A stretch of DNA of 64,000 nucleotides from Aquipuribacter sp. SD81 (GTDB taxonomy: Bacteria > Actinomycetota > Actinomycetes > Actinomycetales > JBBAYJ01), in the NCBI RefSeq assembly GCF_037153975.1, contig NZ_JBBAYJ010000013.1, positions 1 through 64,000 on the forward strand. The letters are read 5' to 3'. The translations under genes and the position numbers were made by a program. Shown here in pieces: positions 1 to 64,000 of the stretch; positions within the stretch are counted from its first letter, which is position 1; every line of letters starts with the position of its first letter. Under the pieces are notes generated by a model that had not been told where the DNA came from, did not search any database, and was given only the letters and a program-made list of their open reading frames with translations.

Positions 1-11
1 AAACGAATGAG

Positions 12-57
12 TGTCAAGGATCTACCGACACAGATCTGTCAAGCATGTCCCGAAGGT
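12..57. mobile_element. Probable insertion-sequence end (terminal motif, two direct repeats)
   Basis: Two direct repeats of the form TGTCAAGNATNTNCCGA start at 12 and 37, in a stretch less G+C-rich than its surroundings. From memory, motifs of this kind occur at the ends of actinobacterial integrase-core (IS481/IS3-like) insertion sequences as transposase-binding repeats. No transposase gene lies inside the window, so only an end, or a remnant, would be visible. The family assignment is recall, not comparison. Confidence 0.4.
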
Positions 58-63
58 CGACAG

Positions 64-95
64 GGGCACCCCAGCCGTCGGGCACCCCAGCCGTC
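64..95. repeat. Perfect 16-bp tandem duplication
   Basis: The 16-bp unit at 64-79 is repeated exactly at 80-95. The second copy runs into the stop codon of the minus-strand hydrolase gene (stop at 94-96). It looks like a slippage or insertion-associated duplication at the border between the IS-like end and the gene. Confidence 0.7.
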
Positions 96-672
96 AGACG
101 GCGCGCAGGAAGCCGAGCACCCGCTCCACCAGCAGGTCCGCGGCCACGGAGTCGTACGACGGCAGCGACGAGTCCGCGAACAGGTGCGCCTCACCCGGGT
201 ACAGGAAGAGCTCGGCGTCGGCGGTCGAGGCGACGAGCGCGCGGGCGGCGTCGAGGTCGCCCTCGTCGACGAACAGCGGGTCGGCGTCCATCCCGTGCAC
301 CTGCACCGGCACCCCCGTCGGCCACGCGTCACCGAACTCGCCGAGCGGGACGCAGGCGTGGAACAGCAGCGCACCTCGTGCGTCGGCACGGGTCTGCGCG
401 AGCTGCTGGGCGGGCATCACCCCGAGGGAGAACCCCGCGTAGACCGCGCCGTCGGACCCGAGCCCCTCGGCGGCCTCGACCCCGCGCTCCAGCAGCCGAC
501 CGAAGCCGACCCCCTGGGCGTGCGCGATGCCCTCCTCGAGCGTCGTGAAGGTGCGCCCGTCGAAGAGGTCGGGTGTGTGCACGGTGTGCCCGTCCGACCG
601 CAGCCGGTCGGCGAACGCGGCGACCCCGTCCGTCAGCCCCTGCACGTGGTGGAACAGCACGACCTCGGCCAT
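94..672 (-). CDS. Dienelactone hydrolase family protein
   Basis: A 192-residue cytoplasmic alpha/beta hydrolase of the dienelactone hydrolase type. The nucleophile elbow reads GFSLG with Ser at about residue 82, where classical dienelactone hydrolases carry Cys. Candidate acid and base are in GMDADPLF and YPGEAHLF near the C-terminus. The ATG at 672 is chosen because AGGAGGGG lies 6 nt upstream; an in-frame ATG six codons earlier has no such site. The length is a little short for the family but the fold appears complete. The substrate cannot be inferred; the Ser nucleophile suggests an ester or carboxylesterase substrate rather than dienelactone. It stands alone, transcribed toward the IS-like left edge. 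Confidence 0.85.
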   Translation of the reverse strand: MAEVVLFHHVQGLTDGVAAFADRLRSDGHTVHTPDLFDGRTFTTLEEGIAHAQGVGFGRLLERGVEAAEGLGSDGAVYAGFSLGVMPAQQLAQTRADARGALLFHACVPLGEFGDAWPTGVPVQVHGMDADPLFVDEGDLDAARALVASTADAELFLYPGEAHLFADSSLPSYDSVAADLLVERVLGFLRAV

Positions 673-763
673 CTCGACCCCTCCTGGCACCCGACCCGGT
701 TCCCTGTCGCGCCGACGCTAGCCCCGGGCCCGGACAGCCGGTACCGCCCGCGGACGGCTCCGC

Positions 764-794
764 TTGACCCTGACACGGTGACACCCTCTTCCCT
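764..794 (+). promoter_or_regulatory. Candidate MerR-type promoter for the HEAT/MerR pair
   Basis: TTGACC (764-769) is followed by a 19-bp spacer holding TGACACGGTGACAC and a weak TTCCCT -10. MerR-family activators characteristically act on promoters with over-long 19-20 bp spacers, and a MerR gene lies downstream. The half-sites here read as direct rather than inverted repeats, so the assignment is tentative. Confidence 0.35.
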
Positions 795-814
795 GCGGGC
801 AGGAGGTGGTCCCG

Positions 815-1471
815 ATGACCAGCACACGCACCACCCTCGCGGGCGCGCTCGAGGCCCCCGACGCCTCGGTCCGCCTGGCCGCCGCCCTGCGCGCCGGCGC
901 GGTCCCCGACCCTGCGCTCGTCGGCGTCCTCGTCGCCCGCTGCGAGCTCGAGCCGGACTTCTTCGTCCGCGACATGCTGACGTGGGCGCTCACCCGCCAC
1001 CGGTCCGACCAGGTCGTCGACGCGGTGCTGCCCGAGCTGGCCTCGCCCGATTCGCGGGCGCGCAGCCAGGCCGTCCGCACGCTGTCCAAGGTCGCCGACC
1101 TCCGCACGTGGCCGGCGGTCCTCGCGCTGCTCGACGACCCCGACGACGACGTCGCCCGGGCGGCGTGGCGGACGGCTGTGCGGCTGGTCCCTGCCGGTCG
1201 GGAGGCCGGGCTCGCCGAGGAGCTCACCCGTCGGCTGGGCAGGGGCGACGACGACGTGCGGCTGAGCCTCAGCCGCGCGCTCGTCGGGCTCGGCGAGGCC
1301 GCCGAGGAGCCGCTCGCCCGCGCGCTCGGGCACCCGGACGAGGCCGTCCGCACCCACGCGGTCGCCACCCGGCACCTCGCCCGCCAACCGGACGCCGGGT
1401 ACGAGTGCGCCCTGGCGACCGCCCGCCGCGCGGTCGTCCTGCACGGCGCCCCGCTCGTCGACGGCGCCTGA
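815..1471 (+). CDS. HEAT-repeat protein
   Basis: A 218-residue protein made of helical HEAT-like repeats, visible as recurring segments such as DPDDDVARAAWRTA and HPDEAVRTHAVATR with the D-x-x-VR-x-x-A signature. No enzyme motif, signal peptide or membrane segment is seen. The ATG at 815 has AGGAGG 8 nt upstream. It lies 6 bp before a MerR regulator that itself carries a HEAT-repeat C-terminus, so the two are probably co-transcribed and may interact. HEAT scaffolds usually mediate protein-protein contact; the specific role is unknown. Confidence 0.75.
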   Translation: MTSTRTTLAGALEAPDASVRLAAALRAGAVPDPALVGVLVARCELEPDFFVRDMLTWALTRHRSDQVVDAVLPELASPDSRARSQAVRTLSKVADLRTWPAVLALLDDPDDDVARAAWRTAVRLVPAGREAGLAEELTRRLGRGDDDVRLSLSRALVGLGEAAEEPLARALGHPDEAVRTHAVATRHLARQPDAGYECALATARRAVVLHGAPLVDGA

Positions 1472-1477
1472 GGCACC

Positions 1478-2485
1478 GTGCTCATCGGCGAGGTGGCGGA
1501 GCGCTCGGGCGTGAGCGCCCGGATGCTCCGCCACTACGACCGGCTCGGGCTGCTGCGCCCGTCCGGACGCACCGGGAACGGGTACCGGCACTACTCGGAC
1601 GACGACCTGCGCCGGCTCTTCTGCGTCGAGGCGCTGCGCTCCCTCGGCCTCCGCCTGGGCGACGTGGCGACGGTCCTCGACGAGCCCGGCTTCGAGCCCG
1701 GTCCCCTGCTGGAGCGACTGCGCGCCGAGACCAGCGCCCGGCTCGAGCGGGACACCGAGCTGCTGCGGCGTCTGACCCGGGTGCGAGCGGGTGGCACCGG
1801 CACGTGGGACGACGTCCTCCGCACCACCGCGCTCGTCCGCGGGCTCGACTCCCCCGACGGCTCGCGGCGGCACCGGGCCGCCCTCGCCGCGCGGGCCGGC
1901 GCCGACGTCGGCACGCTCGTCGAGTCGGTCCTCGCCGAGACCGACCCCGTCGTGGCGGGGTCCCTGCGCTGGGCGCTGCGACCCCACGGGGACGCCGCCG
2001 TGTCCGCGCTCGCGCGAGCCCTCGACGGGTCCGACGCGCGCGACGGACAGGGTCCCGGGCGCGCCAGGCGCGCCGTCGAGGCCCTCGCCGCGCTCGGCAC
2101 GCCAGGAGCGGTCGAGGTGCTGCGCCGCACAGGCGGCCACGACGACCCCGGCGTGCGCGGGCGCGCGCTGCTCGCCCGCGCCCGGGCCGGCCACGACGAC
2201 GTCCTGCCCGGGCTCGTCGACCTCGTCGCGGCCGGGCGGGACGACGTCGAGGCCGCCGACGCCCTCGGACGGCTCGTGCGCGAGGGTGCCGTGCCCGCCG
2301 ACGCGGCCGTCACCGCGCTCCGGGCCGCACTCGACGGCGCCGACGCGCCGGTCCGGCGCCGCGTCACGGCCTCGCTCGCCGAGCTGCCCCTGCCCGCCAC
2401 GGGGCCCGTCCTCCGCGAGCTGGAGCACGACACCGACCGCGGTGTCGCCCTCACGGCACGCGCCCTGCTCGCCCGGGACTCCTGA
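1478..2485 (+). CDS. MerR-family regulator with HEAT-repeat sensor domain
   Basis: A 335-residue protein. Residues 1-70 are a typical MerR winged helix (MLIGEVAERSGVSARMLRHYDRLGLL then YRHYSDDDL split here for length), followed by the usual dimerisation helix to about residue 105. Residues 115-335 form HEAT-like repeats (SDARDGQGPGRARRAVEALA, DPGVRGRALLARA and similar). A canonical MerR protein has only a short effector domain, so the HEAT array replaces a ligand pocket with a protein-binding surface. It starts at GTG 1478, 6 bp after the stand-alone HEAT gene, and ends about 100 bp before an ABC exporter gene that it may control. Confidence 0.8.
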   Translation: MLIGEVAERSGVSARMLRHYDRLGLLRPSGRTGNGYRHYSDDDLRRLFCVEALRSLGLRLGDVATVLDEPGFEPGPLLERLRAETSARLERDTELLRRLTRVRAGGTGTWDDVLRTTALVRGLDSPDGSRRHRAALAARAGADVGTLVESVLAETDPVVAGSLRWALRPHGDAAVSALARALDGSDARDGQGPGRARRAVEALAALGTPGAVEVLRRTGGHDDPGVRGRALLARARAGHDDVLPGLVDLVAAGRDDVEAADALGRLVREGAVPADAAVTALRAALDGADAPVRRRVTASLAELPLPATGPVLRELEHDTDRGVALTARALLARDS

Positions 2486-2591
2486 CCCGTCGTCCGGGAA
2501 ACCCCTTTGCCGCGGCCGCGCCGTGCGCGGATGCTGTCCTGCGGCCGGGTCGGACGACCGGCCCGCCGACCACCTGGACAGGGGAGCTCTC

Positions 2592-5500
2592 GTGCGCCTG
2601 CTCGCGGACCTGTGGGCGACGTCCCCGCGACGGACGGGCCTCGTCGCCGTCCTCGTCGTGCTCGCCGCAGGCGGTCGTGCCGCCGCGGCCGCGCTCGCCG
2701 GACCGGTGCTCGTCGACCGCTCCGTCGCCGCCTTCACCGGCCTCGCCGCCGGCCTCGCCGTCTCGGTCGTCGCGGCGCTCGTGGCCCGGGTCGTCCTCGC
2801 CGGGCTCAGCGCCGACTGGGCCGCCGACGTGCGCCGCCGCTCCACCCGCGTCGCCCTCGCCCAGGAGCTGCCCCGCCTGGAGCACACGCCCGTCGGGGAG
2901 CTGCTGGACCGCATCGACCACGACATGCACGACACCGCCGCGCTCGTGCGCAGCCAGGGCCTGCACATCGTCACCTCGCTGCTCACCGGGCTGCTGTCGG
3001 TCGTGACGGCGCTGCTCGTGTGGTGGCCCGCGGGGCTGGCCCTCGCCGCGCTGAGCGCGGTGCTCGTCGTCGCGCTCAGGCCGCTCGCGCTGCGCATCGG
3101 CCCGCTGCGCGTGCGCGAGGAGGCCGCCTGGTCCGACCTCGCTGCCGTCATGGAGGAGGGCGTCCACGGCCAGGACGACGTGCGCACGACGCTGGCCCAG
3201 CCGTACGTGCTGCGCCTGTACGCCCGCCGGGCCGCACAGGTCATCGAGCGGGGTCGCCACGTGTGGCGGCTGTCGGCGTACCTCGTGTGCGGCGCGCTCG
3301 CCATGGTGTCGCTCGTCATGGCCGCGCTCGTCGTCACCGGCGCGGTGCTCATCGGCAGCGGCCGGCTCGACGCGGCCGCGCTTACGAGCGTGTGGGTGCT
3401 CGCACTCGCCTTCGCCGGGACGGTCAGCACGATCTCCCACAACGTCGCCGAGCTGCAGAACGCGCTGGGCGCGTGGACACGGGTCCGGCTGCTGCTCGAC
3501 TCCCCGCAGGAGCCGACCGGCGGCGACGCGCCGCGCGACGGCGACATCGAGGTCCGCTCCCTCACCTTCCGCTACCCCGACGACCCGGACGGCCCGCCCG
3601 CCCTGCGCGACGTGAGCCTCACCTTCCGCCGCGGCCGCTCCTACGCCGTCGTCGGACGCACGGGGGCGGGCAAGTCGACGCTGTCCTCGGTCCTCACCCG
3701 CGCGCTGCCCGTCCCCCGGGGCGCCGTGTTCCTGCGCGACGGCGACGGCGCCACCGACCTCGTCGACGTCGACCTCGACCTGCTCCGTCGCCACGTCGCC
3801 GTCGTCCCGCAGCGCACCGAGATCCTCACCGGCACGCTCGCGGAGAATGTCGCGCTGTTCGAGCCGGACCTGCTCGACAGGGTTCCCGCGGTGCTCTCCG
3901 AGCTCGGCCTCGACGCCTGGCTCGCCGAGCTGCCCGCCGGCCTCGAGACCCGCCTCGGCGAGGGCGGCCACACGCTGTCCGCGGGCCAGGCCCAGCTCGT
4001 CGCCTTCGCGCGCATCCTCGTCCGCGACCCGCGGGTCGTCGTGCTCGACGAGGCGACCGCCCGCATGGACCCGGTGACGGAGGCGCGCGTCCGGGCGGCG
4101 ACGGACCGGCTGCTCGCCGACCGGATCGGCATCGTCGTCGCGCACCGGCTGTCCTCGGTGAGCCGGTGCGACGAGGTCGTCGTGCTCGCCGGCGGTCGCG
4201 TGGTGGAGGCCGGCCCGCTCGCGACGTCGCGCCGCTTCGCCGAGCTCCTCGCAACCGCAGGCGGCGCGGGTGGGGCCCACGACCTCGCCCTCGACGCCGA
4301 GGCCGCGCTGGGACTCGACTCGGCTGCGCCGATGCCCCCGTGGCCGGCCGGCGCGACCGACGCGACCGACCCGATCGACGCGACCGACGCGACCGACGCG
4401 ACCGACGCGACCGACCGGCACGACCGGCTCGACCCACCCACCGCCCCGCCGCCGCCCCGGGCCCGGCCGTGGCGGGAGCTGCTGCGCATGTGCGTCAACG
4501 ACCCGCGTCTCGGTCTCGTCGCCATCGCCGCGTTCTCGGTCGTCGTCGTGTTCGGCTTCGACGGCTCGGTGCTCGCGTGGCTGTGGTCCGACCTCGTCGA
4601 CGGCACCGGCGGGCTGCTGTGGCCGACGGTCGGCCTCGTCACCGCGCTGCTGCTGCCCGTCGCCACGAGCCTCGTCGCGTTCCGGCGCTTCCCCGAGTGG
4701 TGGGTCCGGCAGATGCTGCGGCTCGGGCTGCGCGTGCTGCGCGGGCAGACCGGGCCCCGCCGGGTCAGCCGGTACCAGCCGGCGGAGGTCGTCGCGCAGA
4801 CCGGCGACACCGAGCGGGTCGTCAGCCTGTCCGACAACCTCTACGACCAGGCGCTCGGGCTGTTCCTCGTCGTCGTCATGACGGTCGTGTCGGGCTCGGT
4901 CGTGCCCGGGCTGTTCTTCCTCGGCACGATGGTCGTGTCCGGTCTCGTCGCGGTCGCGTTCGGTCCGGCGCTGCACCGCCTCGCCGGCGAGGCGATCACG
5001 AGCCGCGCGGCCTTCGCGTCCTCGCTCGTCTCGGCGCTGTCGGCCGCGCGCACCGTCAAGCTGTCCGGCGCGACGCCGGCCGTGCTCGCGTACCTCGCCC
5101 GCCTCGACGCCGTCCGCAGCGCGACGCTCGCCCGCGAGGTCCGGCTGACGGTGTGGGCGAGCGCCGCCCCGCCGCTGCTGTCGGGCCTGCTGCCGCTCGT
5201 CGCGTGGTCGCTGTACCTGCGCGGCAGCCTGTCCTCGACGGCGACCTTCGTCGCGGTGTCGACGCTCGCGGCCGCGCAGTGGTTCGGCTTCACGACGGCC
5301 TCCATCGCCTCCAAGTACCCCTCGGCGCGGGTGTGGGTGCGCCGCGCGACGGAGATGGCGGGCACCTCGACCCTCACCCTCCCGGTGCCGGGGGTCGACC
5401 TGTCGACCGGTGCGGCGCCCGCGCCCGCGCCCCCGGTCCGGGTGCCGCTGGAGCGGCTGGAGCTCCGCGGGTTCGACGCCGTCCACGACGACGGCACCCT

Positions 5501-6128
5501 CGGCGCGCGGGGGGTGGACCTCGAGGTCCGCCGCGGCGAGCTCGTGCTGCTCGTCGGCCCCGTCGGGTCCGGCAAGAGCTCGCTGCTGCGGGCGCTGGCC
5601 GGCATCGTCGACCACCGCGGCTCGCTGCGGTGGAACGGCGAGGAGGTCGCCGACCCCGCCTCCTTCCTGCGCCCGCAGCAGGTCGGCTACGTCTCGCAGC
5701 TGCCGCGGGTCCTGTCCGGGACCATCGCGGAGAACGTCCACCTCGGTCACGACGTCGAGGTCGAGGGTGCGCTCACCGCGGCGCAGCTCGACCACGACAT
5801 CGCCTCCGCGGGTGGCGTCACGACCGTCATCGGGCACAAGGGCGTCCGGCTGTCCGGCGGGCAGCTGCAGCGCCTCGCCCTCGCCCGGGCGCTCGCGCCG
5901 CAGACCGAGCTGCTGGTCGCCGACGACGTGTCGTCCGCGCTCGACGTCGAGACCGAGCTCGACCTGTGGCAGGCCCTGCGGGACCGGGGCACCACCGTCG
6001 TCGGCTCGACCTCGAAGCGCGCCGCGCTGGAGCGGGCCGACCGGGTCGTCGTGCTCGTCGGCGGGGTCGTGGTCGCGCAGGGTCCGTGGTCGCGGCTGCG
6101 CGGCGACTGGGGGCGGCTCGCGGGCTGA
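2592..6128 (+). CDS. Single-chain ABC exporter (TMD-NBD-TMD-NBD)
   Basis: A 1178-residue fused heterodimeric-type ABC exporter. TMD1 spans about residues 10-310, NBD1 about 335-565, a DAT-rich linker 570-625, TMD2 630-930 and NBD2 950-1178. NBD1 has Walker A GRTGAGKST (about 355), a degenerate signature LSAGQ, Walker B VVVLDEATA with the catalytic Glu, and an H-loop His (VAHRLSS). NBD2 has Walker A GPVGSGKSS (about 988), canonical LSGGQLQRLALARA, but Walker B LLVADDVSS with Asp for Glu and no H-loop His (GSTSKRA). Site pairing thus gives one consensus and one degenerate ATP site, as known for TM287/288-like exporters. Start GTG 2592 follows GGGGAG. The substrate is unknown; the MerR/HEAT regulator upstream suggests efflux. 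Confidence 0.88.
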   Translation: MRLLADLWATSPRRTGLVAVLVVLAAGGRAAAAALAGPVLVDRSVAAFTGLAAGLAVSVVAALVARVVLAGLSADWAADVRRRSTRVALAQELPRLEHTPVGELLDRIDHDMHDTAALVRSQGLHIVTSLLTGLLSVVTALLVWWPAGLALAALSAVLVVALRPLALRIGPLRVREEAAWSDLAAVMEEGVHGQDDVRTTLAQPYVLRLYARRAAQVIERGRHVWRLSAYLVCGALAMVSLVMAALVVTGAVLIGSGRLDAAALTSVWVLALAFAGTVSTISHNVAELQNALGAWTRVRLLLDSPQEPTGGDAPRDGDIEVRSLTFRYPDDPDGPPALRDVSLTFRRGRSYAVVGRTGAGKSTLSSVLTRALPVPRGAVFLRDGDGATDLVDVDLDLLRRHVAVVPQRTEILTGTLAENVALFEPDLLDRVPAVLSELGLDAWLAELPAGLETRLGEGGHTLSAGQAQLVAFARILVRDPRVVVLDEATARMDPVTEARVRAATDRLLADRIGIVVAHRLSSVSRCDEVVVLAGGRVVEAGPLATSRRFAELLATAGGAGGAHDLALDAEAALGLDSAAPMPPWPAGATDATDPIDATDATDATDATDRHDRLDPPTAPPPPRARPWRELLRMCVNDPRLGLVAIAAFSVVVVFGFDGSVLAWLWSDLVDGTGGLLWPTVGLVTALLLPVATSLVAFRRFPEWWVRQMLRLGLRVLRGQTGPRRVSRYQPAEVVAQTGDTERVVSLSDNLYDQALGLFLVVVMTVVSGSVVPGLFFLGTMVVSGLVAVAFGPALHRLAGEAITSRAAFASSLVSALSAARTVKLSGATPAVLAYLARLDAVRSATLAREVRLTVWASAAPPLLSGLLPLVAWSLYLRGSLSSTATFVAVSTLAAAQWFGFTTASIASKYPSARVWVRRATEMAGTSTLTLPVPGVDLSTGAAPAPAPPVRVPLERLELRGFDAVHDDGTLGARGVDLEVRRGELVLLVGPVGSGKSSLLRALAGIVDHRGSLRWNGEEVADPASFLRPQQVGYVSQLPRVLSGTIAENVHLGHDVEVEGALTAAQLDHDIASAGGVTTVIGHKGVRLSGGQLQRLALARALAPQTELLVADDVSSALDVETELDLWQALRDRGTTVVGSTSKRAALERADRVVVLVGGVVVAQGPWSRLRGDWGRLAG
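4353..4415 (+). repeat. 9-bp microsatellite in ABC exporter linker
   Basis: Seven copies of GCGACCGAC (one altered at 4371-4379) encode an Ala-Thr-Asp repeat in the linker between the two exporter halves. The period keeps the reading frame, so copy-number change would alter only linker length. Confidence 0.9.
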
Positions 6129-6223
6129 GACGTGAGGGACCGGTGGTCAAACGTCGGGCTCCTCACACCAGCCGCACCCCCGGAACCCGAGTAGACGGCC
6201 CACGCGCCGGGGACCTCGTCGGC

Positions 6224-7060
6224 ATGACTGAGATCACCGCCCACCACGGCCTGCTCAAGGACGTCGACCTGCACGTGGACGACCACGGCGGCCCCGGCCG
6301 TCCCGTCGTCCTCATCCACGGCTGGCCGCTGTCGGGCGAAGCCTTCGCGCACAACGTCGGCGCCCTCTCCGACGCCGGCTACCGCGTCGTCACCTACGAC
6401 CGCCGCGGCTTCGGGCGCAGCGACCAGCCGCGCACCGGCTACACCTACGACACGCTGTCGGAGGACCTGCAGGCGCTGCTGGAGGCGCTCGACCTCCGCG
6501 ACGTCACCCTCGTCGGCTTCTCGATGGGCGGCGGCGAGGTCGCGCGCTACCTGTCGAGGTACGGCGCCGAGCGCATCCGCAGCGTCGTGTTCGCCTCCGC
6601 GGTGCCGCCGTACATGGCGCAGACCGACGACAACCCGGACGGCCCGCTGCCGCAGAGCCAGGCGAAGGAGATGACGGAGCAGCTGACGAAGGACCCCGAC
6701 GCCTTCTACGACGACTTCACGACGCAGTTCTTCGCCGTCGACGGCCGGCTCGCGGTCAGCGAGGAGGAGCGGCAGAACGCGCTCGCGCTGTGCAAGCAGG
6801 CCGACAAGAAGGCCGCCCTCGGCTGCATGGCCGCCTTCGGCGAGACCGACTTCCGTGACGACCTCGCGACCATCTCCGTGCCCACCCTCGTGCTGCACGG
6901 CGACGCGGACGCGGTCGTCCCGCTCGAGGGCTCCGGCGCCCGCACGCACGCCGCGGTGACGGGCAGCAGCCTGCACGTCATCTCCGGCGCGCCGCACGGG
7001 GTCAACGTGAGCCACCCCGAGGAGTGGAACGCGGCGGTCGTCGACTTCCTGGCCCGCTGA
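6224..7060 (+). CDS. Alpha/beta hydrolase (non-haem haloperoxidase/esterase type)
   Basis: A 278-residue protein with the complete alpha/beta hydrolase set: oxyanion HGWPL (about 32-36), nucleophile GFSMGGGE with Ser100, acid in LHGDADAVVP and base in SGAPHGVNVSH. Overall pattern (YDRRGFGRSDQP, EDLQALLEALDL) matches the cofactor-free chloroperoxidase/arylesterase group. Family members hydrolyse esters or lactones and can make peracids; the physiological substrate is not deducible. ATG 6224 is the first codon of the conserved N-terminus; no clear Shine-Dalgarno is close. No signal peptide. It ends in a shared terminator with the convergent small membrane protein. Confidence 0.88.
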   Translation: MTEITAHHGLLKDVDLHVDDHGGPGRPVVLIHGWPLSGEAFAHNVGALSDAGYRVVTYDRRGFGRSDQPRTGYTYDTLSEDLQALLEALDLRDVTLVGFSMGGGEVARYLSRYGAERIRSVVFASAVPPYMAQTDDNPDGPLPQSQAKEMTEQLTKDPDAFYDDFTTQFFAVDGRLAVSEEERQNALALCKQADKKAALGCMAAFGETDFRDDLATISVPTLVLHGDADAVVPLEGSGARTHAAVTGSSLHVISGAPHGVNVSHPEEWNAAVVDFLAR

Positions 7061-7071
7061 CGGCAGGTGCG

Positions 7072-7102
7072 GCCCCCGCCGGGTCTCAGGCCGGGCGGGG
7101 GC
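7072..7102. terminator. Bidirectional terminator between convergent genes
   Basis: GCCCCCGCC (7072-7080) is perfectly complementary to GGCGGGGGC (7094-7102), with further pairing outside. The hairpin lies just after the hydrolase stop and overlaps the stop of the convergent small membrane protein, so it can serve both strands. Confidence 0.65.
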
Positions 7103-7286
7103 GCACCACCGCGTTGCGCACGACGACCGCGGACGCGACGAGGTAGAGCGGGATGCCGACGAAGAGCAGCGCGGTCTCGACGGGGACGACGGCGTGCTCG
7201 ACGAGGCCGAGCACGACGCAGACGAGTCCGAGCTGGCTCAGCGTGAAGGCGAGCGCGGTCCGGTAGGTGTGGCGGGTGGGGCTCAC
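7086..7286 (-). CDS. Small two-helix membrane protein
   Basis: A 66-residue protein with two hydrophobic helices (about residues 8-30 and 35-57) and an Arg-rich C-terminal tail. GTG 7286 is selected because AGGAGG lies about 6 nt upstream. I recognise no family. It is downstream of, and in the same direction as, the DHH phosphoesterase gene, about 100 bp away. Confidence 0.65.
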   Translation of the reverse strand: MSPTRHTYRTALAFTLSQLGLVCVVLGLVEHAVVPVETALLFVGIPLYLVASAVVVRNAVVRPRPA

Positions 7287-7386
7287 TGGTGCCTCCTGGG
7301 CGGGGGCGCCCGGGGTGGGCGCGGGCGGGACGCTCCTCCTGCCGGCTGGGAGCGGGCTGGGAACGGGCGGGGGGTGGACGGTCGCG

Positions 7387-8352
7387 TCAGCGACCGCGGA
7401 GGGCGCCGACGACGTCGGCGAGCGTCCGCTCGGCGGCCTCGTGCGGCACCTGGCACGTGCCGGCGGCCGCGTGGCCGCCGCCGCCGTGGGCGAGGCACAC
7501 GGCACCGACGTCGACGGTCGAGCTGCGGTCGAGGATCGAGCGCCCGACCGCGAGCACGGTGTTCTGCCGGTTGCGGCCCCACATGACGTGGACCGACACC
7601 CGGGCCTGCGGGAACAGCGCGTAGACGAGGAAGCGGTTCCCGGCGTGGACGACGTCCTCCTCGCGGAGGTCGACGACGGCGACGTCGCCGTGCAGCGTCG
7701 TCACCCGCAGCAGCTGCGCGCGGAACAGCTCCTCCTGCGCCCGGTACAGCTCGACCCGCTCGGCGACGTCGGGCAGGGCGAGGATCTCGGTGACGTCCTG
7801 GTAGCGGACGCAGTGGTCGATGAGCTGCATCATGAGCTGGTAGTTCGACACCCGGAAGTCGCGGAAGCGGCCGAGCCCGGTGCGGCTGTCCATGAGGAAG
7901 TTGAGCAGCGTCCAGCCCGACGGCTCGAGCACGTCGGCGAGCGCGTACTGCGCGGAGTCCGCCTGGTCGACCGCGCGCATGAGCTCGTCCGACACGGCCG
8001 GCTCGTGGCCCGCGGCGGTGAGCCACGAGTGCACGACCCGCGCGGCCGACGGTGCGGCCGGGTCGATGACGTGTCGCGGGGACGCCTGGTTGCGCACGGT
8101 CTCCGACAGGTGGTGGTCGAACACGAGGTGCGCGCGCGGGTCGAACGGCAGGTTCGTCAGCAGGTCGCGGCCCGTGACGTCGACCGTCCCGTCCTGCACG
8201 TCCTTCGGGTGGACGAAGAGGATGTCGTCGATGAGGCCGGCCTGGCGCAGCAGCACCGCGCACACGAGGCCGTCGAAGTCGCTGCGGGTCACGAGCCGGA
8301 AGGGGCCCGCGCCGAGCACGGCGGACGCGTCGAGGACGAGGGTGTCGGTCAC
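7387..8352 (-). CDS. DHH-family phosphoesterase
   Basis: A 321-residue DHH/DHHA1 phosphoesterase. Metal-binding motifs are visible in order: SDFDGLVCA (about residue 24), FDHHLSE (about 79), VDQADSA (about 128), and the DHHA1 substrate-binding AHGGGGHAAAG near residue 295. The family includes RecJ, NrnA, c-di-AMP phosphodiesterases and exopolyphosphatases. The Asp/His spacing and length resemble the stand-alone exopolyphosphatase-like group rather than RecJ. Cytosolic; Mn2+ dependence is expected from the family. GTG 8352 is the earliest plausible start, with no clear Shine-Dalgarno. The exact substrate (nano-RNA, cyclic dinucleotide or polyphosphate) is open. Confidence 0.85.
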   Translation of the reverse strand: MTDTLVLDASAVLGAGPFRLVTRSDFDGLVCAVLLRQAGLIDDILFVHPKDVQDGTVDVTGRDLLTNLPFDPRAHLVFDHHLSETVRNQASPRHVIDPAAPSAARVVHSWLTAAGHEPAVSDELMRAVDQADSAQYALADVLEPSGWTLLNFLMDSRTGLGRFRDFRVSNYQLMMQLIDHCVRYQDVTEILALPDVAERVELYRAQEELFRAQLLRVTTLHGDVAVVDLREEDVVHAGNRFLVYALFPQARVSVHVMWGRNRQNTVLAVGRSILDRSSTVDVGAVCLAHGGGGHAAAGTCQVPHEAAERTLADVVGALRGR

Positions 8353-8412
8353 CCGGTCCGGATCGGGGGCGCTGCGACCGGACTTGAGCGCGAGGCGCGC
8401 CCGTCCGCCCTC

Positions 8413-8703
8413 TCAGGCGAAGAGGTCACCCGCTCGACCCAGCACGAAGACCAGCAGGGCGACGACGAGGAGCACGGCGACGGCCCCGACGACGACGGCG
8501 GTCCCGCGACGCGCCACGCGCGTCTCGACCCCCCGGGTGTGCGCCTCGCCGGTGGTGCGGGGGCGGTGGTGCTCGCGGTAGCGGGTGAAGACGACGACGA
8601 ACACGAGCCACGCGACGCACAGGGCGACCGTCACCCACAGCACGACGGCCCACGCCTGCTCGGAGAGCGGCACGGCGTTGACGGAGTTCTGCGCGAGCGT
8701 CAC
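8413..8703 (-). CDS. Small membrane protein, two helices
   Basis: A 96-residue protein with two strongly hydrophobic segments (about residues 16-38 and 70-92) separated by a basic loop containing HHRPRTTGEAHT. GTG 8703 has GAGGG a few bases upstream. No family is recognised. It lies between the DHH gene downstream and the divergent VOC gene. Confidence 0.65.
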   Translation of the reverse strand: MTLAQNSVNAVPLSEQAWAVVLWVTVALCVAWLVFVVVFTRYREHHRPRTTGEAHTRGVETRVARRGTAVVVGAVAVLLVVALLVFVLGRAGDLFA

Positions 8704-8793
8704 CCGCACACCCTCACGACGGCGCGACGCGCCCGCAACCGCAGGGGGCCGGGGCCTTCCGCCGTCCGGCCGCCGGTGCCAGGCTCGTCGCCC

Positions 8794-9561
8794 ATGACGA
8801 CGCGAACCGAGCCGTGGCCCGCAGGGACGCCGTGCTGGGTCGACTACGGCGCCACCGACGTCGAGGCCGCCACCGGCTTCTACACCGAGGTGCTCGGCTG
8901 GGCCGCGACGGCCTCCGGGCCGGAGCACGGCGGGTACGTCATGTGCGCGGTGCGCGGGCACGACGCAGCCGGCATCGGGCCGGCCGCCGAGGGCGCCCCA
9001 CCGGCGTGGACGACGTACCTCGCCTCGGCCGACGCCGACGCGACGGCCGCCCGCGTGCGCGCCGCGGGCGGCACGGTGCTCGCCGAGCCGTTCGACGTGG
9101 GCGACCTCGGCCGCATGCTCGTCGCCGCCGACCCGCAGGGCGCGGTCGTCGGCGTGTGGCAGGCGGGCCGCCACGTCGGCTGCGGCGTCGTCAACGAGCC
9201 GGGCGCCCTCACGTGGAACGAGGCGTCGCTGCCCGACCCGGCCGCCGGTCGCGCCTTCTACTCCGAGGTGTTCGGGTACCGGTGGGAAGCCGTCCCGGGG
9301 GGCGGGGTCGACTACTGGACGTTCGCGGGCGACGAGGGCCGTCCGCTCGGCGGGCTCGGCGGGCTGTCCGGCGACGGCTCTCCCCCGCACTGGCTCGCGT
9401 ACTTCTCCGTCGCGGACAGCGACGCGGTCGTCGCCACCGCGAAGGGTCTCGGCGCCGAGGTCGCGGCCGGGCCCTTCGACACCGAGTACGGCCGCATGGC
9501 GACGGTCGTGGACCCGTGGGGCGCGCGGTTCGCCGTCATGGGCGGGGGCAGCGCCGCCTAG
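8794..9561 (+). CDS. VOC-family protein (two glyoxalase-like modules)
   Basis: A 255-residue protein with two vicinal-oxygen-chelate modules, roughly residues 8-125 and 135-252. Both contain the typical pattern (VDYGATDVEAATGFYTEVLG and the matching LPDPAAGRAFYSEVFGYRWE), and each ends in a DPQGA/DPWGA-type strand. Such tandem VOC proteins bind metal or small hydrophobic ligands; in actinobacteria they include hydroxylase-like and antibiotic-sequestering members, but no specific activity can be assigned. A CAGGCT -10-like box sits 8 nt before ATG 8794 with no Shine-Dalgarno, so the mRNA may be leaderless. Confidence 0.83.
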   Translation: MTTRTEPWPAGTPCWVDYGATDVEAATGFYTEVLGWAATASGPEHGGYVMCAVRGHDAAGIGPAAEGAPPAWTTYLASADADATAARVRAAGGTVLAEPFDVGDLGRMLVAADPQGAVVGVWQAGRHVGCGVVNEPGALTWNEASLPDPAAGRAFYSEVFGYRWEAVPGGGVDYWTFAGDEGRPLGGLGGLSGDGSPPHWLAYFSVADSDAVVATAKGLGAEVAAGPFDTEYGRMATVVDPWGARFAVMGGGSAA

Positions 9562-9574
9562 TGCGCCCGGTCGC

Positions 9575-11032
9575 TCACGCCCCGTCGGGGCGCAGCACGC
9601 CGGCGAGCGTGAGCGGCACCGGAGACAGCGGCTCGGTCGAGAAGCGGAGGGCGGCCGTGCCGCGCACGAGGTCGGCGTCCAGCACGAGGGCGTGCGGCAG
9701 GTGCGTGGGCCGCAGCTCCACCTCGACCCGTCCGGCGTCGGCGGACAGCAGGGTGGCGGCGACCGCACCGGTGCCGGCCGGGTGCCGCGACCAGCCGTCG
9801 TCGGCGACGACGACGAGCTCGTCGTCGCCGTCCCGTCCCCCGTCGAGGAGCGTGCAGCGCACCGCGGCGTCACCGGCGGGGGCCAGGTGGACCCGCACCC
9901 CCGGCAGCGGTCCGGTCGGGTCGAGCCCCACCCCCTCCGCCGGGAGCGCGGGACGGACGGCGCCGCCGCGCGCCCGGCCGTCGGGCAGCGTCACGCGCGA
10001 CAGGTGCGCCGCGAGCGCCTCGTCGGCGTCGTCGGGCCGGCCCGGCCGGGGGCTGCCGGGAGCCGGGGCGACGGCGGCCGGGACCACGTGCTCCCACACG
10101 AGGTCGAGCAGGCGCTGCGTCCGCTCGGTCTGGCCGGTCAGCGCGACGACGAGGTCGTGCTCGGGCACGACGAGCACGAACTGCCCGTAGGCGCCGTCGG
10201 CCCGCCAGCCGTGCCGGGAGCGCCACACCTGCAGGCCGTAGCCCAGGAGCCAGTCCGGGCCGGCCGGGTCGTCGTGGTCGTCGGTGGCGACCTGCATGCG
10301 CACGACCTCGTCGACCCAGCCCGGCGGGAGCACGTCCGCACCGTCGTGGCGGCCGTCCCGCACCAGCAGCAGCCCGAGCCGGGCGAGGTCGTCGACCGTG
10401 CAGCGGAAGCCGGAGAAGCCGAGCGCGCGACCGGTCGGGTCGCGCGACCAGGCGCCCTCGCCCGCACCGAGCGGGCGCAGCAGCCTGCGGCGCACGAGGT
10501 CGAGCAGGCCCTCGCCGGCCACGTGCTCGACGACGGCGGCGAGGACCTGGGTCGCGGGCTGGTCGTAGACGAACCGGCTGCCCGGCGCCAGCGCGGGCGC
10601 CACCGTGAGGAAGCCCCGCACCGGGTCGGGGTCGGCGGCCCACGCCGCGGCGACGGCGTCCTCGGCGTGCCCGGTCGCCATGGCCGCGCAGTGCCGGAGC
10701 GTGACCGCCGACCACTCCGGCACGGTGCGGGGTCCCACGAGGTGGGGCAGGAGGTCGACGACCCGGGCGTCGAGGTCGACGGCCCCGTCGCCCACGAGCA
10801 GGCCGAGCGCGCACGCCGTCACCGTCTTGCTCACGGAGTACACGAGGCGGTCCTCGTCCGGCATATACGGCGCCCACGTGGCGCGGGCGACGAGGGCGCC
10901 CCGGTGCACGACCGCGAGCGCGTGCGGCTCGAGGCCGTCGGTGGCCTCCCACTCGCGCACGAGGCGCAGGAGGGCGGTCGCGTCCAGGCCCGTGGCCGAC
11001 GGCGGCGCGGTCGGCAGGTCGCGCGGGCTCAC
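9575..11032 (-). CDS. Serine hydrolase, beta-lactamase/class C-like family
   Basis: A 485-residue protein of the beta-lactamase (PF00144-type) family. The catalytic SVSK tetrad (Ser66, Lys69) is in VYSVSKTVTACALGLL, and a YDQPA segment near residue 155 matches the second motif position; a GAYGQF segment near 280 takes the place of the third. A C-terminal region of about 150 residues after residue 330 is extra. No signal peptide, so it is probably a cytosolic esterase or peptidase rather than a drug-inactivating enzyme. Its GTG at 11032 overlaps the fahA stop by 4 bp, making it the last gene of the homogentisate operon. Confidence 0.82.
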   Translation of the reverse strand: MSPRDLPTAPPSATGLDATALLRLVREWEATDGLEPHALAVVHRGALVARATWAPYMPDEDRLVYSVSKTVTACALGLLVGDGAVDLDARVVDLLPHLVGPRTVPEWSAVTLRHCAAMATGHAEDAVAAAWAADPDPVRGFLTVAPALAPGSRFVYDQPATQVLAAVVEHVAGEGLLDLVRRRLLRPLGAGEGAWSRDPTGRALGFSGFRCTVDDLARLGLLLVRDGRHDGADVLPPGWVDEVVRMQVATDDHDDPAGPDWLLGYGLQVWRSRHGWRADGAYGQFVLVVPEHDLVVALTGQTERTQRLLDLVWEHVVPAAVAPAPGSPRPGRPDDADEALAAHLSRVTLPDGRARGGAVRPALPAEGVGLDPTGPLPGVRVHLAPAGDAAVRCTLLDGGRDGDDELVVVADDGWSRHPAGTGAVAATLLSADAGRVEVELRPTHLPHALVLDADLVRGTAALRFSTEPLSPVPLTLAGVLRPDGA

Positions 11033-12276
11033 GGCACCGGGCGGGCGGGCTCGACGACGCCGCGGACCTCGCCGAAGCCGACCCGGGACCCGTCCGGCCC
11101 GGGCGCCCACGCGGAGACGACGACCTCGTCGCCGTCCTCCAGGAAGGCGCGGGTCGTGCCGTCGGGCAGCTCCAGCGGCTGCTCGCCGTTCCACGTCAGC
11201 TCGATGAGCGAGCCGCGCTCGTCGGCGCCCGCGCCGCTGACGGTGCCGGAGGCGAGCAGGTCGCCCGTGCGCAGCGAGGCGCCGTTGACCGTCAGGTGCG
11301 CGAGCTGCTGCGCCGCCGTCCAGTACATGCCGGCGAAGGGCGGCCGGGACACGACCGCTCCGTTGAGCCGCACCTCGAGGTGCACGTCGAGGCCCCACGG
11401 GTGCGCGCTGTCGTCGAGGTAGCCCTGCACGGGGTGCTCGCGCGGCGGGGCCGGCACGCGCGCGGCGGTCAGCGAGGACAGCGGCGTCACCCACGCCGAG
11501 ACGCTCGTGGCGAACGACTTGCCGAGGAACGGCCCGAGCGGGACGTACTCCCACGCCTGCAGGTCGCGCGCGCTCCAGTCGTCGACCAGGCACACCCCGA
11601 ACACGTGGTCGGCGAAGGCGCCCACCGGCACCCGGTCCCCCAGCGTCGAGCCCACCCCCACGACGACGCCGACCTCGGCCTCGATGTCGAGCCGGGCCGA
11701 CGGGCGCACGAGCGGGGCCACGGCGCCGGGCGGACGCACCTGGCCGACGGGACGGCGGACCGGGGTGCCGGAGACGACGACCGTCCCGCTGCGCCCGTGG
11801 TAGCCGATCGGCAGGTGCGTCCAGTTCGGGGTGAGCGCGGGCTGGCCGGGCCGGAACATCGACCCGAGGTTCGCCGCGTGCTCACGGCTGGAGTAGAAGT
11901 CGACGTAGTCGGCGACCTGGAACGGCAGGTGCAGCGCGACCGGCGCCGGACCGCCGAGGGGGTAGGACAGCTCGCGCACGCGGTCGGCGTCGACGGCGTC
12001 GTCGGCGAGGACCCCGACGAGCCACTCCCGCTCCTCCGCCCACGCCTCCGGCCCGAGCGCCATGAAGGGGTTGAGCACCGGCGCGGCGAGGGTGTCGGCC
12101 CACGGCAGGCCGTCGTCGACCGCGAGGGCGTGGACGTCGACGACCGCGTCGTGCAGCCGCACGCCGACCCGCGGCAGCTGGCCGGGGATGGAGAAGACGC
12201 CGTGGGCGAGCGTCTGCGGGCCGAAGAGCCCGTCGGCGTCGGTCGCGTCCCAGGGGTCCGCCGGCTCGGCGCTCAC
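11029..12276 (-). CDS. fahA: Fumarylacetoacetase
   Basis: A 415-residue enzyme that cleaves fumarylacetoacetate to fumarate and acetoacetate, the last step of tyrosine catabolism. Family hallmarks are present: VADYVDFYSSREHAANLG, LPIGYHGRSGTVVVSG, the metal-binding IEAEVGVVVG and LVDDWSARDLQAWEYVPLGP, GKSFATSVSAWV, and TGDLLASGTVSG. The N-terminal SH3-like domain and C-terminal hydrolase domain are both full length. GTG 12276 overlaps the upstream gene by 4 bp and its stop overlaps the serine hydrolase by 4 bp. Cytosolic; co-transcribed with hmgA. Confidence 0.95.
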   Translation of the reverse strand: MSAEPADPWDATDADGLFGPQTLAHGVFSIPGQLPRVGVRLHDAVVDVHALAVDDGLPWADTLAAPVLNPFMALGPEAWAEEREWLVGVLADDAVDADRVRELSYPLGGPAPVALHLPFQVADYVDFYSSREHAANLGSMFRPGQPALTPNWTHLPIGYHGRSGTVVVSGTPVRRPVGQVRPPGAVAPLVRPSARLDIEAEVGVVVGVGSTLGDRVPVGAFADHVFGVCLVDDWSARDLQAWEYVPLGPFLGKSFATSVSAWVTPLSSLTAARVPAPPREHPVQGYLDDSAHPWGLDVHLEVRLNGAVVSRPPFAGMYWTAAQQLAHLTVNGASLRTGDLLASGTVSGAGADERGSLIELTWNGEQPLELPDGTTRAFLEDGDEVVVSAWAPGPDGSRVGFGEVRGVVEPARPVP

Positions 12277-13160
12277 GCGCCGGCGCCGACGAGCCCCACG
12301 CCCGGGCGGTGCAGGAGCCCGAGACCGGCGAGGTCCTCGACCGGCTCGACGGTCGAGCACGTGCCGAACGACGTGAAGGCGGCCCGCACGGCCGCCTGCT
12401 GCGCCTCGTCGAGGGGCTCGAGGAGGTCGAGCAGCGGCTCGGGCGCCGTCGCGGTCACGAGCCGGTGCACGTCGTCCTCGTCCGCGTCGTGCAGCAGGGC
12501 CGCCGCGGTCCCGGCGAGCAGGTTGAGGAAGCCGTGGTGCTCGAAGCCCGTGTCCTCGTCACGGTGCCGCAGCGCGTTGTGCAGGCCGGCCGTCGCCTTG
12601 AACGGCACGCCCGCCCGGACGGCCTCCCGCACGAACCGCGCGACCACCTGCGTCGCCGGGAAGCCCGCCGACGTCACCCCGCCCGTGCGGAGCTTCGCGT
12701 GCACGCCCGCCTCGCCGAGCACGGGCATGGTGGCGGCGGGGTCGAGCCCGGGCGAGGGCTCCACGACGAGCGCGACGCCGTCGGGCACCTCCATGCCGGT
12801 GCGCAGCAGCAGCACGGTGTCGGGCGCCGCGGCGCCGAGCGGCACCTCGACGCCCGCGAGCCGCAGGGCCGGGTCGTCCCCGGCGCGCACGGCCGCGGCG
12901 ACGTCGTCGAGGCCGCCCGGCACCACCACGGCGACGGGCAGCGGCTCGCGGGGGCCGTCGTCGCCGGCCAGCCGGAGCGCCGCGAGCAGCTCCGGCACCC
13001 GGTCCGCGCGCACGACGAAGTCCCCGAGCAGCGGGGCGAACCAGCTGTCCTCGTACATCGCGCGTGCGGCGACGGCGTCCCGCGGCCCGGCGTTGCCCGG
13101 CGGGAACATGGCGGCGTCGTCGAGCAGCCGCCGCAGCAGCGGCCTCGTCGTGTCCGTCAC
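12273..13160 (-). CDS. Conserved unknown protein of the homogentisate operon
   Basis: A 295-residue protein with no assigned function, located between hmgA and fahA with 4-bp overlaps on both sides. Distinctive segments are LLDDAAMFPPGN (N-terminus), HAKLRTGGV (about residue 150), PFKATAGLHNALRH and HHGFLNLLAGTAA (about 185-220). Charged residues inside alternating strand/helix patterns suggest a cytosolic enzyme, possibly a TIM barrel. I recall similar actinobacterial sequences annotated only as hypothetical. Its position fits the missing maleylacetoacetate isomerase step, since no GST-type MaiA is visible in the operon; this is an inference from context only. Confidence 0.8.
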   Translation of the reverse strand: MTDTTRPLLRRLLDDAAMFPPGNAGPRDAVAARAMYEDSWFAPLLGDFVVRADRVPELLAALRLAGDDGPREPLPVAVVVPGGLDDVAAAVRAGDDPALRLAGVEVPLGAAAPDTVLLLRTGMEVPDGVALVVEPSPGLDPAATMPVLGEAGVHAKLRTGGVTSAGFPATQVVARFVREAVRAGVPFKATAGLHNALRHRDEDTGFEHHGFLNLLAGTAAALLHDADEDDVHRLVTATAPEPLLDLLEPLDEAQQAAVRAAFTSFGTCSTVEPVEDLAGLGLLHRPGVGLVGAGA

Positions 13161-14395
13161 AGCTCCCCCTCGGGTCCCCGACCGCTCCACGTCCACGCGT
13201 AGCGGCCGTCGTCGCTCGCCCGCGCGGCCTCCCCCAGCTCGAGCGGGCGGAACGTGTCCACCATGACAGCCAGCTCGTCGAAGCGCTCGGCGCCCAGCGA
13301 GGCCTCGATCGCGGCGGGCTGGGGGCCGTGGCTGTGCCCGCCCGGGTGGACCGTCACCGAGCCCTTCGCGATGCCGGAGCCCTTGCGCGCCTCGTAGTCG
13401 CCGTCGACGTAGAACATGATCTCGTCGCTGTCGACGTTGGAGTGGTAGTACGGCACCGGCACCGCGAGCGGGTGGTAGTCGACCTTGCGAGGCACGAAGT
13501 TGCAGACGACGAAGTTCCACCCCTCGAAGACCTGGTGGACCGGCGGCGGCTGGTGCACGCGGCCCGTGACCGGCTCGAAGTCGGCGACGTTGAACGTGTA
13601 CGGGTACAGGCAGCCGTCCCAGCCGACGACGTCGAACGGGTGCCGCGGCACGACGTGGACCGTGCCGGCCAGGCCACCGGGACCGGACCCCCGGTGCTTG
13701 ACGAGGACCTCCACGTCGGTCTCCTCGCGCACCTCGGGCGCGCTCGGCCCGTGCAGGTCCCGCTCGCAGTACGGCGCGTGCTCGAGCAGCTGCCCGTACC
13801 GGGAGAGGTACCGCTTGGGCGGCGCGACGTGGCTGTTCGCCTCGATGCAGTACGCGCGCAGCGGGCCGTTGGCGGCGGTGTCGACGGGCAGCCAGCGGTG
13901 GGTCGTGCCCCGCGGCAGGAGCACGTAGTCGCCCTCGCGGGCGTCGAGGTGCCCGAACACCGTCTCGACGCGGGCGGCGCCGCGCTCGACGTACACGCAC
14001 TCGTCGCCGACGGCGTTGCGGTACAGCGGCGAGTCGGCCGCGGCGACGACGTACGACAGCCGTACGTCGGCGTTGCCGAGCACGAGCCGGCGCCCGGTGA
14101 CGACGTCGACGTCGGCCACCTGCGTGGCCTCGGTGCCGCTGCCGCCGGGGAAGAGCTCGTGCAGGCGCAGGTGGCGCGGGAGGAGCGGGGAGTTCGGCAC
14201 GGTGGACTGGTCGGGCAGCCGCCACGGACGGGCGTCGACCAGCGCCGACGGCACCCCCACGTGGTACAGCAGGGAGGAGTCGGAGGAGAAGCCCTCCTCG
14301 CCCATGAGCTCCTCGTGGTAGAGGCGGCCGGAGCCGTCCCGGTGCTGCGTGTGCCGCTTCGGCGGCACGTCCCCCATGGTGCGGTAGTGGGCCAC
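13157..14395 (-). CDS. hmgA: Homogentisate 1,2-dioxygenase
   Basis: A 412-residue Fe(II) ring-cleavage dioxygenase converting homogentisate to maleylacetoacetate. Cupin-type features are visible: LPRGTTHRWLPV, RHPFDVVGWDGCLYPYTFN, the histidine/glutamate ligand region YYHSNVDSDEIMFYVDG and HPGGHSHGPQP. Length is near the family norm. GTG 14395 has GAGGTGAG about 7 nt upstream. First gene of a four-gene operon (unknown gene, fahA, serine hydrolase). Upstream enzymes such as HppD are not in the window. Transcription probably begins near a TAGGCT box at 14456-14461. Confidence 0.95.
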   Translation of the reverse strand: MAHYRTMGDVPPKRHTQHRDGSGRLYHEELMGEEGFSSDSSLLYHVGVPSALVDARPWRLPDQSTVPNSPLLPRHLRLHELFPGGSGTEATQVADVDVVTGRRLVLGNADVRLSYVVAAADSPLYRNAVGDECVYVERGAARVETVFGHLDAREGDYVLLPRGTTHRWLPVDTAANGPLRAYCIEANSHVAPPKRYLSRYGQLLEHAPYCERDLHGPSAPEVREETDVEVLVKHRGSGPGGLAGTVHVVPRHPFDVVGWDGCLYPYTFNVADFEPVTGRVHQPPPVHQVFEGWNFVVCNFVPRKVDYHPLAVPVPYYHSNVDSDEIMFYVDGDYEARKGSGIAKGSVTVHPGGHSHGPQPAAIEASLGAERFDELAVMVDTFRPLELGEAARASDDGRYAWTWSGRGPEGEL

Positions 14396-14455
14396 CGCGG
14401 TCTCACCTCATCCGTCAGGGCGTCGTCGTCGACGCCTGTGGTCCGGCGATGGCCC

Positions 14456-14461
14456 AGCCTA
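14456..14461 (-). promoter_or_regulatory. Candidate -10 box for the hmgA operon
   Basis: On the minus strand TAGGCT matches the actinobacterial TANNNT -10 consensus about 60 nt upstream of the hmgA start. No convincing -35 hexamer is seen, which suggests activator dependence. Confidence 0.4.
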
Positions 14462-14578
14462 ACGGCCCGTCCCGCCCGGCGGATCGCCCGGTCGGGTGTC
14501 CCGCTCTGCTGCGATGATGCGCTGTCCCGCGTCCGCGCGCGACAGCACCCACCCTGCGCGCCGCCTCCGGAGGTCCCC

Positions 14579-15532
14579 GTGAGCCGTCCCCTGTCCCCGC
14601 TCGCCCGGCCGCTCGTGCTGGCCGGCGTCTCCGTGCTCGCGCTCGCCGCCTGCGGCGGCGACGACGGCGCCGCGGACGCCACGACCGCCCCCGAGGCCAC
14701 CGCCGTCGCCGACAGCGAGCCCGCCGACGACGCCGCCACCGACGCCACCGACGCCGCGGCCGGTGCCGCCGGCCTCGACGGCTGCGACCCCGCCTCGCTG
14801 GACACCCTGACGGCCGGCACGCTCACCATGGCGACGAGCGAGCCCGCGTTCGAGCCGTGGATGGTCGACGACGACCCGACGAACGGCGAGGGCTACGAGT
14901 CGGCCGTGGCCTACGCCGTCGCGGAGCGGCTCGGCTATGCCGAGGACGAGGTGACGTGGGTGCGCGTGCCCTTCGAGGCGGCGATCGCCCCCGGGCCGAA
15001 GGACTTCGACGTCGCCATCAACCAGTTCTCCATCACCGAGGAGCGCCGCGCGGCCGTCGACTTCTCCAGCCCGTACTACGACGTGCGCCAGACGGTCGTC
15101 GCGACCGCCGGCAGCCCGGCGGAGGGCGCGACGTCGCTCGCGCAGCTCGGGGAGGTCCTCTTCGGCGCGCAGGTCGGCACGACGAGCCTCGAGGCGGTCG
15201 AGCAGCTGATCGGCCCGACGCTGCAGCCCCAGGTGTTCAACAGCAACGAGGACGCCGTCACGGCGCTGCAGAACGGGCAGGTCGACGCGATCGTCGTCGA
15301 CCTCCCGACGGCGTTCTTCGTCACGGCGGCGCAGCTCGACGACGGCGTGGTGGTCGGCCAGCTCCCCGAGCTCGGCGACGACCCCGAGCAGTTCGGCATG
15401 GTGCTCGACCTGGGCAGCCCCCTGACGGACTGCGTGAGCGCCGCGGTGGACTCCCTCGAGGCCGACGGCACGCTCGACGCGCTCGAGCAGGAGTGGCTCG
15501 CCGACGCCGCCGGCGCCCCCGAGCTGGGGTGA
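14579..15532 (+). CDS. Amino-acid ABC transporter substrate-binding lipoprotein
   Basis: A 317-residue family-3 solute-binding protein. The N-terminus has a hydrophobic signal and lipobox LALAAC (Cys about 23), so the mature protein is lipid-anchored outside the membrane. An Asp/Ala/Thr-rich spacer (about 24-65) precedes the periplasmic-binding-protein-like fold, with GTLTMATSEPAFEPW, DFDVAINQFSITEERRAAVDFSSPYY (given in part) and VDAIVVDLPTAFF. GTG 14579 follows GGAGG. It forms a three-gene operon with the permease and ATPase through 4-bp overlaps. The ligand is probably a polar amino acid; which one cannot be told. Confidence 0.9.
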   Translation: MSRPLSPLARPLVLAGVSVLALAACGGDDGAADATTAPEATAVADSEPADDAATDATDAAAGAAGLDGCDPASLDTLTAGTLTMATSEPAFEPWMVDDDPTNGEGYESAVAYAVAERLGYAEDEVTWVRVPFEAAIAPGPKDFDVAINQFSITEERRAAVDFSSPYYDVRQTVVATAGSPAEGATSLAQLGEVLFGAQVGTTSLEAVEQLIGPTLQPQVFNSNEDAVTALQNGQVDAIVVDLPTAFFVTAAQLDDGVVVGQLPELGDDPEQFGMVLDLGSPLTDCVSAAVDSLEADGTLDALEQEWLADAAGAPELG

Positions 15533-16377
15533 CGTACCAGCCGACACAGCTGGAGCGGGACCGCCGCACCGTCCGGGCGCGGCGCTCCCGCCGCTCCACC
15601 GCGACGGCGCTCGTGTCGACGCTCGTCTTCGCCGTGGCGCTGTGGCTCGCCGTCACCACGGCCCCCGGCTGGCCGCGGGTGCAGCAGTCGTTCCTCGACC
15701 CGGTCATCGCCTGGCGGTACCTGCCGGAGATCGCGGACGGGCTGTGGCTCAACGTCCGCGTGCTCGCGGTCGCGGCGGTCCTCACCGTCGTCCTCGCGCT
15801 CGTCGTGGCGCTCCTGCGGACCCTGCGAGGGCCCGTCTTCCTGCCGCTGCGGGTCCTCGCGACGGTCTACGTCGACCTGTTCCGCGGCGTCCCGCTCATC
15901 GTGCTGCTCTACCTCATCGGCTACGGCGTGCCCGCGCTCCGCTTCACCGACGGCCGGATCAGCGTCGTCGTGCTCGGCACCGCCGCCATCGTCCTCACGT
16001 ACTCGGCGTACGTCAGCGAGGTGTTCCGCGCCGGCATCGACACCGTCCACCCGAGCCAGCGGCTCGGGGCGCGCTCCCTGGGCCTCACGTACGGGCAGTC
16101 GATGCGCCTGGTCGTGCTGCCGCAGGCGGTGCGCCGGGTCACGCCGCCGCTGCTCAACGACTTCGTCGCCATGCAGAAGGACGTCGGGCTCATCTCCATC
16201 CTCGGGGCGGTCGACGCCGTCCGCGCCGCCCAGATCGCCTCGCTGCAGGAGTTCAACTTCACCCCCTACGTCGTCGCGGCGCTGCTCTTCGTGCTGCTCA
16301 GCGTGCCGACGGCCCGGCTGGCGGACTGGGTGAGCGTCCGGGCCACGCGCCGGGAGCAGGCGGGGGCGGTGCTGTGA
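15529..16377 (+). CDS. Amino-acid ABC transporter permease (HisM/GlnP type)
   Basis: A 282-residue inner-membrane permease with five to six predicted helices. An N-terminal helix (about 25-43) is followed by the permease domain starting at GLWLNVRVLAVAAVLTVVLA. The coupling EAA-like loop is visible as ARSLGLTYGQSMRLVVLPQA. YVDLFRGVPLIVLLYLIGYG is the family signature. GTG 15529 overlaps the lipoprotein stop by 4 bp. A single permease gene implies a homodimeric channel. Confidence 0.92.
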   Translation: MTYQPTQLERDRRTVRARRSRRSTATALVSTLVFAVALWLAVTTAPGWPRVQQSFLDPVIAWRYLPEIADGLWLNVRVLAVAAVLTVVLALVVALLRTLRGPVFLPLRVLATVYVDLFRGVPLIVLLYLIGYGVPALRFTDGRISVVVLGTAAIVLTYSAYVSEVFRAGIDTVHPSQRLGARSLGLTYGQSMRLVVLPQAVRRVTPPLLNDFVAMQKDVGLISILGAVDAVRAAQIASLQEFNFTPYVVAALLFVLLSVPTARLADWVSVRATRREQAGAVL

Positions 16378-17156
16378 GCGGGCACCTGCCGCAGGGGCCG
16401 ACGCGCGGGCGCCCGGTGGTCCTCGACGTGCGCCACCTCGTCAAGCACTACGACGACACGCCGGTCCTGCACGGGGTCGACGTGACGGTCGGCGAGCACG
16501 AGGTCGTCGCGCTCATCGGCTCGTCCGGCTCGGGCAAGTCGACGCTGCTGCGGTGCGCGGCGCTGCTCGAGCCCGTCACCGACGGGCAGGTCCTGCTCGA
16601 CGGGGAGGACGTCACCGACCCGGACGCCGACGCGGACGCCGTCCGGTCCCGCTACGGGGTCGTGTTCCAGGCGTACAACCTCTTCCCCCACATGACGGTG
16701 CGGCAGAACATCACCCTCGCCCCTCGCGTCGTGCACGGCGTCGACCCCGCCGAGGCGGACGCGCGCGCGACGGCGCTGCTCGAGCGGGTCGGGCTCGCCG
16801 ACAAGGCCGACGCGTACCCGGACCGGCTGTCGGGCGGGCAGCAGCAGCGGGCCGCGATCGCACGGGCCGTGGCGGTCGAGCCGCGGGTGCTCCTGCTCGA
16901 CGAGGTGACGAGCGCGCTGGACCCCGAGCTCGTCGGCGAGGTGCTCGCTCTCGTCCGCGAGCTCGCGGAGGGTGGCGCGACGATCCTCATGGCGACGCAC
17001 GAGATGGGCTTCGCCCGCCGCGTCGCCGACCACGTCGTGTTCCTCGACGGCGGCCGGGTGTGCGAGGAGGGCCCGCCGGAGCAGGTGCTGCGCTCCCCCA
17101 CGCAGCCGCGCACGCAGCAGTTCCTGCGCCGCGTGGTGGACGCCGGCCGGCTGTAG
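16374..17156 (+). CDS. Amino-acid ABC transporter ATP-binding protein
   Basis: A 260-residue ATPase of the polar amino-acid uptake family. Walker A GSSGSGKST (about residue 45), Q-loop VFQAYNLFPHMTV, signature LSGGQQQRAAIARA, Walker B LLLDEVTSALD and H-loop ATHEMGFA are all intact. It drives import via the upstream permease and lipoprotein. GTG 16374 overlaps the permease stop by 4 bp. Confidence 0.94.
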   Translation: MSGHLPQGPTRGRPVVLDVRHLVKHYDDTPVLHGVDVTVGEHEVVALIGSSGSGKSTLLRCAALLEPVTDGQVLLDGEDVTDPDADADAVRSRYGVVFQAYNLFPHMTVRQNITLAPRVVHGVDPAEADARATALLERVGLADKADAYPDRLSGGQQQRAAIARAVAVEPRVLLLDEVTSALDPELVGEVLALVRELAEGGATILMATHEMGFARRVADHVVFLDGGRVCEEGPPEQVLRSPTQPRTQQFLRRVVDAGRL

Positions 17157-17233
17157 CCCGGCCCCGGAGCGACCCCTCGGGCCCGGCCTCGGCGCGCGGA
17201 CCGCCGTACCCTGGGCGTCAGGGAGGTGGCGGC

Positions 17234-17830
17234 ATGGAGGTGCTGACCGCGCTCGGGCTCGCCTCGGCGGCCGGGCTCAACGCGTACGTCCCGCTGCTCG
17301 CGCTCGGGCTGCTCGCCCGGTACACCGAGCTGTTCGCCCTGCCGGCCGGCTGGGCGTGGCTCGCGGACCCGTGGGCGCTCGGCGTGCTCGCGGTCCTGCT
17401 CGTCGTGGAGGTGACGGCGGACAAGGTGCCGGGCCTCGACCACGTCAACGACCTGCTGCAGACCGTCGTGCGGCCCGTCTCGGGAGGTCTCGCCGTGGGA
17501 GCGGGCACCGGCTCGGTGTCCCTGGTCGAGGACCCGTCCGGCTGGGTGTCCTCCGGGGAGTGGGTGCCCGTCGCGGTGGGCGCGGCGATCGCGCTCGTCG
17601 TCCACCTCCTCAAGGCGGGCGGGCGCGCCGTGGTCAACACGACGACGGCCGGGCTCGGCGCCCCCGTCGCCTCCACCGCGGAGGACGGGCTCGCCGTCGG
17701 GCTCTCGCTCGCCGCCCTGCTCCTGCCCGTCCTCGTGCTCGTGCTGCTCGGCGTGCTCGCCGTCGCGCTCGTCCGCACGGCCGGGCGCGGCCGGCGCCGT
17801 CGGGCCCGGGAGGCCGCCCTCAGAGCATGA
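17234..17830 (+). CDS. DUF4126 family membrane protein
   Basis: A 198-residue integral membrane protein with the DUF4126 pattern: LASAAGLNAYVPLLALGLLA at the N-terminus, VEVTADKVPGLDHVNDLLQT, and repeated Gly-rich hydrophobic helices, ending with a helix and a very basic tail ([11 protein letters not shown]). Function is unknown for the family. ATG 17234 follows GGGAGGTGG, and TACCCT at 17208-17213 is a good -10 box. It overlaps the convergent VKOR gene by 11 bp. Confidence 0.85.
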   Translation: MEVLTALGLASAAGLNAYVPLLALGLLARYTELFALPAGWAWLADPWALGVLAVLLVVEVTADKVPGLDHVNDLLQTVVRPVSGGLAVGAGTGSVSLVEDPSGWVSSGEWVPVAVGAAIALVVHLLKAGGRAVVNTTTAGLGAPVASTAEDGLAVGLSLAALLLPVLVLVLLGVLAVALVRTAGRGRRRRAREAALRA

Positions 17831-18470
17831 GGGCCCACTGGTCGGCGAACACCACGCCGACCAGGGCGGCGACCGCCGCGACCCACAGCACGACGGGCAC
17901 GGGGTGGGCGATCACGAGCGTGCGCACGAGCGGGCTGCGCGCGAGGCGCGCGCCGAGCACGCCGTCGGCGGCGTTCGCGAGCGTGACGTAGGAGAACAGC
18001 GTGACGGTGCAGACCCACACGACCATGCAGTACGGGCAGAGGACGCCGAGCTGGAACACGCTCACGTGCACGAGCCACTGCACGAAGGCGAACCCGACGA
18101 GCACGCCGACCTGCAGCCCGAGCCGGACCGGGCGCGGCAGTCGCACGCCGAGCAGGGCGAGCACCCCGAGCGTGACGACGACGGCGAAGGCCGCGACCCC
18201 GAGCAGGGTGTTGGGGAAGTCGCCGAAGGCGCTCGCCTGGTCCGAGCTCGCGACCGCGCCGCAGTCGAGCAGCGGGTTGAACGAGCACGAGGGGCGGTAG
18301 TCGGGGTCGGTGGCCAGCAGCAGCCGCTCGTAGGACAGGTCGAGCGCCGAGAGCAGGCCGAGGCCGCCCGCGACCGTCAGCACCCACGGCAGCAGCCGCG
18401 GGAACGCCCGGTCGTCCCCGCCGGCGCGCTCCGCCGCGGCGGGACGCGGGTCGTGCAGGTCGGCGCTCAC
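17820..18470 (-). CDS. Vitamin K epoxide reductase (VKOR) family protein
   Basis: A 216-residue four- to five-helix membrane protein. The VKOR catalytic CxxC is visible as LCPYCMVVW near residue 140, with the partner loop cysteines in CSFNPLLDCGAV (about 62-70). In actinobacteria VKOR re-oxidises a DsbA-like protein for extracytoplasmic disulphide formation using quinones. GTG 18470 overlaps the SDR stop by 4 bp, so both are one transcript. No DsbA partner is adjacent. Confidence 0.92.
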   Translation of the reverse strand: MSADLHDPRPAAAERAGGDDRAFPRLLPWVLTVAGGLGLLSALDLSYERLLLATDPDYRPSCSFNPLLDCGAVASSDQASAFGDFPNTLLGVAAFAVVVTLGVLALLGVRLPRPVRLGLQVGVLVGFAFVQWLVHVSVFQLGVLCPYCMVVWVCTVTLFSYVTLANAADGVLGARLARSPLVRTLVIAHPVPVVLWVAAVAALVGVVFADQWALML

Positions 18471-19201
18471 GCGGCGTCCTCCCCGGCCGCGCGCAGGTCG
18501 TGGACGGGCTGCCACGTGGCCGGGTCGTCGTGACGACGGGCCGCGAGGCCCACGAGCCGCTCCGCGACGCGGGCGGGGTCGAAGGCGGTGCCCTCGCGCA
18601 GCACGCCGTGCACCGTGAGCGTGGCGGCGTGCACCCCCCGCTCGCGCAGGCCGGGTGCGAGGGCCTGCAGCAGCGCCCGCACGCCCGCCTTCTGCACGCC
18701 GAGCGTGAGCGCCCCGGCGTCCGGCCGGTCGGCGGCGCCGCTGCCGGTGACGAGCACGCTGCCCCGGGCGTCGGCCAGCGCGGGGAGCACCGCGCGCACG
18801 GCGCTCAGCAGGCTCGCGGTACCGACGGCGACGTCGGCGAGCAGCTGCTCGGCCGTGACGTCCTCGACCCCGCCCGACCGGTAGACGCTCACGTTGTGGT
18901 GCAGCACGTCGAGGCGCCCGGTGTGCGCGACGAACCGCTGCAGCGCCGCGGTGAGCGCGTCGGGGTCGGCGACGTCGACCGGCGCCCAGCCGACGTCGAC
19001 CGGCGCCGCCTGCTCCACCTCGCCCGCGAGGCGCTCGAGGGTGTCGGCGCTGCGGCCGACGAGCGCGACGTCGTAGCCGTCGCGGGCGAACGCGCGCGCG
19101 GCGGCGAGGCCGAGCCCGGGGCCGGCGCCCACCACGCAGACGACGGGGCGACCGGGGGCGGGTGGGGACGTGCCCGCGGCCGGGCCTGCGTCAGGGCTCA
19201 C
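18467..19201 (-). CDS. Atypical short-chain dehydrogenase/reductase
   Basis: A 244-residue Rossmann-fold SDR. The nucleotide-binding GAGPGLGLAAARAFA and LVGRS are intact, and Ser is present in VLVTGSGAADR. The catalytic YxxxK, however, reads LGVQK with Leu at the Tyr position, and the usual NAG is NVS. It therefore probably lacks normal dehydrogenase activity, or uses an alternative residue. GTG 19201 follows a G-rich Shine-Dalgarno-like run. It is co-transcribed with VKOR through a 4-bp overlap and diverges from an MFS gene. Confidence 0.82.
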   Translation of the reverse strand: MSPDAGPAAGTSPPAPGRPVVCVVGAGPGLGLAAARAFARDGYDVALVGRSADTLERLAGEVEQAAPVDVGWAPVDVADPDALTAALQRFVAHTGRLDVLHHNVSVYRSGGVEDVTAEQLLADVAVGTASLLSAVRAVLPALADARGSVLVTGSGAADRPDAGALTLGVQKAGVRALLQALAPGLRERGVHAATLTVHGVLREGTAFDPARVAERLVGLAARRHDDPATWQPVHDLRAAGEDAA

Positions 19202-19261
19202 CCCCCGAGCATGGCACCGGTCCGGGTCGCCGCCGCAGGACCCAGGTCCCAGGATCGGACG

Positions 19262-20641
19262 GTGCCCACCCGAACCGAGGAGTCCGTGTGGTCCCCGACC
19301 CGGGCGGCGGTGGGTCTCGGCCTGCTGTGGGGGCTGTCGGCGATGGGGACGTCGGCGACGAGCGTCGTCCTCGGGCCCCTGTCCGCCGGCCTCGGGCTCT
19401 CCACGGCGGGCAGCGCGTGGGTGCTCACGTCCTTCGCGCTGATGCTCGCGGCGTCGACCGCGGTGTGGGGGCGGGTGGCGGACTCGGTCGGCACCCGGAC
19501 CCCGTACCTCGTCGGGGTCACGCTGCTCGCCCTCGGCGCGGCCCTGGCCGCGCTCGCGCCGAGCTTCTGGCTGCTGCTGCTCGGGCGGCTGCTGCAGGGC
19601 CTCGGGGCCGGGGCGGTGCCCGTGCTCACCACGACGACCCTGTCCGCGCGCTACGACGGCGACGACCGGACGGTGGCGCTGGGCCGGACGAACTCCGTCA
19701 CGCTCGTGCTCACGAGCCTCGGGCCGCTGCTCGGCGGGGCGGTCGGCGTGCTCGTCGGCTGGCGCGGGTCGGTGCTGCTGCCGGTCCTCGCGCTCGCGCT
19801 GCTGCCGGTGGCCTACCGGCTCGCGCCGTCGCGCGGCACGGGGGTGCGCGTCGACGCCGTCGGGGCCGGCCTCGTCGCCGCGACCGCCGCCTCGCTCCTC
19901 GTGGTCGTGCAGACGCTCGGCGACCCCGGCGTCCTCACCCTCGCCGGTGCCGTGCTCGCGCCGCCGCTGCTCCTCGCGCTCGTGCTGCGGGTGCGTGGGC
20001 TGCCGGAGGGCTTCGTCCCGCTCGCGGTCGTCCGCGAGGACGTGGTGGTCCGGGCGGGCGTGGCGGCCGCGGCCATGCCGACGGTGTACTTCGCCGGTCT
20101 CGTCGCCGTCCCGCTCGTGCTCGCCGGGCGGGGCTGGGACCCCATGCAGAACGGGCTGCTGCTGCTGCCCGGGGCGCTGCTCGGCGCGGCGGTCTCGTTC
20201 AACAGCGCGCGCGTCATCGGGCGGCTCGGCCGCCGTGGCACGGCGCTCCTCGGCCTCGCGCTGTCCGCGGTCGGCGCTCTCGTGTCCGCGGGGGTCGGGG
20301 TGTCGCCGTGGCTGGCGGGGGCGGGCTTCGTCGGGCTGTCCACCGGCTACGCCCTCGCGCAGCCCTCGCTCGTCGGCTCGGTCGCCGCGGCGGTGGAGCC
20401 GCGGGTGCGCGGCGCCGCGCTCGGGCTGTTCACCCTCGTGTTCTTCACCGGCTCCGCGCTCGGCTCGGCGCTCGTCGGCGGGCTGGGCGACCTGCTCGGC
20501 CTGCCGGGCGCGCTCGCCGTGGCGGCCGTCGCGCCGACCGTCGCGGTCGGCGTCCTCGCGACGGCGCGGGACTCAGCCGCGTGGGGCGGCCGACCGGTGG
20601 ACGCGGACGGCCCACGCGACGAGCGGCGCCTGCAGCGGTAG
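19262..20641 (+). CDS. MFS transporter (drug:H+ antiporter type)
   Basis: A 459-residue membrane protein with about 12-14 predicted helices. Motif A-like segment VWGRVADSVGTRTPY and motif C-like LTSLGPLLGGAVGVLVGW place it among drug:proton antiporters. GTG 19262 is preceded by AGGA; GTG 19286 with GAGGAG immediately before it is an alternative that would remove eight residues. The 3' end overlaps the convergent DoxX-like gene by 69 bp. Substrate unknown. Confidence 0.87.
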   Translation: MPTRTEESVWSPTRAAVGLGLLWGLSAMGTSATSVVLGPLSAGLGLSTAGSAWVLTSFALMLAASTAVWGRVADSVGTRTPYLVGVTLLALGAALAALAPSFWLLLLGRLLQGLGAGAVPVLTTTTLSARYDGDDRTVALGRTNSVTLVLTSLGPLLGGAVGVLVGWRGSVLLPVLALALLPVAYRLAPSRGTGVRVDAVGAGLVAATAASLLVVVQTLGDPGVLTLAGAVLAPPLLLALVLRVRGLPEGFVPLAVVREDVVVRAGVAAAAMPTVYFAGLVAVPLVLAGRGWDPMQNGLLLLPGALLGAAVSFNSARVIGRLGRRGTALLGLALSAVGALVSAGVGVSPWLAGAGFVGLSTGYALAQPSLVGSVAAAVEPRVRGAALGLFTLVFFTGSALGSALVGGLGDLLGLPGALAVAAVAPTVAVGVLATARDSAAWGGRPVDADGPRDERRLQR

Positions 20642-21019
20642 GCGCGCGTACGCCGCCGCCCGCTGCGGCCACGGGCGGTGCCGCCAGCGCCACGCCATCC
20701 AGAGGTTGCCCGGGAACACCCCGACGAAGAGCGCCGCGGCCGCGAGCCCGCCGGCACGCCGCGTGCGGGGGTGGGCCACCGCGAGGCCCGTGCCCACCTC
20801 CGCCAGGCCGCTCGCGACGGTCCAGAACCGGCGGGACGGCGGCAGCCAGGGCGGGACGAGGGAGTCGAACACCCGCGGGCGGGCGAGGTGCGCGACCCCG
20901 GCCGTCACGAGCAGCAGCGCGAGGCCGCGGTGCTCCGCCGGGGCGGCGGGCGCCGGGAGGTCCTCGCCCCCGGCGGCCCGGGCCGCGGGGACGGCGGGCT
21001 CCTGCGCCGCGGCGATCAG
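20573..21019 (-). CDS. DoxX-like membrane protein
   Basis: About 148 residues with four hydrophobic helices in DoxX/MauE-like order: GLALLLVTAGVAHLARP, VPPWLPPSRRFWTVASGLAE, GLAAAALFVGVFPGNLWMAW and LPLQAPLVAWAVRVHRSA. The family is of poorly known function and sometimes linked to redox or quinone metabolism. No ATG, GTG or TTG precedes the first helix. The CTG at 21019 overlaps the gltD stop as CTGA, in the same geometry as the GTGA overlaps elsewhere here, and is my best start; a GTG inside the first helix is the alternative. Confidence 0.7.
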   Translation of the reverse strand: MIAAAQEPAVPAARAAGGEDLPAPAAPAEHRGLALLLVTAGVAHLARPRVFDSLVPPWLPPSRRFWTVASGLAEVGTGLAVAHPRTRRAGGLAAAALFVGVFPGNLWMAWRWRHRPWPQRAAAYARLPLQAPLVAWAVRVHRSAAPRG

Positions 21020-22491
21020 AGCGCCCGGTCGTGCGGCCCGACGGGCGCCGGCAGTCGCGTGCTGCCCCGGACCGCCCGGTCGACGGCCGCCGCGCACGCC
21101 CGGCCGTCGGCGATCGCCCACACGACCAGGCTGGCGCCGCGCGTGGCGTCGCCGCACGCGAAGACGCCCTCCGTGCTCGTCGACCAGCGGTCGTCGACCC
21201 GCACGGTGCCGCGCTCGCCGACCACGTCGACACCGGCCCCGCCGAGCAGGTCGTCCGCGCCGGTGCCGACGAAGCCCGTCGCGAGGAGGACGAGGTCGGC
21301 GGGCAGGTCGCGCTCGGAGCCCTCGACCGGGTGGAACGACCGGACGCCTGACTCGTCGAAGCGCCGCTCCACCGTCCGCACGCGCACGTGCGTGACGCGA
21401 CCGGTCCCGTCGCCGACGAAGCACACCGTCTGCGTCGCCCACGACTCCTCGACGCCCTCCTCGTGGGCGGGGCTCTTGCGGTGGATACGGGTCCACTGCG
21501 GCCACGGGTTGGCGAGCGGGTCGCGGACCACGGGCGGGGTGGGGTTGTGGTCGAGCACCGTCACCGACGCCGCGCCCTGGCGGTTGGCGGTCCCGAGGCA
21601 GTCCGCGGCGGTGTCGCCGCCGCCGATGACGACGACGTGCTTGCCCTCGGCGGACACCGGCACGGCCTCCTGCTTGCCGGCCACGTAGCGGTTGGCCTCC
21701 GGCAGGTAGTCCATCGCCTGCACGACGCCGTCGAGGTCACGGCCGTCGACCTCGAGGTCACGAGGGCGCAGCGCACCCACGGCGAGCACGACCGCGTCGA
21801 AGCGGCGGCGCAGCCGGGAGACGGGCATGGCCTCGCTGCCGACGTCGACGCCGGTGACGAAGCGCGTGCCCTCCGCCTCCATCTGGGCGATGCGCCGGTC
21901 GATCGCGGTCTTCGGCATCTTGAAGTCGGGGATCCCGTAGCGGAGGAGGCCGCCGACCTCGTCCGACTTCTCGTAGACCACGACGGTGTAGCCGGAGCGC
22001 GTCAGCTGCTGCGCGGCGGCGAGGCCGGCCGGTCCGGAGCCGACGACCGCGACGGTCTGGCTCGTCATGCGCTCCGGCGGCTGCGGGACGACCCAGCCGG
22101 CGTCCCACGCCCGGTCGATGATCGACAGCTCGATCTGCTTGATGGAGACCGGGTCGTCGCCGATCGCGAGCACGCAGGCCGCCTCGCACGGCGCAGGGCA
22201 CAGCCAGCCGGTGAACTCCGGGAAGTTGTTCGTCGCGTGGAGCCGGTCGATGGCGCGGCGCCAGTCCGCGTCGAGCACGAGCTCGTTCCACTCCGGGATG
22301 AGGTTCCCCAGCGGGCAGCCCTGGTGGCAGAACGGCACGCCGCAGCCCATGCAGCGGCGCGCCTGCGCGCGCACGGACTCCTCGTCCGGGCGTTCGTAGA
22401 CGGGCTTGTAGTCCAGCAGCCGCAGCTCGACAGGGCGCTTGGGCACGTCCTGTCGCGGCACCTTGGTGAAACCCCAGGGGTCGACGGGCAT
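21016..22491 (-). CDS. gltD: Glutamate synthase small subunit
   Basis: A 491-residue NADPH-dependent glutamate synthase beta subunit. N-terminal Fe-S cysteines are in CMGCGVPFCHQGCPLGN and CPAPCEAAC; the FAD site is VGSGPAGLAAAQQL (about 150), the NADPH site IGGGDTAADC (about 290), and FACGDATRGASLVVWAI closes the fold. It passes electrons from NADPH to the large GltB subunit. ATG 22491 starts the conserved MPVDPWGFTK sequence. gltB, usually adjacent, is not here: upstream is a MerR gene, downstream the DoxX-like gene. A stand-alone GltD-like electron donor is possible. Confidence 0.93.
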   Translation of the reverse strand: MPVDPWGFTKVPRQDVPKRPVELRLLDYKPVYERPDEESVRAQARRCMGCGVPFCHQGCPLGNLIPEWNELVLDADWRRAIDRLHATNNFPEFTGWLCPAPCEAACVLAIGDDPVSIKQIELSIIDRAWDAGWVVPQPPERMTSQTVAVVGSGPAGLAAAQQLTRSGYTVVVYEKSDEVGGLLRYGIPDFKMPKTAIDRRIAQMEAEGTRFVTGVDVGSEAMPVSRLRRRFDAVVLAVGALRPRDLEVDGRDLDGVVQAMDYLPEANRYVAGKQEAVPVSAEGKHVVVIGGGDTAADCLGTANRQGAASVTVLDHNPTPPVVRDPLANPWPQWTRIHRKSPAHEEGVEESWATQTVCFVGDGTGRVTHVRVRTVERRFDESGVRSFHPVEGSERDLPADLVLLATGFVGTGADDLLGGAGVDVVGERGTVRVDDRWSTSTEGVFACGDATRGASLVVWAIADGRACAAAVDRAVRGSTRLPAPVGPHDRAL

Positions 22492-22550
22492 GCGCCGATG
22501 GTACGGGCGGTCCCGGGGGGTGGACGCCGGGTCCACCCCCCGGACCGCCG

Positions 22551-23378
22551 TCAGCGGCCGGCCGCGTTGGCCTGCAGCGCCGTCGACACGTACTGCGCGA
22601 GACCGGGCGCGAGCGCCTCGTACGTGGCCGTGAACCGCTCGTCCGCCACGTACATCCGCCCGAGACCGGCGTGCATCTCCGGTGGGCAGTCGTAGAAGCG
22701 CCGGCCGATGTGCTGCCGGTGCTCCTCGGCGACCGCCCGCGCCGCCTCGCCGTCGGCCGGCTCGCCGGCCGCCATGAGGGCGACGAAGCGGGCGTTGATG
22801 CCGTCGGCCTCCGCCTTCACCTGCTCCCAGTCCGCCTTCGTGTACCGGCTCGTCCGCTCGCGCGAGGTCCGCCAGGCGTCGGTGGCGCCCCAGCGCTCCT
22901 CGGCCTCGCGGGCGTAGTCCTCCTCGTTCTCGACCCAGGTCGTGCCGAACAGCTCGCGCTTCTCGTCCTGGGTCAACCTGACGCCGCTCACGTGCGCCTC
23001 CCTCTCCCTCGTCAGCGCCGCCCGCACCTGCTGCAGGCGGTCGATGCGCGCGTCCACGGCGGCGAGCTGGTCGGTGACCAGGCGCAGCACGCCGTCCTCG
23101 TCCCCGTCGTCGCGCGCGGCGAGGAGCGTGGCCACGTCCTGCAGCGGGAACCCGAGCTCGCGGAGCACGAGCACCCGCCGCAGCCGGTCGAGGTCGGCCT
23201 CGAGGTACACGCGGTACCCCGCAGGCGTCCTGCCGCCGGGGTGGACGAGGCCGATGGCGTCGTAGTGGTGCAGCGCGCGCACGGTCGTGCCGACCACCCG
23301 GGCGGCCGGTCCGACGGTCAGCCCGTCGTCCGGGGCCGGGTCGACGTGCTCGTGCTGCGCGCCGCTCACGTCCGCCAT
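22551..23378 (-). CDS. MerR-family regulator with TipAS drug-recognition domain
   Basis: A 275-residue TipAL-like activator. The MerR winged helix is at about residues 20-90 (TVGPAARVVGTTVRALHHYD, PAGYRVYLEADLDRL) and a coiled coil follows to about 135. The C-terminal TipAS domain (about 150-275) has the diagnostic KRELFG, WGATDAWR and HIGRRFYDCPPEMHAGLGRMYV segments. TipAS domains bind thiopeptides and other toxins. ATG 23378 has AGGAG 6 nt upstream. A MerR-type promoter with a perfect dyad lies directly upstream, implying autoregulation. Confidence 0.92.
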   Translation of the reverse strand: MADVSGAQHEHVDPAPDDGLTVGPAARVVGTTVRALHHYDAIGLVHPGGRTPAGYRVYLEADLDRLRRVLVLRELGFPLQDVATLLAARDDGDEDGVLRLVTDQLAAVDARIDRLQQVRAALTREREAHVSGVRLTQDEKRELFGTTWVENEEDYAREAEERWGATDAWRTSRERTSRYTKADWEQVKAEADGINARFVALMAAGEPADGEAARAVAEEHRQHIGRRFYDCPPEMHAGLGRMYVADERFTATYEALAPGLAQYVSTALQANAAGR

Positions 23379-23397
23379 CGTGCTCCTCATGGGCAGG

Positions 23398-23428
23398 AGC
23401 GTGCGGGCTCACGCGGCGTGAGGGTCAA
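23398..23428 (-). promoter_or_regulatory. Autoregulated MerR-type promoter with 7-1-7 palindrome
   Basis: On the minus strand TTGACC (23423-23428) is separated by 19 bp from CACGCT (23398-23403). The spacer contains the perfect palindrome CTCACGC-C-GCGTGAG (plus-strand 23408-23422). A 19-bp spacer with a central dyad is the hallmark of MerR-controlled promoters. It drives the TipA-like gene, and its -35 overlaps the stop codon of the upstream exporter gene. Confidence 0.75.
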
Positions 23429-24828
23429 GCGCGGTCGGTGCGGCCCCCGCTGCGCGCCTCGTCGCGGCCGTGCGCCGGTGCGCTCTCGTCCCTCGTCCCG
23501 TCTCGGGACTCGTCCCCGGACCCGTCCCCGGACCCGTCCCGGTCGCGCACCTCCACGCCGTGGGCGTGGCCCGTCGCGACCTCCGGCGGACCGCCGTGGC
23601 CGGGACCGGTGTCGCCGGAGTGGCGGTGGCTGTGGACGTGGACGGGCCCGTCGCGCTCGGTCCGCAGGCCCCGCAGCACCGTGACGGCGCCCCACGCCAC
23701 CGCCAGCAGCGGCACCGCGAGGATCGCGCCGATGATGCCCGCCGCGATCGTGCCGGCCGCGACCGCCAGCAGGATCGCGAGCGGGTGGAGCTTGAGCGCC
23801 TTGCCCTGGATGAACGGCTGGAGGATGTTCCCCTCGACCTGCTGCACGACGACGATCGCCGCGACCACGAGCAGGGCGTTGACCGGGCCGTTGGACACGA
23901 GCGCCACGAGCGCGGCGAGCAGGCCCGCGGACACCGCGCCGACGATGGGCACGAACGAGGCGATGAAGGTGATGAGCGCGAGCGGCAGCGCGAGCGGCAC
24001 GTCGAGGATCAGCAGCGCGATGCCGATACCGGTCGCGTCGACGAAGGCGATGAGCGCGGTGCCGCGCACGTAGCTGCCGAGCACGTGCAGCGAGTGGTCG
24101 CTCACGGCGTCGACCCGCTCGTGGGTGCTCGCCGGGAGCTGCTCGCGGATCCAGCGGTAGATCGTCTCGCCGTCCTTGAGCACGAAGAACAGGACGAAGA
24201 GCGCGAGCACGAAGCCCGTCGCGATGTTCGCCGCCACCGTCGCGCCACTCAGCACGCCCGAGCCGATCTGCGCGCCCTGCAGGGCGTCGCGACCCTGCTG
24301 CACGAGCTGGTCGACGTCGGCGCGCGTGAGGCCGAACGGCAGGTTCTCGCCGAGGTCCTGCAGCTCCTGCAGGCCGCCGGACACGCCCTCGGTCAGCTCG
24401 TCGGCCTGGTCGGCGACCGCGGTGCCGACGAGGGTGAAGACCCCGCCGATGATGGCGAAGGCCGCGAGCAGGGTGACGAGCACCGACAGCGCACGCGGCA
24501 GGCCCCGTCGGCCCAGCCAGGCGACGATCGGCCACAGCGCCGCCGCGATGACGACGGCGAGGAGCACGGGGATGACGACGACCCGCAGGAAGATGAGCGC
24601 GTACGCGAGGAGGATGAAGGCGACGAGGACGAGGAGCGCCTGGCCGCTGCGCAGCGCCAGCCGGCCGAAGTGGTCGCTCCAGCGGTCCTTGCGCCACGAG
24701 CGCCACTGGCTGCGGTCCACCTCGGGGACGTCGGCGTCGGTCGTCGGACCGAGGTCGCTCGTCGGGTTCCGTTCGTCGGTGTGGGCGCGGGGCATGCCGT
24801 CGGTGTACCCGGCGGCGCCCCGCGCCAT
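23425..24828 (-). CDS. AI-2E family transporter
   Basis: About 467 residues. The core (about 60-390) is an AI-2E exporter-like membrane domain: paired N-terminal helices (LLVLVAFILLAYALIFLRVV), a soluble middle, LFVLFFVLKDGETIYRWI and the conserved GNILQPFIQGKALKLHPLAI. The last 70 residues are a His/Asp/Gly-rich hydrophilic tail (HVHSHRHSGD, DGSGDGSGDESRDG) that may bind metal. Family members include the Na+/H+ antiporter UpsH, so the name does not prove AI-2 transport. ATG 24828 lies 17 nt after the zwf stop; ATG 24795 is an alternative start. Confidence 0.85.
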   Translation of the reverse strand: MARGAAGYTDGMPRAHTDERNPTSDLGPTTDADVPEVDRSQWRSWRKDRWSDHFGRLALRSGQALLVLVAFILLAYALIFLRVVVIPVLLAVVIAAALWPIVAWLGRRGLPRALSVLVTLLAAFAIIGGVFTLVGTAVADQADELTEGVSGGLQELQDLGENLPFGLTRADVDQLVQQGRDALQGAQIGSGVLSGATVAANIATGFVLALFVLFFVLKDGETIYRWIREQLPASTHERVDAVSDHSLHVLGSYVRGTALIAFVDATGIGIALLILDVPLALPLALITFIASFVPIVGAVSAGLLAALVALVSNGPVNALLVVAAIVVVQQVEGNILQPFIQGKALKLHPLAILLAVAAGTIAAGIIGAILAVPLLAVAWGAVTVLRGLRTERDGPVHVHSHRHSGDTGPGHGGPPEVATGHAHGVEVRDRDGSGDGSGDESRDGTRDESAPAHGRDEARSGGRTDRA

Positions 24829-24845
24829 GCCGTCGCCCCGCCCGC

Positions 24846-26228
24846 TCACGCCGGGTCGTACCAGTGCAGGCCCGTCGACAGGAGCCGGCCGGCCTCGTTC
24901 GGCCCCATCGTGCCGGGCGCGTACGGGTACACCGGGATGCTGGAGCCGAGCAGCGGCTCGACGACCCGCCACGCCTCCTCCACGGTGTCCTGCCGCGCGA
25001 ACCGGCGCTGGTTGCCGTCGAGGATGTCGTCGAGCAGGCGCTCGTAGGCGTCGTCGGGCTCGCCGAGGCTGCGCTCGAAGTCGACCCGCAGGTCGATGGG
25101 CTTGGTGGCGAAGGTCCGTCCGGGACGCTTGGCCTCGATCGACACCGACACCCCGCCGACCCCGCCGAGGCGGAAGCGGATGAGGTTGGGGTGCGGTCGC
25201 GGCGCGGACTCCCCCGCGAAGAGCAGGGTCGGTGTCGGCTTGAGCTCGACGACCGCCTCCAGCGCGGTGCCGGCCATCGACTTGCCCGTGCGCACGAACC
25301 ACGGCACGCCGGACCAGCGCCAGGAGTCGATGGACAGGCGCAGGGCCGCGTAGGTCTCGACCTGCGAGTCCGGCTTCACGCCGTCCTCGTCGAGGTAGCC
25401 GTCGAACTGCCCGAAGACGACGTCGTCGGCGGTGACCTGGCGCATCGCCCGGAGCACCTTCACCTTCTCGTCGCGCAGCGGGTCGGCGCCCCCGCCGGCG
25501 GGCGGCTCCATCGCGAGCACGCAGACGATCTGCAGGAGGTGGTTCTGCACGACGTCGCGGACCGCGCCGACCGAGTCGTAGAAGGCGCCGCGGCCCGCGA
25601 CGCCGAAGGCCTCCGACATCGTGATCTGGACGCTGGCGACGTGGTCCCGGTTCCACACCGGCTCGAAGAGCGAGTTCGCGAAGCGGAACGTGAGGAGGTT
25701 CTCGACCGTCTCCTTGCCGAGGTAGTGGTCGATGCGGAACACCTGGTCCTCGGCGAACACGCTGCCGATGGCGGCGTTGAGCTCCCGGGCGCTGTCGAGG
25801 TCGCGCCCGAAGGGCTTCTCCACGATGACCCTGGCCCCCGTGTCGAGGTCGTGCTCGGCGAGCTCCTTGACGACCGTCGGGAACAGCGAGGGCGGGATCG
25901 CGAGGTAGTGGGCCGGCCGCTCGGCGTCGCCGAGCGTCGCGCACAGCGACTCGTACGTGGCGTCCTTGAGGTAGTCGCCCTGCACGTAGCGCAGCTGCCC
26001 GCACAGCGCGTCGAGCACCGCCGGGTCGACCGCCGAGCGGTGGTGGGCCTCCAGCGAGGCGCGGGCGCGGGCCCGCAGCATGTCGTCGTCGCCCTCGCTG
26101 AGCGCCACCCCGATGACGGGGACGCCGAGGCGGCCCTTGGCCTGCAGCTCGTACAGCGCGGGGAAGAGCTTCTTGAACGCCAGGTCCCCGGTGGCCCCGA
26201 AGAGCACGAGGGCGTCGCTGCGTGTCAT
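24846..26228 (-). CDS. zwf: Glucose-6-phosphate dehydrogenase
   Basis: A 460-residue enzyme oxidising glucose 6-phosphate to 6-phosphogluconolactone with NADP(H). The nucleotide-binding [19 protein letters not shown], the active-site [14 protein letters not shown] and EKPFGRDL are intact. It is shorter than the roughly 510-residue actinobacterial Zwf encoded with tal and opcA, and none of those genes is nearby, so it is probably a second, OpcA-independent isoenzyme. ATG 26228 begins the conserved N-terminus. The AI-2E family gene follows after 17 nt and is likely co-transcribed. Confidence 0.93.
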
Positions 26229-26547
26229 GGCACCAGCCCACCACGTCCCGGCCCTCCCGGCACAGGGAGGGCGGGTCGGCGCGTCCCGCCCGGTCGCGCC
26301 TTCGCCCGCTCGTCGCGCCGCCCGACCGGCACGACGCAGCGCCGTCGACGTGCTCACCCGGACGCCGCACCCCGGCCCCGGCCGCCCGTCCCCCGCTCAC
26401 GCAGCGTCGCGCCGACGCTCCCGGCCTCCGCCGTCCGGTGACGCGCCCGTGTGAGCGGTCGAGGCGCCCCTCAACGCGACCCCGCGCGGCGACGACGCCT
26501 CTCGTGCGACCCGGGCACCCGGCCCGGCCACGACAGGAGGCGACCTC
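26229..26547. other. Divergent intergenic region, no gene seen
   Basis: 319 bp between divergent zwf and the metalloprotease gene. I find no coding frame with support and no obvious hairpin. The only clear element is the AGGAGG Shine-Dalgarno at 26535-26540 for the protease. Promoters for both genes must lie here but no consensus pair stands out. Confidence 0.6.
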
Positions 26548-28644
26548 GTGCACCGACGTCCGCTGGGGGCAGCCGCCGCGCTCGCCGTCCTCGTGGCCTC
26601 GCTCGTCGTGCCCGGGGTCTCCCGTGACGCCGAGGCGCCCGAGGGCGCCCCCGTGGCGGCGGCGTCGTACGCCGGACCCGGCCGCGGAGGCTCCTCCGGC
26701 GCCGCGGCCACGCCGTCCGTCGGCGACGACCGCGCGCTCGCGCTGCGGTCCGGCACCGGGACCGGGGCGGGCGGCGCAGACGCGGTCGTCGTCGCCGCCG
26801 GCGGACCGGGCGGTGACCGTTCGGAGCGGCCCGCACCCGGTGACGCCGGCCCGGCCCCCGCCGCCGGACCGCCGGTCGTCCCGCCCCCGGCCGTCCCGGG
26901 GCCGGTGGCAGCGACCCCGGCCGCCGCCCCGGCCACCGCCCCGGCCTCGCCGGCGCCATCGACCACCCCGACCGCCCCGACCACCCCGACCACCCCCGGG
27001 AACTCGGTCCCCACCGCGCCGGCGCCCTTCCGCGAGGCCGCGCCCGGGACCGTCACCGGCACGCTCGTGCGGGTCTGGGTCGACGGCGACGGCGCGGGGC
27101 ACGACGACGCCCACCTGCCGGAGACGTGGCTCGAGGGCGAGGACGGCACCGCCTACCGGGTCGAGCCGACGGCCGTGGCCGACGCGCCCGAGGGCGCGCG
27201 GGTGACCGCCCGGCTCGGGTCGCGCGCCGGCGCGGACCTGCCGCACCCGGTCACCGCCGTCGAGCGCGTCGAGGAGCCCGTCCTCGCGGCGGGGGCGGTG
27301 GAGTTCGGCGAGGGCAGCACCGACGTGTTCGGGGCCGCGGCGGCCACGCTGGAGCACGAGGTCACGGTCGTGCTCGCCTACCCGGCGAAGGGCACGCGCG
27401 ACGGCACGACCACCGCGACGCTCACCGACGTCGTCGGCCGGGGCGCGAACACGTACTGGCAGCAGCAGACCCGCGGCCAGCGCGGCTTCCGCGTGGTCCG
27501 CGCCGTCGGCTGGACGTCGTTCGCCTCGCCGTGCTCGGAGGCCTTCGACGTGTGGAACGAGGTCGCGGCCAAGGTCGGCTGGACCGGCGGCACGCGCCGG
27601 CACCTGCTGCTCTACATCCCGTCGGCGAACGGGTGCGGGTCGGGCCTCGGCACCGTCGGCTCCAGCCCCGACAGCGGCGGGCGCGCCTGGGTCGGCACGC
27701 CCATGCCGTCGATCGTCGCCCACGAGCTCGGCCACAACCTCGGCCTCGGGCACGCGAACGGCCTGCTGTGCACCGACCGCTCCGACGGCACGTACGCCTC
27801 GGGCGCCTGGCAGAGCGGCTGCAGCCACCACGAGTACCGCAACTACTACGACGTCATGGGCGTGTCGTGGTCGAACCTCGGGTCCCTCGCCGCACCCAAC
27901 GCCGACGCGCTCGGCGTGCTGCGCTCCACCGAGCGCCTCGTCACCTCCGAGCCGGTCCGGGTGCACCTCGTGCCGCAGACCGGCGAGGGCCTGCGCGTGC
28001 TGCGCATCGACGAGGGCGCGGCCACGTACTACGTGGAGTACCGGGTGGCGAGCGGCTGGGACGCCTGGCTCGGCAGCAACAGCCGCGGCCTGGACGCCGG
28101 TGTCGTGGTGACCCGGCGCAGCCCGGTCAGCGCCCGGCAGAGCGTCCTGCTGGACGGCTCGGTGACCTCCGGCACCCGTACCTCGGACTGGGCGTCGGCG
28201 CTGCGCCGCGGCACGACGCTGCGGACCGCGAGCGGCGCGACGACGATCACCGTCGAGCAGCAGTCCGACTCCGGGGCGACGGTCGTCGTCACGCGCGAGG
28301 GCCGCAGCCCCGACGCCGTCACCGTCCCCGCAGGCGGCCGCCAGGTCGAGCTGCGCGCCCCGTCGATCAGCACGGCCTCGGTCGGCACCACCGTGTTCGC
28401 CGGCGTGGGCAGCGCACCGGAGGGGACGCTGCTGTGGGAGGTCGTGCAGAACGGCACCGTCCGCGCGTCCGGCACCGCGGTGACCGGCGCGAACGGGCAG
28501 TTCGACACATTCAACGTGCCGGTGGCGCTGCCGGCCGGGACGTACACGTTCCGGGTGCGCGTGCCGGACGAGTCCGACGGCGAGGCCGACGGGGTGCTCG
28601 ACCCGGCGCTGCTCGTGGACCAGACGACCGTCACGGTCCGCTGA
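26548..28644 (+). CDS. Secreted metzincin-type metalloprotease
   Basis: A 698-residue exported protein. A signal sequence (about 1-27) is followed by a low-complexity Pro/Ala/Thr-rich stalk (about 30-155), a small beta domain (to about 255), and a catalytic domain with HELGHNLGLGH at about residue 392, the extended HExxHxxGxxH zinc site, plus a Met-turn-like YYDVMG downstream. Four nearby cysteines probably form disulphides. The last 100 residues resemble a Gmad2 immunoglobulin-like domain (GTLLWEVVQNGTVRASG, LPAGTYTFRVRV). GTG 26548 follows AGGAGG. It is likely a cell-surface or secreted reprolysin-like protease; the target is unknown. Confidence 0.88.
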   Translation: MHRRPLGAAAALAVLVASLVVPGVSRDAEAPEGAPVAAASYAGPGRGGSSGAAATPSVGDDRALALRSGTGTGAGGADAVVVAAGGPGGDRSERPAPGDAGPAPAAGPPVVPPPAVPGPVAATPAAAPATAPASPAPSTTPTAPTTPTTPGNSVPTAPAPFREAAPGTVTGTLVRVWVDGDGAGHDDAHLPETWLEGEDGTAYRVEPTAVADAPEGARVTARLGSRAGADLPHPVTAVERVEEPVLAAGAVEFGEGSTDVFGAAAATLEHEVTVVLAYPAKGTRDGTTTATLTDVVGRGANTYWQQQTRGQRGFRVVRAVGWTSFASPCSEAFDVWNEVAAKVGWTGGTRRHLLLYIPSANGCGSGLGTVGSSPDSGGRAWVGTPMPSIVAHELGHNLGLGHANGLLCTDRSDGTYASGAWQSGCSHHEYRNYYDVMGVSWSNLGSLAAPNADALGVLRSTERLVTSEPVRVHLVPQTGEGLRVLRIDEGAATYYVEYRVASGWDAWLGSNSRGLDAGVVVTRRSPVSARQSVLLDGSVTSGTRTSDWASALRRGTTLRTASGATTITVEQQSDSGATVVVTREGRSPDAVTVPAGGRQVELRAPSISTASVGTTVFAGVGSAPEGTLLWEVVQNGTVRASGTAVTGANGQFDTFNVPVALPAGTYTFRVRVPDESDGEADGVLDPALLVDQTTVTVR

Positions 28645-28662
28645 GGCGCGGGCCGCGAGGGC

Positions 28663-29187
28663 TCACCCGCCGGGGGCGAACTCCCCGGTCTCCCACACCT
28701 CGGTGATGACGTCGGAGCCGGCCGTCTCCAGGGAGTCCTCGCAGCGCACCGCGACGGCCTCCGCGAAGGCCTCCGCGGTCTCCGTGGGCGGGTCCTGCGT
28801 CGTGAGCTCCGACAGCCAGAACCCGCGCAGCACCTGCAGCGCGTACTCCTCGCGCGTGGCCTCCGGCACCCGCAGGAGGTCGCGGCACGTGCCCGGTACC
28901 TGGGCGAGGGCGTCGTCGACGGCGTCGCGCGCCTGCTCGCGCGCCTGTGCGCTGCCGACCTCACCCGCACCGGCCGTCGCCTCCACGACGGCCTCACGGG
29001 CGGCGTCCTCGACCGCGGTGCGCGCGACCTGCTCGGCCTCCGCGCAGCCCGCGAGAGCCCCGAGCGCGAGGAGCCCGGCGGCCACGACGGCGGCCGGGTG
29101 CGCCCGCCGACGACCGCGGCGCACCGGGGAGGCGGCGGGCGCACCGGGTGGACGGGGGGAGCCGGGGCCGGTGGTGTGGGGGGTCAT
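28663..29187 (-). CDS. Putative lipoprotein
   Basis: A 174-residue protein with a basic N-terminus, hydrophobic segment and lipobox ALAGC (Cys about 49), so it is predicted to be exported and lipid-anchored. The mature part is Ala/Glu/Asp-rich and helical with two further cysteines (PGTCRDLL, VRCEDSL). No family is recognised. ATG 29187 is the only good start ahead of the signal sequence. It is convergent with the metalloprotease, 18 bp away. Confidence 0.75.
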   Translation of the reverse strand: MTPHTTGPGSPRPPGAPAASPVRRGRRRAHPAAVVAAGLLALGALAGCAEAEQVARTAVEDAAREAVVEATAGAGEVGSAQAREQARDAVDDALAQVPGTCRDLLRVPEATREEYALQVLRGFWLSELTTQDPPTETAEAFAEAVAVRCEDSLETAGSDVITEVWETGEFAPGG

Positions 29188-29260
29188 CAGGCTCTCGAGT
29201 GTGACAGAGGACGACCGCACCGTCCGGGATCTGCGACGGCTCGGGTGTCCCGCCGCCTCG

Positions 29261-31168
29261 TCAGCGCCCGGCGGCGTACCCCTGGGCGCCGCGGGCGTTG
29301 GCCGCGGCGCGGAGCACCCCGTGCTCGACGCCCACGACGCACGTCCGGCCGAGCTGCCAGCCGTCGCCGAGGGCGACGCGGTGCCCCCGACGGCGCAGGT
29401 CCGCCACGACGTGCGGGGCGAAGCGGTCCTCCAGCAGCAGCGAGCCCGGCTCGGCCGCGCGCGGGTGGAACGAGCTCGGGGCGTGGTCGGTGTGGAGCAT
29501 CGGCTCGTCGAGCAGGGCCTGCAGCGGCGTGAGCCGCGACGGTGGCTCACCGGTCCGGCGGCCGTGGTGCGCCGCGGCGAGCACGCGCGCGAGGTACACC
29601 GTCGTCCACTGGTCCTGCTGGTCGCCGCCCGGCGTGCCGAGGCCGAGCCACGGCACGCCGTCGCGCAGCACGAGGGTCGGCGACAGGGTCGTGCGCGGGC
29701 GCCGGCCCGGGCGCAGGGTGGCGGGCAGGCCGCGCTCGACGCGGAACATCTGCCCGCGCGTGCCGAGCGGGAAGCCGAGCGCGGGCACGACCGGGCTGGA
29801 CTGCAGCCAGCCGCCGCTCGGGGTCGCCGACACCACCGTGCCCCAGCGGTCGACGACGTCGAGGTGGACGGTGTCGCCGCGCGTGCTGCCGTCGGCGGCG
29901 GCCGCGGCACCCCGTCCCCGGTCGACGGTCGGCTCACCGGCGCCGACCGCGGCGCCGGCCTCGGCGGTGCCGTCGCGCCACGCCTCCCACCGCCGGGTCA
30001 CGGCGAGCGGGAGCACGGGGCTGCGCCCGCCCGGGCTCCCCGGGCGCAGGCCGTCGGCCCCGGTGTCCGCCGCCTCACCGATCAGCCGCGAGCGCTCGGC
30101 GAGGTAGGCGTGGTCGAGCAGGTCCGCGAGCGGGGGCGGGGTGTCGCCGGAGTCGCCGAACCACGCCTCGCGGTCGGCGAGCGCGAGCTTCGTCGCCTCC
30201 GCCCAGGCGTGCAGCCACGCCGGGTCCTCGCGGCCCTCGGCGTCGGCGAGCGGCCCGCTGCCCACGCCGAGCGCCCCGAGCACGCCGAGGACCTGCAGCA
30301 TGACCGGGCCCTGACCCCAGGCCCCGGTCTTGCAGACCGTCACGCCGGGGTGCTGCGGCAGGTCGAGCGTCGCGGGCTCCTCGACGGTGGCGCGCCAGGC
30401 GGCGAGGTCGTCGCCGGTGAGCAGTCCGCCGTGGACCTCGCCGCTGGAGTCCAGCCACTCGGTGGTGCGGCAGAAGTCGTCGACGGCCTCCGCGACGAAG
30501 CCGGAGTACCACGCGGCCCTGGCGCGCTCCCACTGCTCCTCGTGCCCACCGGTGCCGGCCGCCTCGACCACGCGCCGGTAGGTGTCGGCGAGCGCCGGCA
30601 GGCGCAGCAGCTCCCCCGCGACGGGCACGCCGTCCGGGCCGTCGCCCACGAGGTAGGTCGCCGCCGAGGTCGGCCAGTGCGCGCGCAGGTGCGCCGCGGT
30701 ACGCGACAGCGTCGCCTCGACCCGGTCGAGCACGGGCGCGCCGTCGGCGGCCAGGGCGATCGCCGGGGCGAGGACGTCGGCGACCGACCACGTGCCCCAG
30801 CGCTGCACGAGCAGCGCCCACGCCCCGAACGACCCCGGCACGGTGGCGGCGAGCAGCCCGGTGCCCGGCACGTGGTCCAGACCGAGCGCCTCGAACGCCT
30901 CGGGGGTCGCCGCCGCGGGCGCGACGCCCTGCCCGCACAGCACCTGCACGGGCTGCCCGGGCGGGGCGAGCAGGATCGGCACCTCACCGGCGGGGCCGTT
31001 GAGGTGCGGCTCGACGACCTGCAGCGCGAAGCCGGCGGCCGCCGCGGCGTCGGGGGCGGTGCCGCCGCGCTCGAGCACGGACTGCCCGACGGCGGTGGCG
31101 AGCCAGTGCGTGGTCGACACCATGCCGAAGGTGCCGGCGAGCTCGGGACGGGTGGGGGGTGCGCTCAC
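29261..31168 (-). CDS. ggt: Gamma-glutamyltransferase family protein
   Basis: A 635-residue Ntn-hydrolase precursor. The region DTVHLDVVDRWGTVVSATPS matches the autoprocessing site, with the Thr of TVHLD as predicted new N-terminal nucleophile of the small subunit (about residue 415). GTPGGDQQDQW is the conserved C-terminal loop. Family members hydrolyse or transfer gamma-glutamyl groups; in mycothiol users such as actinomycetes the substrate may differ from glutathione. No signal peptide is visible, so it is probably cytosolic, like YwrD-type members. GTG 31168 has CACGAT 7 nt upstream and no Shine-Dalgarno. Confidence 0.85.
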   Translation of the reverse strand: MSAPPTRPELAGTFGMVSTTHWLATAVGQSVLERGGTAPDAAAAAGFALQVVEPHLNGPAGEVPILLAPPGQPVQVLCGQGVAPAAATPEAFEALGLDHVPGTGLLAATVPGSFGAWALLVQRWGTWSVADVLAPAIALAADGAPVLDRVEATLSRTAAHLRAHWPTSAATYLVGDGPDGVPVAGELLRLPALADTYRRVVEAAGTGGHEEQWERARAAWYSGFVAEAVDDFCRTTEWLDSSGEVHGGLLTGDDLAAWRATVEEPATLDLPQHPGVTVCKTGAWGQGPVMLQVLGVLGALGVGSGPLADAEGREDPAWLHAWAEATKLALADREAWFGDSGDTPPPLADLLDHAYLAERSRLIGEAADTGADGLRPGSPGGRSPVLPLAVTRRWEAWRDGTAEAGAAVGAGEPTVDRGRGAAAAADGSTRGDTVHLDVVDRWGTVVSATPSGGWLQSSPVVPALGFPLGTRGQMFRVERGLPATLRPGRRPRTTLSPTLVLRDGVPWLGLGTPGGDQQDQWTTVYLARVLAAAHHGRRTGEPPSRLTPLQALLDEPMLHTDHAPSSFHPRAAEPGSLLLEDRFAPHVVADLRRRGHRVALGDGWQLGRTCVVGVEHGVLRAAANARGAQGYAAGR

Positions 31169-31206
31169 CCGGTCGATCGTGGGCGCCGGGCCGCCCGGCT
31201 GCACGC

Positions 31207-31698
31207 TCAGGCGGCGACGAGGTACTCCTCCCACGCCGGGTCGCGCTGGTCGGCGCCCTTGACCACCCACGCGCTGCCGCGTGGGGTGTAGGGCCGGGAG
31301 CGCAGCGTCCAGCCCATCTCCTCCGGCGTCCGGCTGCCCTTGACGTTGTTGCACCGCACGCAGCAGCCCACGAGGTTGGCCCACGAGTCGACGCCGCCGC
31401 GGCTGCGCGGCATGACGTGGTCCACGGTGGTCGCCGACCCGCCGCAGTACGCGCAGCGGTGCCCGTCGCGGCGCAGCACGCCGCGCCGGCTCACGGGCAC
31501 GTGCGTGGCGTACGGGGCGCGCACGTAGCGGTGCAGCAGCACGACGGAGGGCCGGACGAAGCGGGTCGTCGCGCCGACGACCTCCTCGGCGTGCGCGGCG
31601 ACGACCGTCGCCTTGCCTGCGAGGACGAGCACGACGGCCCGCCGGAACGACACGACCGCCAGCGGCTCGTAGCCGGCGTTGAGGACGAGGGTGCGCAC
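31207..31698 (-). CDS. HNH endonuclease family protein
   Basis: A 163-residue protein of a family widespread in actinobacteria. The N-terminal half (VRTLVLNAGYEPLAVVSFRR) is conserved; the HNH module has CAYCG, TVDHVMPRSRGG and CVRCNNVKGSRTPEEMGW, giving two zinc CxxC pairs around the catalytic His. A general DNA-processing role is likely but undefined; it is not next to a restriction system. GTG 31698 has AGGAGG five nt upstream. A strong hairpin lies 50-80 nt upstream in its leader. Confidence 0.88.
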   Translation of the reverse strand: MRTLVLNAGYEPLAVVSFRRAVVLVLAGKATVVAAHAEEVVGATTRFVRPSVVLLHRYVRAPYATHVPVSRRGVLRRDGHRCAYCGGSATTVDHVMPRSRGGVDSWANLVGCCVRCNNVKGSRTPEEMGWTLRSRPYTPRGSAWVVKGADQRDPAWEEYLVAA

Positions 31699-31747
31699 TA
31701 CGGCCTCCTGCACGGGCCCGGGGGACGGCACCCGCCCCCACGACGAC

Positions 31748-31779
31748 GAAGGCGCCGTCCCACACGGGACGACGCCTTC
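31748..31779 (-). promoter_or_regulatory. Strong hairpin in HNH gene leader
   Basis: GAAGGCG-C-CGTCCC pairs with GGGACG-A-CGCCTTC around an ACAC loop: 13 of 14 positions pair. It would form in the 5' leader of the HNH mRNA, 50-80 nt before its start, as an attenuator, stability element or terminator of upstream transcription. No T-run follows. Confidence 0.55.
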
Positions 31780-32025
31780 ACGGACGGGCAGCAGCACGAG
31801 CGGCTCCGACTGGACCGGCTGCTGCGGTGCTCGGGGAGCACATGGCCGCGCACGAACGCGTGGCCCCGTCCGGGCCCCGTCGTCGTGGGTCGCGCCGTGC
31901 GCACCGCGTGCACGTCCGAAGCGTAACCCGCGACCCCCGCGGCCGGGCAGGTTGCGGCTCCTCGTCGTCCGTGTCGCGCCCGTCGCGTCCGTCCCGCCCG
32001 TGTCGCGCCGGTCGCGGCGCCGACC

Positions 32026-32031
32026 TACCGT
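32026..32031 (+). promoter_or_regulatory. -10 box for leaderless photolyase mRNA
   Basis: TACCGT lies 6 nt before the GTG start of the photolyase gene and no Shine-Dalgarno is present, so transcription should begin at or next to the start codon. Confidence 0.65.
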
Positions 32032-32037
32032 CGCCGC

Positions 32038-33471
32038 GTGGCGTCCGAGTCCTCCGAGCAGGCCCCCGCCGTCCTGTGGTTCCGGCGCGACCTGCGCCTC
32101 GCCGACCACCCGGCGCTGCTGGCCGCGACGGGCGCGGAGCCCGGCGACGGCCCGGGCGGGCGCGCGGTCGTGCCGCTGTTCGTCGTCGACCCCGCGCTGT
32201 GGGGGCCCTCGGGGGACCCGCGCCGCGCGTGGCTGCTGCGCTCGCTGCGCGCCCTCGACGAGCGGCTCGACGGCGGGCTCGTCGTGCGCGAGGGCGACCC
32301 GGCCGACGTGGTCCCGGCCGTGGCCCGGGACGCCGGCGCCGGGGAGGTCCACGTCACGGCCGACACCGGGCCGTACGGGCGACGCCGCGACGCCGCCGTC
32401 GAGGAGGCGCTCGGCGACGGCGTCTCGCTCGTGCGCACCGGAACGCCGTACGCGGTCGGTCCGGGCAGCGTGCTCAACGGCTCCGGCGAGGCGTACAAGG
32501 TGTTCACCCCGTTCTACCGGGCGTGGCTGCGCCACGGCTGGCCGTCGCCCGGCCACGACGTCGAGCCGGGCGACGTGTCGTGGGAGCAGGTGGAGGGGCG
32601 GGAGTGGCCGAGCGAGCCCGACCTCGGCGACCTCGAGCTGCCGGAGGCAGGCGAGGCGGCCGCCCGCGAGCGCTGGGAGTCCTTCCGCGACGACGGGCTC
32701 CTCACCTACGCCGAGACCCGCAACTCCCCGGCCGTCGACGGCACGAGCGGGCTGAGCGCGCACCTCAAGTACGGGGAGGTGCACCCGCGCACGCTGCTCG
32801 CCGGGCTCGGCCGCCTGCTGGACGACGGCCGGCTGTCCACGGACTCGAAGGACTCCGTCGACACCTTCCGCAGCGAGCTCGGCTGGCGCGAGTTCTACGC
32901 CGACGTCCTGTGGCACCACCCGCGCACCGCGCGGGAGTACCACCGCGAGGAGTACGCCGACCTCCGCTACGACTCCCCGTCGCGCGGGGCCGGTCGCAGC
33001 CGGCTCGAGGCGTGGCAGGAGGGCCGCACGGGCTACCCGTTCGTCGACGCCGGCATGCGCCAGCTGCGGGCCGAGGGCTGGATGCACAACCGGGTCCGCA
33101 TGGTCGTCGCGAGCTTCCTCGTCAAGGACCTCCACCTGGAGTGGCAGGTGGGCGCCCGGTACTTCCTGCGGTGGCTGCGCGACGGCGACCTCGCGAGCAA
33201 CAACCACGGCTGGCAGTGGGCCGCAGGCTCCGGCACCGACGCCGCGCCGTTCTTCCGCATCTTCAACCCCGTCACCCAGGGCGTGAAGTTCGACCCGGAC
33301 GGCGACTACGTGCGCCGCTACGTGCCCGAGCTGCGCCACGTGGCCGGGAAGGCCGTCCACACCCCGTGGGAGGTCGAGGACGGCTACGACCACAGCTACC
33401 CGGAGCGGGTCGTCGACCACGCCGCCGAGCGCGCCGAGGCGCTCGACCGGTTCGGCGCCGTCCGGCCCTGA
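32038..33471 (+). CDS. phr: Deoxyribodipyrimidine photolyase
   Basis: A 477-residue cryptochrome/photolyase-family enzyme that repairs UV-induced cyclobutane pyrimidine dimers with FADH- and light. N-terminal antenna domain begins VLWFRRDLRLADHPAL. The FAD-binding helical domain has TSGLSAHLKYGEVHPR, the WREFYADVLWHHP region, GYPFVDAGMRQL, WMHNRVRMVVASFLVKDL and NNHGWQWAAGSGTDAAPFFR (split motif), including Trp residues of the electron-transfer chain. Length and motif order match class I CPD photolyases. Leaderless GTG start at 32038. A structured RNA element follows its stop. Confidence 0.94.
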   Translation: MASESSEQAPAVLWFRRDLRLADHPALLAATGAEPGDGPGGRAVVPLFVVDPALWGPSGDPRRAWLLRSLRALDERLDGGLVVREGDPADVVPAVARDAGAGEVHVTADTGPYGRRRDAAVEEALGDGVSLVRTGTPYAVGPGSVLNGSGEAYKVFTPFYRAWLRHGWPSPGHDVEPGDVSWEQVEGREWPSEPDLGDLELPEAGEAAARERWESFRDDGLLTYAETRNSPAVDGTSGLSAHLKYGEVHPRTLLAGLGRLLDDGRLSTDSKDSVDTFRSELGWREFYADVLWHHPRTAREYHREEYADLRYDSPSRGAGRSRLEAWQEGRTGYPFVDAGMRQLRAEGWMHNRVRMVVASFLVKDLHLEWQVGARYFLRWLRDGDLASNNHGWQWAAGSGTDAAPFFRIFNPVTQGVKFDPDGDYVRRYVPELRHVAGKAVHTPWEVEDGYDHSYPERVVDHAAERAEALDRFGAVRP

Positions 33472-33544
33472 GCGAAATGCCCTCGACGTCCCGCGGTGCG
33501 CCGACGTACGGTTCCGAGCACACGGAAGGGAGGTGATCCGAGGA

Positions 33545-33583
33545 ATGACAATCCTTCGGACGAGTGAGGTGGCTGCCCGCTGA
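33545..33583 (+). CDS. 12-codon leader peptide candidate
   Basis: ATG-initiated ORF encoding MTILRTSEVAAR then TGA. The start is 5 nt after a Shine-Dalgarno with 11 bases of perfect anti-SD complementarity, far stronger than any other in the window. The last codons form the 5' arm of the 10-bp stem, so a translating ribosome would melt it. No run of one regulatory codon is present, so it need not sense an amino acid; ribosome or initiation state is an alternative signal (inference). Confidence 0.5.
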   Translation: MTILRTSEVAAR

Positions 33584-33640
33584 GCGGGAGCCCCTGAACC
33601 AAGGACTCGACTGCCAGGCGTAGACCACGGCAGCCACCGC

Positions 33641-33700
33641 AGCCCCCGGGTGTCGCACCTCGTCCACGCGACGGGTGACCGTGTCACCGCCCCGGGGGCT
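33641..33700 (+). terminator. Terminator-like long hairpin
   Basis: AGCCCCCGGG (33641-33650) is perfectly complementary to CCCGGGGGCT (33691-33700). Inside sits a second hairpin, GGTGAC (33674-33679) with GTCACC (33683-33688). There is no T-run, as usual for high-G+C actinobacterial terminators. It lies 14 bp before the SMP-30-like gene. Confidence 0.65.
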
Positions 33701-33714
33701 GTCCCCTGCCCGCG

Positions 33715-34524
33715 ATGAGATCCACCGGTACCGCCGGTCTGCCCCCCGTGACCACGACCACGTTCGCGACGGGCATCGGCATGGGTGAGTCCGCCCGCTG
33801 GCACCGCGGCCGGCTGTGGCTGTGCGACTGGGTCGCCGGCGAGGTGCTCGCGTTCTCCCCCGCCGGCGACCGCGAGGTGGTGACGCGGGTCGAGGGCGTG
33901 CCGTTCTCGGTCGACTGGTTGCCCGACGGCCGCCTCGTGGTGTGCACCTCCGACGGCGTGCGGGTCGGGCCGGGCCTGGAGCCCTACGGCGCGCTCGGGC
34001 GACCGTGGAACGAGATCGCCGTCGGCCCCGAGGGCCACGTCTTCGTCGACATGCCGGGCTCGATGCCGTGGGAGGACCCGGCGCCCGGCGTCGTCGCGGT
34101 CGTCCGACCCGACGGGAGCAGCGACGTCGTGGCCGGCGGCCTCGCCTTCCCCAACGGCCTGGCCGTGGTGGACGGCGGCGCGACGCTGCTCGTCGCGGAG
34201 TCCCACGCCGCCCGGCTCACCGCCTTCACGGTCGGGGCGGACGGCTCGCTGACGGACCGTCGGGTGTGGGCCGACCTCGGCGACGGTGCCGCCCCGGACG
34301 GCATATGCGTCGGGACGGACGGGACGGTCTGGTACGCCGACGTGCCGAACGCCCACTGCCGCCGGGTCGCGGAGGGCGGGGAGGTGCTCGCCACCGTGCC
34401 GCTCGGCTCGGGGGCGTTCTCGTGCGCGCTCGGCGGCGACGACGGCCGCACGCTGTTCGCGGTGGTCGGCGACTGGGACGGCCACGGCGTCACGAACGGG
34501 CGGGTGCTCGCGACGCCGGTGTGA
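33715..34524 (+). CDS. SMP-30/gluconolactonase/LRE family protein
   Basis: A 269-residue six-bladed beta-propeller. Metal-site elements are visible: GMGESARWHRGRLWLCDW (Glu near 25), PNGLAVVDGG (Asn near 144) and APDGICVGTDGTVWYADV (Asp near 198). Such enzymes hydrolyse gluconolactone or other lactones in the cytosol with Ca2+ or Zn2+. ATG 33715 is taken as start; GTG 33748 is an alternative and neither has a Shine-Dalgarno. Its expression may depend on read-through of the preceding structured element. Confidence 0.82.
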   Translation: MRSTGTAGLPPVTTTTFATGIGMGESARWHRGRLWLCDWVAGEVLAFSPAGDREVVTRVEGVPFSVDWLPDGRLVVCTSDGVRVGPGLEPYGALGRPWNEIAVGPEGHVFVDMPGSMPWEDPAPGVVAVVRPDGSSDVVAGGLAFPNGLAVVDGGATLLVAESHAARLTAFTVGADGSLTDRRVWADLGDGAAPDGICVGTDGTVWYADVPNAHCRRVAEGGEVLATVPLGSGAFSCALGGDDGRTLFAVVGDWDGHGVTNGRVLATPV

Positions 34525-34545
34525 GGCCTCGCCCCGTGACCGCGA

Positions 34546-34577
34546 CGACCACGGCGACCACGGCGACCACGGCGACC
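34546..34577. repeat. 9-bp microsatellite between convergent genes
   Basis: Three and a half copies of CGACCACGG lie between the SMP-30-like gene and pdxH. GCCCCG (34531-34536) and CGGGGC (34577-34582) flank it and could pair, making the repeat a loop of a weak terminator. Confidence 0.7.
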
Positions 34578-34582
34578 GGGGC

Positions 34583-35251
34583 TCAGGGTGAGCGGCGCAC
34601 CAGGCGCCAGTCGTCGGCCGCGTCCAGCCGGCCGGGGCCGCTCGCGCCGTCGGGGCGCACGAACACCAGCCGGTCGTGCAGCCGCGAGGCCCGGCCCTGC
34701 CAGAACTCGACCTCGACCGGCCGGACGAGGAAGCCGCCCCAGAACTCCGGCAGCGGCACGTCGTCGGCCGAGCCGGTGTCGGGGAACCGCGCGCGCAGCG
34801 CGGCCTCGCGCGCCTCGAGCGGCTCGCGCCCGTCGAGCACCTCCGACTGCCGGGACGCCCACGCCCCGACGCGCGAGGCGTACGGGCGCGACACGAAGTA
34901 CTCGCGGACCTCCTCGCGGCCGAGCGGCTCCGCGAGGCCGCGCACGCCGACCTGGCGCTCCATGTCGTGCCAGCCGAACAGCAGGGCGACGGCAGGGTTC
35001 CCCGCGAGCTCGCGGCCCTTGCGCGAGGTGAGGTTGGTGAAGAAGCGGAACCCGGCCACGTCGACGCCCTTGCACAGCACCGTCCGGCTCGACGGCGTCC
35101 CGTGCCCGTCCACGGTCGACACGACCATCGCGTTGGGCTCGACGACCGCCGGGGACGCGGCGGCGTCGTCGAACCAGCGCCGGAACTGGGTGAGCGGGTC
35201 GGGGGCGACCTCGCCCTCGCCCAGCGTCCCGGCGAGGTACGTCACCCTCAT
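34583..35251 (-). CDS. pdxH: Pyridoxamine 5'-phosphate oxidase
   Basis: A 222-residue FMN enzyme oxidising pyridoxamine or pyridoxine 5'-phosphate to pyridoxal 5'-phosphate. Family hallmarks are PNAMVVSTVDGHGTPSSRTV, VLCKGVD, FFTNLTSRKGREL, RQVGVRGLAEPL, EYFVSRPYASRVGAWASRQS (split motif), PEFWGGFLVRPVEVEFWQGR and the C-terminal RLHDR. All expected FMN and PLP contacts appear present. ATG 35251 with AGGGA just upstream. It diverges from citrate synthase 2 and supplies PLP used by the neighbouring SerC. Confidence 0.94.
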   Translation of the reverse strand: MRVTYLAGTLGEGEVAPDPLTQFRRWFDDAAASPAVVEPNAMVVSTVDGHGTPSSRTVLCKGVDVAGFRFFTNLTSRKGRELAGNPAVALLFGWHDMERQVGVRGLAEPLGREEVREYFVSRPYASRVGAWASRQSEVLDGREPLEAREAALRARFPDTGSADDVPLPEFWGGFLVRPVEVEFWQGRASRLHDRLVFVRPDGASGPGRLDAADDWRLVRRSP

Positions 35252-35323
35252 GTCCCTGATCCGCTCGGCCGCCACGTCGGTAGTGTCGGGCCCCGACAGC
35301 GGTGTCACGACCTGGGAGGCGGC

Positions 35324-36394
35324 ATGACGGACGGCCGGATCGCGCACGGCCTCGAGGGCGTCGTCGCCTTCGAGACGACCATCGCCGAGCCCGACCGCGA
35401 CGGTGGCGCGCTGCGCTACCGGGGCGTCGACATCACCGAGCTCGCGGGGGCCGTGCCGTTCGAGCAGGTGTGGGGGCTCCTCGTCGACGACGGGCCGCGG
35501 CCCGGGCTGCAGCCCGGCGAGCCGGTGGAGCTGCCCGTGCGGACCGGCGACGTGCGGGTCGACGTGCAGGCCTCGCTGCCGACGCTGGCGCAGCGCTGGG
35601 GCCTGCGACCCGTGCTCGACGTCGACGCCGCCACGGTGCGCGACGACCTCGCCCGCGTCTCCGACGCCGTCCTGTCGTTCACGGCCCAGTCCGCGCGCGG
35701 CGAGCAGGCGGCCGTGCCGCAGGACCGCGTGGACGCAGCCACCACCGCGGCCGAGCGCTTCATGGTCCGCTGGCGCGGGGAGCTGGACCCCCGCCACGTC
35801 GACGCCGTCGACGCGTACTGGGTGAGCGCCGCCGAGCACGGCATGAACGCCTCGACGTTCACCGCGCGGGTCGTCACCTCGACCGGCGCCGACGTCGCCG
35901 CGGCGGTGTCCGCCGCGGTGGGCGCCATGAGCGGCCCGCTGCACGGCGGCGCGCCGAGCCGCGTGCTCCACATGCTCGACGGCGTCGAGGAGCGCGGCGA
36001 CGCGCTCGCCTACGTGCGGGGCGTCCTCGACGCCGGCGAGCGGCTCATGGGCTTCGGGCACCGGGTGTACCGGGCGGAGGACCCGCGGGCCCGCGTGCTC
36101 CGCGCGACGGCCGAGCGCCTGGGCGCGCCGCGTTTCGAGGCGGCCCGGGCGCTGGAGCAGGCCGCGCTGGAGGAGCTGCACGCCCGCAAGCCGGACCGGG
36201 TGCTCGCGACCAACGTCGAGTTCTGGGCCGCGGTCGTCCTCGACTTCGCCGAGGTGCCGGCGGAGATGTTCACCCCGATGTTCACGTGCGCCCGCAGCGC
36301 CGGCTGGTCCGCCCACGTGCTCGAGCAGAAGCGCACCGGCCGCCTCATCCGCCCGTCCGCCCGCTACGCGGGCGAGGGACCGCGCAGCCTCTGA
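35324..36394 (+). CDS. citA: Citrate synthase 2 (CitA type)
   Basis: A 356-residue enzyme of the citrate synthase family, condensing oxaloacetate and acetyl-CoA. Catalytic histidines are in GPLHGGAPS (about residue 208) and GFGHRVYRAEDPRA (about 247). The third catalytic residue, normally Asp in NVDF, is Glu here (TNVEFWAAVVLDFAEVP); this matches my recollection of the actinobacterial citrate synthase 2 branch. ATG 35324 has GGGAGG upstream and TAGTGT at 35281-35286 as a candidate -10. The synteny pdxH, citA, serC is typical of actinobacteria. Confidence 0.88.
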   Translation: MTDGRIAHGLEGVVAFETTIAEPDRDGGALRYRGVDITELAGAVPFEQVWGLLVDDGPRPGLQPGEPVELPVRTGDVRVDVQASLPTLAQRWGLRPVLDVDAATVRDDLARVSDAVLSFTAQSARGEQAAVPQDRVDAATTAAERFMVRWRGELDPRHVDAVDAYWVSAAEHGMNASTFTARVVTSTGADVAAAVSAAVGAMSGPLHGGAPSRVLHMLDGVEERGDALAYVRGVLDAGERLMGFGHRVYRAEDPRARVLRATAERLGAPRFEAARALEQAALEELHARKPDRVLATNVEFWAAVVLDFAEVPAEMFTPMFTCARSAGWSAHVLEQKRTGRLIRPSARYAGEGPRSL

Positions 36395-36401
36395 CGGCTG
36401 A

Positions 36402-38773
<2,372 letters not shown>

Positions 38774-38913
38774 CGAGGGCTGTCGGGTCCGCCGGACGGG
38801 CGGGCGAGGGGTCGTGACGCGCGCACGTCCTCGACCTGCCGCCGCGTGAGCGGCACACTCGACGCCCCGGGGCCGCGGCTCCCCCGGGCCCGTCCGGGCG
38901 GAGGGAGGGACCG

Positions 38914-39396
38914 GTGGAGACCGTCACCGTGCACCTCCTCGGGCTGCCCGTCGACCTCGCCGAACGCGCGCAGGAGCACCACGACGGCCTGGCCCGCGAG
39001 ATGACCCTCATCACCCTCGGTCTCGCCGAGACCCCGGACGACGCACTGCCCTCGCGGTTCCTCGAGGTGGTGACGGCGGTGACCGACGACGTCTCGCCCT
39101 TCCGTCGCCTGCGGGAGCGCCGGATGGCCGAGGCCCGCGCGGCGGGCGAGGACGTGGTCGACGTCGTCTACGAGGCCCCGGTGGCGCTCACCACGGCCGT
39201 CGAGCGGCTGCGGGCGCTGCAGTCGGAGGTGGACTCCTACTGCCGGCAGGTCGGGTTCCTGCTCACGCTGGCGACGCCGCCCGACGTCCTGGCCTACCGG
39301 ACGTGGCTGTTCGACGAGCTCACCGGGCAGATCGCCGGGCGGCCCCCGAGGCGGTGGGCAGGCACGGCCGTCCTGCCGTCGGTCGGCGGTCCCTGA
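38914..39396 (+). CDS. Conserved actinobacterial protein, possible stress-signalling partner
   Basis: A 160-residue cytosolic protein. The N-terminus VHLLGLPVDLAERAQEHHDGLAREMTLI (split here in reading), a central EAPVALTTAVERL and a Cys in VDSYCRQVGFLLTLATPPDVLAYRTW (in part) match proteins I recall beside SpoIIE-type phosphatases and STAS/anti-sigma genes in actinobacteria. None of those genes is adjacent here. GTG 38914 follows GGAGGGAGGG. Biochemical function unknown. Confidence 0.72.
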   Translation: METVTVHLLGLPVDLAERAQEHHDGLAREMTLITLGLAETPDDALPSRFLEVVTAVTDDVSPFRRLRERRMAEARAAGEDVVDVVYEAPVALTTAVERLRALQSEVDSYCRQVGFLLTLATPPDVLAYRTWLFDELTGQIAGRPPRRWAGTAVLPSVGGP

Positions 39397-39418
39397 CCGG
39401 CGCCCCGCCCCGCCGCCG

Positions 39419-40276
39419 TCAGCCCGTCCCGCCGCCGTCGGCCACGCGACGGACGGCCGCGGCGACGGCGGCGTCGAACAGCAGCGAGGCGTGGGTGGCC
39501 GGCACGCGCTGCCACCCGAGCCGCGGCACGAGCCGTACCGCGTCGGTCACCGCCTCGTCGGACAGGAACGGCGCGCGGCGCCCGTCCGCCCCGTGCGAGG
39601 CGGCGAGCAGGTGCACGGGCGTCGTCGCGCGCCGCAGCAGCGGCAGGTGCGCGGGCCGGCAGAGGCTGTCGACCCCGTCGGCGACGACGCGAGCGGGGTC
39701 GAGCGCCGGGCGCAGCGCGCCGCCGTGCGGGCGCAGGACCGCCTCCGACCACGCGCGGACACCGTCGCGCAGGTCCGGCCGCTCGACGACGAGCCGGCCC
39801 TCCGCCGCGGCGGTGTAGGCGTCGACCGACGTCCAGGCGCGGACCAGGCGCCGCAGCTGCAGGCCGAGCAGCGCCCGCACCACGAACGGGCGGTGCAGCA
39901 GCGAGCGCGCCGGCGGCGCCCCGCCGTCGAGCAGGACGGTCCCGACGGCGCGTGACCCCAGCCCGTCGGTGACCAGTGGCGCGAGGAAGGCGCCCATGGA
40001 GTGACCGACGACGACGACGCGCTGCAGGCCGAGGGCGTCGACGACGTCGAGGACGGCCTCGGCGAGGCCGGTCAGGCCGGGGCCCGCCGGGGCGGCGACC
40101 GAGGCACCCCGGCCCGGCAGGTCCGGCGCGACGACGGGCAGGGGCGTGCGGCGAGCGAGGTCGTCCCACACCGCGGACGTCGCGGTCAAGCCGTGCAGCG
40201 CGAGCACGACCGGGCCGTCGTCCGTGCGACCGGACCAGCGGCGGACGCCGAGGCCGGCGACGGTGTCGGTGCCCAC
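39419..40276 (-). CDS. Alpha/beta hydrolase
   Basis: A 285-residue protein with the oxyanion LHGLTATSAVWDDLA, DLPGRGAS, nucleophile VVGHSMGAFLAPL (Ser about 94) and a C-terminal His in VPATHASLLFD. The lid region (about 130-200) is Arg-rich. No substrate can be assigned. The GTG at 40276 lies 6 nt after TAGGCT (minus strand, 40283-40288) with no Shine-Dalgarno, indicating a leaderless mRNA. Convergent with the preceding small gene. Confidence 0.85.
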   Translation of the reverse strand: MGTDTVAGLGVRRWSGRTDDGPVVLALHGLTATSAVWDDLARRTPLPVVAPDLPGRGASVAAPAGPGLTGLAEAVLDVVDALGLQRVVVVGHSMGAFLAPLVTDGLGSRAVGTVLLDGGAPPARSLLHRPFVVRALLGLQLRRLVRAWTSVDAYTAAAEGRLVVERPDLRDGVRAWSEAVLRPHGGALRPALDPARVVADGVDSLCRPAHLPLLRRATTPVHLLAASHGADGRRAPFLSDEAVTDAVRLVPRLGWQRVPATHASLLFDAAVAAAVRRVADGGGTG

Positions 40277-40313
40277 CGCTCGAGCCTAGGTCGGGCCGAG
40301 CCGGGCACCCGGG

Positions 40314-41099
40314 TCAGCCCGCGGCGCGGGCGAGGAGCGCGGTCGCGCCGCGCTCCTCGTCGCGGAGCCCCTCGGCCACCAGGCCTCGCTCGCCCGCGAG
40401 CCCGAGCAGGCCGGGCAGCTGCCGCTGCGAGGTCTCGAGCAGCAGCGTCCCGCCGATCGCGAGCCACCCGGGCGCGCCCTCGACCACGCGGCGCTGCAGG
40501 TCCGAGCCGTCGGCGCCGCCGTCAAGGGCGACGAGCGGCTCGTGCTCGCGGGCCTCGCGCGGCAGCAGCCGCAGCGCCTCGCTCGGCACGTACGGCGCGT
40601 TGACGACGAGGACGTCGACGGTGCCGCGCAGGCGGTCCGGCAGGGCGTCGTACAGGTCGCCGGGGTGGACCGCGGCGCCGTGCGGCGCGAGCGTCGAGCG
40701 CGCGAGCTCGACCGCGGCGGGGTCGAGGTCGGCGGCGTGCAGCTCCAGCCGGGCCCCGAGCGCCGTGGCGAGCACGAGCCCCAGCGCGCCGCTGCCGCAG
40801 CACAGGTCGACGGCCACGACGGCGCCCGGGCGCTCCCGGAGCGCGTCGAGCGCGTGCTCGGCGAGCAGCTCGGTGCGCCGGCGCGGCACGAACACGCCGG
40901 CCCCGACCGGCACGCGCAGCCCGCAGAACGCCGCCCAGCCGAGCAGGTGCTCCAACGGCTCGCCCGCCTCCCGGCGCGCGACGAGGTCCTCGAGCGGCCC
41001 GCGGCCCTCGCGCGCCGCCTCGCGCAGCAGGTCGGCCTCCTCCTCGGCGGCCACGCAGCCCGCCCGGCGCAGCCGCGCGACGAGCGGGTCGGCGCTCAC
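40314..41099 (-). CDS. PrmC/HemK-like N5-glutamine methyltransferase homologue
   Basis: A 261-residue class I methyltransferase. It keeps the PrmC layout: N-terminal helical region, GLRVPVGAGVFVPRRRTELLAEHAL, SAM motif VDLCCGSGALGLVLA (about 115) and catalytic NAPYVPSEAL, where genuine PrmC has NPPY. This variant is typical of an actinobacterial PrmC-related group. It may methylate release factors or another Gln-containing protein. GTG 41099 overlaps the upstream methyltransferase by 4 bp; last gene of a marR-led operon. Confidence 0.83.
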   Translation of the reverse strand: MSADPLVARLRRAGCVAAEEEADLLREAAREGRGPLEDLVARREAGEPLEHLLGWAAFCGLRVPVGAGVFVPRRRTELLAEHALDALRERPGAVVAVDLCCGSGALGLVLATALGARLELHAADLDPAAVELARSTLAPHGAAVHPGDLYDALPDRLRGTVDVLVVNAPYVPSEALRLLPREAREHEPLVALDGGADGSDLQRRVVEGAPGWLAIGGTLLLETSQRQLPGLLGLAGERGLVAEGLRDEERGATALLARAAG

Positions 41100-42277
41100 C
41101 GGGCCAGCAGCGCGGCGAGGGCGGGACGGACGCCGAGCGCGGCCGTCGTCGCCTCGACCTCCGCGGCGAGCCCGTCGCGGGCGGCACGCGGATCGCGCAC
41201 CGCCCGCAGCAGCGTGTTGCGGGGCGTGTGCTCGGGGTCGACGAGCTCGACGGCGTCGGTGCGGTAGCCGTGCAGGCGCAGCAGGTCCGCCCGCAGCGCG
41301 TCGGTGGCGGTGTCGAGCAGACGCTGTCGGAGGATGCCGTCGCGCAGCATGGCCCGCAGCGCGGGGTCCGCCCCCTCGACCGCCTCGCCGCGGCGCGCGT
41401 CGACCTGCCGGCGCAGGTCCTTGTGGCAGCACGGGGCGGCGAGCACGACCTGCGCGTCCCACCGCACCGCCTGCGCGAGCGCCTCGTCGGTGGCGGTGTC
41501 GCACGCGTGCAGCGCGAGCACGACGTCGGGCGGCTCGGCCGGGGCCCACGTGCCCGCGGCGTCGACGACGAAGGTGACCCCGCTCTCGCCGAGCCGGGAG
41601 GCCAGCGAGCGGTCGCGGGCGACGACGTCCTCGCGGACGTCGACGCCGACCGTCTCGACCGGCCCGCGGGCGGACAGCCAGCGGTGCGCCGCGAGGGTGA
41701 GGTAGGCGTTGCCGCAGCCGAGGTCGACGACGCGCAGCGGCCGGCCGGCCGGCTGGGGCGGCACGACGGGCGCGAGCCGGCCGAGGAAGGCGTCGACCTG
41801 GCGGCGCTTGGCGGCGTTGGCGCCCACCGCGGTGAACAGCGGGTCGTCGGGGGCGAGGTGGTGCTGCTTCTCGCGGTCGTGACCGGCGCGGCCGGCTCGA
41901 GCGGCGGTGGGGGCGGCGACCGGGCGCCCCCGGTGCACCTGCGCCTCGCCCTTCTTCGTCACCCGCAGCTGCCACGTCGCGGTGCCCTCGGGGCCGGCGA
42001 CCTCGATGTGCCAGTTGCCGAACGGCTCGTCGAGCAGGTCCTCGACGGCCTCGGCGAGGTCGTCGGCCGCGAGCGTGCGCGACAGCGGCGCGCCGGTCTC
42101 CCGGCGCTCCTCGACGAGGACCCGGCGCCCCGCCGAGACCGTCACCGCGCGCAGCTCGACACGCGGGACCCGTGGCTGCGCACCACGCCGCCGGCCGGCG
42201 GCGACCGCGCGCACGAGGCCGCCGGACAGCAGCAGCCCGCGCGCCTCGGCGAGCGCGGGGGCGAGCGGCTCCGGCAT
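41096..42277 (-). CDS. SAM-dependent methyltransferase, Methyltransf_32-like
   Basis: A 393-residue protein. The first 150 residues form a separate domain with LTRT/KKGEAQVHRG elements; the methyltransferase domain starts near VVDLGCGNAYLTLAAHRWL (about 195). LALHACDTATDEAL and LAAPCCHKDL are characteristic of the PF13679-type group related to TRM13 and METTL25 proteins, suggesting RNA methylation. ATG 42277 overlaps the MFS stop as TGATG, and the stop overlaps the PrmC-like gene by 4 bp. Substrate not established. Confidence 0.82.
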   Translation of the reverse strand: MPEPLAPALAEARGLLLSGGLVRAVAAGRRRGAQPRVPRVELRAVTVSAGRRVLVEERRETGAPLSRTLAADDLAEAVEDLLDEPFGNWHIEVAGPEGTATWQLRVTKKGEAQVHRGRPVAAPTAARAGRAGHDREKQHHLAPDDPLFTAVGANAAKRRQVDAFLGRLAPVVPPQPAGRPLRVVDLGCGNAYLTLAAHRWLSARGPVETVGVDVREDVVARDRSLASRLGESGVTFVVDAAGTWAPAEPPDVVLALHACDTATDEALAQAVRWDAQVVLAAPCCHKDLRRQVDARRGEAVEGADPALRAMLRDGILRQRLLDTATDALRADLLRLHGYRTDAVELVDPEHTPRNTLLRAVRDPRAARDGLAAEVEATTAALGVRPALAALLAR

Positions 42278-43650
42278 CAGGCGACCCGCTCGTCGTGGGT
42301 GGGGTGGGTGGTGTCGTCGTCCTTGGGGGCGGTGAGCAGGAGCACGTGCGGACGGGCGTCGCTGCGGAACCGCAGCTCCACCCGGGAGCGCTGCAGCAGG
42401 AAGACGACGGCCCCGGCGGCCGCGAGCAGGGCGGTGATGCCGCCGACCGCGATCGTCCAGCGCGCGCCCCACGCCTCGGCGATCCACCCGATGAGGGGCG
42501 CGCCGACCGGCGTCGCCCCGATGAAGACCGCGAAGTACAGCGCCATCACGCGCCCGCGCAGCTCCGGCGGCGTCGACAGCTGCACGGTCGCGTTGGCGGC
42601 CGTCATGAGCGTGAGCGAGGCGAGGCCCACGAGCACGAGCGAGGCGGCGAACGTCCAGTACGTCGGCATGAGCGCCGCGGCGCTCGAGGCGACGCCGAAG
42701 GCCGTCACCGCACCGACCACGAGCCGGAGCCGCGCCCGGCGGCGTCCGGCGGCGACGAGCGCACCCGTCAGCGAGCCGACCGCGAGGAACGTGCCGAGCA
42801 GGCCGTAGGACTCCGGCCCCCGGCCGAACTCGATGCGGGCCATGACCGCGGTGGTCAGCTGGAAGTTGAGCCCGAACGTGCCGACGACGAACACGAGGAC
42901 GAGCACGAGGAGGATGTCGCCGCGCGTGCGGACGTACTGCACCGCCTGCCGCATCCGCTCCAGCCCGCTGAGGCCCTGGGTGCCCTGCCCCGGGCTGCGC
43001 GTCCGCGTGATCGCGAGCACGACGACGGTGAAGGCGAACGACACCGCGTTGATGACGAACACCGGGCCGGTGCCGACCCACGCGATGAGCAGGCCCGCGC
43101 TCGCGGGGCCGAGGAGGCGGCCCAGGTGGAACGTGGCGGCGTTGAGGCCGATCGCGTTCGGGAGGTCCTCGGCGGGCACGAGCGAGGTGACGTACGTCTG
43201 CCGAGCCGGCGCGTCGAAGGCGGTGACGACGCCGAGCGCCAGCGCGAAGACGTAGACGTGCCACACCTGGGCCGCGCCGGCGAGCACGAGCAGGCCCAGG
43301 CCGAGCGCGAGCAGGCCCTGCAGGGTCTGGCTCACCTGCAGGATGCGCCGCTTCTCGAACCGGTCGGCGATGAGCCCGGCCCACGGCGCGAGCAGCACCA
43401 TCGGCAGGAACTGCAGGCCCGTGACGACGCCGACGGCGAGCGCGGAGTCGGCGGTGAGGTCGACGAGCACGAGCCAGTCCTGCGCGACGCGCTGCATCCA
43501 CGTGCCGGTGTTCGACACGACCGCCGCGCCGGCCCACAGCCGGTAGTCGCGGTGGCCGAGCGAGCGGAACGTCTGGGCGAAGGGCCGTCGACGGGGCGGG
43601 TCGGTGGACACCGGCACGCCGGGGGTCGTGTAGGGCGCGCGCTGCCTCAC
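42277..43650 (-). CDS. MFS transporter (EntS/macrolide-efflux-like)
   Basis: A 457-residue membrane protein with 12 helices. FAQTFRSLGHRDYRLWAGAAVV, the motif A-like LADRFEKRRILQVSQTLQ region (here IADRF) and FDAPARQTYVTSLVPAEDLPNA are typical of the DHA3 exporter group. GTG 43650 overlaps the MarR stop by 4 bp, so it is probably the transporter controlled by that regulator, exporting an antimicrobial or aromatic compound. Confidence 0.88.
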   Translation of the reverse strand: MRQRAPYTTPGVPVSTDPPRRRPFAQTFRSLGHRDYRLWAGAAVVSNTGTWMQRVAQDWLVLVDLTADSALAVGVVTGLQFLPMVLLAPWAGLIADRFEKRRILQVSQTLQGLLALGLGLLVLAGAAQVWHVYVFALALGVVTAFDAPARQTYVTSLVPAEDLPNAIGLNAATFHLGRLLGPASAGLLIAWVGTGPVFVINAVSFAFTVVVLAITRTRSPGQGTQGLSGLERMRQAVQYVRTRGDILLVLVLVFVVGTFGLNFQLTTAVMARIEFGRGPESYGLLGTFLAVGSLTGALVAAGRRRARLRLVVGAVTAFGVASSAAALMPTYWTFAASLVLVGLASLTLMTAANATVQLSTPPELRGRVMALYFAVFIGATPVGAPLIGWIAEAWGARWTIAVGGITALLAAAGAVVFLLQRSRVELRFRSDARPHVLLLTAPKDDDTTHPTHDERVA

Positions 43651-44108
43651 GACTCGCTGAGGTCCTGCAGCAGCTCCGCCGCCCGCGCCAGGGTGCGGCG
43701 GTCCTCCTCCGACAGCCGCGACAGCTGGTGGCACAGCCACTCGTCGCGGCGGCGCAGCGTCTCCTGCACCGCGGCGTGACCGGCGGGCGTGAGCGCGACG
43801 AGCTGGGCGCGGCCGTCCTCGGGGTGGGCGGCGCGCTCGACGAGGCCCGCCTCGAGCAGGCTGCCGACGATCCGCGTCATCGACGGGGGCTTGATCCGCT
43901 CGTGCGCGGCGAGCGCTGCGGCGGTCGAGGCCCCGTGCCGGCTCAGCAGGCCGAGGACGGCGTACTGGGAGTCGGTGATGTCGGCGTCGGACTTCTCCGC
44001 GCGCAGGCGCCGGACGATGCGCATGAGGGACACGCGCAGCTCCGCCGACAGCGCGCCGGTGTGCGCGCCCTCGCCGGTGTGCGCGGTGCGGGCTCCAGGG
44101 ACGGTCAT
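43647..44108 (-). CDS. MarR-family transcriptional regulator
   Basis: A 153-residue winged-helix regulator. The core (about 35-125) has ADITDSQYAVLGLLSRHGAS, the recognition helix PPSMTRIVGSLLEAGLVER and the wing HPEDGRAQLVALTPAG. It probably represses its own operon (MFS, two methyltransferases) and dissociates on binding a small phenolic or drug. ATG 44108 lies 8 nt after TACCCT with no Shine-Dalgarno. A GGTTA-N7-TAACC operator overlaps its promoter. Confidence 0.92.
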   Translation of the reverse strand: MTVPGARTAHTGEGAHTGALSAELRVSLMRIVRRLRAEKSDADITDSQYAVLGLLSRHGASTAAALAAHERIKPPSMTRIVGSLLEAGLVERAAHPEDGRAQLVALTPAGHAAVQETLRRRDEWLCHQLSRLSEEDRRTLARAAELLQDLSES

Positions 44109-44131
44109 CGCGACCGAGGGTACCGCACGAC

Positions 44132-44148
44132 GGTTACCCAGGCTAACC
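44132..44148. promoter_or_regulatory. Likely MarR operator
   Basis: The 17-bp sequence GGTTACCCAGGCTAACC is palindromic at 7 of 8 positions. It covers the -35 region of the marR promoter, whose -10 TACCCT is on the minus strand at 44117-44122. Repression by blocking RNA polymerase is expected. Confidence 0.7.
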
Positions 44149-44197
44149 ATCACCGGCGGACCCGCGGCGGGGCGCGGCGGGCCGTCACCGGGTCGTC

Positions 44198-45019
44198 TCA
44201 GGCGTCGGGGCGGTGCACGACGTGCCCGTTCGCCTGGCCGACCGGCTTGACGACGACCCGGTCGATGTCGACGTGCGGCGGGCGGGTCGCGACGAAGGCG
44301 ACGACCTCGGCGACGTCCTCGGCGTGGACGGGGCGGGCACCCTCGTACACCTTGGCCGCGCGCTCGGCGTCGCCGTCGAAGCGGACGAGGGAGAACTCGG
44401 GGGTGTGGACCATGCCGGGCGCGACCTCGCTCACCCGGATGCCCTCCGTGTGCAGCTCCCAGCGCAGCGTCTCGGTGACCGCGCGCACGGCGTGCTTGGC
44501 GGCGGCGTAGCCGGCGCCGCCGGGGTACACCTCGGAGCCGGCGATCGAGCCGATGACGACGACGTGGCCGCGACCGCTGGCCCGCAGCCGCGGCGCGAGC
44601 GCCTGCGTGACGCGGGCGACCCCGAGCACGTTGCTGTCGAACATGCGCTGCCAGCGGTCGAGGTCGGAGTCCAGCACCGGCTCCAGGCCGAGGGCGCCGC
44701 CGGCGCTGTGGACGACGCAGTCGACGCTCGGCAGGTCGGCCACCGCCTCGGCGAGGGCGGCGACGGAGGCGTCGTCGGTCACGTCGAGCCGCACGGCGCG
44801 ACCGCCGAGCTCGGCGGCGAGGGCCTCGAGCCGCTCCACGCGACGGGCGGCGACCACGACGTGGAAGCCGGCGGCCGCGAGCGCGCGGGCGCTCGCCTCC
44901 CCGATGCCGCTGCTGGCCCCGGTGACGACGGCGGTGCCGCGCGGCGCGCCCGCCGGCGCCCTCCCGGCCGCGGCCGGGGCGGTCGACGTCGAGGGCGGGG
45001 GCGGCGGGGTCGGGCTCAT
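44198..45019 (-). CDS. Short-chain dehydrogenase/reductase
   Basis: A 273-residue classical SDR with all catalytic elements: TGASSGIGEASARALA, NAG-equivalent HSAGG, Ser in IGSIAGSEVYPG, YAAAK (Tyr/Lys about 178-182) and PGMVHTPEF. About 25 Pro/Thr/Ser-rich residues precede the fold. It resembles YdfG/serine-dehydrogenase-like NADP enzymes. ATG 45019 lies 6 nt after CAGGCT, suggesting a leaderless mRNA; it diverges from the DUF2530 gene with 36 bp between starts. Confidence 0.9.
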   Translation of the reverse strand: MSPTPPPPPSTSTAPAAAGRAPAGAPRGTAVVTGASSGIGEASARALAAAGFHVVVAARRVERLEALAAELGGRAVRLDVTDDASVAALAEAVADLPSVDCVVHSAGGALGLEPVLDSDLDRWQRMFDSNVLGVARVTQALAPRLRASGRGHVVVIGSIAGSEVYPGGAGYAAAKHAVRAVTETLRWELHTEGIRVSEVAPGMVHTPEFSLVRFDGDAERAAKVYEGARPVHAEDVAEVVAFVATRPPHVDIDRVVVKPVGQANGHVVHRPDA

Positions 45020-45055
45020 GGGGGCAGCCTGCCAGCCGTGCCTACGCTGGGCCCC

Positions 45056-45469
45056 GTGGGCGACGACGAGCGGGACGCCGCGGCACCGGGCGGGCGCCGC
45101 GTGCTGCACCGCGTCACCGAGCCGCTGCCCGTGGACCCGGTGCGCCCCGTCGTCCTCGGCACGCTCACGTGGCTCGTCGTGCTCGTCGTGCTGCTCGTGG
45201 GCCGGGACGCGCTCGCGCCCGACCACCGCTGGTGGACGTGGACGGCCGTGGCGGGTGTCGTGTGCGGCGTGCTCGCGCTCGGCTGGGCGCTCGGGCGGCG
45301 CCGGCGCCGTCAGACCGGCGGGGACCCCGTCGCGCCGTCGCCGGCGGAGGCGGGTGCGTCGGGCTCGACCGGCCCCGGCTCGACCGGCCCCGGCTCGACC
45401 GGGTCGGGCTCGACCGGGTCGGCCGCGTCCTCGGGCTCGTCGGGCAGCGGGTCCGTGTCGAGGTCCTGA
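45056..45469 (+). CDS. DUF2530 family membrane protein
   Basis: A 137-residue protein. The DUF2530 core has EPLPVDPVRPVVLGTLTWLV, a first helix (about 32-50), HRWWTWTAVAGVVCGVLALGW (second helix) and GRRRRRQ at the cytosolic edge. The last 50 residues are Gly/Ser/Thr/Pro repeats. TACGCT 7 nt before GTG 45056 indicates a leaderless mRNA. The repeat-coding tail overlaps the convergent DUF3027 gene by 160 bp. The family is conserved in actinobacteria next to DUF3027; function unknown. Confidence 0.85.
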   Translation: MGDDERDAAAPGGRRVLHRVTEPLPVDPVRPVVLGTLTWLVVLVVLLVGRDALAPDHRWWTWTAVAGVVCGVLALGWALGRRRRRQTGGDPVAPSPAEAGASGSTGPGSTGPGSTGSGSTGSAASSGSSGSGSVSRS

Positions 45470-46284
45470 CGCAGCTCGTCGACGACGGGCGGGAACGGCT
45501 CGTCGCCCTCGTCGCCGTCCTGCCCGGTCTCGGAGTGCGCGCCGCAGCCGTGGTCGAGGCTCACGACCCGGCCGTCGTCGGGAGACCACGCGTTCGCGCA
45601 CACCCCGAACTGCTGGCGCAGGCTGCCGGTGAGGCCGACGAGGTACCCGCACGTCGAGCACGGGCCGTCGGCGGCCCGCGTCTCGGCGTTGTCCGGGCCG
45701 GCGTCGCTGCGGTACCAGCGGGTGGCGGCCTCGAGCCGTCCCTCGCGGTTGAGCACCCGGCGCCGCCCGAGACCCAGCTCCCACTGCAGCGCGCGCTCCT
45801 CGCCGGAGAACGCGTCGTCCCAGCCGTCGGGGACGGCCTCGAACCCCTCGTCGAGCAGCGGGTCGGACTCCTTGAAGGGCAGCACGTCGGTCTCGCCGAG
45901 GTCGCCGGGCTCGACCCGGTCCGCCCACGGCACCCAGGCGGGCGCGAGCAGCGCGTCCTCGCCCGGCAGCAGCACGACCTCGCTGACGGTCACGGCGCGC
46001 GCCCGCGGCACGCGGGCCAGCACGACGGTCCACGCCCAGCCGCGGTAGCCGCGGTGCAGGGCGGCGAAGCGGTGGACGACGACGCGCTCGGCGTGGGCCT
46101 CGGTGCCGAGGTGCTCGCCGACCTCGCCCGCCCCCGCGACCTCCTCGGCCGCCGCGCGCGCGACGTCGACGGCCCGCGCGCCGACCGCGTCGAGCGTGAC
46201 GCGGGGCGCCCGGGCGGCGCGGGCGCGGGTCGGGGTGGCGGGGGTCGTCCCGTCGGTGCCGGTGCTCGTGGTGGCCATGCTCAC
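45310..46284 (-). CDS. DUF3027 family protein
   Basis: A 324-residue actinobacterial protein of unknown function. The conserved part (about 25-265) has HRFAALHRGYRGWAWTVVLA, LLPGEDALLAPAWVPWADRV (split) and a cysteine-rich region with CSTCGYLVG and DHGCGAHSE that could bind zinc. The acidic Pro/Glu repeat tail (VEPGP units) is encoded opposite the DUF2530 repeat tail. GTG 46284 overlaps the cold-shock gene stop by 4 bp, so the two are co-translated. Confidence 0.85.
   Translation of the reverse strand: MSMATTSTGTDGTTPATPTRARAARAPRVTLDAVGARAVDVARAAAEEVAGAGEVGEHLGTEAHAERVVVHRFAALHRGYRGWAWTVVLARVPRARAVTVSEVVLLPGEDALLAPAWVPWADRVEPGDLGETDVLPFKESDPLLDEGFEAVPDGWDDAFSGEERALQWELGLGRRRVLNREGRLEAATRWYRSDAGPDNAETRAADGPCSTCGYLVGLTGSLRQQFGVCANAWSPDDGRVVSLDHGCGAHSETGQDGDEGDEPFPPVVDELRQDLDTDPLPDEPEDAADPVEPDPVEPGPVEPGPVEPDAPASAGDGATGSPPV
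45364..45423. repeat. 15-bp tandem repeat in overlapping coding regions
   Basis: Four copies of a 15-bp unit (CTCGACCGGCCCCGG and variants) encode GSTGP on the plus strand (DUF2530) and VEPGP on the minus strand (DUF3027). The period is a multiple of three, preserving both frames on expansion. Confidence 0.8.
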
Positions 46285-46664
46285 GCGTCCAGGTCGTCGG
46301 CGACGGCGCGCAGCACCTGGGCGGTCTTCTGCGCGGCGGCGCGCTCGGGGTAGCGCCCGCGGTGCAGCTGCCGGGAGACGCCGTCGAGCAGCTTGATGAG
46401 GTCCTCGACGATGACGGCCATGTCGTCGGCCGGCTTGCGCGTGCCGGCGCGGACCGACGGCGGGGCGTCGAGCACGCGGACGCTCAGGGCCGAGGGGCCC
46501 TTGCGCCCGTCGGCGACGCCGAACTCCACGCGCGAGCCGACCTTGAGCGCCTCGGTGCCCGGCGGCAGCGCGCTGGCGTGCACGAACACCTCGCCGCCGT
46601 CGTCGGAGGCGAGGAAGCCGAACCCCTTGTCGGCGTCGAAGAACTTGACCTTGCCAGTGGGCAC
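46281..46664 (-). CDS. Cold-shock domain protein with C-terminal extension
   Basis: A 127-residue protein. Residues 1-66 are a cold-shock domain with RNP1 KGFGFLA and RNP2-like VFVHASAL, binding single-stranded nucleic acid. About 60 further helical residues (ADDMAVIVEDLIKLLDGVSR) are not in ordinary CspA and fit the long actinobacterial type. GTG 46664 follows CGAGG. TACCCT at 46737-46742 predicts a leader of about 65-70 nt, a length compatible with cold-responsive 5' UTR control. Upstream gene of the DUF3027 pair. Confidence 0.9.
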   Translation of the reverse strand: MPTGKVKFFDADKGFGFLASDDGGEVFVHASALPPGTEALKVGSRVEFGVADGRKGPSALSVRVLDAPPSVRAGTRKPADDMAVIVEDLIKLLDGVSRQLHRGRYPERAAAQKTAQVLRAVADDLDA

Positions 46665-46736
46665 GTGGACCTCGGGAGAGCTGGGCGGGGACGGTGGGCC
46701 GGACGGACGGGTCGGACATCGCGGGCGGCGGCGCCC

Positions 46737-46742
46737 AGGGTA
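46737..46742 (-). promoter_or_regulatory. -10 box for the csp-DUF3027 operon
   Basis: TACCCT on the minus strand, about 70 nt before the cold-shock gene start, matches TANNNT. Confidence 0.5.
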
Positions 46743-46779
46743 ACGCGCGAGCGGTCCGCGACCCGGCCCGCGGCCGGGC

Positions 46780-47652
46780 TCAGCGGAAGCGAGCGGGGTC
46801 GGGCAGCAGCTCGTTCATCGCCCCGGAGCGGAACCGCTCGACCGCGACGTCGACGAACCCGGTCGCCCGCACGAGCCCGCGCAAGCCGTCACGGTCGCCC
46901 TCGGCGAGGGTGCGCAGGCACGCGTCGTCGAGCTCGAGACGGGCACGGTCGGCGCCGAGGTCGCGCACGCGCACGTCCCGCACCCGCGCGCCGAGCCGGT
47001 CCCGCACCGCCGCCTCCGCGTCGCCCACCCGCCGCAGCCGCTCCGGCGTGACGGCGGTGCCGTACGCGAGCCGGCTCGACAGGCACGCGGCGGCCGGCTT
47101 GTCCCACGTCGGCAGGTCCCACGCCGCCGACAGCGCGCGCACCTCGGCCTTGCTCAGCCCTGCGTCGGCGAGCGGGGTGAGCGCCCCCGCCTCGGCGCCC
47201 GCACGCACCCCCGGCCGGAACCCGGCCCGCAGGTCGTCGGCGTTCGTGCCGGTCGCGACGTGGGCGAGGCCCAGGCGCCGGGCGAGCGGACCGAGCACGT
47301 GCATGAGCTCGGTCTTGCAGAAGTAGCAGCGGTCGCCGTCGTTGCGCCGGTAGCCCTCGCGCGCGAGCTCGTCGGTGCGCGGGCGGTGCCACGCGACGCC
47401 CAGCCCCTCGGCGAGCCGGCGGGCGCCGTCGACCTCACGCTCCGGCACGGCGTCCGAGACCGCCGTGGCGGCGGCCACGGCGTCCGGGCCGAGCGCGCGG
47501 GCCGCCGCGGCGACGACGAGCGCGGAGTCGGCGCCACCGGAGAACGCGACGAGGACCGAGCCCGCCGGGCGCAGCACGGCCAGCAGGGCGCGCTCGAGCT
47601 CGACGACGGGCCGCGGCGGCGCGGCGGGCAGGCCCAGGACGGTGGTGCTCAC
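46780..47652 (-). CDS. larE: ATP-dependent sacrificial sulfur transferase LarE
   Basis: A 290-residue PP-loop enzyme with [14 protein letters not shown] (about 40) and family regions GTNADD and [18 protein letters not shown]. LarE adds sulfur to the pyridinium dithiocarboxylate precursor of the nickel-pincer cofactor. Three cysteines, CYFC plus the Cys of ACLSSR, suggest the [4Fe-4S]-carrying, non-sacrificial variety. larB, larC and larA are not nearby. The GTG at 47652 is 7 nt from TAGCGT with no Shine-Dalgarno. Divergent from the helicase-associated gene. Confidence 0.88.
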
Positions 47653-47659
47653 GGCCGGA

Positions 47660-47688
47660 ACGCTACGCGCACGGCCCCGGCGTACCGT
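47660..47688. promoter_or_regulatory. Divergent leaderless promoters for larE and the helicase-associated gene
   Basis: TAGCGT (minus strand, 47660-47665) is 7 nt from the larE GTG; TACCGT (plus strand, 47683-47688) is 7 nt from ATG 47696. Neither gene has a Shine-Dalgarno. The two -10 boxes are only 17 bp apart, so polymerases would compete for the site. Confidence 0.65.
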
Positions 47689-47695
47689 TGTGCGG

Positions 47696-50125
47696 ATGCC
47701 CAGCGACAGCCGCAGCCCGGTCGCCACGGCCGGACCGGCACCGGCTCGCGCGCGGCGTGCCCGCCCCGAACCGCCACGCAGCCTCGCCGACGACCTGCGC
47801 GCCCGCGACGACGACGCCCTCGTCGAGCTGCTGCGGCTGCGCCCGGACCTCGCCGTGCCCGTGCCCACCGACGTCGCCTCCCTCGCGGTCCGCGCGACGA
47901 CGCGCGCCAGCGTCCAGCGGGCGCTGGACCGGCTCGACGCGGCGGCCCTGCAGGTCGTCGAGGCCCTCGCGGTCCTGCCGGAGCCGACCGCGCCCGCCGC
48001 GGTGACGCGCGCGTGGGGGGCCGACGCCCGCGCCCACCTGCAGCACCTGCGGGCCGTCGCGCTCGTGTGGGGCCCGCCCCGCGGGCTGCGGCTCGTGCGG
48101 GTGGCGCACGAGCTGCTCGGGCCCTACCCCGCCGGCCTCGGCCCGGCCCTGCGGCACGTGCTGGACCGCCGCAGCCCGGCCCGGCTCACCGGCCTCGCCG
48201 AGCGGCTCGGCCTCGGTGAGGTCGGCGACCCCGAGCGGGCGGTCGAGGCGGTCGTCGCCGCGCTCGGGCGGCGCGAGGTCGTCGACGGGCTGCTCGCCGA
48301 CGCCCCGGACGGCGCCCGCGACGCGCTCGAGCGGCTGCGGTGGGGCCCGCCGGTCGGGGAGACCCCGGCCCGACTGGACCCGGACGGCCCGCTCGCCTGG
48401 CTGCTCGGCCACGGCCTGCTCGCCGTGCCCGAGCCCGGCCTCGTCGTGCTGCCGCGCGAGGTCGGGCTCGCCCTGCGCGACGGCCGCACCCACGCCGCCC
48501 CCGTCACCGGGCCGCCGGCGCTGCCGGAGCGCACCGCCGACGTCGGCACCGTCGAGCAGGCCGCCGCCGGGTCCGCGACCGAGGCCGTCCGGCTCGTGCA
48601 GGAGGTGCTGCGCACCGCGGAGCGCACGACTCTGTCGGTGCGCCGCGCGGGCGGGCTCGGGGTGCGCGACCTGCGCCGCCTGGCCGCCGCCCTCGGCGAG
48701 GACGAGCGGGCCGCCGCGCTCGCCGTCACGCTCGCGCACGAGGCCGGCCTGCTCGGCGCCGACGGCGAGGAGGAGCCCGCGTGGGTGCCGACCCGCGAGG
48801 CCGACGACTGGCTGGAGCTCGACGTCGCCGGGCGCTGGGCGGCGCTCGCGGCCGCGTGGTGCGGCAGCGACGCCGTCGCCTCGCTCGCGGGTGAGCGCGG
48901 CGGCGACGGCACGGTGCGCGCGGCGCTGTCGGAGGACACCCGCCGCACGGGGTCCCTGCCGCTGCGCCAGGACGTGCTCGCCGACCTCGCGACGCTGCCC
49001 GCCGGGCAGGTGCTGGGCGTCGGCGACGTGGTGGCGAGGCTGGACTTCCGCTCCCCGCGCCGGTCGGGGCCGGGCCGGACCGACCTCGTCCGCCGGCTGC
49101 TCGACGACGCGGCCTGGCTCGGGCTCACCGGTCGCGGGGCCCTGGCCCCCGCCGCGCGCGAGCTCGTCGGGGCGGGAGCCGACGGGCCGGACGGCGCGGG
49201 CCGCGAGGCCGCCGCCGCCCGGCTCGCGACCGTCCTGCCCGCGCCCGTCGAGCACCTGCTGCTGCAGGCGGACCTCACGGCCGTCGCGCCCGGCCCGCTC
49301 ACCGCCGACCTCGCCGCGGAGGTCGACCTCCTCGCCGACGTCGAGTCCCGGGGCGCGGCGACCGTGTACCGCTTCAGCGCCGCCTCGCTGCGGCGGGCCC
49401 TCGACGCGGGCCGCACCGCCGACGACGTGCTCGACGTGCTGACGCGCGCGGGCACCGGCGCGGTGCCGCAGCCGCTGGAGTACCTCGTCCGCGACGTCGC
49501 CCGCCGGCACGGCCTCGTCCGGGTCGGCTCGGCCGGTGCGTTCCTGCGGGCCGAGGACCCGGCCGCCCTCACCGAGCTCCTCGCCGACCGCCGGCTCGCC
49601 CGGCTCGGCCTGCGACGGCTCGCAGCGACCGTGCTGGCGGCGCAGGCGGACGGCCCGGCCGTGCTCGCCGCCCTCCGCGAGACGGGGCTCGCGCCGGCCG
49701 CGGAGGCGGCCGACGGCTCGCTGCTCGTCACCGGGCCGGCCCGGCGCCGCGCGCCGTCGCGCCGTCAGGTCCCCCACGCGGCCGCGACCGGGGCCGCCGC
49801 CCGGGCCGTCCCCTCCGGCGAGCAGCTCGGCGAGGCGGTGCGGCGCTGGCGCCTCGCCGACTCGGGCCCGCGTCCGGGCAGCATCGACCTGCCCCACCTC
49901 GAGCCGCGGGTCAGCCTCGAGGTGCTGCGCGACGCCGTCGCCGAGGGCCGACGCGTGTGGGTCGGCTACGTCGACGAGACCGGGCGCACGTCGCGCCGTC
50001 TGCTGGAACCGCTCGCCCTGTCCGGCGGACGGCTGACGGCGGTCGAGGTGGGCCGTCCGGGCACGCGGACCTTCTCCGTGCACCGGGTGACGGGCGCCGC
50101 GGCGGCGCCCCGGGTGGAAGACTGA
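47696..50125 (+). CDS. Helicase-associated protein with C-terminal WYL-like domain
   Basis: An 809-residue protein of the actinobacterial helicase-associated family (PF13625-type, XPB/Ssl2-like N-terminal part). It is mostly helical and Arg/Leu/Ala-rich, with winged-helix-like segments ([37 protein letters not shown]). No Walker motifs are present, so it is not itself a helicase. Residues 730-800 ([51 protein letters not shown]) look like a WYL domain, which often senses nucleic-acid ligands. Leaderless ATG start. XPB helicase follows 1.1 kb downstream and is a probable partner. Confidence 0.8.
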
Positions 50126-50131
50126 CGCGCG

Positions 50132-50154
50132 CGGGCCGGTCGACGGCCGGCCCG
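50132..50154 (+). terminator. Terminator hairpin after the helicase-associated gene
   Basis: CGGGCCGG (50132-50139) pairs perfectly with CCGGCCCG (50147-50154) across a 7-nt loop, starting 7 nt after the stop codon. Confidence 0.55.
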
Positions 50155-50183
50155 ACCGGACGCCAGTGCAGGAGGAGCAGGCC

Positions 50184-51230
50184 ATGAGCGACCAGACCGG
50201 ACGGGACGAGCCCGGGCAGCCCGAGGACGAGCGCGCCGCACAGGACCGCCCCGCGGACGAGGGCGGCTACCGGCAGGACGACGGCGGCTCCGTGCTGTCG
50301 GGCTTCTCGTGGGACGACCCCGCCGCGGGGGCCGAGCCGACGCGTCCCGAGCCGTCCGGCCCCGGCGACGAGGACGGCACGGGGGCGTCCGGCGGCGCCG
50401 ACGCGTCCGACGCGGCCACCGCCGCGACGCCGGCCGAGCAGCCCCCCACCGCCCCCTACCCGGCCTCGGGCTCGTCCGGGTCGTACGGCTCGACGGGCTC
50501 CTACGGCTCCTCGCAGGGCTCCGGCGAGCCGGGGTCCTACGGGTCGTCGGCGTCGTACCAGCCGGGCTCCTACCCCGCGGGCGGCGGCCAGGAGCCGTCC
50601 TCCTCCCCGGGCGCTCCCAGCGACCCCTACGCCTCGCCCCCCGGTGGCGGCTCGGCCGCCGCGTCGCAGCCCTACGGCTCCTCCGGCGAGCAGTCGCCGT
50701 CCTACGGCGGGTCGCAGCCGTACGGCTCGCCGTCCGGCGGGTCCACCCAGCCGTACGGGTCGCAGCCGTACGGCTCCTCCCAGCCGTACGGGTCGTCGCA
50801 GCCGTCCGGGTCGTCCCCGTACGGGTCGTCCCAGCCCTACGGCACGCCGCAGCCGTACGGGTCCCAGCCGTACGGGTCCCAGCCGTACGGGTCGTCCCAG
50901 CCGTACGGGGGCCAGCCCGCCCCCTACCCGCCGCCCGGTCTCGCGCTCGACCCCGAGCAGGAGAAGGCGCGCTCCAGCGCGGTCCTGTGGACGATCCTCA
51001 ACGGCGTCGCGATCTTCCTGTGCGGCAACCTGCTCGCGATCGGCGGCGTGATCTGCGCGGCCGTCGCCATCGGCAAGGCCCGCGAGGACGTCGCCGCCAG
51101 CCGCAACCTCACGAAGTGGTCGTGGATCCTCTTCGCGGCCGGTTTCGCCTTCGCCCTGCTGTTCCTCATCGGCTACATCGTGTTCGTGTTCGGCATCATC
51201 GGAACAGCCGGCATGTCGAGCGAGTTCTGA
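50184..51230 (+). CDS. DUF4190-like membrane protein with long YGS/QPYG-repeat region
   Basis: A 348-residue protein. Residues 1-250 are disordered: an acidic Asp/Glu/Gly part, then many SQPYGS-type repeats, encoded by a 15-bp unit similar to CAGCCGTACGGGTCC. Residues 258-345 hold two hydrophobic helices (AVLWTILNGVAIFLCGNLLA, WSWILFAAGFAFALLFLIGY) resembling DUF4190-type small membrane domains. ATG 50184 follows GGAGGAG. Tyr-rich low-complexity tails can drive clustering, but a function is not known. It lies between two DNA-repair-related genes. Confidence 0.8.
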   Translation: MSDQTGRDEPGQPEDERAAQDRPADEGGYRQDDGGSVLSGFSWDDPAAGAEPTRPEPSGPGDEDGTGASGGADASDAATAATPAEQPPTAPYPASGSSGSYGSTGSYGSSQGSGEPGSYGSSASYQPGSYPAGGGQEPSSSPGAPSDPYASPPGGGSAAASQPYGSSGEQSPSYGGSQPYGSPSGGSTQPYGSQPYGSSQPYGSSQPSGSSPYGSSQPYGTPQPYGSQPYGSQPYGSSQPYGGQPAPYPPPGLALDPEQEKARSSAVLWTILNGVAIFLCGNLLAIGGVICAAVAIGKAREDVAASRNLTKWSWILFAAGFAFALLFLIGYIVFVFGIIGTAGMSSEF

Positions 51231-51235
51231 CGAGG

Positions 51236-52903
51236 GTGGTGAACGGCCCCCTCATCGTCCAGTCCGACCGCACGCTGCTGCTCGAGGTCGACCACGCCGA
51301 CGCGCCCGCGTGCCGGCGGGCGATCGCGCCCTTCGCGGAGCTCGAGCGCGCTCCCGAGCACGTCCACACCTACCGGCTCACGCCGCTCGGGCTGTGGAAC
51401 GCGCGCGCGGCCGGGATGGACGCCGAGCAGGTCGTCGACGCGCTCCTCACCCACTCCCGGTACCCCGTCCCGAACGCGCTGCTCGTCGACGTCGCGGAGA
51501 CGATGTCGCGCTACGGCCGGCTGCAGCTGGTCAAGGACGGCGAGGAGCTGCGCCTGCGGGCGCTCGACCAGCCCGTGCTGGAGGAGGTGCTGCGCTCGAA
51601 GAAGGTGCAGCCGTTCGTCGGGCGCCGCGTCGCACCCGACGAGGTCGTCGTGCACTCCAGCGACCGCGGCAACCTCAAGCAGGCGCTGCTCAAGCTCGGC
51701 TGGCCCGCGGAGGACCTCGCGGGCTACGTCGACGGCGAGGCGCACCCCATCGCGCTGCGAACCGACGACTGGGACCTGCGCCCGTACCAGACCGAGGCCG
51801 TCGAGGGGTTCTGGCACGGCGGCTCGGGCGTCGTCGTGCTGCCGTGCGGCGCGGGCAAGACGCTCGTGGGCGCCGGCGCCATGGCGCGGGCCGCCGCGAC
51901 GACGCTCATCCTCGTCACCAACACGGTCTCGGCGCGGCAGTGGAAGGACGAGCTGCTGCGCCGCACGACCCTCACCGAGGACGAGATCGGCGAGTACTCC
52001 GGGCAGCGCAAGGAGATCCGCCCCGTCACGATCGCCACCTACCAGGTGATGACGACGAAGCGGAAGGGCGTCTACCCGCACCTCGAGCTGTTCGACGCCC
52101 GCGACTGGGGGCTCGTCCTGTACGACGAGGTCCACCTGCTGCCGGCGCCGATCTTCCGCATGACGGCGGACCTGCAGGCCCGCCGCCGCCTCGGGCTCAC
52201 CGCCACCCTCGTGCGCGAGGACGGCCGGGAGGGCGACGTGTTCTCCCTCATCGGCCCCAAGCGCTACGACGCCCCCTGGAAGGACATCGAGGCGCAGGGC
52301 TGGATCGCCCCCGCGGACTGCGTCGAGGTGCGGGTGACCCTGCCGGAGTCCGAGCGGCTCGTGTACGCGACGGCCGAGCCGGACGAGCGCTACCGGCTCT
52401 GCGCGAGCAGCGAGCAGAAGACGCGGGTCGTCGAGCAGCTCGTCGAGCGGCACCGGGGCGAGCCGACGCTCGTCATCGGGCAGTTCCTCGACCAGCTCGC
52501 CGACATCGGCGAGCGCATCGACGCGCCCGTCATCACCGGCGAGACGACGGTCCGCGAGCGCCAGCGCCTGTTCGACGGCTTCCGTTCCGGTGACGTGACG
52601 ACCCTCGTCGTGTCGAAGGTCGCGAACTTCTCCGTCGACCTGCCCGAGGCCGCCGTCGCCATCCAGGTGTCGGGCGCGTTCGGGTCCCGGCAGGAGGAGG
52701 CCCAGCGCCTCGGTCGCGTCCTGCGCCCGAAGGCCGACGGGCGGACCGCGCGCTTCTACGCGGTCGTGTCACGGGACACGCAGGACCAGGAGTTCGCCCA
52801 GCACCGGCAGCGCTTCCTCGCCGAGCAGGGATACGCGTACCGCATCGTCGACGCCGACGACCTCGCCGGCGGGCCGGTCGACGTGGCCGCGGCGCTCGAC
52901 TGA
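51236..52903 (+). CDS. XPB-type DNA repair helicase
   Basis: A 555-residue SF2 helicase of the bacterial XPB family. After an N-terminal damage-recognition-like domain (to about 165), the motor has RPYQTEAVEGFW, Walker A PCGAGKTLVG (about 205), DEVH box LYDEVHLLPAPIF, motif III GLTATLVREDGRE, which includes the XPB RED element, and motifs V-VI SVDLPEAAVAIQVSG and QEEAQRLGRVLRPK. It unwinds DNA 3' to 5' in repair or transcription-linked processes. Tandem GTG codons at 51236/51239 follow GAGG closely; either may start. Confidence 0.93.
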   Translation: MVNGPLIVQSDRTLLLEVDHADAPACRRAIAPFAELERAPEHVHTYRLTPLGLWNARAAGMDAEQVVDALLTHSRYPVPNALLVDVAETMSRYGRLQLVKDGEELRLRALDQPVLEEVLRSKKVQPFVGRRVAPDEVVVHSSDRGNLKQALLKLGWPAEDLAGYVDGEAHPIALRTDDWDLRPYQTEAVEGFWHGGSGVVVLPCGAGKTLVGAGAMARAAATTLILVTNTVSARQWKDELLRRTTLTEDEIGEYSGQRKEIRPVTIATYQVMTTKRKGVYPHLELFDARDWGLVLYDEVHLLPAPIFRMTADLQARRRLGLTATLVREDGREGDVFSLIGPKRYDAPWKDIEAQGWIAPADCVEVRVTLPESERLVYATAEPDERYRLCASSEQKTRVVEQLVERHRGEPTLVIGQFLDQLADIGERIDAPVITGETTVRERQRLFDGFRSGDVTTLVVSKVANFSVDLPEAAVAIQVSGAFGSRQEEAQRLGRVLRPKADGRTARFYAVVSRDTQDQEFAQHRQRFLAEQGYAYRIVDADDLAGGPVDVAAALD

Positions 52904-52919
52904 GGCAGCCAGGGGACCG

Positions 52920-53378
52920 GTGGTCGACGTGTGGCCCGTGCTGCTCGTCGCGGCGGCCGGTGCCCACCTCGGGCTCGAGTTCGTCGTGCGGCTCGTGGTC
53001 TACCCGGCGCTGGCCGACGCGTCGGGCGGGCCGGGCGGGTCGGGCGGAACGGGTGACGCCGCGCGCACGGCGCACCAGGTGCACACCCGGCGCATGGCCG
53101 TCGCCGTGGCGCCCGTGTACGGCGCGCTCGTCGTCACCGCGGCCGGTGCGCTCGTCGTCGTGGGCGGCGTCCTCGCGGTCGCCGCGGTCGGCGTGCTGCT
53201 CGCCGTGCTCGCCGTGACGGCCCTCCTCGCCGTCCCGCTGCACGAGGCCCTCGTCAGGTCCGCGTCGGCCCCCGACCGCGTCGCTCTGCACCGACGGCTC
53301 GCACGCGTGGACCGGGTCCGGCTGGCCCTGGCCGTGGTCCTGCTCGCGCTCGCGCTGGCGCTGGCCGTCCGCGTCTGA
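52920..53378 (+). CDS. Small integral membrane protein, about four helices
   Basis: A 152-residue protein with four hydrophobic segments (about 5-27, 62-82, 84-105, 133-150) and a Gly/Ser-rich loop (SGGPGGSGGTGD). The pattern VYPALADAS...HQVHTRRM...APVYGALV resembles uncharacterised actinobacterial membrane proteins. GTG 52920 follows AGGGGA. Tail gene of the XPB transcript. Confidence 0.7.
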   Translation: MVDVWPVLLVAAAGAHLGLEFVVRLVVYPALADASGGPGGSGGTGDAARTAHQVHTRRMAVAVAPVYGALVVTAAGALVVVGGVLAVAAVGVLLAVLAVTALLAVPLHEALVRSASAPDRVALHRRLARVDRVRLALAVVLLALALALAVRV

Positions 53379-53430
53379 GGGACGTCGTACTCACGACCCG
53401 CGCCCTGGCCCGCCCCACGGTGTCATCAGC

Positions 53431-53497
53431 CGCACAGCCTGTGCGCTCAGGACCGGGCCTCCCGCCCGCCCGTGTCGCCAACCGCACAGCCTGTGCG
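53431..53497. repeat. Left pair of CGCACAGNCTGTGCG palindromes, 52-bp phased
   Basis: Two perfect copies of CGCACAGCCTGTGCG at 53431-53445 and 53483-53497, separated by a 37-nt spacer (52 bp start to start, close to five helical turns). The central base C marks an orientation opposite to the right-hand cluster. They lie upstream of the AbiEi-like gene. Confidence 0.9.
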
Positions 53498-53513
53498 TCC
53501 GGCGCGGCGGCGG

Positions 53514-53522
53514 TTGTCCACA
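53514..53522 (+). promoter_or_regulatory. DnaA-box-like TTGTCCACA
   Basis: A single exact match to the high-G+C actinobacterial DnaA-box consensus, 44 bp upstream of the AbiEi-like gene start. One box does not make an origin; it may be part of the gene's own promoter or element end. Confidence 0.45.
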
Positions 53523-53565
53523 GGCGTCGACGCACGTCCGCGGTCGACTGCGGCACGGTGCCGGC

Positions 53566-54495
53566 ATGGACCGAGCCGTGGTGCTGCCCTTCCCGCCGGC
53601 GCTCATCAGGCGCGTCGTGTCGCAGGACGGGGCCGTGACCTGGGCGCAGCTGCGGGACCACGGCGTCGACGCGGCGACACTGCGCCGCCTGCTGCGCGCC
53701 GGCGTGCTCGAGCGTGCCCGCAGGGGCGTCTACGTCGTGCGGTCGATGACGAACCCCGGTAACGCGCTGCGGCTGCGTTGCCGGACCGCGGCCCTGGCCA
53801 CGAACGGCGTGGTCAGCGGACCGTCCGCCGCCCGGCTGTGGGGCCTGGCCGGCACCGGCGACGGCGACACCGAGGTCGTGGTCCCCCCCAGCCGCCGTGC
53901 CACCCCGGCCCCCGACCTGCGGCCCCGGCGGCGTCTGCTCGCCGCGGGCGACGTCACCCACCTGCAGGGCCTGGCGGTGACGACGCCCGGTCGTACGCTC
54001 GTGGACGTCGTGACGGGCACCGACCGTGTCGTCGGGCTCGCGGTGCTCGACTCGGCCCTGCGCACGGGTCTCGTCTCCCCCGCCGACCTGCCCGTCCTGG
54101 CGCGGCGCGCCCAGGGCACGACGGGCTGCGCAGCGACCACGTCGCTGTGGGCGTGGGCCGACGGCCGCGCGGAGTCGGTGCTCGAGAGCCGGGTGCGCCT
54201 GCGGCTGCTGGACGCCGGCCTCGTGCCGGACGAGCTGCAGCTGGAGGTCCGCGACCGCAGCGGACGTCTGGTCGGTCGGGTCGACATGGCCTTCCGCCGG
54301 CGGACCCGGGGACGACGAGGCCTGCTGGTCGTGGAGGCCGACGGCGTCGGACCCCACAGCACCCCCGAGGCGCTGCACGTCGACCGCGTCCGCAGCAACG
54401 CGCTCGTCGCCGAGGGGCACGACGTCGTCCGTGTCACGTGGAAGGACACCGACCACCCCGGCACCATCCCCGCGGCGGTCCGTGCTGTCCTCTGA
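53566..54495 (+). CDS. AbiEi-antitoxin-like protein with C-terminal DUF559-like nuclease fold
   Basis: A 309-residue protein. Residues 1-60 form an AbiEi-type winged helix (DGAVTWAQLRDHGVDAATLR, LERARRGVYVV); the middle (about 75-190) is AbiEi-like (SGPSAARLWGL, TTPGRTLVDVV). The C-terminus (about 200-305) has the PD-(D/E)xK layout: SVLESRVRLRLLDAGL, GRLVGRVDMAF, VVEADGVGPHS and NALVAEGHDVVRVTW. No AbiEii toxin is adjacent. The best guess is a DNA-binding nuclease or solitary regulator. Five palindromes flank it, the likely candidates for its binding sites. Confidence 0.78.
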   Translation: MDRAVVLPFPPALIRRVVSQDGAVTWAQLRDHGVDAATLRRLLRAGVLERARRGVYVVRSMTNPGNALRLRCRTAALATNGVVSGPSAARLWGLAGTGDGDTEVVVPPSRRATPAPDLRPRRRLLAAGDVTHLQGLAVTTPGRTLVDVVTGTDRVVGLAVLDSALRTGLVSPADLPVLARRAQGTTGCAATTSLWAWADGRAESVLESRVRLRLLDAGLVPDELQLEVRDRSGRLVGRVDMAFRRRTRGRRGLLVVEADGVGPHSTPEALHVDRVRSNALVAEGHDVVRVTWKDTDHPGTIPAAVRAVL

Positions 54496-54512
54496 CGCGG
54501 CCCCGGCACCTG

Positions 54513-54632
54513 CCGCACAGGCTGTGCGGTCCTGCCCACGCCGGACCCCTCACCACGGCGCCCGACGCACAGGCTGTGCGGCTGTGCCCACGCCGGACCC
54601 CTCACCACGGCGCCCGACGCACAGGCTGTGCG
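54513..54632. repeat. Right cluster of three palindromes in a 52-bp tandem array
   Basis: Three copies of CGCACAGGCTGTGCG at 54514-54528, 54566-54580 and 54618-54632, exactly 52 bp apart. The two 37-nt spacers differ at only three positions, so this side is a true tandem duplication, unlike the left pair whose spacer is unrelated in sequence but identical in length. The array sits between the AbiEi-like stop and the response-regulator start. Confidence 0.92.
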
Positions 54633-54700
54633 GTTGTACCCACGGCACCCCGCCGCGCCGCACCCAGGAACTTCCCAGCGCGCTCACGCATTGTCCCCAT

Positions 54701-55405
54701 GTGAGCACCGCGACGAAGACCCGCCTCCTGGTGGTCGACGACGAGCCCTCCATCCGCGACCTGCTGAGCGCGTCGCTGCGCTTCGCGGGCTACGACGTCG
54801 CCACCGCGGCGGACGGCACGACGGCGCTGCAGCAGGCCGAGCGGCATCGCCCGGACCTCGTCGTGCTCGACGTGATGATGCCGGACATGGACGGCTTCGA
54901 GGTGACGCGGAAGCTGCGCGAGCGCGGCCGGGACATGCCGGTGGTGTTCCTCACCGCGCGGGACGAGGTCGAGGACAAGGTCCAGGGGCTCACCGTCGGC
55001 GGGGACGACTACGTCACCAAGCCGTTCAGCCTCGAGGAGGTCGTCGCCCGCATCCGGGCCGTGCTGCGCCGCACCGGCGTGGTCGGCGACGCCACGAGCG
55101 GGGTCCTGCGCTTCCACGACCTCGAGCTCGACGAGGACGCGCACGAGGTCCGCCGGGCCGGGCGTCCCGTCGACCTGAGCCCGACGGAGTTCAAGCTGCT
55201 CCGCTATCTCATGCTCAACCCCAACCGCGTGCTGTCGAAGGCGCAGATCCTCGACCACGTCTGGGACTACGACTTCGGCGGCGACGGGGCCATCGTCGAG
55301 TCGTACATCTCCTACCTGCGCCGCAAGGTCGACACCGGCGAGACCCCGCTGCTGCACACCAAGCGCGGCGTCGGGTACGTGCTCCGCCTGCCACCGGGAG
55401 CATGA
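54701..55405 (+). CDS. OmpR-family response regulator
   Basis: A 234-residue two-component regulator. The receiver domain has DDEPSIRDLL, the phospho-acceptor Asp in VVLDVMMPDMDGFEV (about 53), Thr/Lys switch FLTARD and VTKPF. The winged-helix effector domain (about 135-230) has LSPTEFKLLRYLMLNPNRVL, YISYLRRKVD and RGVGYVLR. GTG 54701 is 6 nt after a CATTGT -10-like box. It overlaps the histidine kinase by 4 bp. The three palindromes end 69 bp upstream, so the AbiEi-like element could influence its promoter. Confidence 0.94.
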   Translation: MSTATKTRLLVVDDEPSIRDLLSASLRFAGYDVATAADGTTALQQAERHRPDLVVLDVMMPDMDGFEVTRKLRERGRDMPVVFLTARDEVEDKVQGLTVGGDDYVTKPFSLEEVVARIRAVLRRTGVVGDATSGVLRFHDLELDEDAHEVRRAGRPVDLSPTEFKLLRYLMLNPNRVLSKAQILDHVWDYDFGGDGAIVESYISYLRRKVDTGETPLLHTKRGVGYVLRLPPGA

Positions 55406-57000
55406 GCGCGCCCCCTGCCACCGACGCCCCCCGGGGCAGCGGCATCAGCCTCGAGCTGCGGCTCGTGCTCGTCGTGGTCGTCGCGGTCGCCGTCGCGACG
55501 ACCGTCTTCGGCGCCGTCCTCGTCGTGGCCCAGCGCGGGCAGCTCGTCGGCCAGGTGAACGCCCAGCTCAAGCAGACCGCGCCCGCGGTCGCGCAGTCCG
55601 TCGCGGCCAGCATCCGCCTCGAGCGGCTGCCCGCCGGGCGTACGGTCCGCGCCGCCGGTGACCTCCCGAGCGAGTACGTCGTCGTCGCGTACGTGCAGGA
55701 CCAGGAGAGCCTGGTCGAGATCGCCCCGGAGCTCCGCAGCCGCTCGGAGATGCCGGACGTCCCGCTGCTCACCGCGGCCGAGGCCAGGGAGCTCGGGGAG
55801 GTCCCCTTCACCGTCGGCTCACGGCAGGGCGGACTGCGCTGGCAGGTGGTGACGCTGCCGTCCCGCACCGCCGTCGGCGACGTCGGCTCCGTCTCGGTCG
55901 CGCTCCCGCTCGACGCCGACGACACGACGAAGCGGCTGCTCGTGTGGACCTTCGCGACGGGTCTGCTCGTCGTCGCCCTCGCCGCCCTCATCGGCGCGGT
56001 CGCGGTGCGGCGCTCGCTCATGCCGCTGACGGCCGTGGAGCACACCGCGGCGGCCATCGCCGCGGGCGACCTCACCAAGCGCGTGCCCGAGGGCGGGCAG
56101 GACACCGAGGTCGGTCGGCTCACCACCGCGCTCAACGGCATGCTGAGCCGCATCGAGGAGAGCGTCCGGCAGCGCGACGCCTCGCAGGCGCGCATGCGCC
56201 GCTTCGTGCAGGACGCCTCGCACGAGCTGCGGACCCCGCTGGCGAGCATCCGCGGCTTCGCCGAGCTGCACCGGCAGGGCGCCGTGCCCGCCGAGGAGGT
56301 GGCGGGCACGTTCGGGCGGATCGAGGGCGAGGCGAGGCGGCTCGGCCGGCTGGTCGAGGACCTGCTCCTGCTCGCCCGCCTCGACGAGCAGCGCCCGATG
56401 CGACGGGTGGAGGTCGACGTGACGTCGCTCGCGCTCGACGCTGCGGGCGACGTCCGGGCGCTGGACCCCGAGCGGGCCGTGCGCGTGCTCACCCCGGACG
56501 GCTCGCCGCTGGGGCCGGCACCCGTGCAGGGCGACCCCGACCGGCTGCGCCAGGTGCTGACCAACCTCGTCGGCAACGCCGTCCGGCACACCCCGGCGGG
56601 CTCACCGGTCGAGGTCGTCGCCGGGACCGTCCCCGGCACGGACGGCCGTGAGGTCGCCCTCGCCGTCCGCGACCACGGGACGGGGGTGCCGGAGGCCGAC
56701 CGCGGCCGCGTCTTCGACCGGTTCGCGCGCCTGGACGCCTCCCGCACCCGCGGGACGGGCGGGTCGGGTCTCGGGCTGTCGATCGTCGCCGCGATCGTCG
56801 CCGCGCACGACGGCACGGTCCGGGTCCTCGACACGCCGGGCGGCGGCGCGACCTTCGAGGTGCGGCTGCCGGCCGCACCGCCGCCGGCACCGGACCGTCC
56901 CGACGGTCCCGACGGTCCCGACGGTCCCGACGGTCCCGACGGTCCCGACGGTCCCGACGGCGACGCGCCCGCCGAGGCGGACCCTCAGACGAGGAGCTGA
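55402..57000 (+). CDS. Membrane sensor histidine kinase
   Basis: A 532-residue kinase with two transmembrane helices (about 22-44 and 178-200), an extracytoplasmic sensor between them, HAMP (about 200-255), HisKA with FVQDASHELRTPLASIRG (phospho-His about 274) and HATPase with the N box LVGNAVRHTPAG, G1 DHGTGVP and G2 GGSGLGLSIV. The C-terminus ends in Pro-Asp-Gly repeats. Resembles the TrcS/CutS-type kinases. ATG 55402 overlaps the regulator by 4 bp. The signal is unknown. Confidence 0.94.
   Translation: MSAPPATDAPRGSGISLELRLVLVVVVAVAVATTVFGAVLVVAQRGQLVGQVNAQLKQTAPAVAQSVAASIRLERLPAGRTVRAAGDLPSEYVVVAYVQDQESLVEIAPELRSRSEMPDVPLLTAAEARELGEVPFTVGSRQGGLRWQVVTLPSRTAVGDVGSVSVALPLDADDTTKRLLVWTFATGLLVVALAALIGAVAVRRSLMPLTAVEHTAAAIAAGDLTKRVPEGGQDTEVGRLTTALNGMLSRIEESVRQRDASQARMRRFVQDASHELRTPLASIRGFAELHRQGAVPAEEVAGTFGRIEGEARRLGRLVEDLLLLARLDEQRPMRRVEVDVTSLALDAAGDVRALDPERAVRVLTPDGSPLGPAPVQGDPDRLRQVLTNLVGNAVRHTPAGSPVEVVAGTVPGTDGREVALAVRDHGTGVPEADRGRVFDRFARLDASRTRGTGGSGLGLSIVAAIVAAHDGTVRVLDTPGGGATFEVRLPAAPPPAPDRPDGPDGPDGPDGPDGPDGPDGDAPAEADPQTRS
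56897..56959 (+). repeat. 9-bp microsatellite in kinase tail
   Basis: Seven perfect copies of GTCCCGACG encode the Pro-Asp-Gly repeat after the kinase ATPase domain. In-frame expansion changes only the tail length. Confidence 0.9.
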
Positions 57001-58799
57001 CGGGCGGCGAGGTCCCGGTACAGGCCCGAGGCGGCCACGAGCTCGGAGTGCGTGCCCTGCGCGACGACCCGCCCCTCGTCCATGACGACGATCCGGTCGG
57101 CGTCCACGACGGTCGACAGCCGGTGCGCGACGACGAGGACCGTCGTGTCGGGACCGATGGCCGCGACCGCCGCGGCGAGCGCGGCCTCGTTGCGCGCGTC
57201 GAGGCTCGCCGTGGGCTCGTCGAGCAGCAGCAGCGCGGGGCTCGCGAGCAGCGCCCGGGCGATCGCGAGGCGCTGGCGCTGCCCGCCGGACAGCAGCACC
57301 CCGTCGTCGCCGACCTGCGTGTCGAGCCCGGTCGCGCGCTGGGCGACGAGGTCGAGGAGGTTGACCCGGCCCATGACCTCGAGCAGCTCCTCGTCGGTGG
57401 CGTCGGGCCGGCCGAGCAGGAGGTTGTCCCGCAGCGTGCCCGCGAGCGCCGGGGCGTCCTGCTCGACGTAGGCGGTCGCCCCGCGCAGCTCCTCGCGCGG
57501 CAGGTCCCGGACGTCGTGCCCGCCGACGAGCAGGCGCCCGCCCGTCACGTCGTAGAACCGCTCGACGAGCGCGAGCACGGTCGACTTGCCCGCGCCGGAG
57601 GGGCCGACCAGCGCGGTGCGGCGTCCCGCCGGCGCCGTGAACGACGCGCCCCGCAGGACGGGCGGCCCCTCGGCGGTGCCGTCCTCCCCGGGGTAGGCGA
57701 ACCGGACGTCGTCCAGGCGCACCTCGACCGGCGCGTGCGCGAGCACGTCGCGCGCGCGGACCACGTCGCCCGTCGTCTCCACCGGCAGCGCGAGGACCTC
57801 CTCGATGCGGGCGAGCGCCCCCAGACCGGTCTGGACGGCGGCGATGGCCGAGATGCCCTGCGCGAGGGGCTGCACGAGCAGGAACAGCAGCAGGACGAAG
57901 GCGACGAGGTCCCCGACCGACACCGCCCCCGCGGCCACGCGGGCCCCGCCGACCCCGAGCACGGCGAGGAAGGCGCCCTGCACGGCGATGGAGGCGACCG
58001 GGCCGAGGACGGCCTGCAGCCGCGCGAGCCGGACCCCCGCGGCGAATGCGCCCGCGACGGAGCGGCCCACCGTGCGCTCCTCGCGCTCCTCGGCGCGGGC
58101 CGCCCTGATGGTGCGCACCCCGCCGAGCGAGCGCTCGACCCCGGCCGTCATGTCGCCGACGGCGGCCTGGGCCGCGAGCGAGGCCGCGCGCACCCGCCGG
58201 ACGACGAGCAGCGCGCCCGTCATGCCGATGACGACGGCCGACAGCGTGACGGCGAGCAGGAACGGGTCGACGACCGCCATGGCGACGACGGCGCCGACGA
58301 TGATGACGGCCCCCGAGGCGAGGTCGACGAGGCCGGACGTCACGACCGTGCGCAGCAGGGTGGTGTCGGCACCGACGCGCGACAGCAGGTCGCCGCCGCG
58401 GCGGCGGTCGAGCTCGGCGACGGGCAGGCGCAGCAGGCGCCCCACGAGCCGCCGGCGCGTCTCGCGCACGACCGCCTCGCCCGCGCGCTGCAGGACGTAG
58501 GCCTGCACGCCCGACAGCAGCGCGGCCACGACGAGCGCCACCACGAGCCACACCGCCGGGACGACGACGCTCGCCGCGGTCTCGATCGCGCCGATGACCT
58601 CGCGGACGAGCAGGGGCTGCGCGAGCGCGGCGGCCGCGTTGGCGAGCCCGAGCGCGCCCGCCACGGCGAGCGCCGGCGTGTGCGGGCGCAGCAGGCGTCC
58701 CAGCGCCCGCAGGTCCGCACGGGTACCGGGGGAGGAGGCAGGCCCCGGCGGCTGCGGGTCGACGCTCACACGGGCCATCGTGCCCGGCGCCGGGCTCAC
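56985..58799 (-). CDS. ABC exporter half-transporter (MsbA-like)
   Basis: A 604-residue TMD-NBD protein that should homodimerise. TMD spans about 35-335 with six helices. The NBD has Walker A GPSGAGKST (about 400), Q-loop VEQDAPAL, signature LSGGQRQRLAIARALL, Walker B LLLLDEPTASLD and H-loop VAHRLSTV, all canonical. GTG 58799 is chosen because GGGAG lies 6 nt upstream; ATG 58778 is an alternative. It overlaps the kinase gene convergently by 16 bp and diverges from the HtrA gene. Lipid or drug export is typical for the family. Confidence 0.9.
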   Translation of the reverse strand: MSPAPGTMARVSVDPQPPGPASSPGTRADLRALGRLLRPHTPALAVAGALGLANAAAALAQPLLVREVIGAIETAASVVVPAVWLVVALVVAALLSGVQAYVLQRAGEAVVRETRRRLVGRLLRLPVAELDRRRGGDLLSRVGADTTLLRTVVTSGLVDLASGAVIIVGAVVAMAVVDPFLLAVTLSAVVIGMTGALLVVRRVRAASLAAQAAVGDMTAGVERSLGGVRTIRAARAEEREERTVGRSVAGAFAAGVRLARLQAVLGPVASIAVQGAFLAVLGVGGARVAAGAVSVGDLVAFVLLLFLLVQPLAQGISAIAAVQTGLGALARIEEVLALPVETTGDVVRARDVLAHAPVEVRLDDVRFAYPGEDGTAEGPPVLRGASFTAPAGRRTALVGPSGAGKSTVLALVERFYDVTGGRLLVGGHDVRDLPREELRGATAYVEQDAPALAGTLRDNLLLGRPDATDEELLEVMGRVNLLDLVAQRATGLDTQVGDDGVLLSGGQRQRLAIARALLASPALLLLDEPTASLDARNEAALAAAVAAIGPDTTVLVVAHRLSTVVDADRIVVMDEGRVVAQGTHSELVAASGLYRDLAARQLLV

Positions 58800-58848
58800 A
58801 GGGTGCTCCCAGGTGACGTCGACCTGGCGCCGAGGACGCGGGTGTCCC

Positions 58849-60147
58849 ATGGTGGCCATGACGACGCCCTCCGCCCCGACGCGCCCGTCCGGCCCCGCCC
58901 ACCCGTCCGCCCACCCCCACGTCGGCCCGTACGCCGGCCCGTACGCCGACGCCTACGGTCCCCACGCCGGCGCCCCCCTGCCGACCGCCCGGCCCGCGGC
59001 CGCCCGTCCCTGGTACCGCCGTCCCGCCCGCGTCGCCGCCGTGTCCGTCCTCGGCGCCCTCGCCCTCACCGGGACGACGGCCGGCGCCGGTGCACTCGCC
59101 CTGGCCACGGGCGACGACCTCGCGGCCGCTCTCGCGACCCGGTCCGTCAGCACGGACGCCTCCGGCCCGGCGCCCGAGGCGGCGGTGGGCGCGGTCGCGA
59201 CCGACGGCGTCGACTGGGGCGCCGTCGCGGACGCCGTCAGCCCCGGCGTCGTCGCCATCACGGTGAGGGCGCCCGACGGCTCGGGCGGGGAGGGCAGCGG
59301 CGTGGTGTACGACGCCGAGGGCCTCGTCCTCACCAACAACCACGTCGTCGCCGCGGCGCGCGGCGGAGGCGTCCAGGTGACGCTCTTCGACGGGCGCGTG
59401 CTCGACGCCGACGTCGTCGGCACCGACCCCTCCACCGACCTCGCGGTCGTCCGGCTCGTGAACCCGCCCGAGGACCTGGCCGTCGTGCCGCTCGGCGAGA
59501 GCGAGGACCTGGGCGTCGGCGACCCCGTCATGGCCGTCGGCAACCCGCTCGGGCTCGCCGGCACCGTGACGACCGGCATCGTGAGCGCCCTCGACCGGCC
59601 CGTCACGACGCAGGCGGTGGGTGTCGCCAACGGCGAGCCCGTCGTCACCGACGCGATCCAGACCGACGCCGCGGTCAACCCGGGCAACTCCGGCGGCCCG
59701 CTCGTCGACTCGACCGGTCGCGTCGTCGGCATCAACTCCTCCATCGCCACCACCGGCCCGCAGTCCGGCTCGGTCGGCCTCGGCTTCGCGATCCCCGTCG
59801 ACGTCGCCCGCGCCGTCGCCGCGTCCGTCGTCGAGGACGGCTCGGTGGAGCACGCCCGTCTCGGGGCCTACCTGCAGGACGCGACGGCCACCGTGGCCGA
59901 CGGGCAGTGGCAGGGCACGCGCCTCGGTGCGGGTCTCGCCGACGTGGTCCCGGGCTCGCCGGCGGAGGAGGCCGACCTGCGCGCCGGTGACGTCGTCGTG
60001 GCGGTCGCGGGCGAGCCCACGACGTCGTCGGAGGCGCTCACCGCCCGCGTCCGCGCCCTGCGCCCCGGGGACGAGGTGACCCTGACGGTCGTGCGCGGCA
60101 CCGAGGCGGTCGAGGTGCCCGTGACGCTCGCCCCGACCGAGGGGTGA
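58849..60147 (+). CDS. HtrA/DegP-type membrane serine protease
   Basis: A 432-residue protein. A His/Pro/Ala-rich cytosolic N-terminus (about 1-60) precedes one transmembrane helix (VAAVSVLGALALTGTTAGAG). The extracytoplasmic trypsin-like domain has the triad His in LTNNHVVAAA (about 165), Asp in STDLAVVRL (about 198) and Ser in VNPGNSGGPLVD (about 279). A PDZ domain covers about 335-425. It degrades or refolds damaged exported proteins. ATG 58849; an in-frame ATG at 58858 is possible. Confidence 0.92.
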   Translation: MVAMTTPSAPTRPSGPAHPSAHPHVGPYAGPYADAYGPHAGAPLPTARPAAARPWYRRPARVAAVSVLGALALTGTTAGAGALALATGDDLAAALATRSVSTDASGPAPEAAVGAVATDGVDWGAVADAVSPGVVAITVRAPDGSGGEGSGVVYDAEGLVLTNNHVVAAARGGGVQVTLFDGRVLDADVVGTDPSTDLAVVRLVNPPEDLAVVPLGESEDLGVGDPVMAVGNPLGLAGTVTTGIVSALDRPVTTQAVGVANGEPVVTDAIQTDAAVNPGNSGGPLVDSTGRVVGINSSIATTGPQSGSVGLGFAIPVDVARAVAASVVEDGSVEHARLGAYLQDATATVADGQWQGTRLGAGLADVVPGSPAEEADLRAGDVVVAVAGEPTTSSEALTARVRALRPGDEVTLTVVRGTEAVEVPVTLAPTEG

Positions 60148-60247
60148 GACGCCCGCGGCGGCTGACCTGGGCCGTCGCACCGTCGTCGTGGTCGGTGGCC
60201 CGGAACCCCTCGACGGCGGTGGGCGGGGCGGGGCAGGCTCACCTGAC

Positions 60248-60904
60248 GTGACCTCCTCCCCCGCCCCGGGCTCGCTCGCCGACGTGCTGGTCCGCCTCGG
60301 GGCGGACCGGCCCGGCGCCGAGGCCACCGAGGCCGACCTGCTCGCCCGCTGGTCCGAGCCGCACCGGCGCTACCACGACCGCCGCCACCTCGCGGAGGTC
60401 GTGGAGCGCGTCGAGCGGCTCGTCGGGCACACGGAGCACCCCGACCTCGTGCGGGCGGCGGCGTGGTGGCACGACGCGGTGCACGACGGCCGGGCCGGCG
60501 ACGACGAGCGCGCGAGCGCCGCCCTCGCCCGCGAGCAGCTGGCGGGGATCGGCGTGGCGGGCCGGCACACGCAGGCGGTCGCGGACCTCGTGCTCGTGAC
60601 CGCCGACCACGACCCCGGCACGCCGGCCGACCCGGACGCGGCCGTGCTGTGCGACGCGGACCTCGGCATCCTCGCCTCCCCGCCGCAGCGCTACGCCCAG
60701 TACGCGGCCGACGTGCGGGAGGAGTACGGGCACGTGCCTGACGAGCTGTTCGCCGCGGGCCGCGCGGCGGTCCTGCGGCGGCTGCTGTCCCGCCGGCTGT
60801 TCCGCAGCCCCGGGGCGGCGGGCTGGGAGGAGACCGCGCGGGCCAACGTGGGCGACGAGCTGCGTCGGCTCCTCGCCGGCTCAGCGGTGCCGGCCGCCAC
60901 CTGA
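60248..60904 (+). CDS. HD-domain metal-dependent phosphohydrolase
   Basis: A 218-residue cytosolic protein of the predicted-HD-hydrolase type. Metal ligands are in YHDRRHLAEVV, AWWHDAVHDGR (HD doublet about 76) and LCDADLGIL. The absence of fused domains fits nucleotide or small phosphoester hydrolysis. GTG 60248 is chosen at the start of the conserved helix region; a longer start at 60188 is possible. Overlaps the convergent DUF4031 gene by 24 bp. Confidence 0.82.
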   Translation: MTSSPAPGSLADVLVRLGADRPGAEATEADLLARWSEPHRRYHDRRHLAEVVERVERLVGHTEHPDLVRAAAWWHDAVHDGRAGDDERASAALAREQLAGIGVAGRHTQAVADLVLVTADHDPGTPADPDAAVLCDADLGILASPPQRYAQYAADVREEYGHVPDELFAAGRAAVLRRLLSRRLFRSPGAAGWEETARANVGDELRRLLAGSAVPAAT

Positions 60905-61174
60905 GGCCCGGCGCCGCTCGGCGGCCGTGACCCGCAGCCCGCTAGCCCGCAGCCGGCGCAGGAGGTCCCCGGCGCCGACCGGGTGGGCGCCGGCGGCCAC
61001 GAGCGCCGCGTGGAGCTCCTCCGGCACGTCGTAGTGGTCGAGGTCGAAGGCCCGGCGGGGCACGCCGGCCGCCGCCGCGAAGGCGTGCAGCTCCGCGAGC
61101 GAGGTGTCGCTCACCAGGTGCGACCACGCGCGCCCGTGCGCGGGCCACAGCGGCGGGTCGATGAGGACGGCCAC
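60881..61174 (-). CDS. DUF4031 domain protein
   Basis: A 97-residue cytosolic protein with the complete DUF4031 signature: [40 protein letters not shown] (split) and HYDVPEELH. Function is unknown for the family. GTG 61174 lies 6 nt after TAGCCT (minus strand 61181-61186) with no Shine-Dalgarno: leaderless. Confidence 0.9.
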   Translation of the reverse strand: MAVLIDPPLWPAHGRAWSHLVSDTSLAELHAFAAAAGVPRRAFDLDHYDVPEELHAALVAAGAHPVGAGDLLRRLRASGLRVTAAERRRASGGGRHR

Positions 61175-61342
61175 GGCGGCAGGCTACGGCGGCGCGTGTC
61201 GTCGGGCGCCCCCTGTGGACGGCGCGCGACCTGCGCCGACGTCCCCGTGCCTGTGGACTGCACCTCCGGGGCTCCGCTCCCGCACCGCAGGGTGGAGGGC
61301 ACCGGGGCACGGCGTCCCGGCCAGGACGGACGGGAGCGGACG

Positions 61343-61633
61343 ATGGCACGGTTCGAGGTCGACAGCGCGCGGGTGGACGCGGCGAGCGCGCAGGTGCGGG
61401 CGACGTCGCAGACGCTGAGCGCGGAGGTGGACGCGATGATGCGGCACCTGGAGGACCTCCAGGGGGTGTGGCGGGGGCAGGCGGCCAGCGGCTTCGCCGC
61501 CCTGTCGGCGCAGTGGCGGGCGACGCAGGTGCAGGTCCGGGACTCCCTGGACCAGATCCAGCTCGCCCTCGCGCAGGCGGGCCGGCAGTACGCGGAGACG
61601 GAGGCCGCCACCGCGCGCATGTTCGCGGCGTGA
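61343..61633 (+). CDS. WXG100-family small secreted protein
   Basis: A 96-residue helical hairpin protein with the turn motif WRGQ (W-x-G) at about residues 42-45 and helices on both sides. WXG100 proteins are substrates of type VII (ESX) secretion, secreted as dimers. No EccC, EccD or partner gene is adjacent, so the secretion machine must be elsewhere. ATG 61343 follows GGGAGCGG. Two CTGTGGAC repeats (61213 and 61251) lie upstream in its promoter region. Confidence 0.88.
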   Translation: MARFEVDSARVDAASAQVRATSQTLSAEVDAMMRHLEDLQGVWRGQAASGFAALSAQWRATQVQVRDSLDQIQLALAQAGRQYAETEAATARMFAA

Positions 61634-61671
61634 GGGGGCGCCCGTCCGCGCGGGGCCGGCGGGCGCGGGCC

Positions 61672-63039
61672 TCAGGCGTCCGCGCGGGCCGCGGCGATCG
61701 CGTCGCGGTAGGCGAGGTAGCTGCGCTTGGGCGTGCGCTCGAGCGTGTCGAAGTCCACGCGCACGATGCCGAAGCGCTTGCTCAGCCCCAGCGCCCACTC
61801 GAAGTTGTCGAGCAGCGACCAGGCGAAGTAGCCGCGGACGTCGACGCCCCGGTCCCGCGCGGCCTGCAGCGCCGCGAGGTGCGCGTGGAGGTACTCCACG
61901 CGTCGGGGGTCCTCGACGACCCCGTCGGGCCCGGCGGCGGGGTCGTCGTCCCACGCCGAGCCGTTCTCGGTGACGACGACCGGCCCGAGCACCGGGTACT
62001 CCTCCTGCAGCCGCACGAGCACGTCGGTGAGGCCGTCGGGCGTGATGGGCCAGCCCATCGCGGTGCCTGCGTCGCCGGGGTCCACCTGCCGCACGAGCTC
62101 GAGGCCGGGCTGCACGAGCTCGACGGTCGGCACCGCACCCTCACCGGCCTCGAAGACGGCGTCGTTGTAGTAGTTGAGGCCGAGCCAGTCCAGCGGCGTC
62201 GCGATCTGCTCGAGGTCGCCGGGCTCCACGGCACCGGCCAGGTGCGGGTGCAGCAGCGACACGGCGTCCTCGGGGTAGCCGCGGCCCGCGAGCGGGTCGA
62301 GCCAGACGGTGTTGCGCACCGCGTCGTACAGCGGCAGGGCCGCGCGGGCCTCGTCGCTGCCGTCGCCCGCGCGGGCGGTGTCGAGGTTGAGCACGATCCC
62401 GTAGGCCGCGTCGGGGTCCTGCCGACGCATGGCCGCGACCGCCCGCCCGTGCGACAGCAGCAGGTGGTGCGTCGCGCGCGCGGCGAGGGCGTGGTCGCGG
62501 ATGCCGGGGGCGTGCACGCCCGAGCCGTGCCCGAGCCACGCGGCGCACCACGGCTCGTTGTGCGTCGCCCACCGCTTGACGCGGTCGCCGAGCGCGTCCT
62601 GCACGCCGAGCGCGTACTCGACGAAGGCGTCGACGGTGCGGCGCGAGGCCCAGCCGCCCGTGTGCTGCAGCTCCAGCGGCAGGTCCCAGTGGTACAGCGT
62701 CACCCACGGCTCGATGCCGGCGCCGAGCAGCTCGTCGACGAGCCGGTCGTAGAAGCCGAGGCCCTCGGCGGAGAAGTCCCCCCGCCCGGTCGGCTGGACT
62801 CGCGCCCAGGCCACCGAGAAGCGGTAGGCGTCGACCCCGAGGTCGGCGAGGAGGGCGACGTCCTCGCGGTAGCGGTGCACGTGGTCGCACGTCGTGTCGC
62901 CGTCGGTGCCGTCGGCCACGGCCCCGGGGACGCGGCAGAACGCGTCCCAGATGGTGTCGCCGCGGCCCGCGCGATCGCCCTCGATCTGGAAGGAGGCGGT
63001 GGCGGCCCCCCACACGACACCCTGCGGCAGCTCGACCAT
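61672..63039 (-). CDS. GH1 beta-glucosidase
   Basis: A 455-residue family-1 glycoside hydrolase. FQIEGDRAGRGDTIWDAF opens the barrel; the acid/base Glu is in THNEPW (about 163) and the nucleophile Glu in VTENGSAW (about 357); YRFSVAWARVQPTG and SLLDNFEWALGLSKRFGIV (about 410) are sugar-binding. Length is standard and no signal peptide is seen, so it hydrolyses imported beta-glucosides such as cellobiose in the cytosol. ATG 63039 lies 7 nt after TAGGTT (63047-63052): leaderless. No sugar transporter is adjacent. Confidence 0.94.
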   Translation of the reverse strand: MVELPQGVVWGAATASFQIEGDRAGRGDTIWDAFCRVPGAVADGTDGDTTCDHVHRYREDVALLADLGVDAYRFSVAWARVQPTGRGDFSAEGLGFYDRLVDELLGAGIEPWVTLYHWDLPLELQHTGGWASRRTVDAFVEYALGVQDALGDRVKRWATHNEPWCAAWLGHGSGVHAPGIRDHALAARATHHLLLSHGRAVAAMRRQDPDAAYGIVLNLDTARAGDGSDEARAALPLYDAVRNTVWLDPLAGRGYPEDAVSLLHPHLAGAVEPGDLEQIATPLDWLGLNYYNDAVFEAGEGAVPTVELVQPGLELVRQVDPGDAGTAMGWPITPDGLTDVLVRLQEEYPVLGPVVVTENGSAWDDDPAAGPDGVVEDPRRVEYLHAHLAALQAARDRGVDVRGYFAWSLLDNFEWALGLSKRFGIVRVDFDTLERTPKRSYLAYRDAIAAARADA

Positions 63040-63109
63040 GGCCCCGAACCTAGCGCCGCCGCCCCGCGTGCGGTGCACACGCCGGCGGGAGCGTGCCTAC
63101 CCTGGTCCG

Positions 63110-64000
63110 GTGAGCGCCGTCGCCCTCGGCATCCCCGCCGTGCCCCGTGCGGGCACCGGCCTGCCGCCCCGCCCCGAGGGCGAGCCCGGCCTCGTCGACA
63201 CGTGGGGCCGTCGCGCGCGGGACCTGCGGGTGTCCCTCACCGACCGCTGCAACCTGCGCTGCTCGTACTGCATGCCGCCCGAGGGCCTGCCGTGGCTGCC
63301 GGGCCCGGAGCTGCTGTCGGCGGAGGAGACGGTGCGGCTCATCGGCGTCGCGGTCCGGGACCTCGGGGTCGAGGAGGTCCGGTTCACCGGCGGGGAACCG
63401 CTGCTGCGCCGCGACCTGGAGGACCTCGTGGCGGCGACAGCGCGGCTGCGGCTCCCGGACGGCCACGCGGTCCGCACGGCCCTCACCACCAACGGCGTCG
63501 GCCTCGACCGCCGCGCGGCCGGGCTCGCGGCGGCCGGCCTTGACCGCGTCACGGTGAGCCTCGACAGCCTCGACCGGGAGCGCTACCGCGCGATCACGCA
63601 ACGGGACCGGCTCGCGGCGGTGCTGGGCGGCATCGACGCCGCCCAGGCGGCGGGGCTGGAGCCGCTCAAGGTCAACACCCTCGTCGTGCGGGGCGTCAAC
63701 GAGGACGAGGTCGTCGACCTCGTCCGCTGGGCGTGCGCCCGCGGGATCGAGCTGCGCGTCATCGAGCACATGCCGCTGGAGGCGCACGGCACGTGGGACC
63801 GGACGTCGCTCGTCACCGCGCAGGAGGTGCTGGACCGCCTCGGCACGGAGCTCGACCTGGAGCCCGTGGGCGCGCGGGGCAGCGCCCCCGCGGAGCGCTG
63901 GCACGTGCGCGAGGCCGGCCGCGACCTCGGGACGGTCGGGGTCATCGCCTCGGTCACCCGCCCCTTCTGCGGCGACTGCGACCGGGTCCGGCTCACGGCC
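63110..64000 (+). CDS. moaA: GTP 3',8-cyclase MoaA (truncated by window end)
   Basis: The first 297 codons of a radical-SAM enzyme starting molybdenum cofactor synthesis from GTP. The SAM cluster motif is CNLRCSYC (about residues 47-54), with RFTGGEPLLRRDL, TTNGVGL and SLDSLD following; the second Fe-S site appears as FCGDCDRVRLTA at the edge. The remaining C-terminal cysteine and GG tail lie outside the window. GTG 63110 is 6 nt after TACCCT (63098-63103): leaderless. Divergent from the beta-glucosidase. Confidence 0.93.
   Translation, partial: MSAVALGIPAVPRAGTGLPPRPEGEPGLVDTWGRRARDLRVSLTDRCNLRCSYCMPPEGLPWLPGPELLSAEETVRLIGVAVRDLGVEEVRFTGGEPLLRRDLEDLVAATARLRLPDGHAVRTALTTNGVGLDRRAAGLAAAGLDRVTVSLDSLDRERYRAITQRDRLAAVLGGIDAAQAAGLEPLKVNTLVVRGVNEDEVVDLVRWACARGIELRVIEHMPLEAHGTWDRTSLVTAQEVLDRLGTELDLEPVGARGSAPAERWHVREAGRDLGTVGVIASVTRPFCGDCDRVRLTA

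Follow-up and report, generated by a model that had tools for sequence, protein, structure and literature searches.

Tyrosine catabolism runs from homogentisate 1,2-dioxygenase (HmgA), which yields maleylacetoacetate, to fumarylacetoacetase (FahA), which uses fumarylacetoacetate, and a cis-trans isomerisation is normally needed between them. In the pathway as given in PMC11889516 and PMC6193087, this position belongs to MaiA (HmgC). MaiA is a zeta-class glutathione S-transferase (GST; TIGR01262) and depends on glutathione. Mycothiol is named as the dominant thiol of Actinobacteria in PMC4935862, which would fit with the glutathione enzyme having been replaced. The step has been described unevenly elsewhere. 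For Bacillus anthracis, the part of PMC4457819 on this pathway calls the steps after maleylacetoacetate unclear, and in the relevant section of PMC4591350 the 'mai' label of Rhodococcus opacus R7 was given to an enoyl-CoA hydratase-isomerase. Rhodococcus ruber Chol-4 grows on homogentisate, as reported in a section of PMC6498646, where the figure legend of the cluster lists hmgR, hmgA and hmgB with no isomerase and the text says hmgABC. In the present study, we analysed a window, that is, the whole stretch of 64,000 nucleotides at positions 1 to 64,000 of contig NZ_JBBAYJ010000013.1 from Aquipuribacter sp. SD81, in which the only gene between hmgA and fahA has no recognised family. The question is whether this gene, here called X, supplies the isomerase.

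Operon organization

The features of the locus are as follows.

9575-11032, minus strand: beta-lactamase-fold hydrolase (PF00144), 3' of fahA
11029-12276, minus strand: fahA, fumarylacetoacetase (TIGR01266, 404.7 bits, cut-off 375.3)
12273-12276, minus strand: GTGA, 4-bp overlap joining the stop codon of X to the start codon of fahA
12273-13160, minus strand: gene X, 295 amino acids, no family above cut-off, predicted DERA-like (beta/alpha)8-barrel
13157-13160, minus strand: GTGA, 4-bp overlap joining the stop codon of hmgA to the start codon of X
13157-14395, minus strand: hmgA, divergent homogentisate 1,2-dioxygenase forming maleylacetoacetate (PF04209 and PF20510 above the gathering score)

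The reading frame of X lies where the earlier note had put it, with a GTG start at 13160 and a TGA stop at 12275-12273, and it is locked at both ends, as that note had described, by the TGA of hmgA (13159-13157) and the GTG start of fahA (12276-12274). The identities of the two flanking genes also stood, by Pfam for HmgA and by TIGR01266 for FahA. The HmgA is called divergent because it reaches only 61.8 bits against TIGR01015 (cut-off 510.75), with the Pfam HgmA domains above cut-off. The junction between fahA and the hydrolase is another GTGA overlap of 4 bp, so the hydrolase is probably a fourth operon gene; its top NCBIfam match, 3-succinylated cholic acid synthase, lies far under the cut-off. 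The operon was said to be without a GST-type MaiA, and TIGR01262 is in fact missing from the whole genome (96.74% complete).

Searches with X against Pfam, NCBIfam and PHROGs gave no family above cut-off. For MaiA (TIGR01262) there was no match at E 1 or better, and the Pfam and NCBIfam profiles gave no match to deoxyribose-phosphate aldolase (DERA; DeoC, TIGR00126) or to the mycothiol-dependent maleylpyruvate isomerase family. A sequence search of the PDB with X and with alignment A2 found no relative (best E 0.27). Two candidate identities were discarded: CbiZ, which matched 9 of 62 members (best E 3.1e-06), was dropped because ten rechecked members reached at most 21.4 bits, under the Pfam cut-off of 27, and NF052261 (E 0.013 on X) was taken as a chance match. 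Of five records inspected, four have a gene table at X, and in each of the four the gene was annotated as 'hypothetical protein' and was followed by fahA.

Distribution of X and linkage to fahA

X belongs to a family that is conserved in actinobacteria and goes together with fumarylacetoacetase. Among 39 genomes, comprising the own genome and its relatives, nine contained X, and it was also found in 15 plasmid records from Streptomyces, Pseudonocardia, Nonomuraea and Rhodococcus, 12 of them with a single place covering at least 80% of the query. A search of the GTDB genome collection with X as a lone query found nothing; the search with alignment A1, whose sole pattern was K[ALC]TAGLH[HNT]A, gave at least 597 stretches, at least 590 of them confirmed to hold X, and the best 80 were kept.

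The linkage was counted over 92 loci, that is, 94 minus the copy of the window itself (L001) and a fragment (L009). X and fahA were same-strand neighbours in 84 of these, which is far beyond chance, and 55 of the 84 adjacent pairs share an in-frame overlap of 4 bp. fahA lay on the opposite strand in one locus (L067), and seven had no fahA within the fetched stretch; a whole-genome search of six of the seven (all except L094) found FahA elsewhere in each. Among the 84 adjacent loci hmgA was mostly on the opposite strand (51) or not seen (7), with 26 on the same strand, and the tightest bond of X is therefore with FahA. Since X is partnered with divergent HmgA and, in L146, with a canonical HmgA (TIGR01015, 630.7 bits), and adjoins 4-hydroxyphenylpyruvate (4-HPP) dioxygenase in L140 and L145, it tracks the pathway and not a single enzyme variant.

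Some loci depart from the usual layout. In L046, L047, L056, L073, L090 and L030, from Streptomyces/Kitasatospora and Nocardioides, X lies apart from both fahA and hmgA, and FahA is elsewhere in the genome. A Streptomyces genome (G334, the source of L024) carries fahA twice, with X next to one of the two copies. A contig of a Spirochaetaceae MAG (L091) carries an hmgA/X/fahA set with a FahA 63% identical to that of the window, either by horizontal transfer or by mis-binning.

The phylogenetic profile covered 296 actinobacterial genomes, each at least 90% complete. X was present in 19 and FahA, at E 1e-30, in 41, of which 35 were above cut-off. FahA was found in 18 of the 19 genomes with X, and X in one of the 255 without FahA (Fisher p 1.3e-16). 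The two were adjacent in 17 of the 18 genomes having both; in the exception, G270, X is a fragment that lies at the end of a contig, and this contig also carries hmgA, about 1.8 kb away. MaiA was above cut-off in none of the 296 genomes, including all 19 with X. GST-like matches below the cut-off occurred in 43 genomes, only three of which have FahA (G152, G272 and G300) and only two X (G152 and G300). In this profile, which the earlier note had proposed, X thus follows FahA where MaiA is missing, as an enzyme of EC 5.2.1.2 should, and no MaiA above cut-off was seen elsewhere in the genomes of the family.

FahA genomes without X

An enzyme of EC 5.2.1.2 should also be found in every genome that has HmgA and FahA but no MaiA, and here the result was different, as 23 of the 41 FahA genomes have neither X nor MaiA above cut-off. 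Because the first profile pass scored only eight candidates per genome, the absences of X were rechecked by two further single-protein searches with every first-look candidate scored, and X was again found in none of the 23 at E 1e-3; the matches in G196, G054 and G272 (E 0.02-0.35) were no better than chance. HmgA matched at E 1e-10 or better in 21 of the 23, ten of these matches being weak (1e-11 to 1e-14) and all from one genus, g30. In three genomes, G232 (L122), G247 (L123) and G068 (L129), hmgA stands directly beside fahA with no intervening gene and no X or MaiA above cut-off, and these are candidates for an isomerase-free homogentisate pathway. The 'slot' of which the earlier note spoke, where X lies in the window, can therefore be empty elsewhere. 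A substitute was sought beside fahA, and none of ten neighbours from 9 of the 23 genomes was isomerase-like; they included GPP34, an M48 peptidase, 4-HPP dioxygenase, an AsnC regulator, CobA, AlkZ and two proteins without any family.

A tree of 124 FahA sequences, 102 with X and 22 without, was built by FastTree only, with long branches flagged. It required about ten changes in the state of X, at least seven of them forced by starred branches, in comparison with about 20 for shuffled labels. X is thus now present, now absent within a single FahA family. A separate FahA subfamily in the genomes without X was not supported by this tree, and because both kinds are intermixed they presumably take the same substrate.

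Predicted fold and conserved residues

The AlphaFold2 model of X, built on 62 sequences, is a barrel with a mean pLDDT of 94.6 and a pTM of 0.92. Its eight strands are at residues 13-15, 45-51, 74-79, 99-109, 130-135, 154-158, 187-190 and 262-267. Foldseek matched it to barrels from many families (top E 8e-5, a de novo design). In VIA-align, rows 1 to 39 were all DERA or designs derived from DERA (Z 16.0-13.7), followed by PdxJ (12.8), and the best match, DERA, had Z 16.0 and rmsd 3.5 over 212 aligned residues. The predicted model is therefore a (beta/alpha)8 barrel of the DERA type. The earlier note had named structure prediction as a check, with the lack of any enzyme-like pocket counting against an enzyme, and the predicted barrel is of an enzyme type, similar to that of a Schiff-base aldolase.

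Residue conservation was counted over 109 members. Eighty of these rows were retrieved by a pattern that spans residues 188-196, so in them the conservation of this segment is by construction; K156, E134 and C268 are outside the pattern. Invariant residues are D14, P20, P21, R158, P168, G192, L193, H209, G210, R259 and G266 (109/109). K188 is kept in 108 of the 109 (in the 80 rows found with the pattern this is fixed in advance), E134, K156, H194 and C268 in 107 each (H194 being within the pattern, by construction in 80 rows) and E105 in 105. In the model E105 is on strand 4, E134 on strand 5, K156 on strand 6 and K188 on strand 7, with C268 just after strand 8. The codons of the residues of most interest are given below.

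12759-12761, minus strand: Glu134, strand 5, aligned with the conserved strand-5 glutamate of DERA
12693-12695, minus strand: Lys156, strand 6, putative counterpart, from the order of strands and the profile alignment, of the DERA Schiff-base lysine
12597-12599, minus strand: Lys188, strand 7, putative counterpart of the second active-site lysine of DERA
12357-12359, minus strand: Cys268, end of strand 8, in the SFG-x-C-S motif, candidate nucleophile for a Michael addition

These comparisons follow the residue numbering of E. coli DERA and the roles assigned there to its Schiff-base lysine and its second lysine. Two fahA-linked copies, L110 (G092) and L112 (G263), have lost K156, H194 and C268 all together, and may be decayed or re-purposed members.

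Over the full length, the profiles of X and DeoC showed no significant match (hhalign probability 1-2%), so the predicted kinship with DERA rests mainly on the fold. The segment of strands 4-7 scored 21.6 against the DERA profile (P 0.0045, a single comparison). In this alignment HAKLRTG lies on FVKTSTG and PFKATAGL on GVKASGGI, and the strand-5 glutamates also coincide. Column shuffles of the segment gave 10.8 +/- 2.1 with a maximum of 19.4, none of 200 reaching 21.6, and the reversed segment scored 11.3. Since the segment was picked after the fold match was known and shuffling columns is a lenient control, equal windows of other barrel families and further DERA windows were added: HisF reached at most 10.4 and HisA at most 14.4, and the DERA windows ranged from 11.7 to 21.9, higher as their coverage of strands 4-7 grew. 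This alignment appears weak but DERA-specific, and it agrees with the strand positions of the model in placing the putative Schiff-base lysine on strand 6 and the second lysine on strand 7.

X resembles DERA in its predicted barrel and putatively in the profile-aligned K-x-x-T-G lysine of strand 6, K-x-x-x-G lysine of strand 7 and glutamate of strand 5. It differs in its strand-6 motif (K-x-R-[TC]-G-G in X, KTSTG in DERA), in the four helices that the model places between strands 7 and 8, in the conserved cysteine of SFG-x-C-S and in residing in tyrosine operons, and the genome has its own deoC elsewhere (G000:C1:205764-206477). With MaiA, X would share the pathway position and the reaction, but the fold and sequence are unrelated. 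The mycothiol-dependent maleylpyruvate isomerase of the gentisate pathway, dealt with in sections of PMC3937715 and PMC6498646, is an actinobacterial answer without glutathione to a similar cis-trans problem; it has another substrate, needs mycothiol and belongs to another family than X. FahA is the constant genomic partner of X, but it is unrelated in sequence and acts downstream of the isomerisation.

Discussion

On balance, we lean towards X being a glutathione-independent maleylacetoacetate isomerase, because the isomerisation is needed, MaiA is absent, X is the sole family-less gene between the flanking enzymes, it overlaps with fahA and it is predicted to form a DERA-like barrel with a suitable residue set (two lysines, one cysteine and several cationic residues in the model). 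The suggestion of the earlier note that X is a non-orthologous isomerase is thus still the best reading, given that no MaiA was found in the profile and the barrel is of an enzyme type, but the absence of X from more than half of the FahA genomes weighs against it and the activity is inferred. In the open-licence full texts of PMC, among the matches listed, there was no barrel-type or glutathione-independent maleylacetoacetate isomerase.

As to how X may work, we tentatively propose a thiol-cofactor-free isomerase on a DERA-type barrel, in which a lysine imine and an internal cysteine would replace glutathione. The proposal builds on the C2/C4 chemistry of maleylacetoacetate, and thiols act in known cis-trans isomerases. 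As a stand-alone barrel enzyme, X would convert 4-maleylacetoacetate, the product of HmgA, to 4-fumarylacetoacetate, the substrate of FahA, with no glutathione. Lys156, aided by Lys188, would form an imine with the C4 ketone adjoining the cis double bond, and the alkene would thereby be activated. Either Cys268 would then add reversibly at C2, or the alkene would pass through a dienamine tautomerisation. The trans isomer would form once C2-C3 had rotated and the preceding step was reversed, and the conserved cationic residues Arg158, Arg198, His194, His209 and Arg259 may bind both carboxylates. That both members without K156 likewise lack H194 and C268 was counted in favour of this explanation.

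A class-I-aldolase-like site equally suits C-C cleavage and isomerisation, and the predicted fold with two conserved lysines would also fit aldol or retro-aldol chemistry. X could in this case be a lysine-dependent lyase at the side of the pathway, or a clean-up enzyme for by-products such as succinylacetone-type beta-diketones, with isomerisation being spontaneous, mycothiol-catalysed or carried out by an unlinked enzyme. The many FahA genomes that manage without X are what is expected for an accessory enzyme, and a glutathione-dependent non-enzymatic bypass is reported for MaiA-deficient mice (Fernandez-Canon 2002). However, the bond of X with fahA is tighter than that of hmgA with fahA and, with so many coding overlaps, strong for a mere repair enzyme; moreover, there is a single gap in the pathway, and between the enzymes that flank it only X is without an assignment. 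We regard this explanation as rather unlikely. It is improbable, in our judgement, that no isomerase is needed because FahA hydrolyses maleylacetoacetate directly to maleate and acetoacetate, X being a maleate isomerase or hydratase analogue or dispensable. Such a route would agree with the gene-free hmgA-fahA junctions, with the number of FahA genomes without X, and with B. anthracis, for which a portion of PMC4457819 reports no identifiable isomerase gene and cites a maleylacetoacetate hydrolase in some Bacillus, but the FahA of the window is above cut-off for the TIGR01266 equivalog and X has no Pfam or NCBIfam match to any known maleate enzyme. The earlier note had also considered a regulatory or channelling partner, for which the linkage speaks but no other positive evidence was found. 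A partner of FahA (or HmgA) that serves structure or channelling and has no catalytic role would explain the strict adjacency with coding overlap and the two fahA-linked copies devoid of the putative catalytic residues; yet a set of Lys, carboxylate, His, Arg and Cys kept in the barrel in 107 of 109 members is typical of enzymes, and six genomes retain X and fahA without linking them, making such a role very unlikely.

The strongest fact contrary to the isomerase reading is the existence of many FahA genomes with neither X nor MaiA. Together with the empty hmgA-fahA slots and the degenerate copies of X, it means that the step is dispensable or that other solutions exist. In such genomes a third route is therefore required, and X may be accessory; maleylacetoacetate might be hydrolysed directly, isomerise spontaneously or with a thiol as catalyst, or be handled by some other enzyme.

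X is a concrete candidate gene for the maleylacetoacetate gap in part of Actinomycetota, and the FahA genomes without X point to a further solution beyond it. If our reading is true, X would be a non-homologous replacement of MaiA and would add new chemistry to the DERA fold. With the mechanism tentatively proposed above, it would also represent a natural iminium-catalysed cis-trans isomerase and would fill a gap of tyrosine catabolism in glutathione-free bacteria.

Follow-up and report, generated by a model that had tools for sequence, protein, structure and literature searches.

A family of stand-alone bacterial RNAs with a conserved micro-ORF and a pseudoknot is a candidate class of ribosome-gated small RNAs

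In leader-peptide attenuators such as rnTrpL of Sinorhizobium the released RNA can act in trans. The leader ORFs of erm-type macrolide resistance control the adjoining gene in cis, in a way that depends on the sequence of their peptides, and the peptides of SgrS/SgrT and SR1/SR1P are conserved and active. Dual-function sRNAs as a class are sRNAs with a translated small ORF (PMC11133741). The RNA described here belongs to Rfam family RF02471 (Ms_IGR-5, "Actinobacteria sRNA"), which is typed as an sRNA gene. The family has been observed as a transcript in Streptomyces lividans (PMC8079986), as an sRNA transcription unit in S. avermitilis (PMC8780764) and also in M. smegmatis, where IGR-5 is overlapped by ncMSMEG15794c (PMC10454040). 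Ribosome-protected reads on the RNA have been reported for M. abscessus and M. smegmatis (PMC4974804). Our literature search found no description of an ORF in this RNA or of a function for it.

We analysed one stretch of 64,000 nucleotides from Aquipuribacter sp. SD81 (the window). The only Rfam family that cmscan detects across these 64 kb is RF02471, at 33520-33707; it scores 60.2 bits, where the gathering threshold is 45, and the match spans the complete model (1-184). The element is real and a full-length member of a catalogued family. The initial annotation had described a self-contained RNA element at this place; its own promoter and terminator bear this out, and what has to be added is that the element was already catalogued. 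The RNA folds better than shuffled sequences (z -2.7). It occurs once in the Aquipuribacter sp. SD81 genome, in 29 of 59 close genomes and in 132 of 198 genomes sampled across the class, nearly always as a single copy. One genome (G139) has two differing copies (L059 and L116). A pattern search of 33 same-order genomes that lack an Rfam match (a subset of G004-G245) found no divergent copies either. Several families of the same order are without a copy detectable by the Rfam model or the pattern, showing that the RNA can be lost.

Comparison of the copies at the sequence level shows a promoter, a near-complete 16S complement, an obligatory micro-ORF, a stem P2, a pseudoknot and a further hairpin, P1, that competes with the pseudoknot for the same GGAC. 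Our preferred reading, to which we give about even chances, is that RF02471 is a stand-alone, ribosome-gated sRNA, whose fold would be set by ribosomes and whose output would be in trans. The features, all on the + strand, are as follows.

33474..33512, + strand: promoter, whose three features keep their positions in 117 aligned copies (column table)
33474-33478, + strand: A-tract GAAAT, part of the promoter
33483-33488, + strand: -35-like TCGACG, with an 18-base spacer to the -10
33507-33512, + strand: -10 TACGGT, present in the sequence
33526..33539, + strand: extended Shine-Dalgarno (SD), from the genome's own 16S 3' end and conservation in relatives
33536..33561, + strand: P1 hairpin, formed by the SD 3' half and the ORF's GGAC around a loop that holds the start codon (minimum-energy fold, RNAalifold, moderate covariation)
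33545..33583, + strand: micro-ORF MTILRTSEVAAR and stop (ATG ... TGA), intact in its start, frame and stop in 117/117 and 80/80 copies
33558..33564, + strand: pseudoknot 5' strand GGACGAG (codons 5-7), covarying with the terminator loop; 7 bp possible in the window
33566..33571, + strand: internal SD-like GAGGTG, 15 bases 5' of the stop codon, with a putative role at the stop
33568..33577, + strand: P2 5' arm GGTGGCTGCC, where the ORF ends (variable pairs covary with z 4-13; RNAalifold)
33617..33628, + strand: conserved one-sided loop GGCGUAGACCAC (family consensus GGCGAAUCCCA), adjoining P2 (column profile)
33629..33638, + strand: P2 3' arm GGCAGCCACC, on the same basis as the 5' arm
33640..33701, + strand: branched terminator hairpin P3 (RNAalifold, many compensatory pairs)
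33652-33672, + strand: first sub-hairpin of P3, with loop N[G/A]UCC
33659..33665, + strand: pseudoknot 3' strand CUCGUCC, in the loop of the P3 sub-hairpin, covarying with the ORF

The promoter of the relatives has an A-tract, a -35 and a TANNNT -10 at fixed places, and the -10, which had been singled out from the window alone as TACGGT, keeps its place in the 117 aligned copies. The transcript is expected to start near 33519-33520 (ACAC). The A-tract, which adjoins the -35 region upstream and is conserved in relatives, resembles an UP element, a likeness that hints at a strong promoter.

Downstream of the predicted start, positions 33529-33539 read GGAGGTGATCC, an exact 11-base complement of the 3' end of the genome's own 16S rRNA (GGATCACCTCCTTTCT), as had been noticed from the sequence alone. 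With one G-U pair the complement grows to 14 bases (33526-33539). The 11-mer itself is found at four places in the genome, the rRNA among them, which is near chance level; by contrast, conservation of the extended SD in relatives is far beyond chance.

We followed the micro-ORF in two sets of copies: 117 obtained via the Rfam model, with an extraction pattern that favoured GAGGTG and not the start, frame or stop, and 80 found with a DNA pattern that imposes no frame. The sets overlap slightly and merge to 194 distinct copies. In every one of the 117 a start codon is properly spaced from the SD and shares its frame with the GAG-GTG codons; each also has a stop, which lies at +15 from GAG in 116 copies and one codon further in the other. 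Start codons of the two alternative frames fall within the same interval in just 34 and 10 of these copies. Start, frame and stop are likewise kept in 80/80 of the pattern-found copies. The triplet 21 bases upstream of GAG is TTG in 85, ATG in 61 and GTG in 38 of the 194 copies, its first base is never C, and in the remaining ten the start is displaced by whole codons. The stop codon is TAG in 161, TGA in 23 and TAA in 9, with a lone CAG that directly precedes a TAG. The distance from SD to GAG ranges over 33-42 bases; that from start to GAG varies by whole codons only, the pattern of selection for translation. The 12-codon ORF proposed by the initial annotation is thus present at 33545-33583, with its frame kept in all compared copies.

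The internal GAGGTG is in every copy analysed (the extraction pattern favoured this motif but tolerated other bases at its ends), and in nearly every copy it lies 15 bases before the stop, mirroring the SD-to-start distance of 14-16. Given this likeness in spacing, GAGGUG might serve as a pairing site for the anti-SD of a ribosome that has reached the stop.

Two such sites could make the RNA a sponge for 30S subunits, in which the extended SD and the internal GAGGUG capture small subunits and lower initiation elsewhere, with the ORF incidental. The initial annotation had proposed such titration or a report on ribosome or initiation activity, and either may apply. The strong complementarity to the 16S 3' end expected of a 30S-titrating RNA is there (in the window 11 bases exact, 14 with one G-U), all copies have an extended complement, and GAGGUG is invariant. 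However, a binding site needs neither start, frame nor stop, and all copies have them, with length changes in whole codons only. Pure titration does not explain a frame kept through elongation and stop, and from these sequence patterns we regard a sponge as unlikely.

The ribosome-gated reading, by contrast, gives the ORF a part in the fold. P2 joins the end of the ORF to a strand beyond it, with 10/10 pairs between GGTGGCTGCC and GGCAGCCACC in the window. Its 3' arm, when placed by a pairing-blind position profile, falls at the pairing-based position in 180/180 copies, and at the six variable positions Watson-Crick pairs are more frequent than in shuffles (z 4 to 13). The stem, which the initial annotation had drawn at 33568-33577/33629-33638, therefore covaries strongly, and both it and the ORF are clearly conserved in relatives. 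The first four pairs of P2 (GGUG:CACC) are nearly invariant, suggesting a second duty of GAGGUG. The one-sided loop beside P2 reads GCAAUCC in spirochaete copies. From 126 copies aligned independently with MAFFT, RNAalifold returned P1, P2 and P3. The last of these is the long terminator hairpin that had been predicted, here at 33640-33701; its T-tail is weak in the window and clear in spirochaete copies. Support for P1 is moderate, weaker than for P2 and the pseudoknot: its four extension pairs are about 2.4 to 3.9 standard deviations more frequent than shuffles give on average, and 15/180 copies have an A-C mismatch in P1, with the pseudoknot retained.

The pseudoknot, which RNAalifold cannot draw, joins codons 5-6 (GGA[C/U]N) with the terminator loop N[G/A]UCC. 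With the loop located independently of the ORF, the 180 copies comprise 156 with GGAC/GUCC, 15 with GGAU/AUCC, 4 with GGAU/GUCC and 5 mismatches, some of which are probably misplaced loops. Pairing between the wobble position of codon 6 and the base preceding the loop tetramer is seen in 128/180 copies, against 78 +/- 6 (maximum 101) in 2000 shuffles. When all column pairs are ranked by corrected mutual information, the top six are pairs of P2 and the pseudoknot (z 8.7 to 18); in these covariation statistics the place of a tree correction is taken by sequence weights (effective number 66 of 173), by shuffles and by the all-pair ranking. A longer pseudoknot that would take in codon 7 or the first base of codon 5 is unsupported across the family.

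GGAC at 33558-33561 is used both by P1, where its partner is the [G/A]UCC of the SD, and by the pseudoknot. As both need the same GGAC, the two pairings are mutually exclusive. Their energies in the window, -9.1 kcal/mol for P1 and -10.7 kcal/mol for the 7-bp pseudoknot helix, are roughly balanced, a crude indication only. The switching stems of the initial annotation therefore have a counterpart, but the exclusive pair is P1 and the pseudoknot; the alternative partner that it had placed at 33611-33615 (CUGCC) is present and not conserved as such, and we rejected it as a switch partner after the RNAalifold and alignment analysis.

The strands that these pairings hide could also serve as seeds. 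The RNA could be a translation-gated sRNA that regulates mRNAs by base pairing, its seed being either the P2 3' strand or the NGUCC loop: the [G/A]UCC loop is conserved in nearly all copies, and a ribosome on the ORF would free both strands. However, both strands co-vary with their internal partners, as internal contacts should, and no targets are known. On the covariation pattern we think such a regulator rather improbable, a notch below the sponge.

For the ribosome-gated reading the identity of the codons would matter little, and the peptide does vary freely. Codon 5 is R, W or G; codon 7 mostly R, C, S or G; codon 10 A, T, V, F or S; codon 11 A, V, T and others; and codon 12 R, S, G or V. 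What is constant lies at the base level, namely GGA, the G of codon 7 and GAGGTG. The 12-residue peptide could nevertheless be the product of a dual-function sRNA or small-protein gene, given that the frame is universally conserved and that residues E8 and V9 are invariant. Yet codons 5, 7 and 10-12 exchange radically unlike residues, so that the peptide lacks the conservation seen in dual-function sRNAs; the invariant E-V is the GAGGUG base motif, and spirochaete peptides end differently, in GR, ER, EQ, LL or LF. A functional peptide is disfavoured by these replacements, and we hold it to be quite improbable. Whole-codon length changes together with radical residue changes suggest that translation itself seems to matter and the peptide does not.

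The neighbours of the element also bear on how it acts. In the window a photolyase lies upstream and an SMP-30-like gene starts a few bases downstream on the same strand; many copies have PdxH and citrate synthase downstream, and mycobacteria and others have an aminodeoxychorismate lyase on the upstream side, with a nitrobindin-like gene that converges on the element from downstream (all names read from sequences). No downstream gene is conserved among the RF02471 copies; neighbours vary and are often convergent. By contrast, promoter and terminator are conserved across copies, and with a promoter at fixed places and a terminator of its own the RNA is best read as a stand-alone transcript. That it is a cis attenuator or leader of the SMP-30-like gene, a lactonase that the initial annotation had named as a possible target, is very improbable in spite of the same-strand position just upstream: the terminator intervenes, downstream genes differ among copies and often lie on the opposite strand, a synteny on which we rejected this role, P2 and P3 do not overlap and so share no terminator arm with an antiterminator, and in S. 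avermitilis the element forms an sRNA transcription unit (PMC8780764).

A phage or plasmid origin was rejected: the one match in viral_contigs (L256) lacks the ORF and arms of the element, and a second scan gave none. A search of plasmids for the element gave no match. A further "phage" match, MT835602.1, was set aside as well. In this "unverified bacteriophage" record from human faeces the element (L266, MT835602.1:13873-16935) stands between ordinary actinobacterial-looking genes, and the record is probably a mislabelled chromosomal contig.

Pattern searches found RF02471-like copies in other classes of the phylum. Four of five lineage representatives outside Actinomycetia (L239, L242, L253 and L254) have a stretch in the middle domain that is complementary to their own SD (z -3.3 to -6.1); this stretch (for example GGACCACCTCCT) resembles the 16S 3' end. 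An internal anti-SD is not a general feature, as nearly all Actinomycetia copies lack it (mean z about 0). Rfam lists the family as actinobacterial, yet one order with a Spirochaetia MAG carries it (L193). The element is in 9/30 genomes of the GTDB order of L193 (L193, L257-L265), and the remaining 18 genomes of its class gave no match. The nine copies are mostly AT-rich, have clear T-tails and keep the ORF in frame in 9/9, and their loops match their ORFs, as in GACCAG:CUGGUC of L193. The family extends, with the same anatomy, to one order of Spirochaetota, a phylum name that rests on the single named record L193.

Under the ribosome-gated reading these parts would work as follows. In the nascent RNA P1 would form first, hiding the start codon and a portion of the SD. 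When the terminator hairpin has folded, its NGUCC loop would capture GGACN, P1 would open and the SD would be freed, to bind 30S strongly through an unusually long SD:anti-SD helix. The ribosome would read the 12 codons, peel open the pseudoknot and P2, and at the stop be held by the internal GAGGUG placed for it, so that either the P2 3' strand and the NGUCC loop are exposed or the ribosome stays parked. Initiation capacity would set the balance of two states, folded and ribosome-occupied. The open or ribosome-bound form may then act in trans, on ribosomes or by base pairing, since there is no conserved downstream gene; the peptide would be a by-product. Tentatively, and as a possibility that we hold to be less likely than not, the RNA may be an old one common to two phyla that measures initiation-competent 30S via the 16S 3' tail, the translation of about 12 arbitrary codons flipping it between pseudoknotted and open trans-acting forms.

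An RNA kept across most Actinomycetia, including mycobacteria and streptomycetes, is filed as non-coding and has no known function. That its frame is conserved while the sequence of the peptide is free, and that this frame takes part in a pseudoknot, points to translation itself as the input; if true, this would be an RNA that reads ribosome availability with no downstream gene.

Several known systems share parts of this design. The Rfam entry describes a non-coding sRNA of Actinobacteria, and the consensus structure printed there has no partner for the P2 3' strand, lacks the pseudoknot and ignores the ORF; the maintained micro-ORF, the covarying P2, the pseudoknot and the occurrence outside Actinomycetia are new beyond it. 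The entry could be rebuilt. Leader-peptide attenuators such as rnTrpL also combine an SD, a short ORF, a stem overlapping the ORF and a terminator, but the RF02471 RNA has no downstream operon and no regulatory codon run, and its ORF stem and its terminator are not alternatives to each other. Dual-function sRNAs such as SgrS/SgrT and SR1/SR1P likewise have a translated small ORF, but RF02471 keeps the frame and not the residues. In erm-type leaders, too, the position of the ribosome on a short ORF selects between exclusive RNA pairings; those leaders are cis-acting and peptide-dependent, whereas the RF02471 RNA would be neither.
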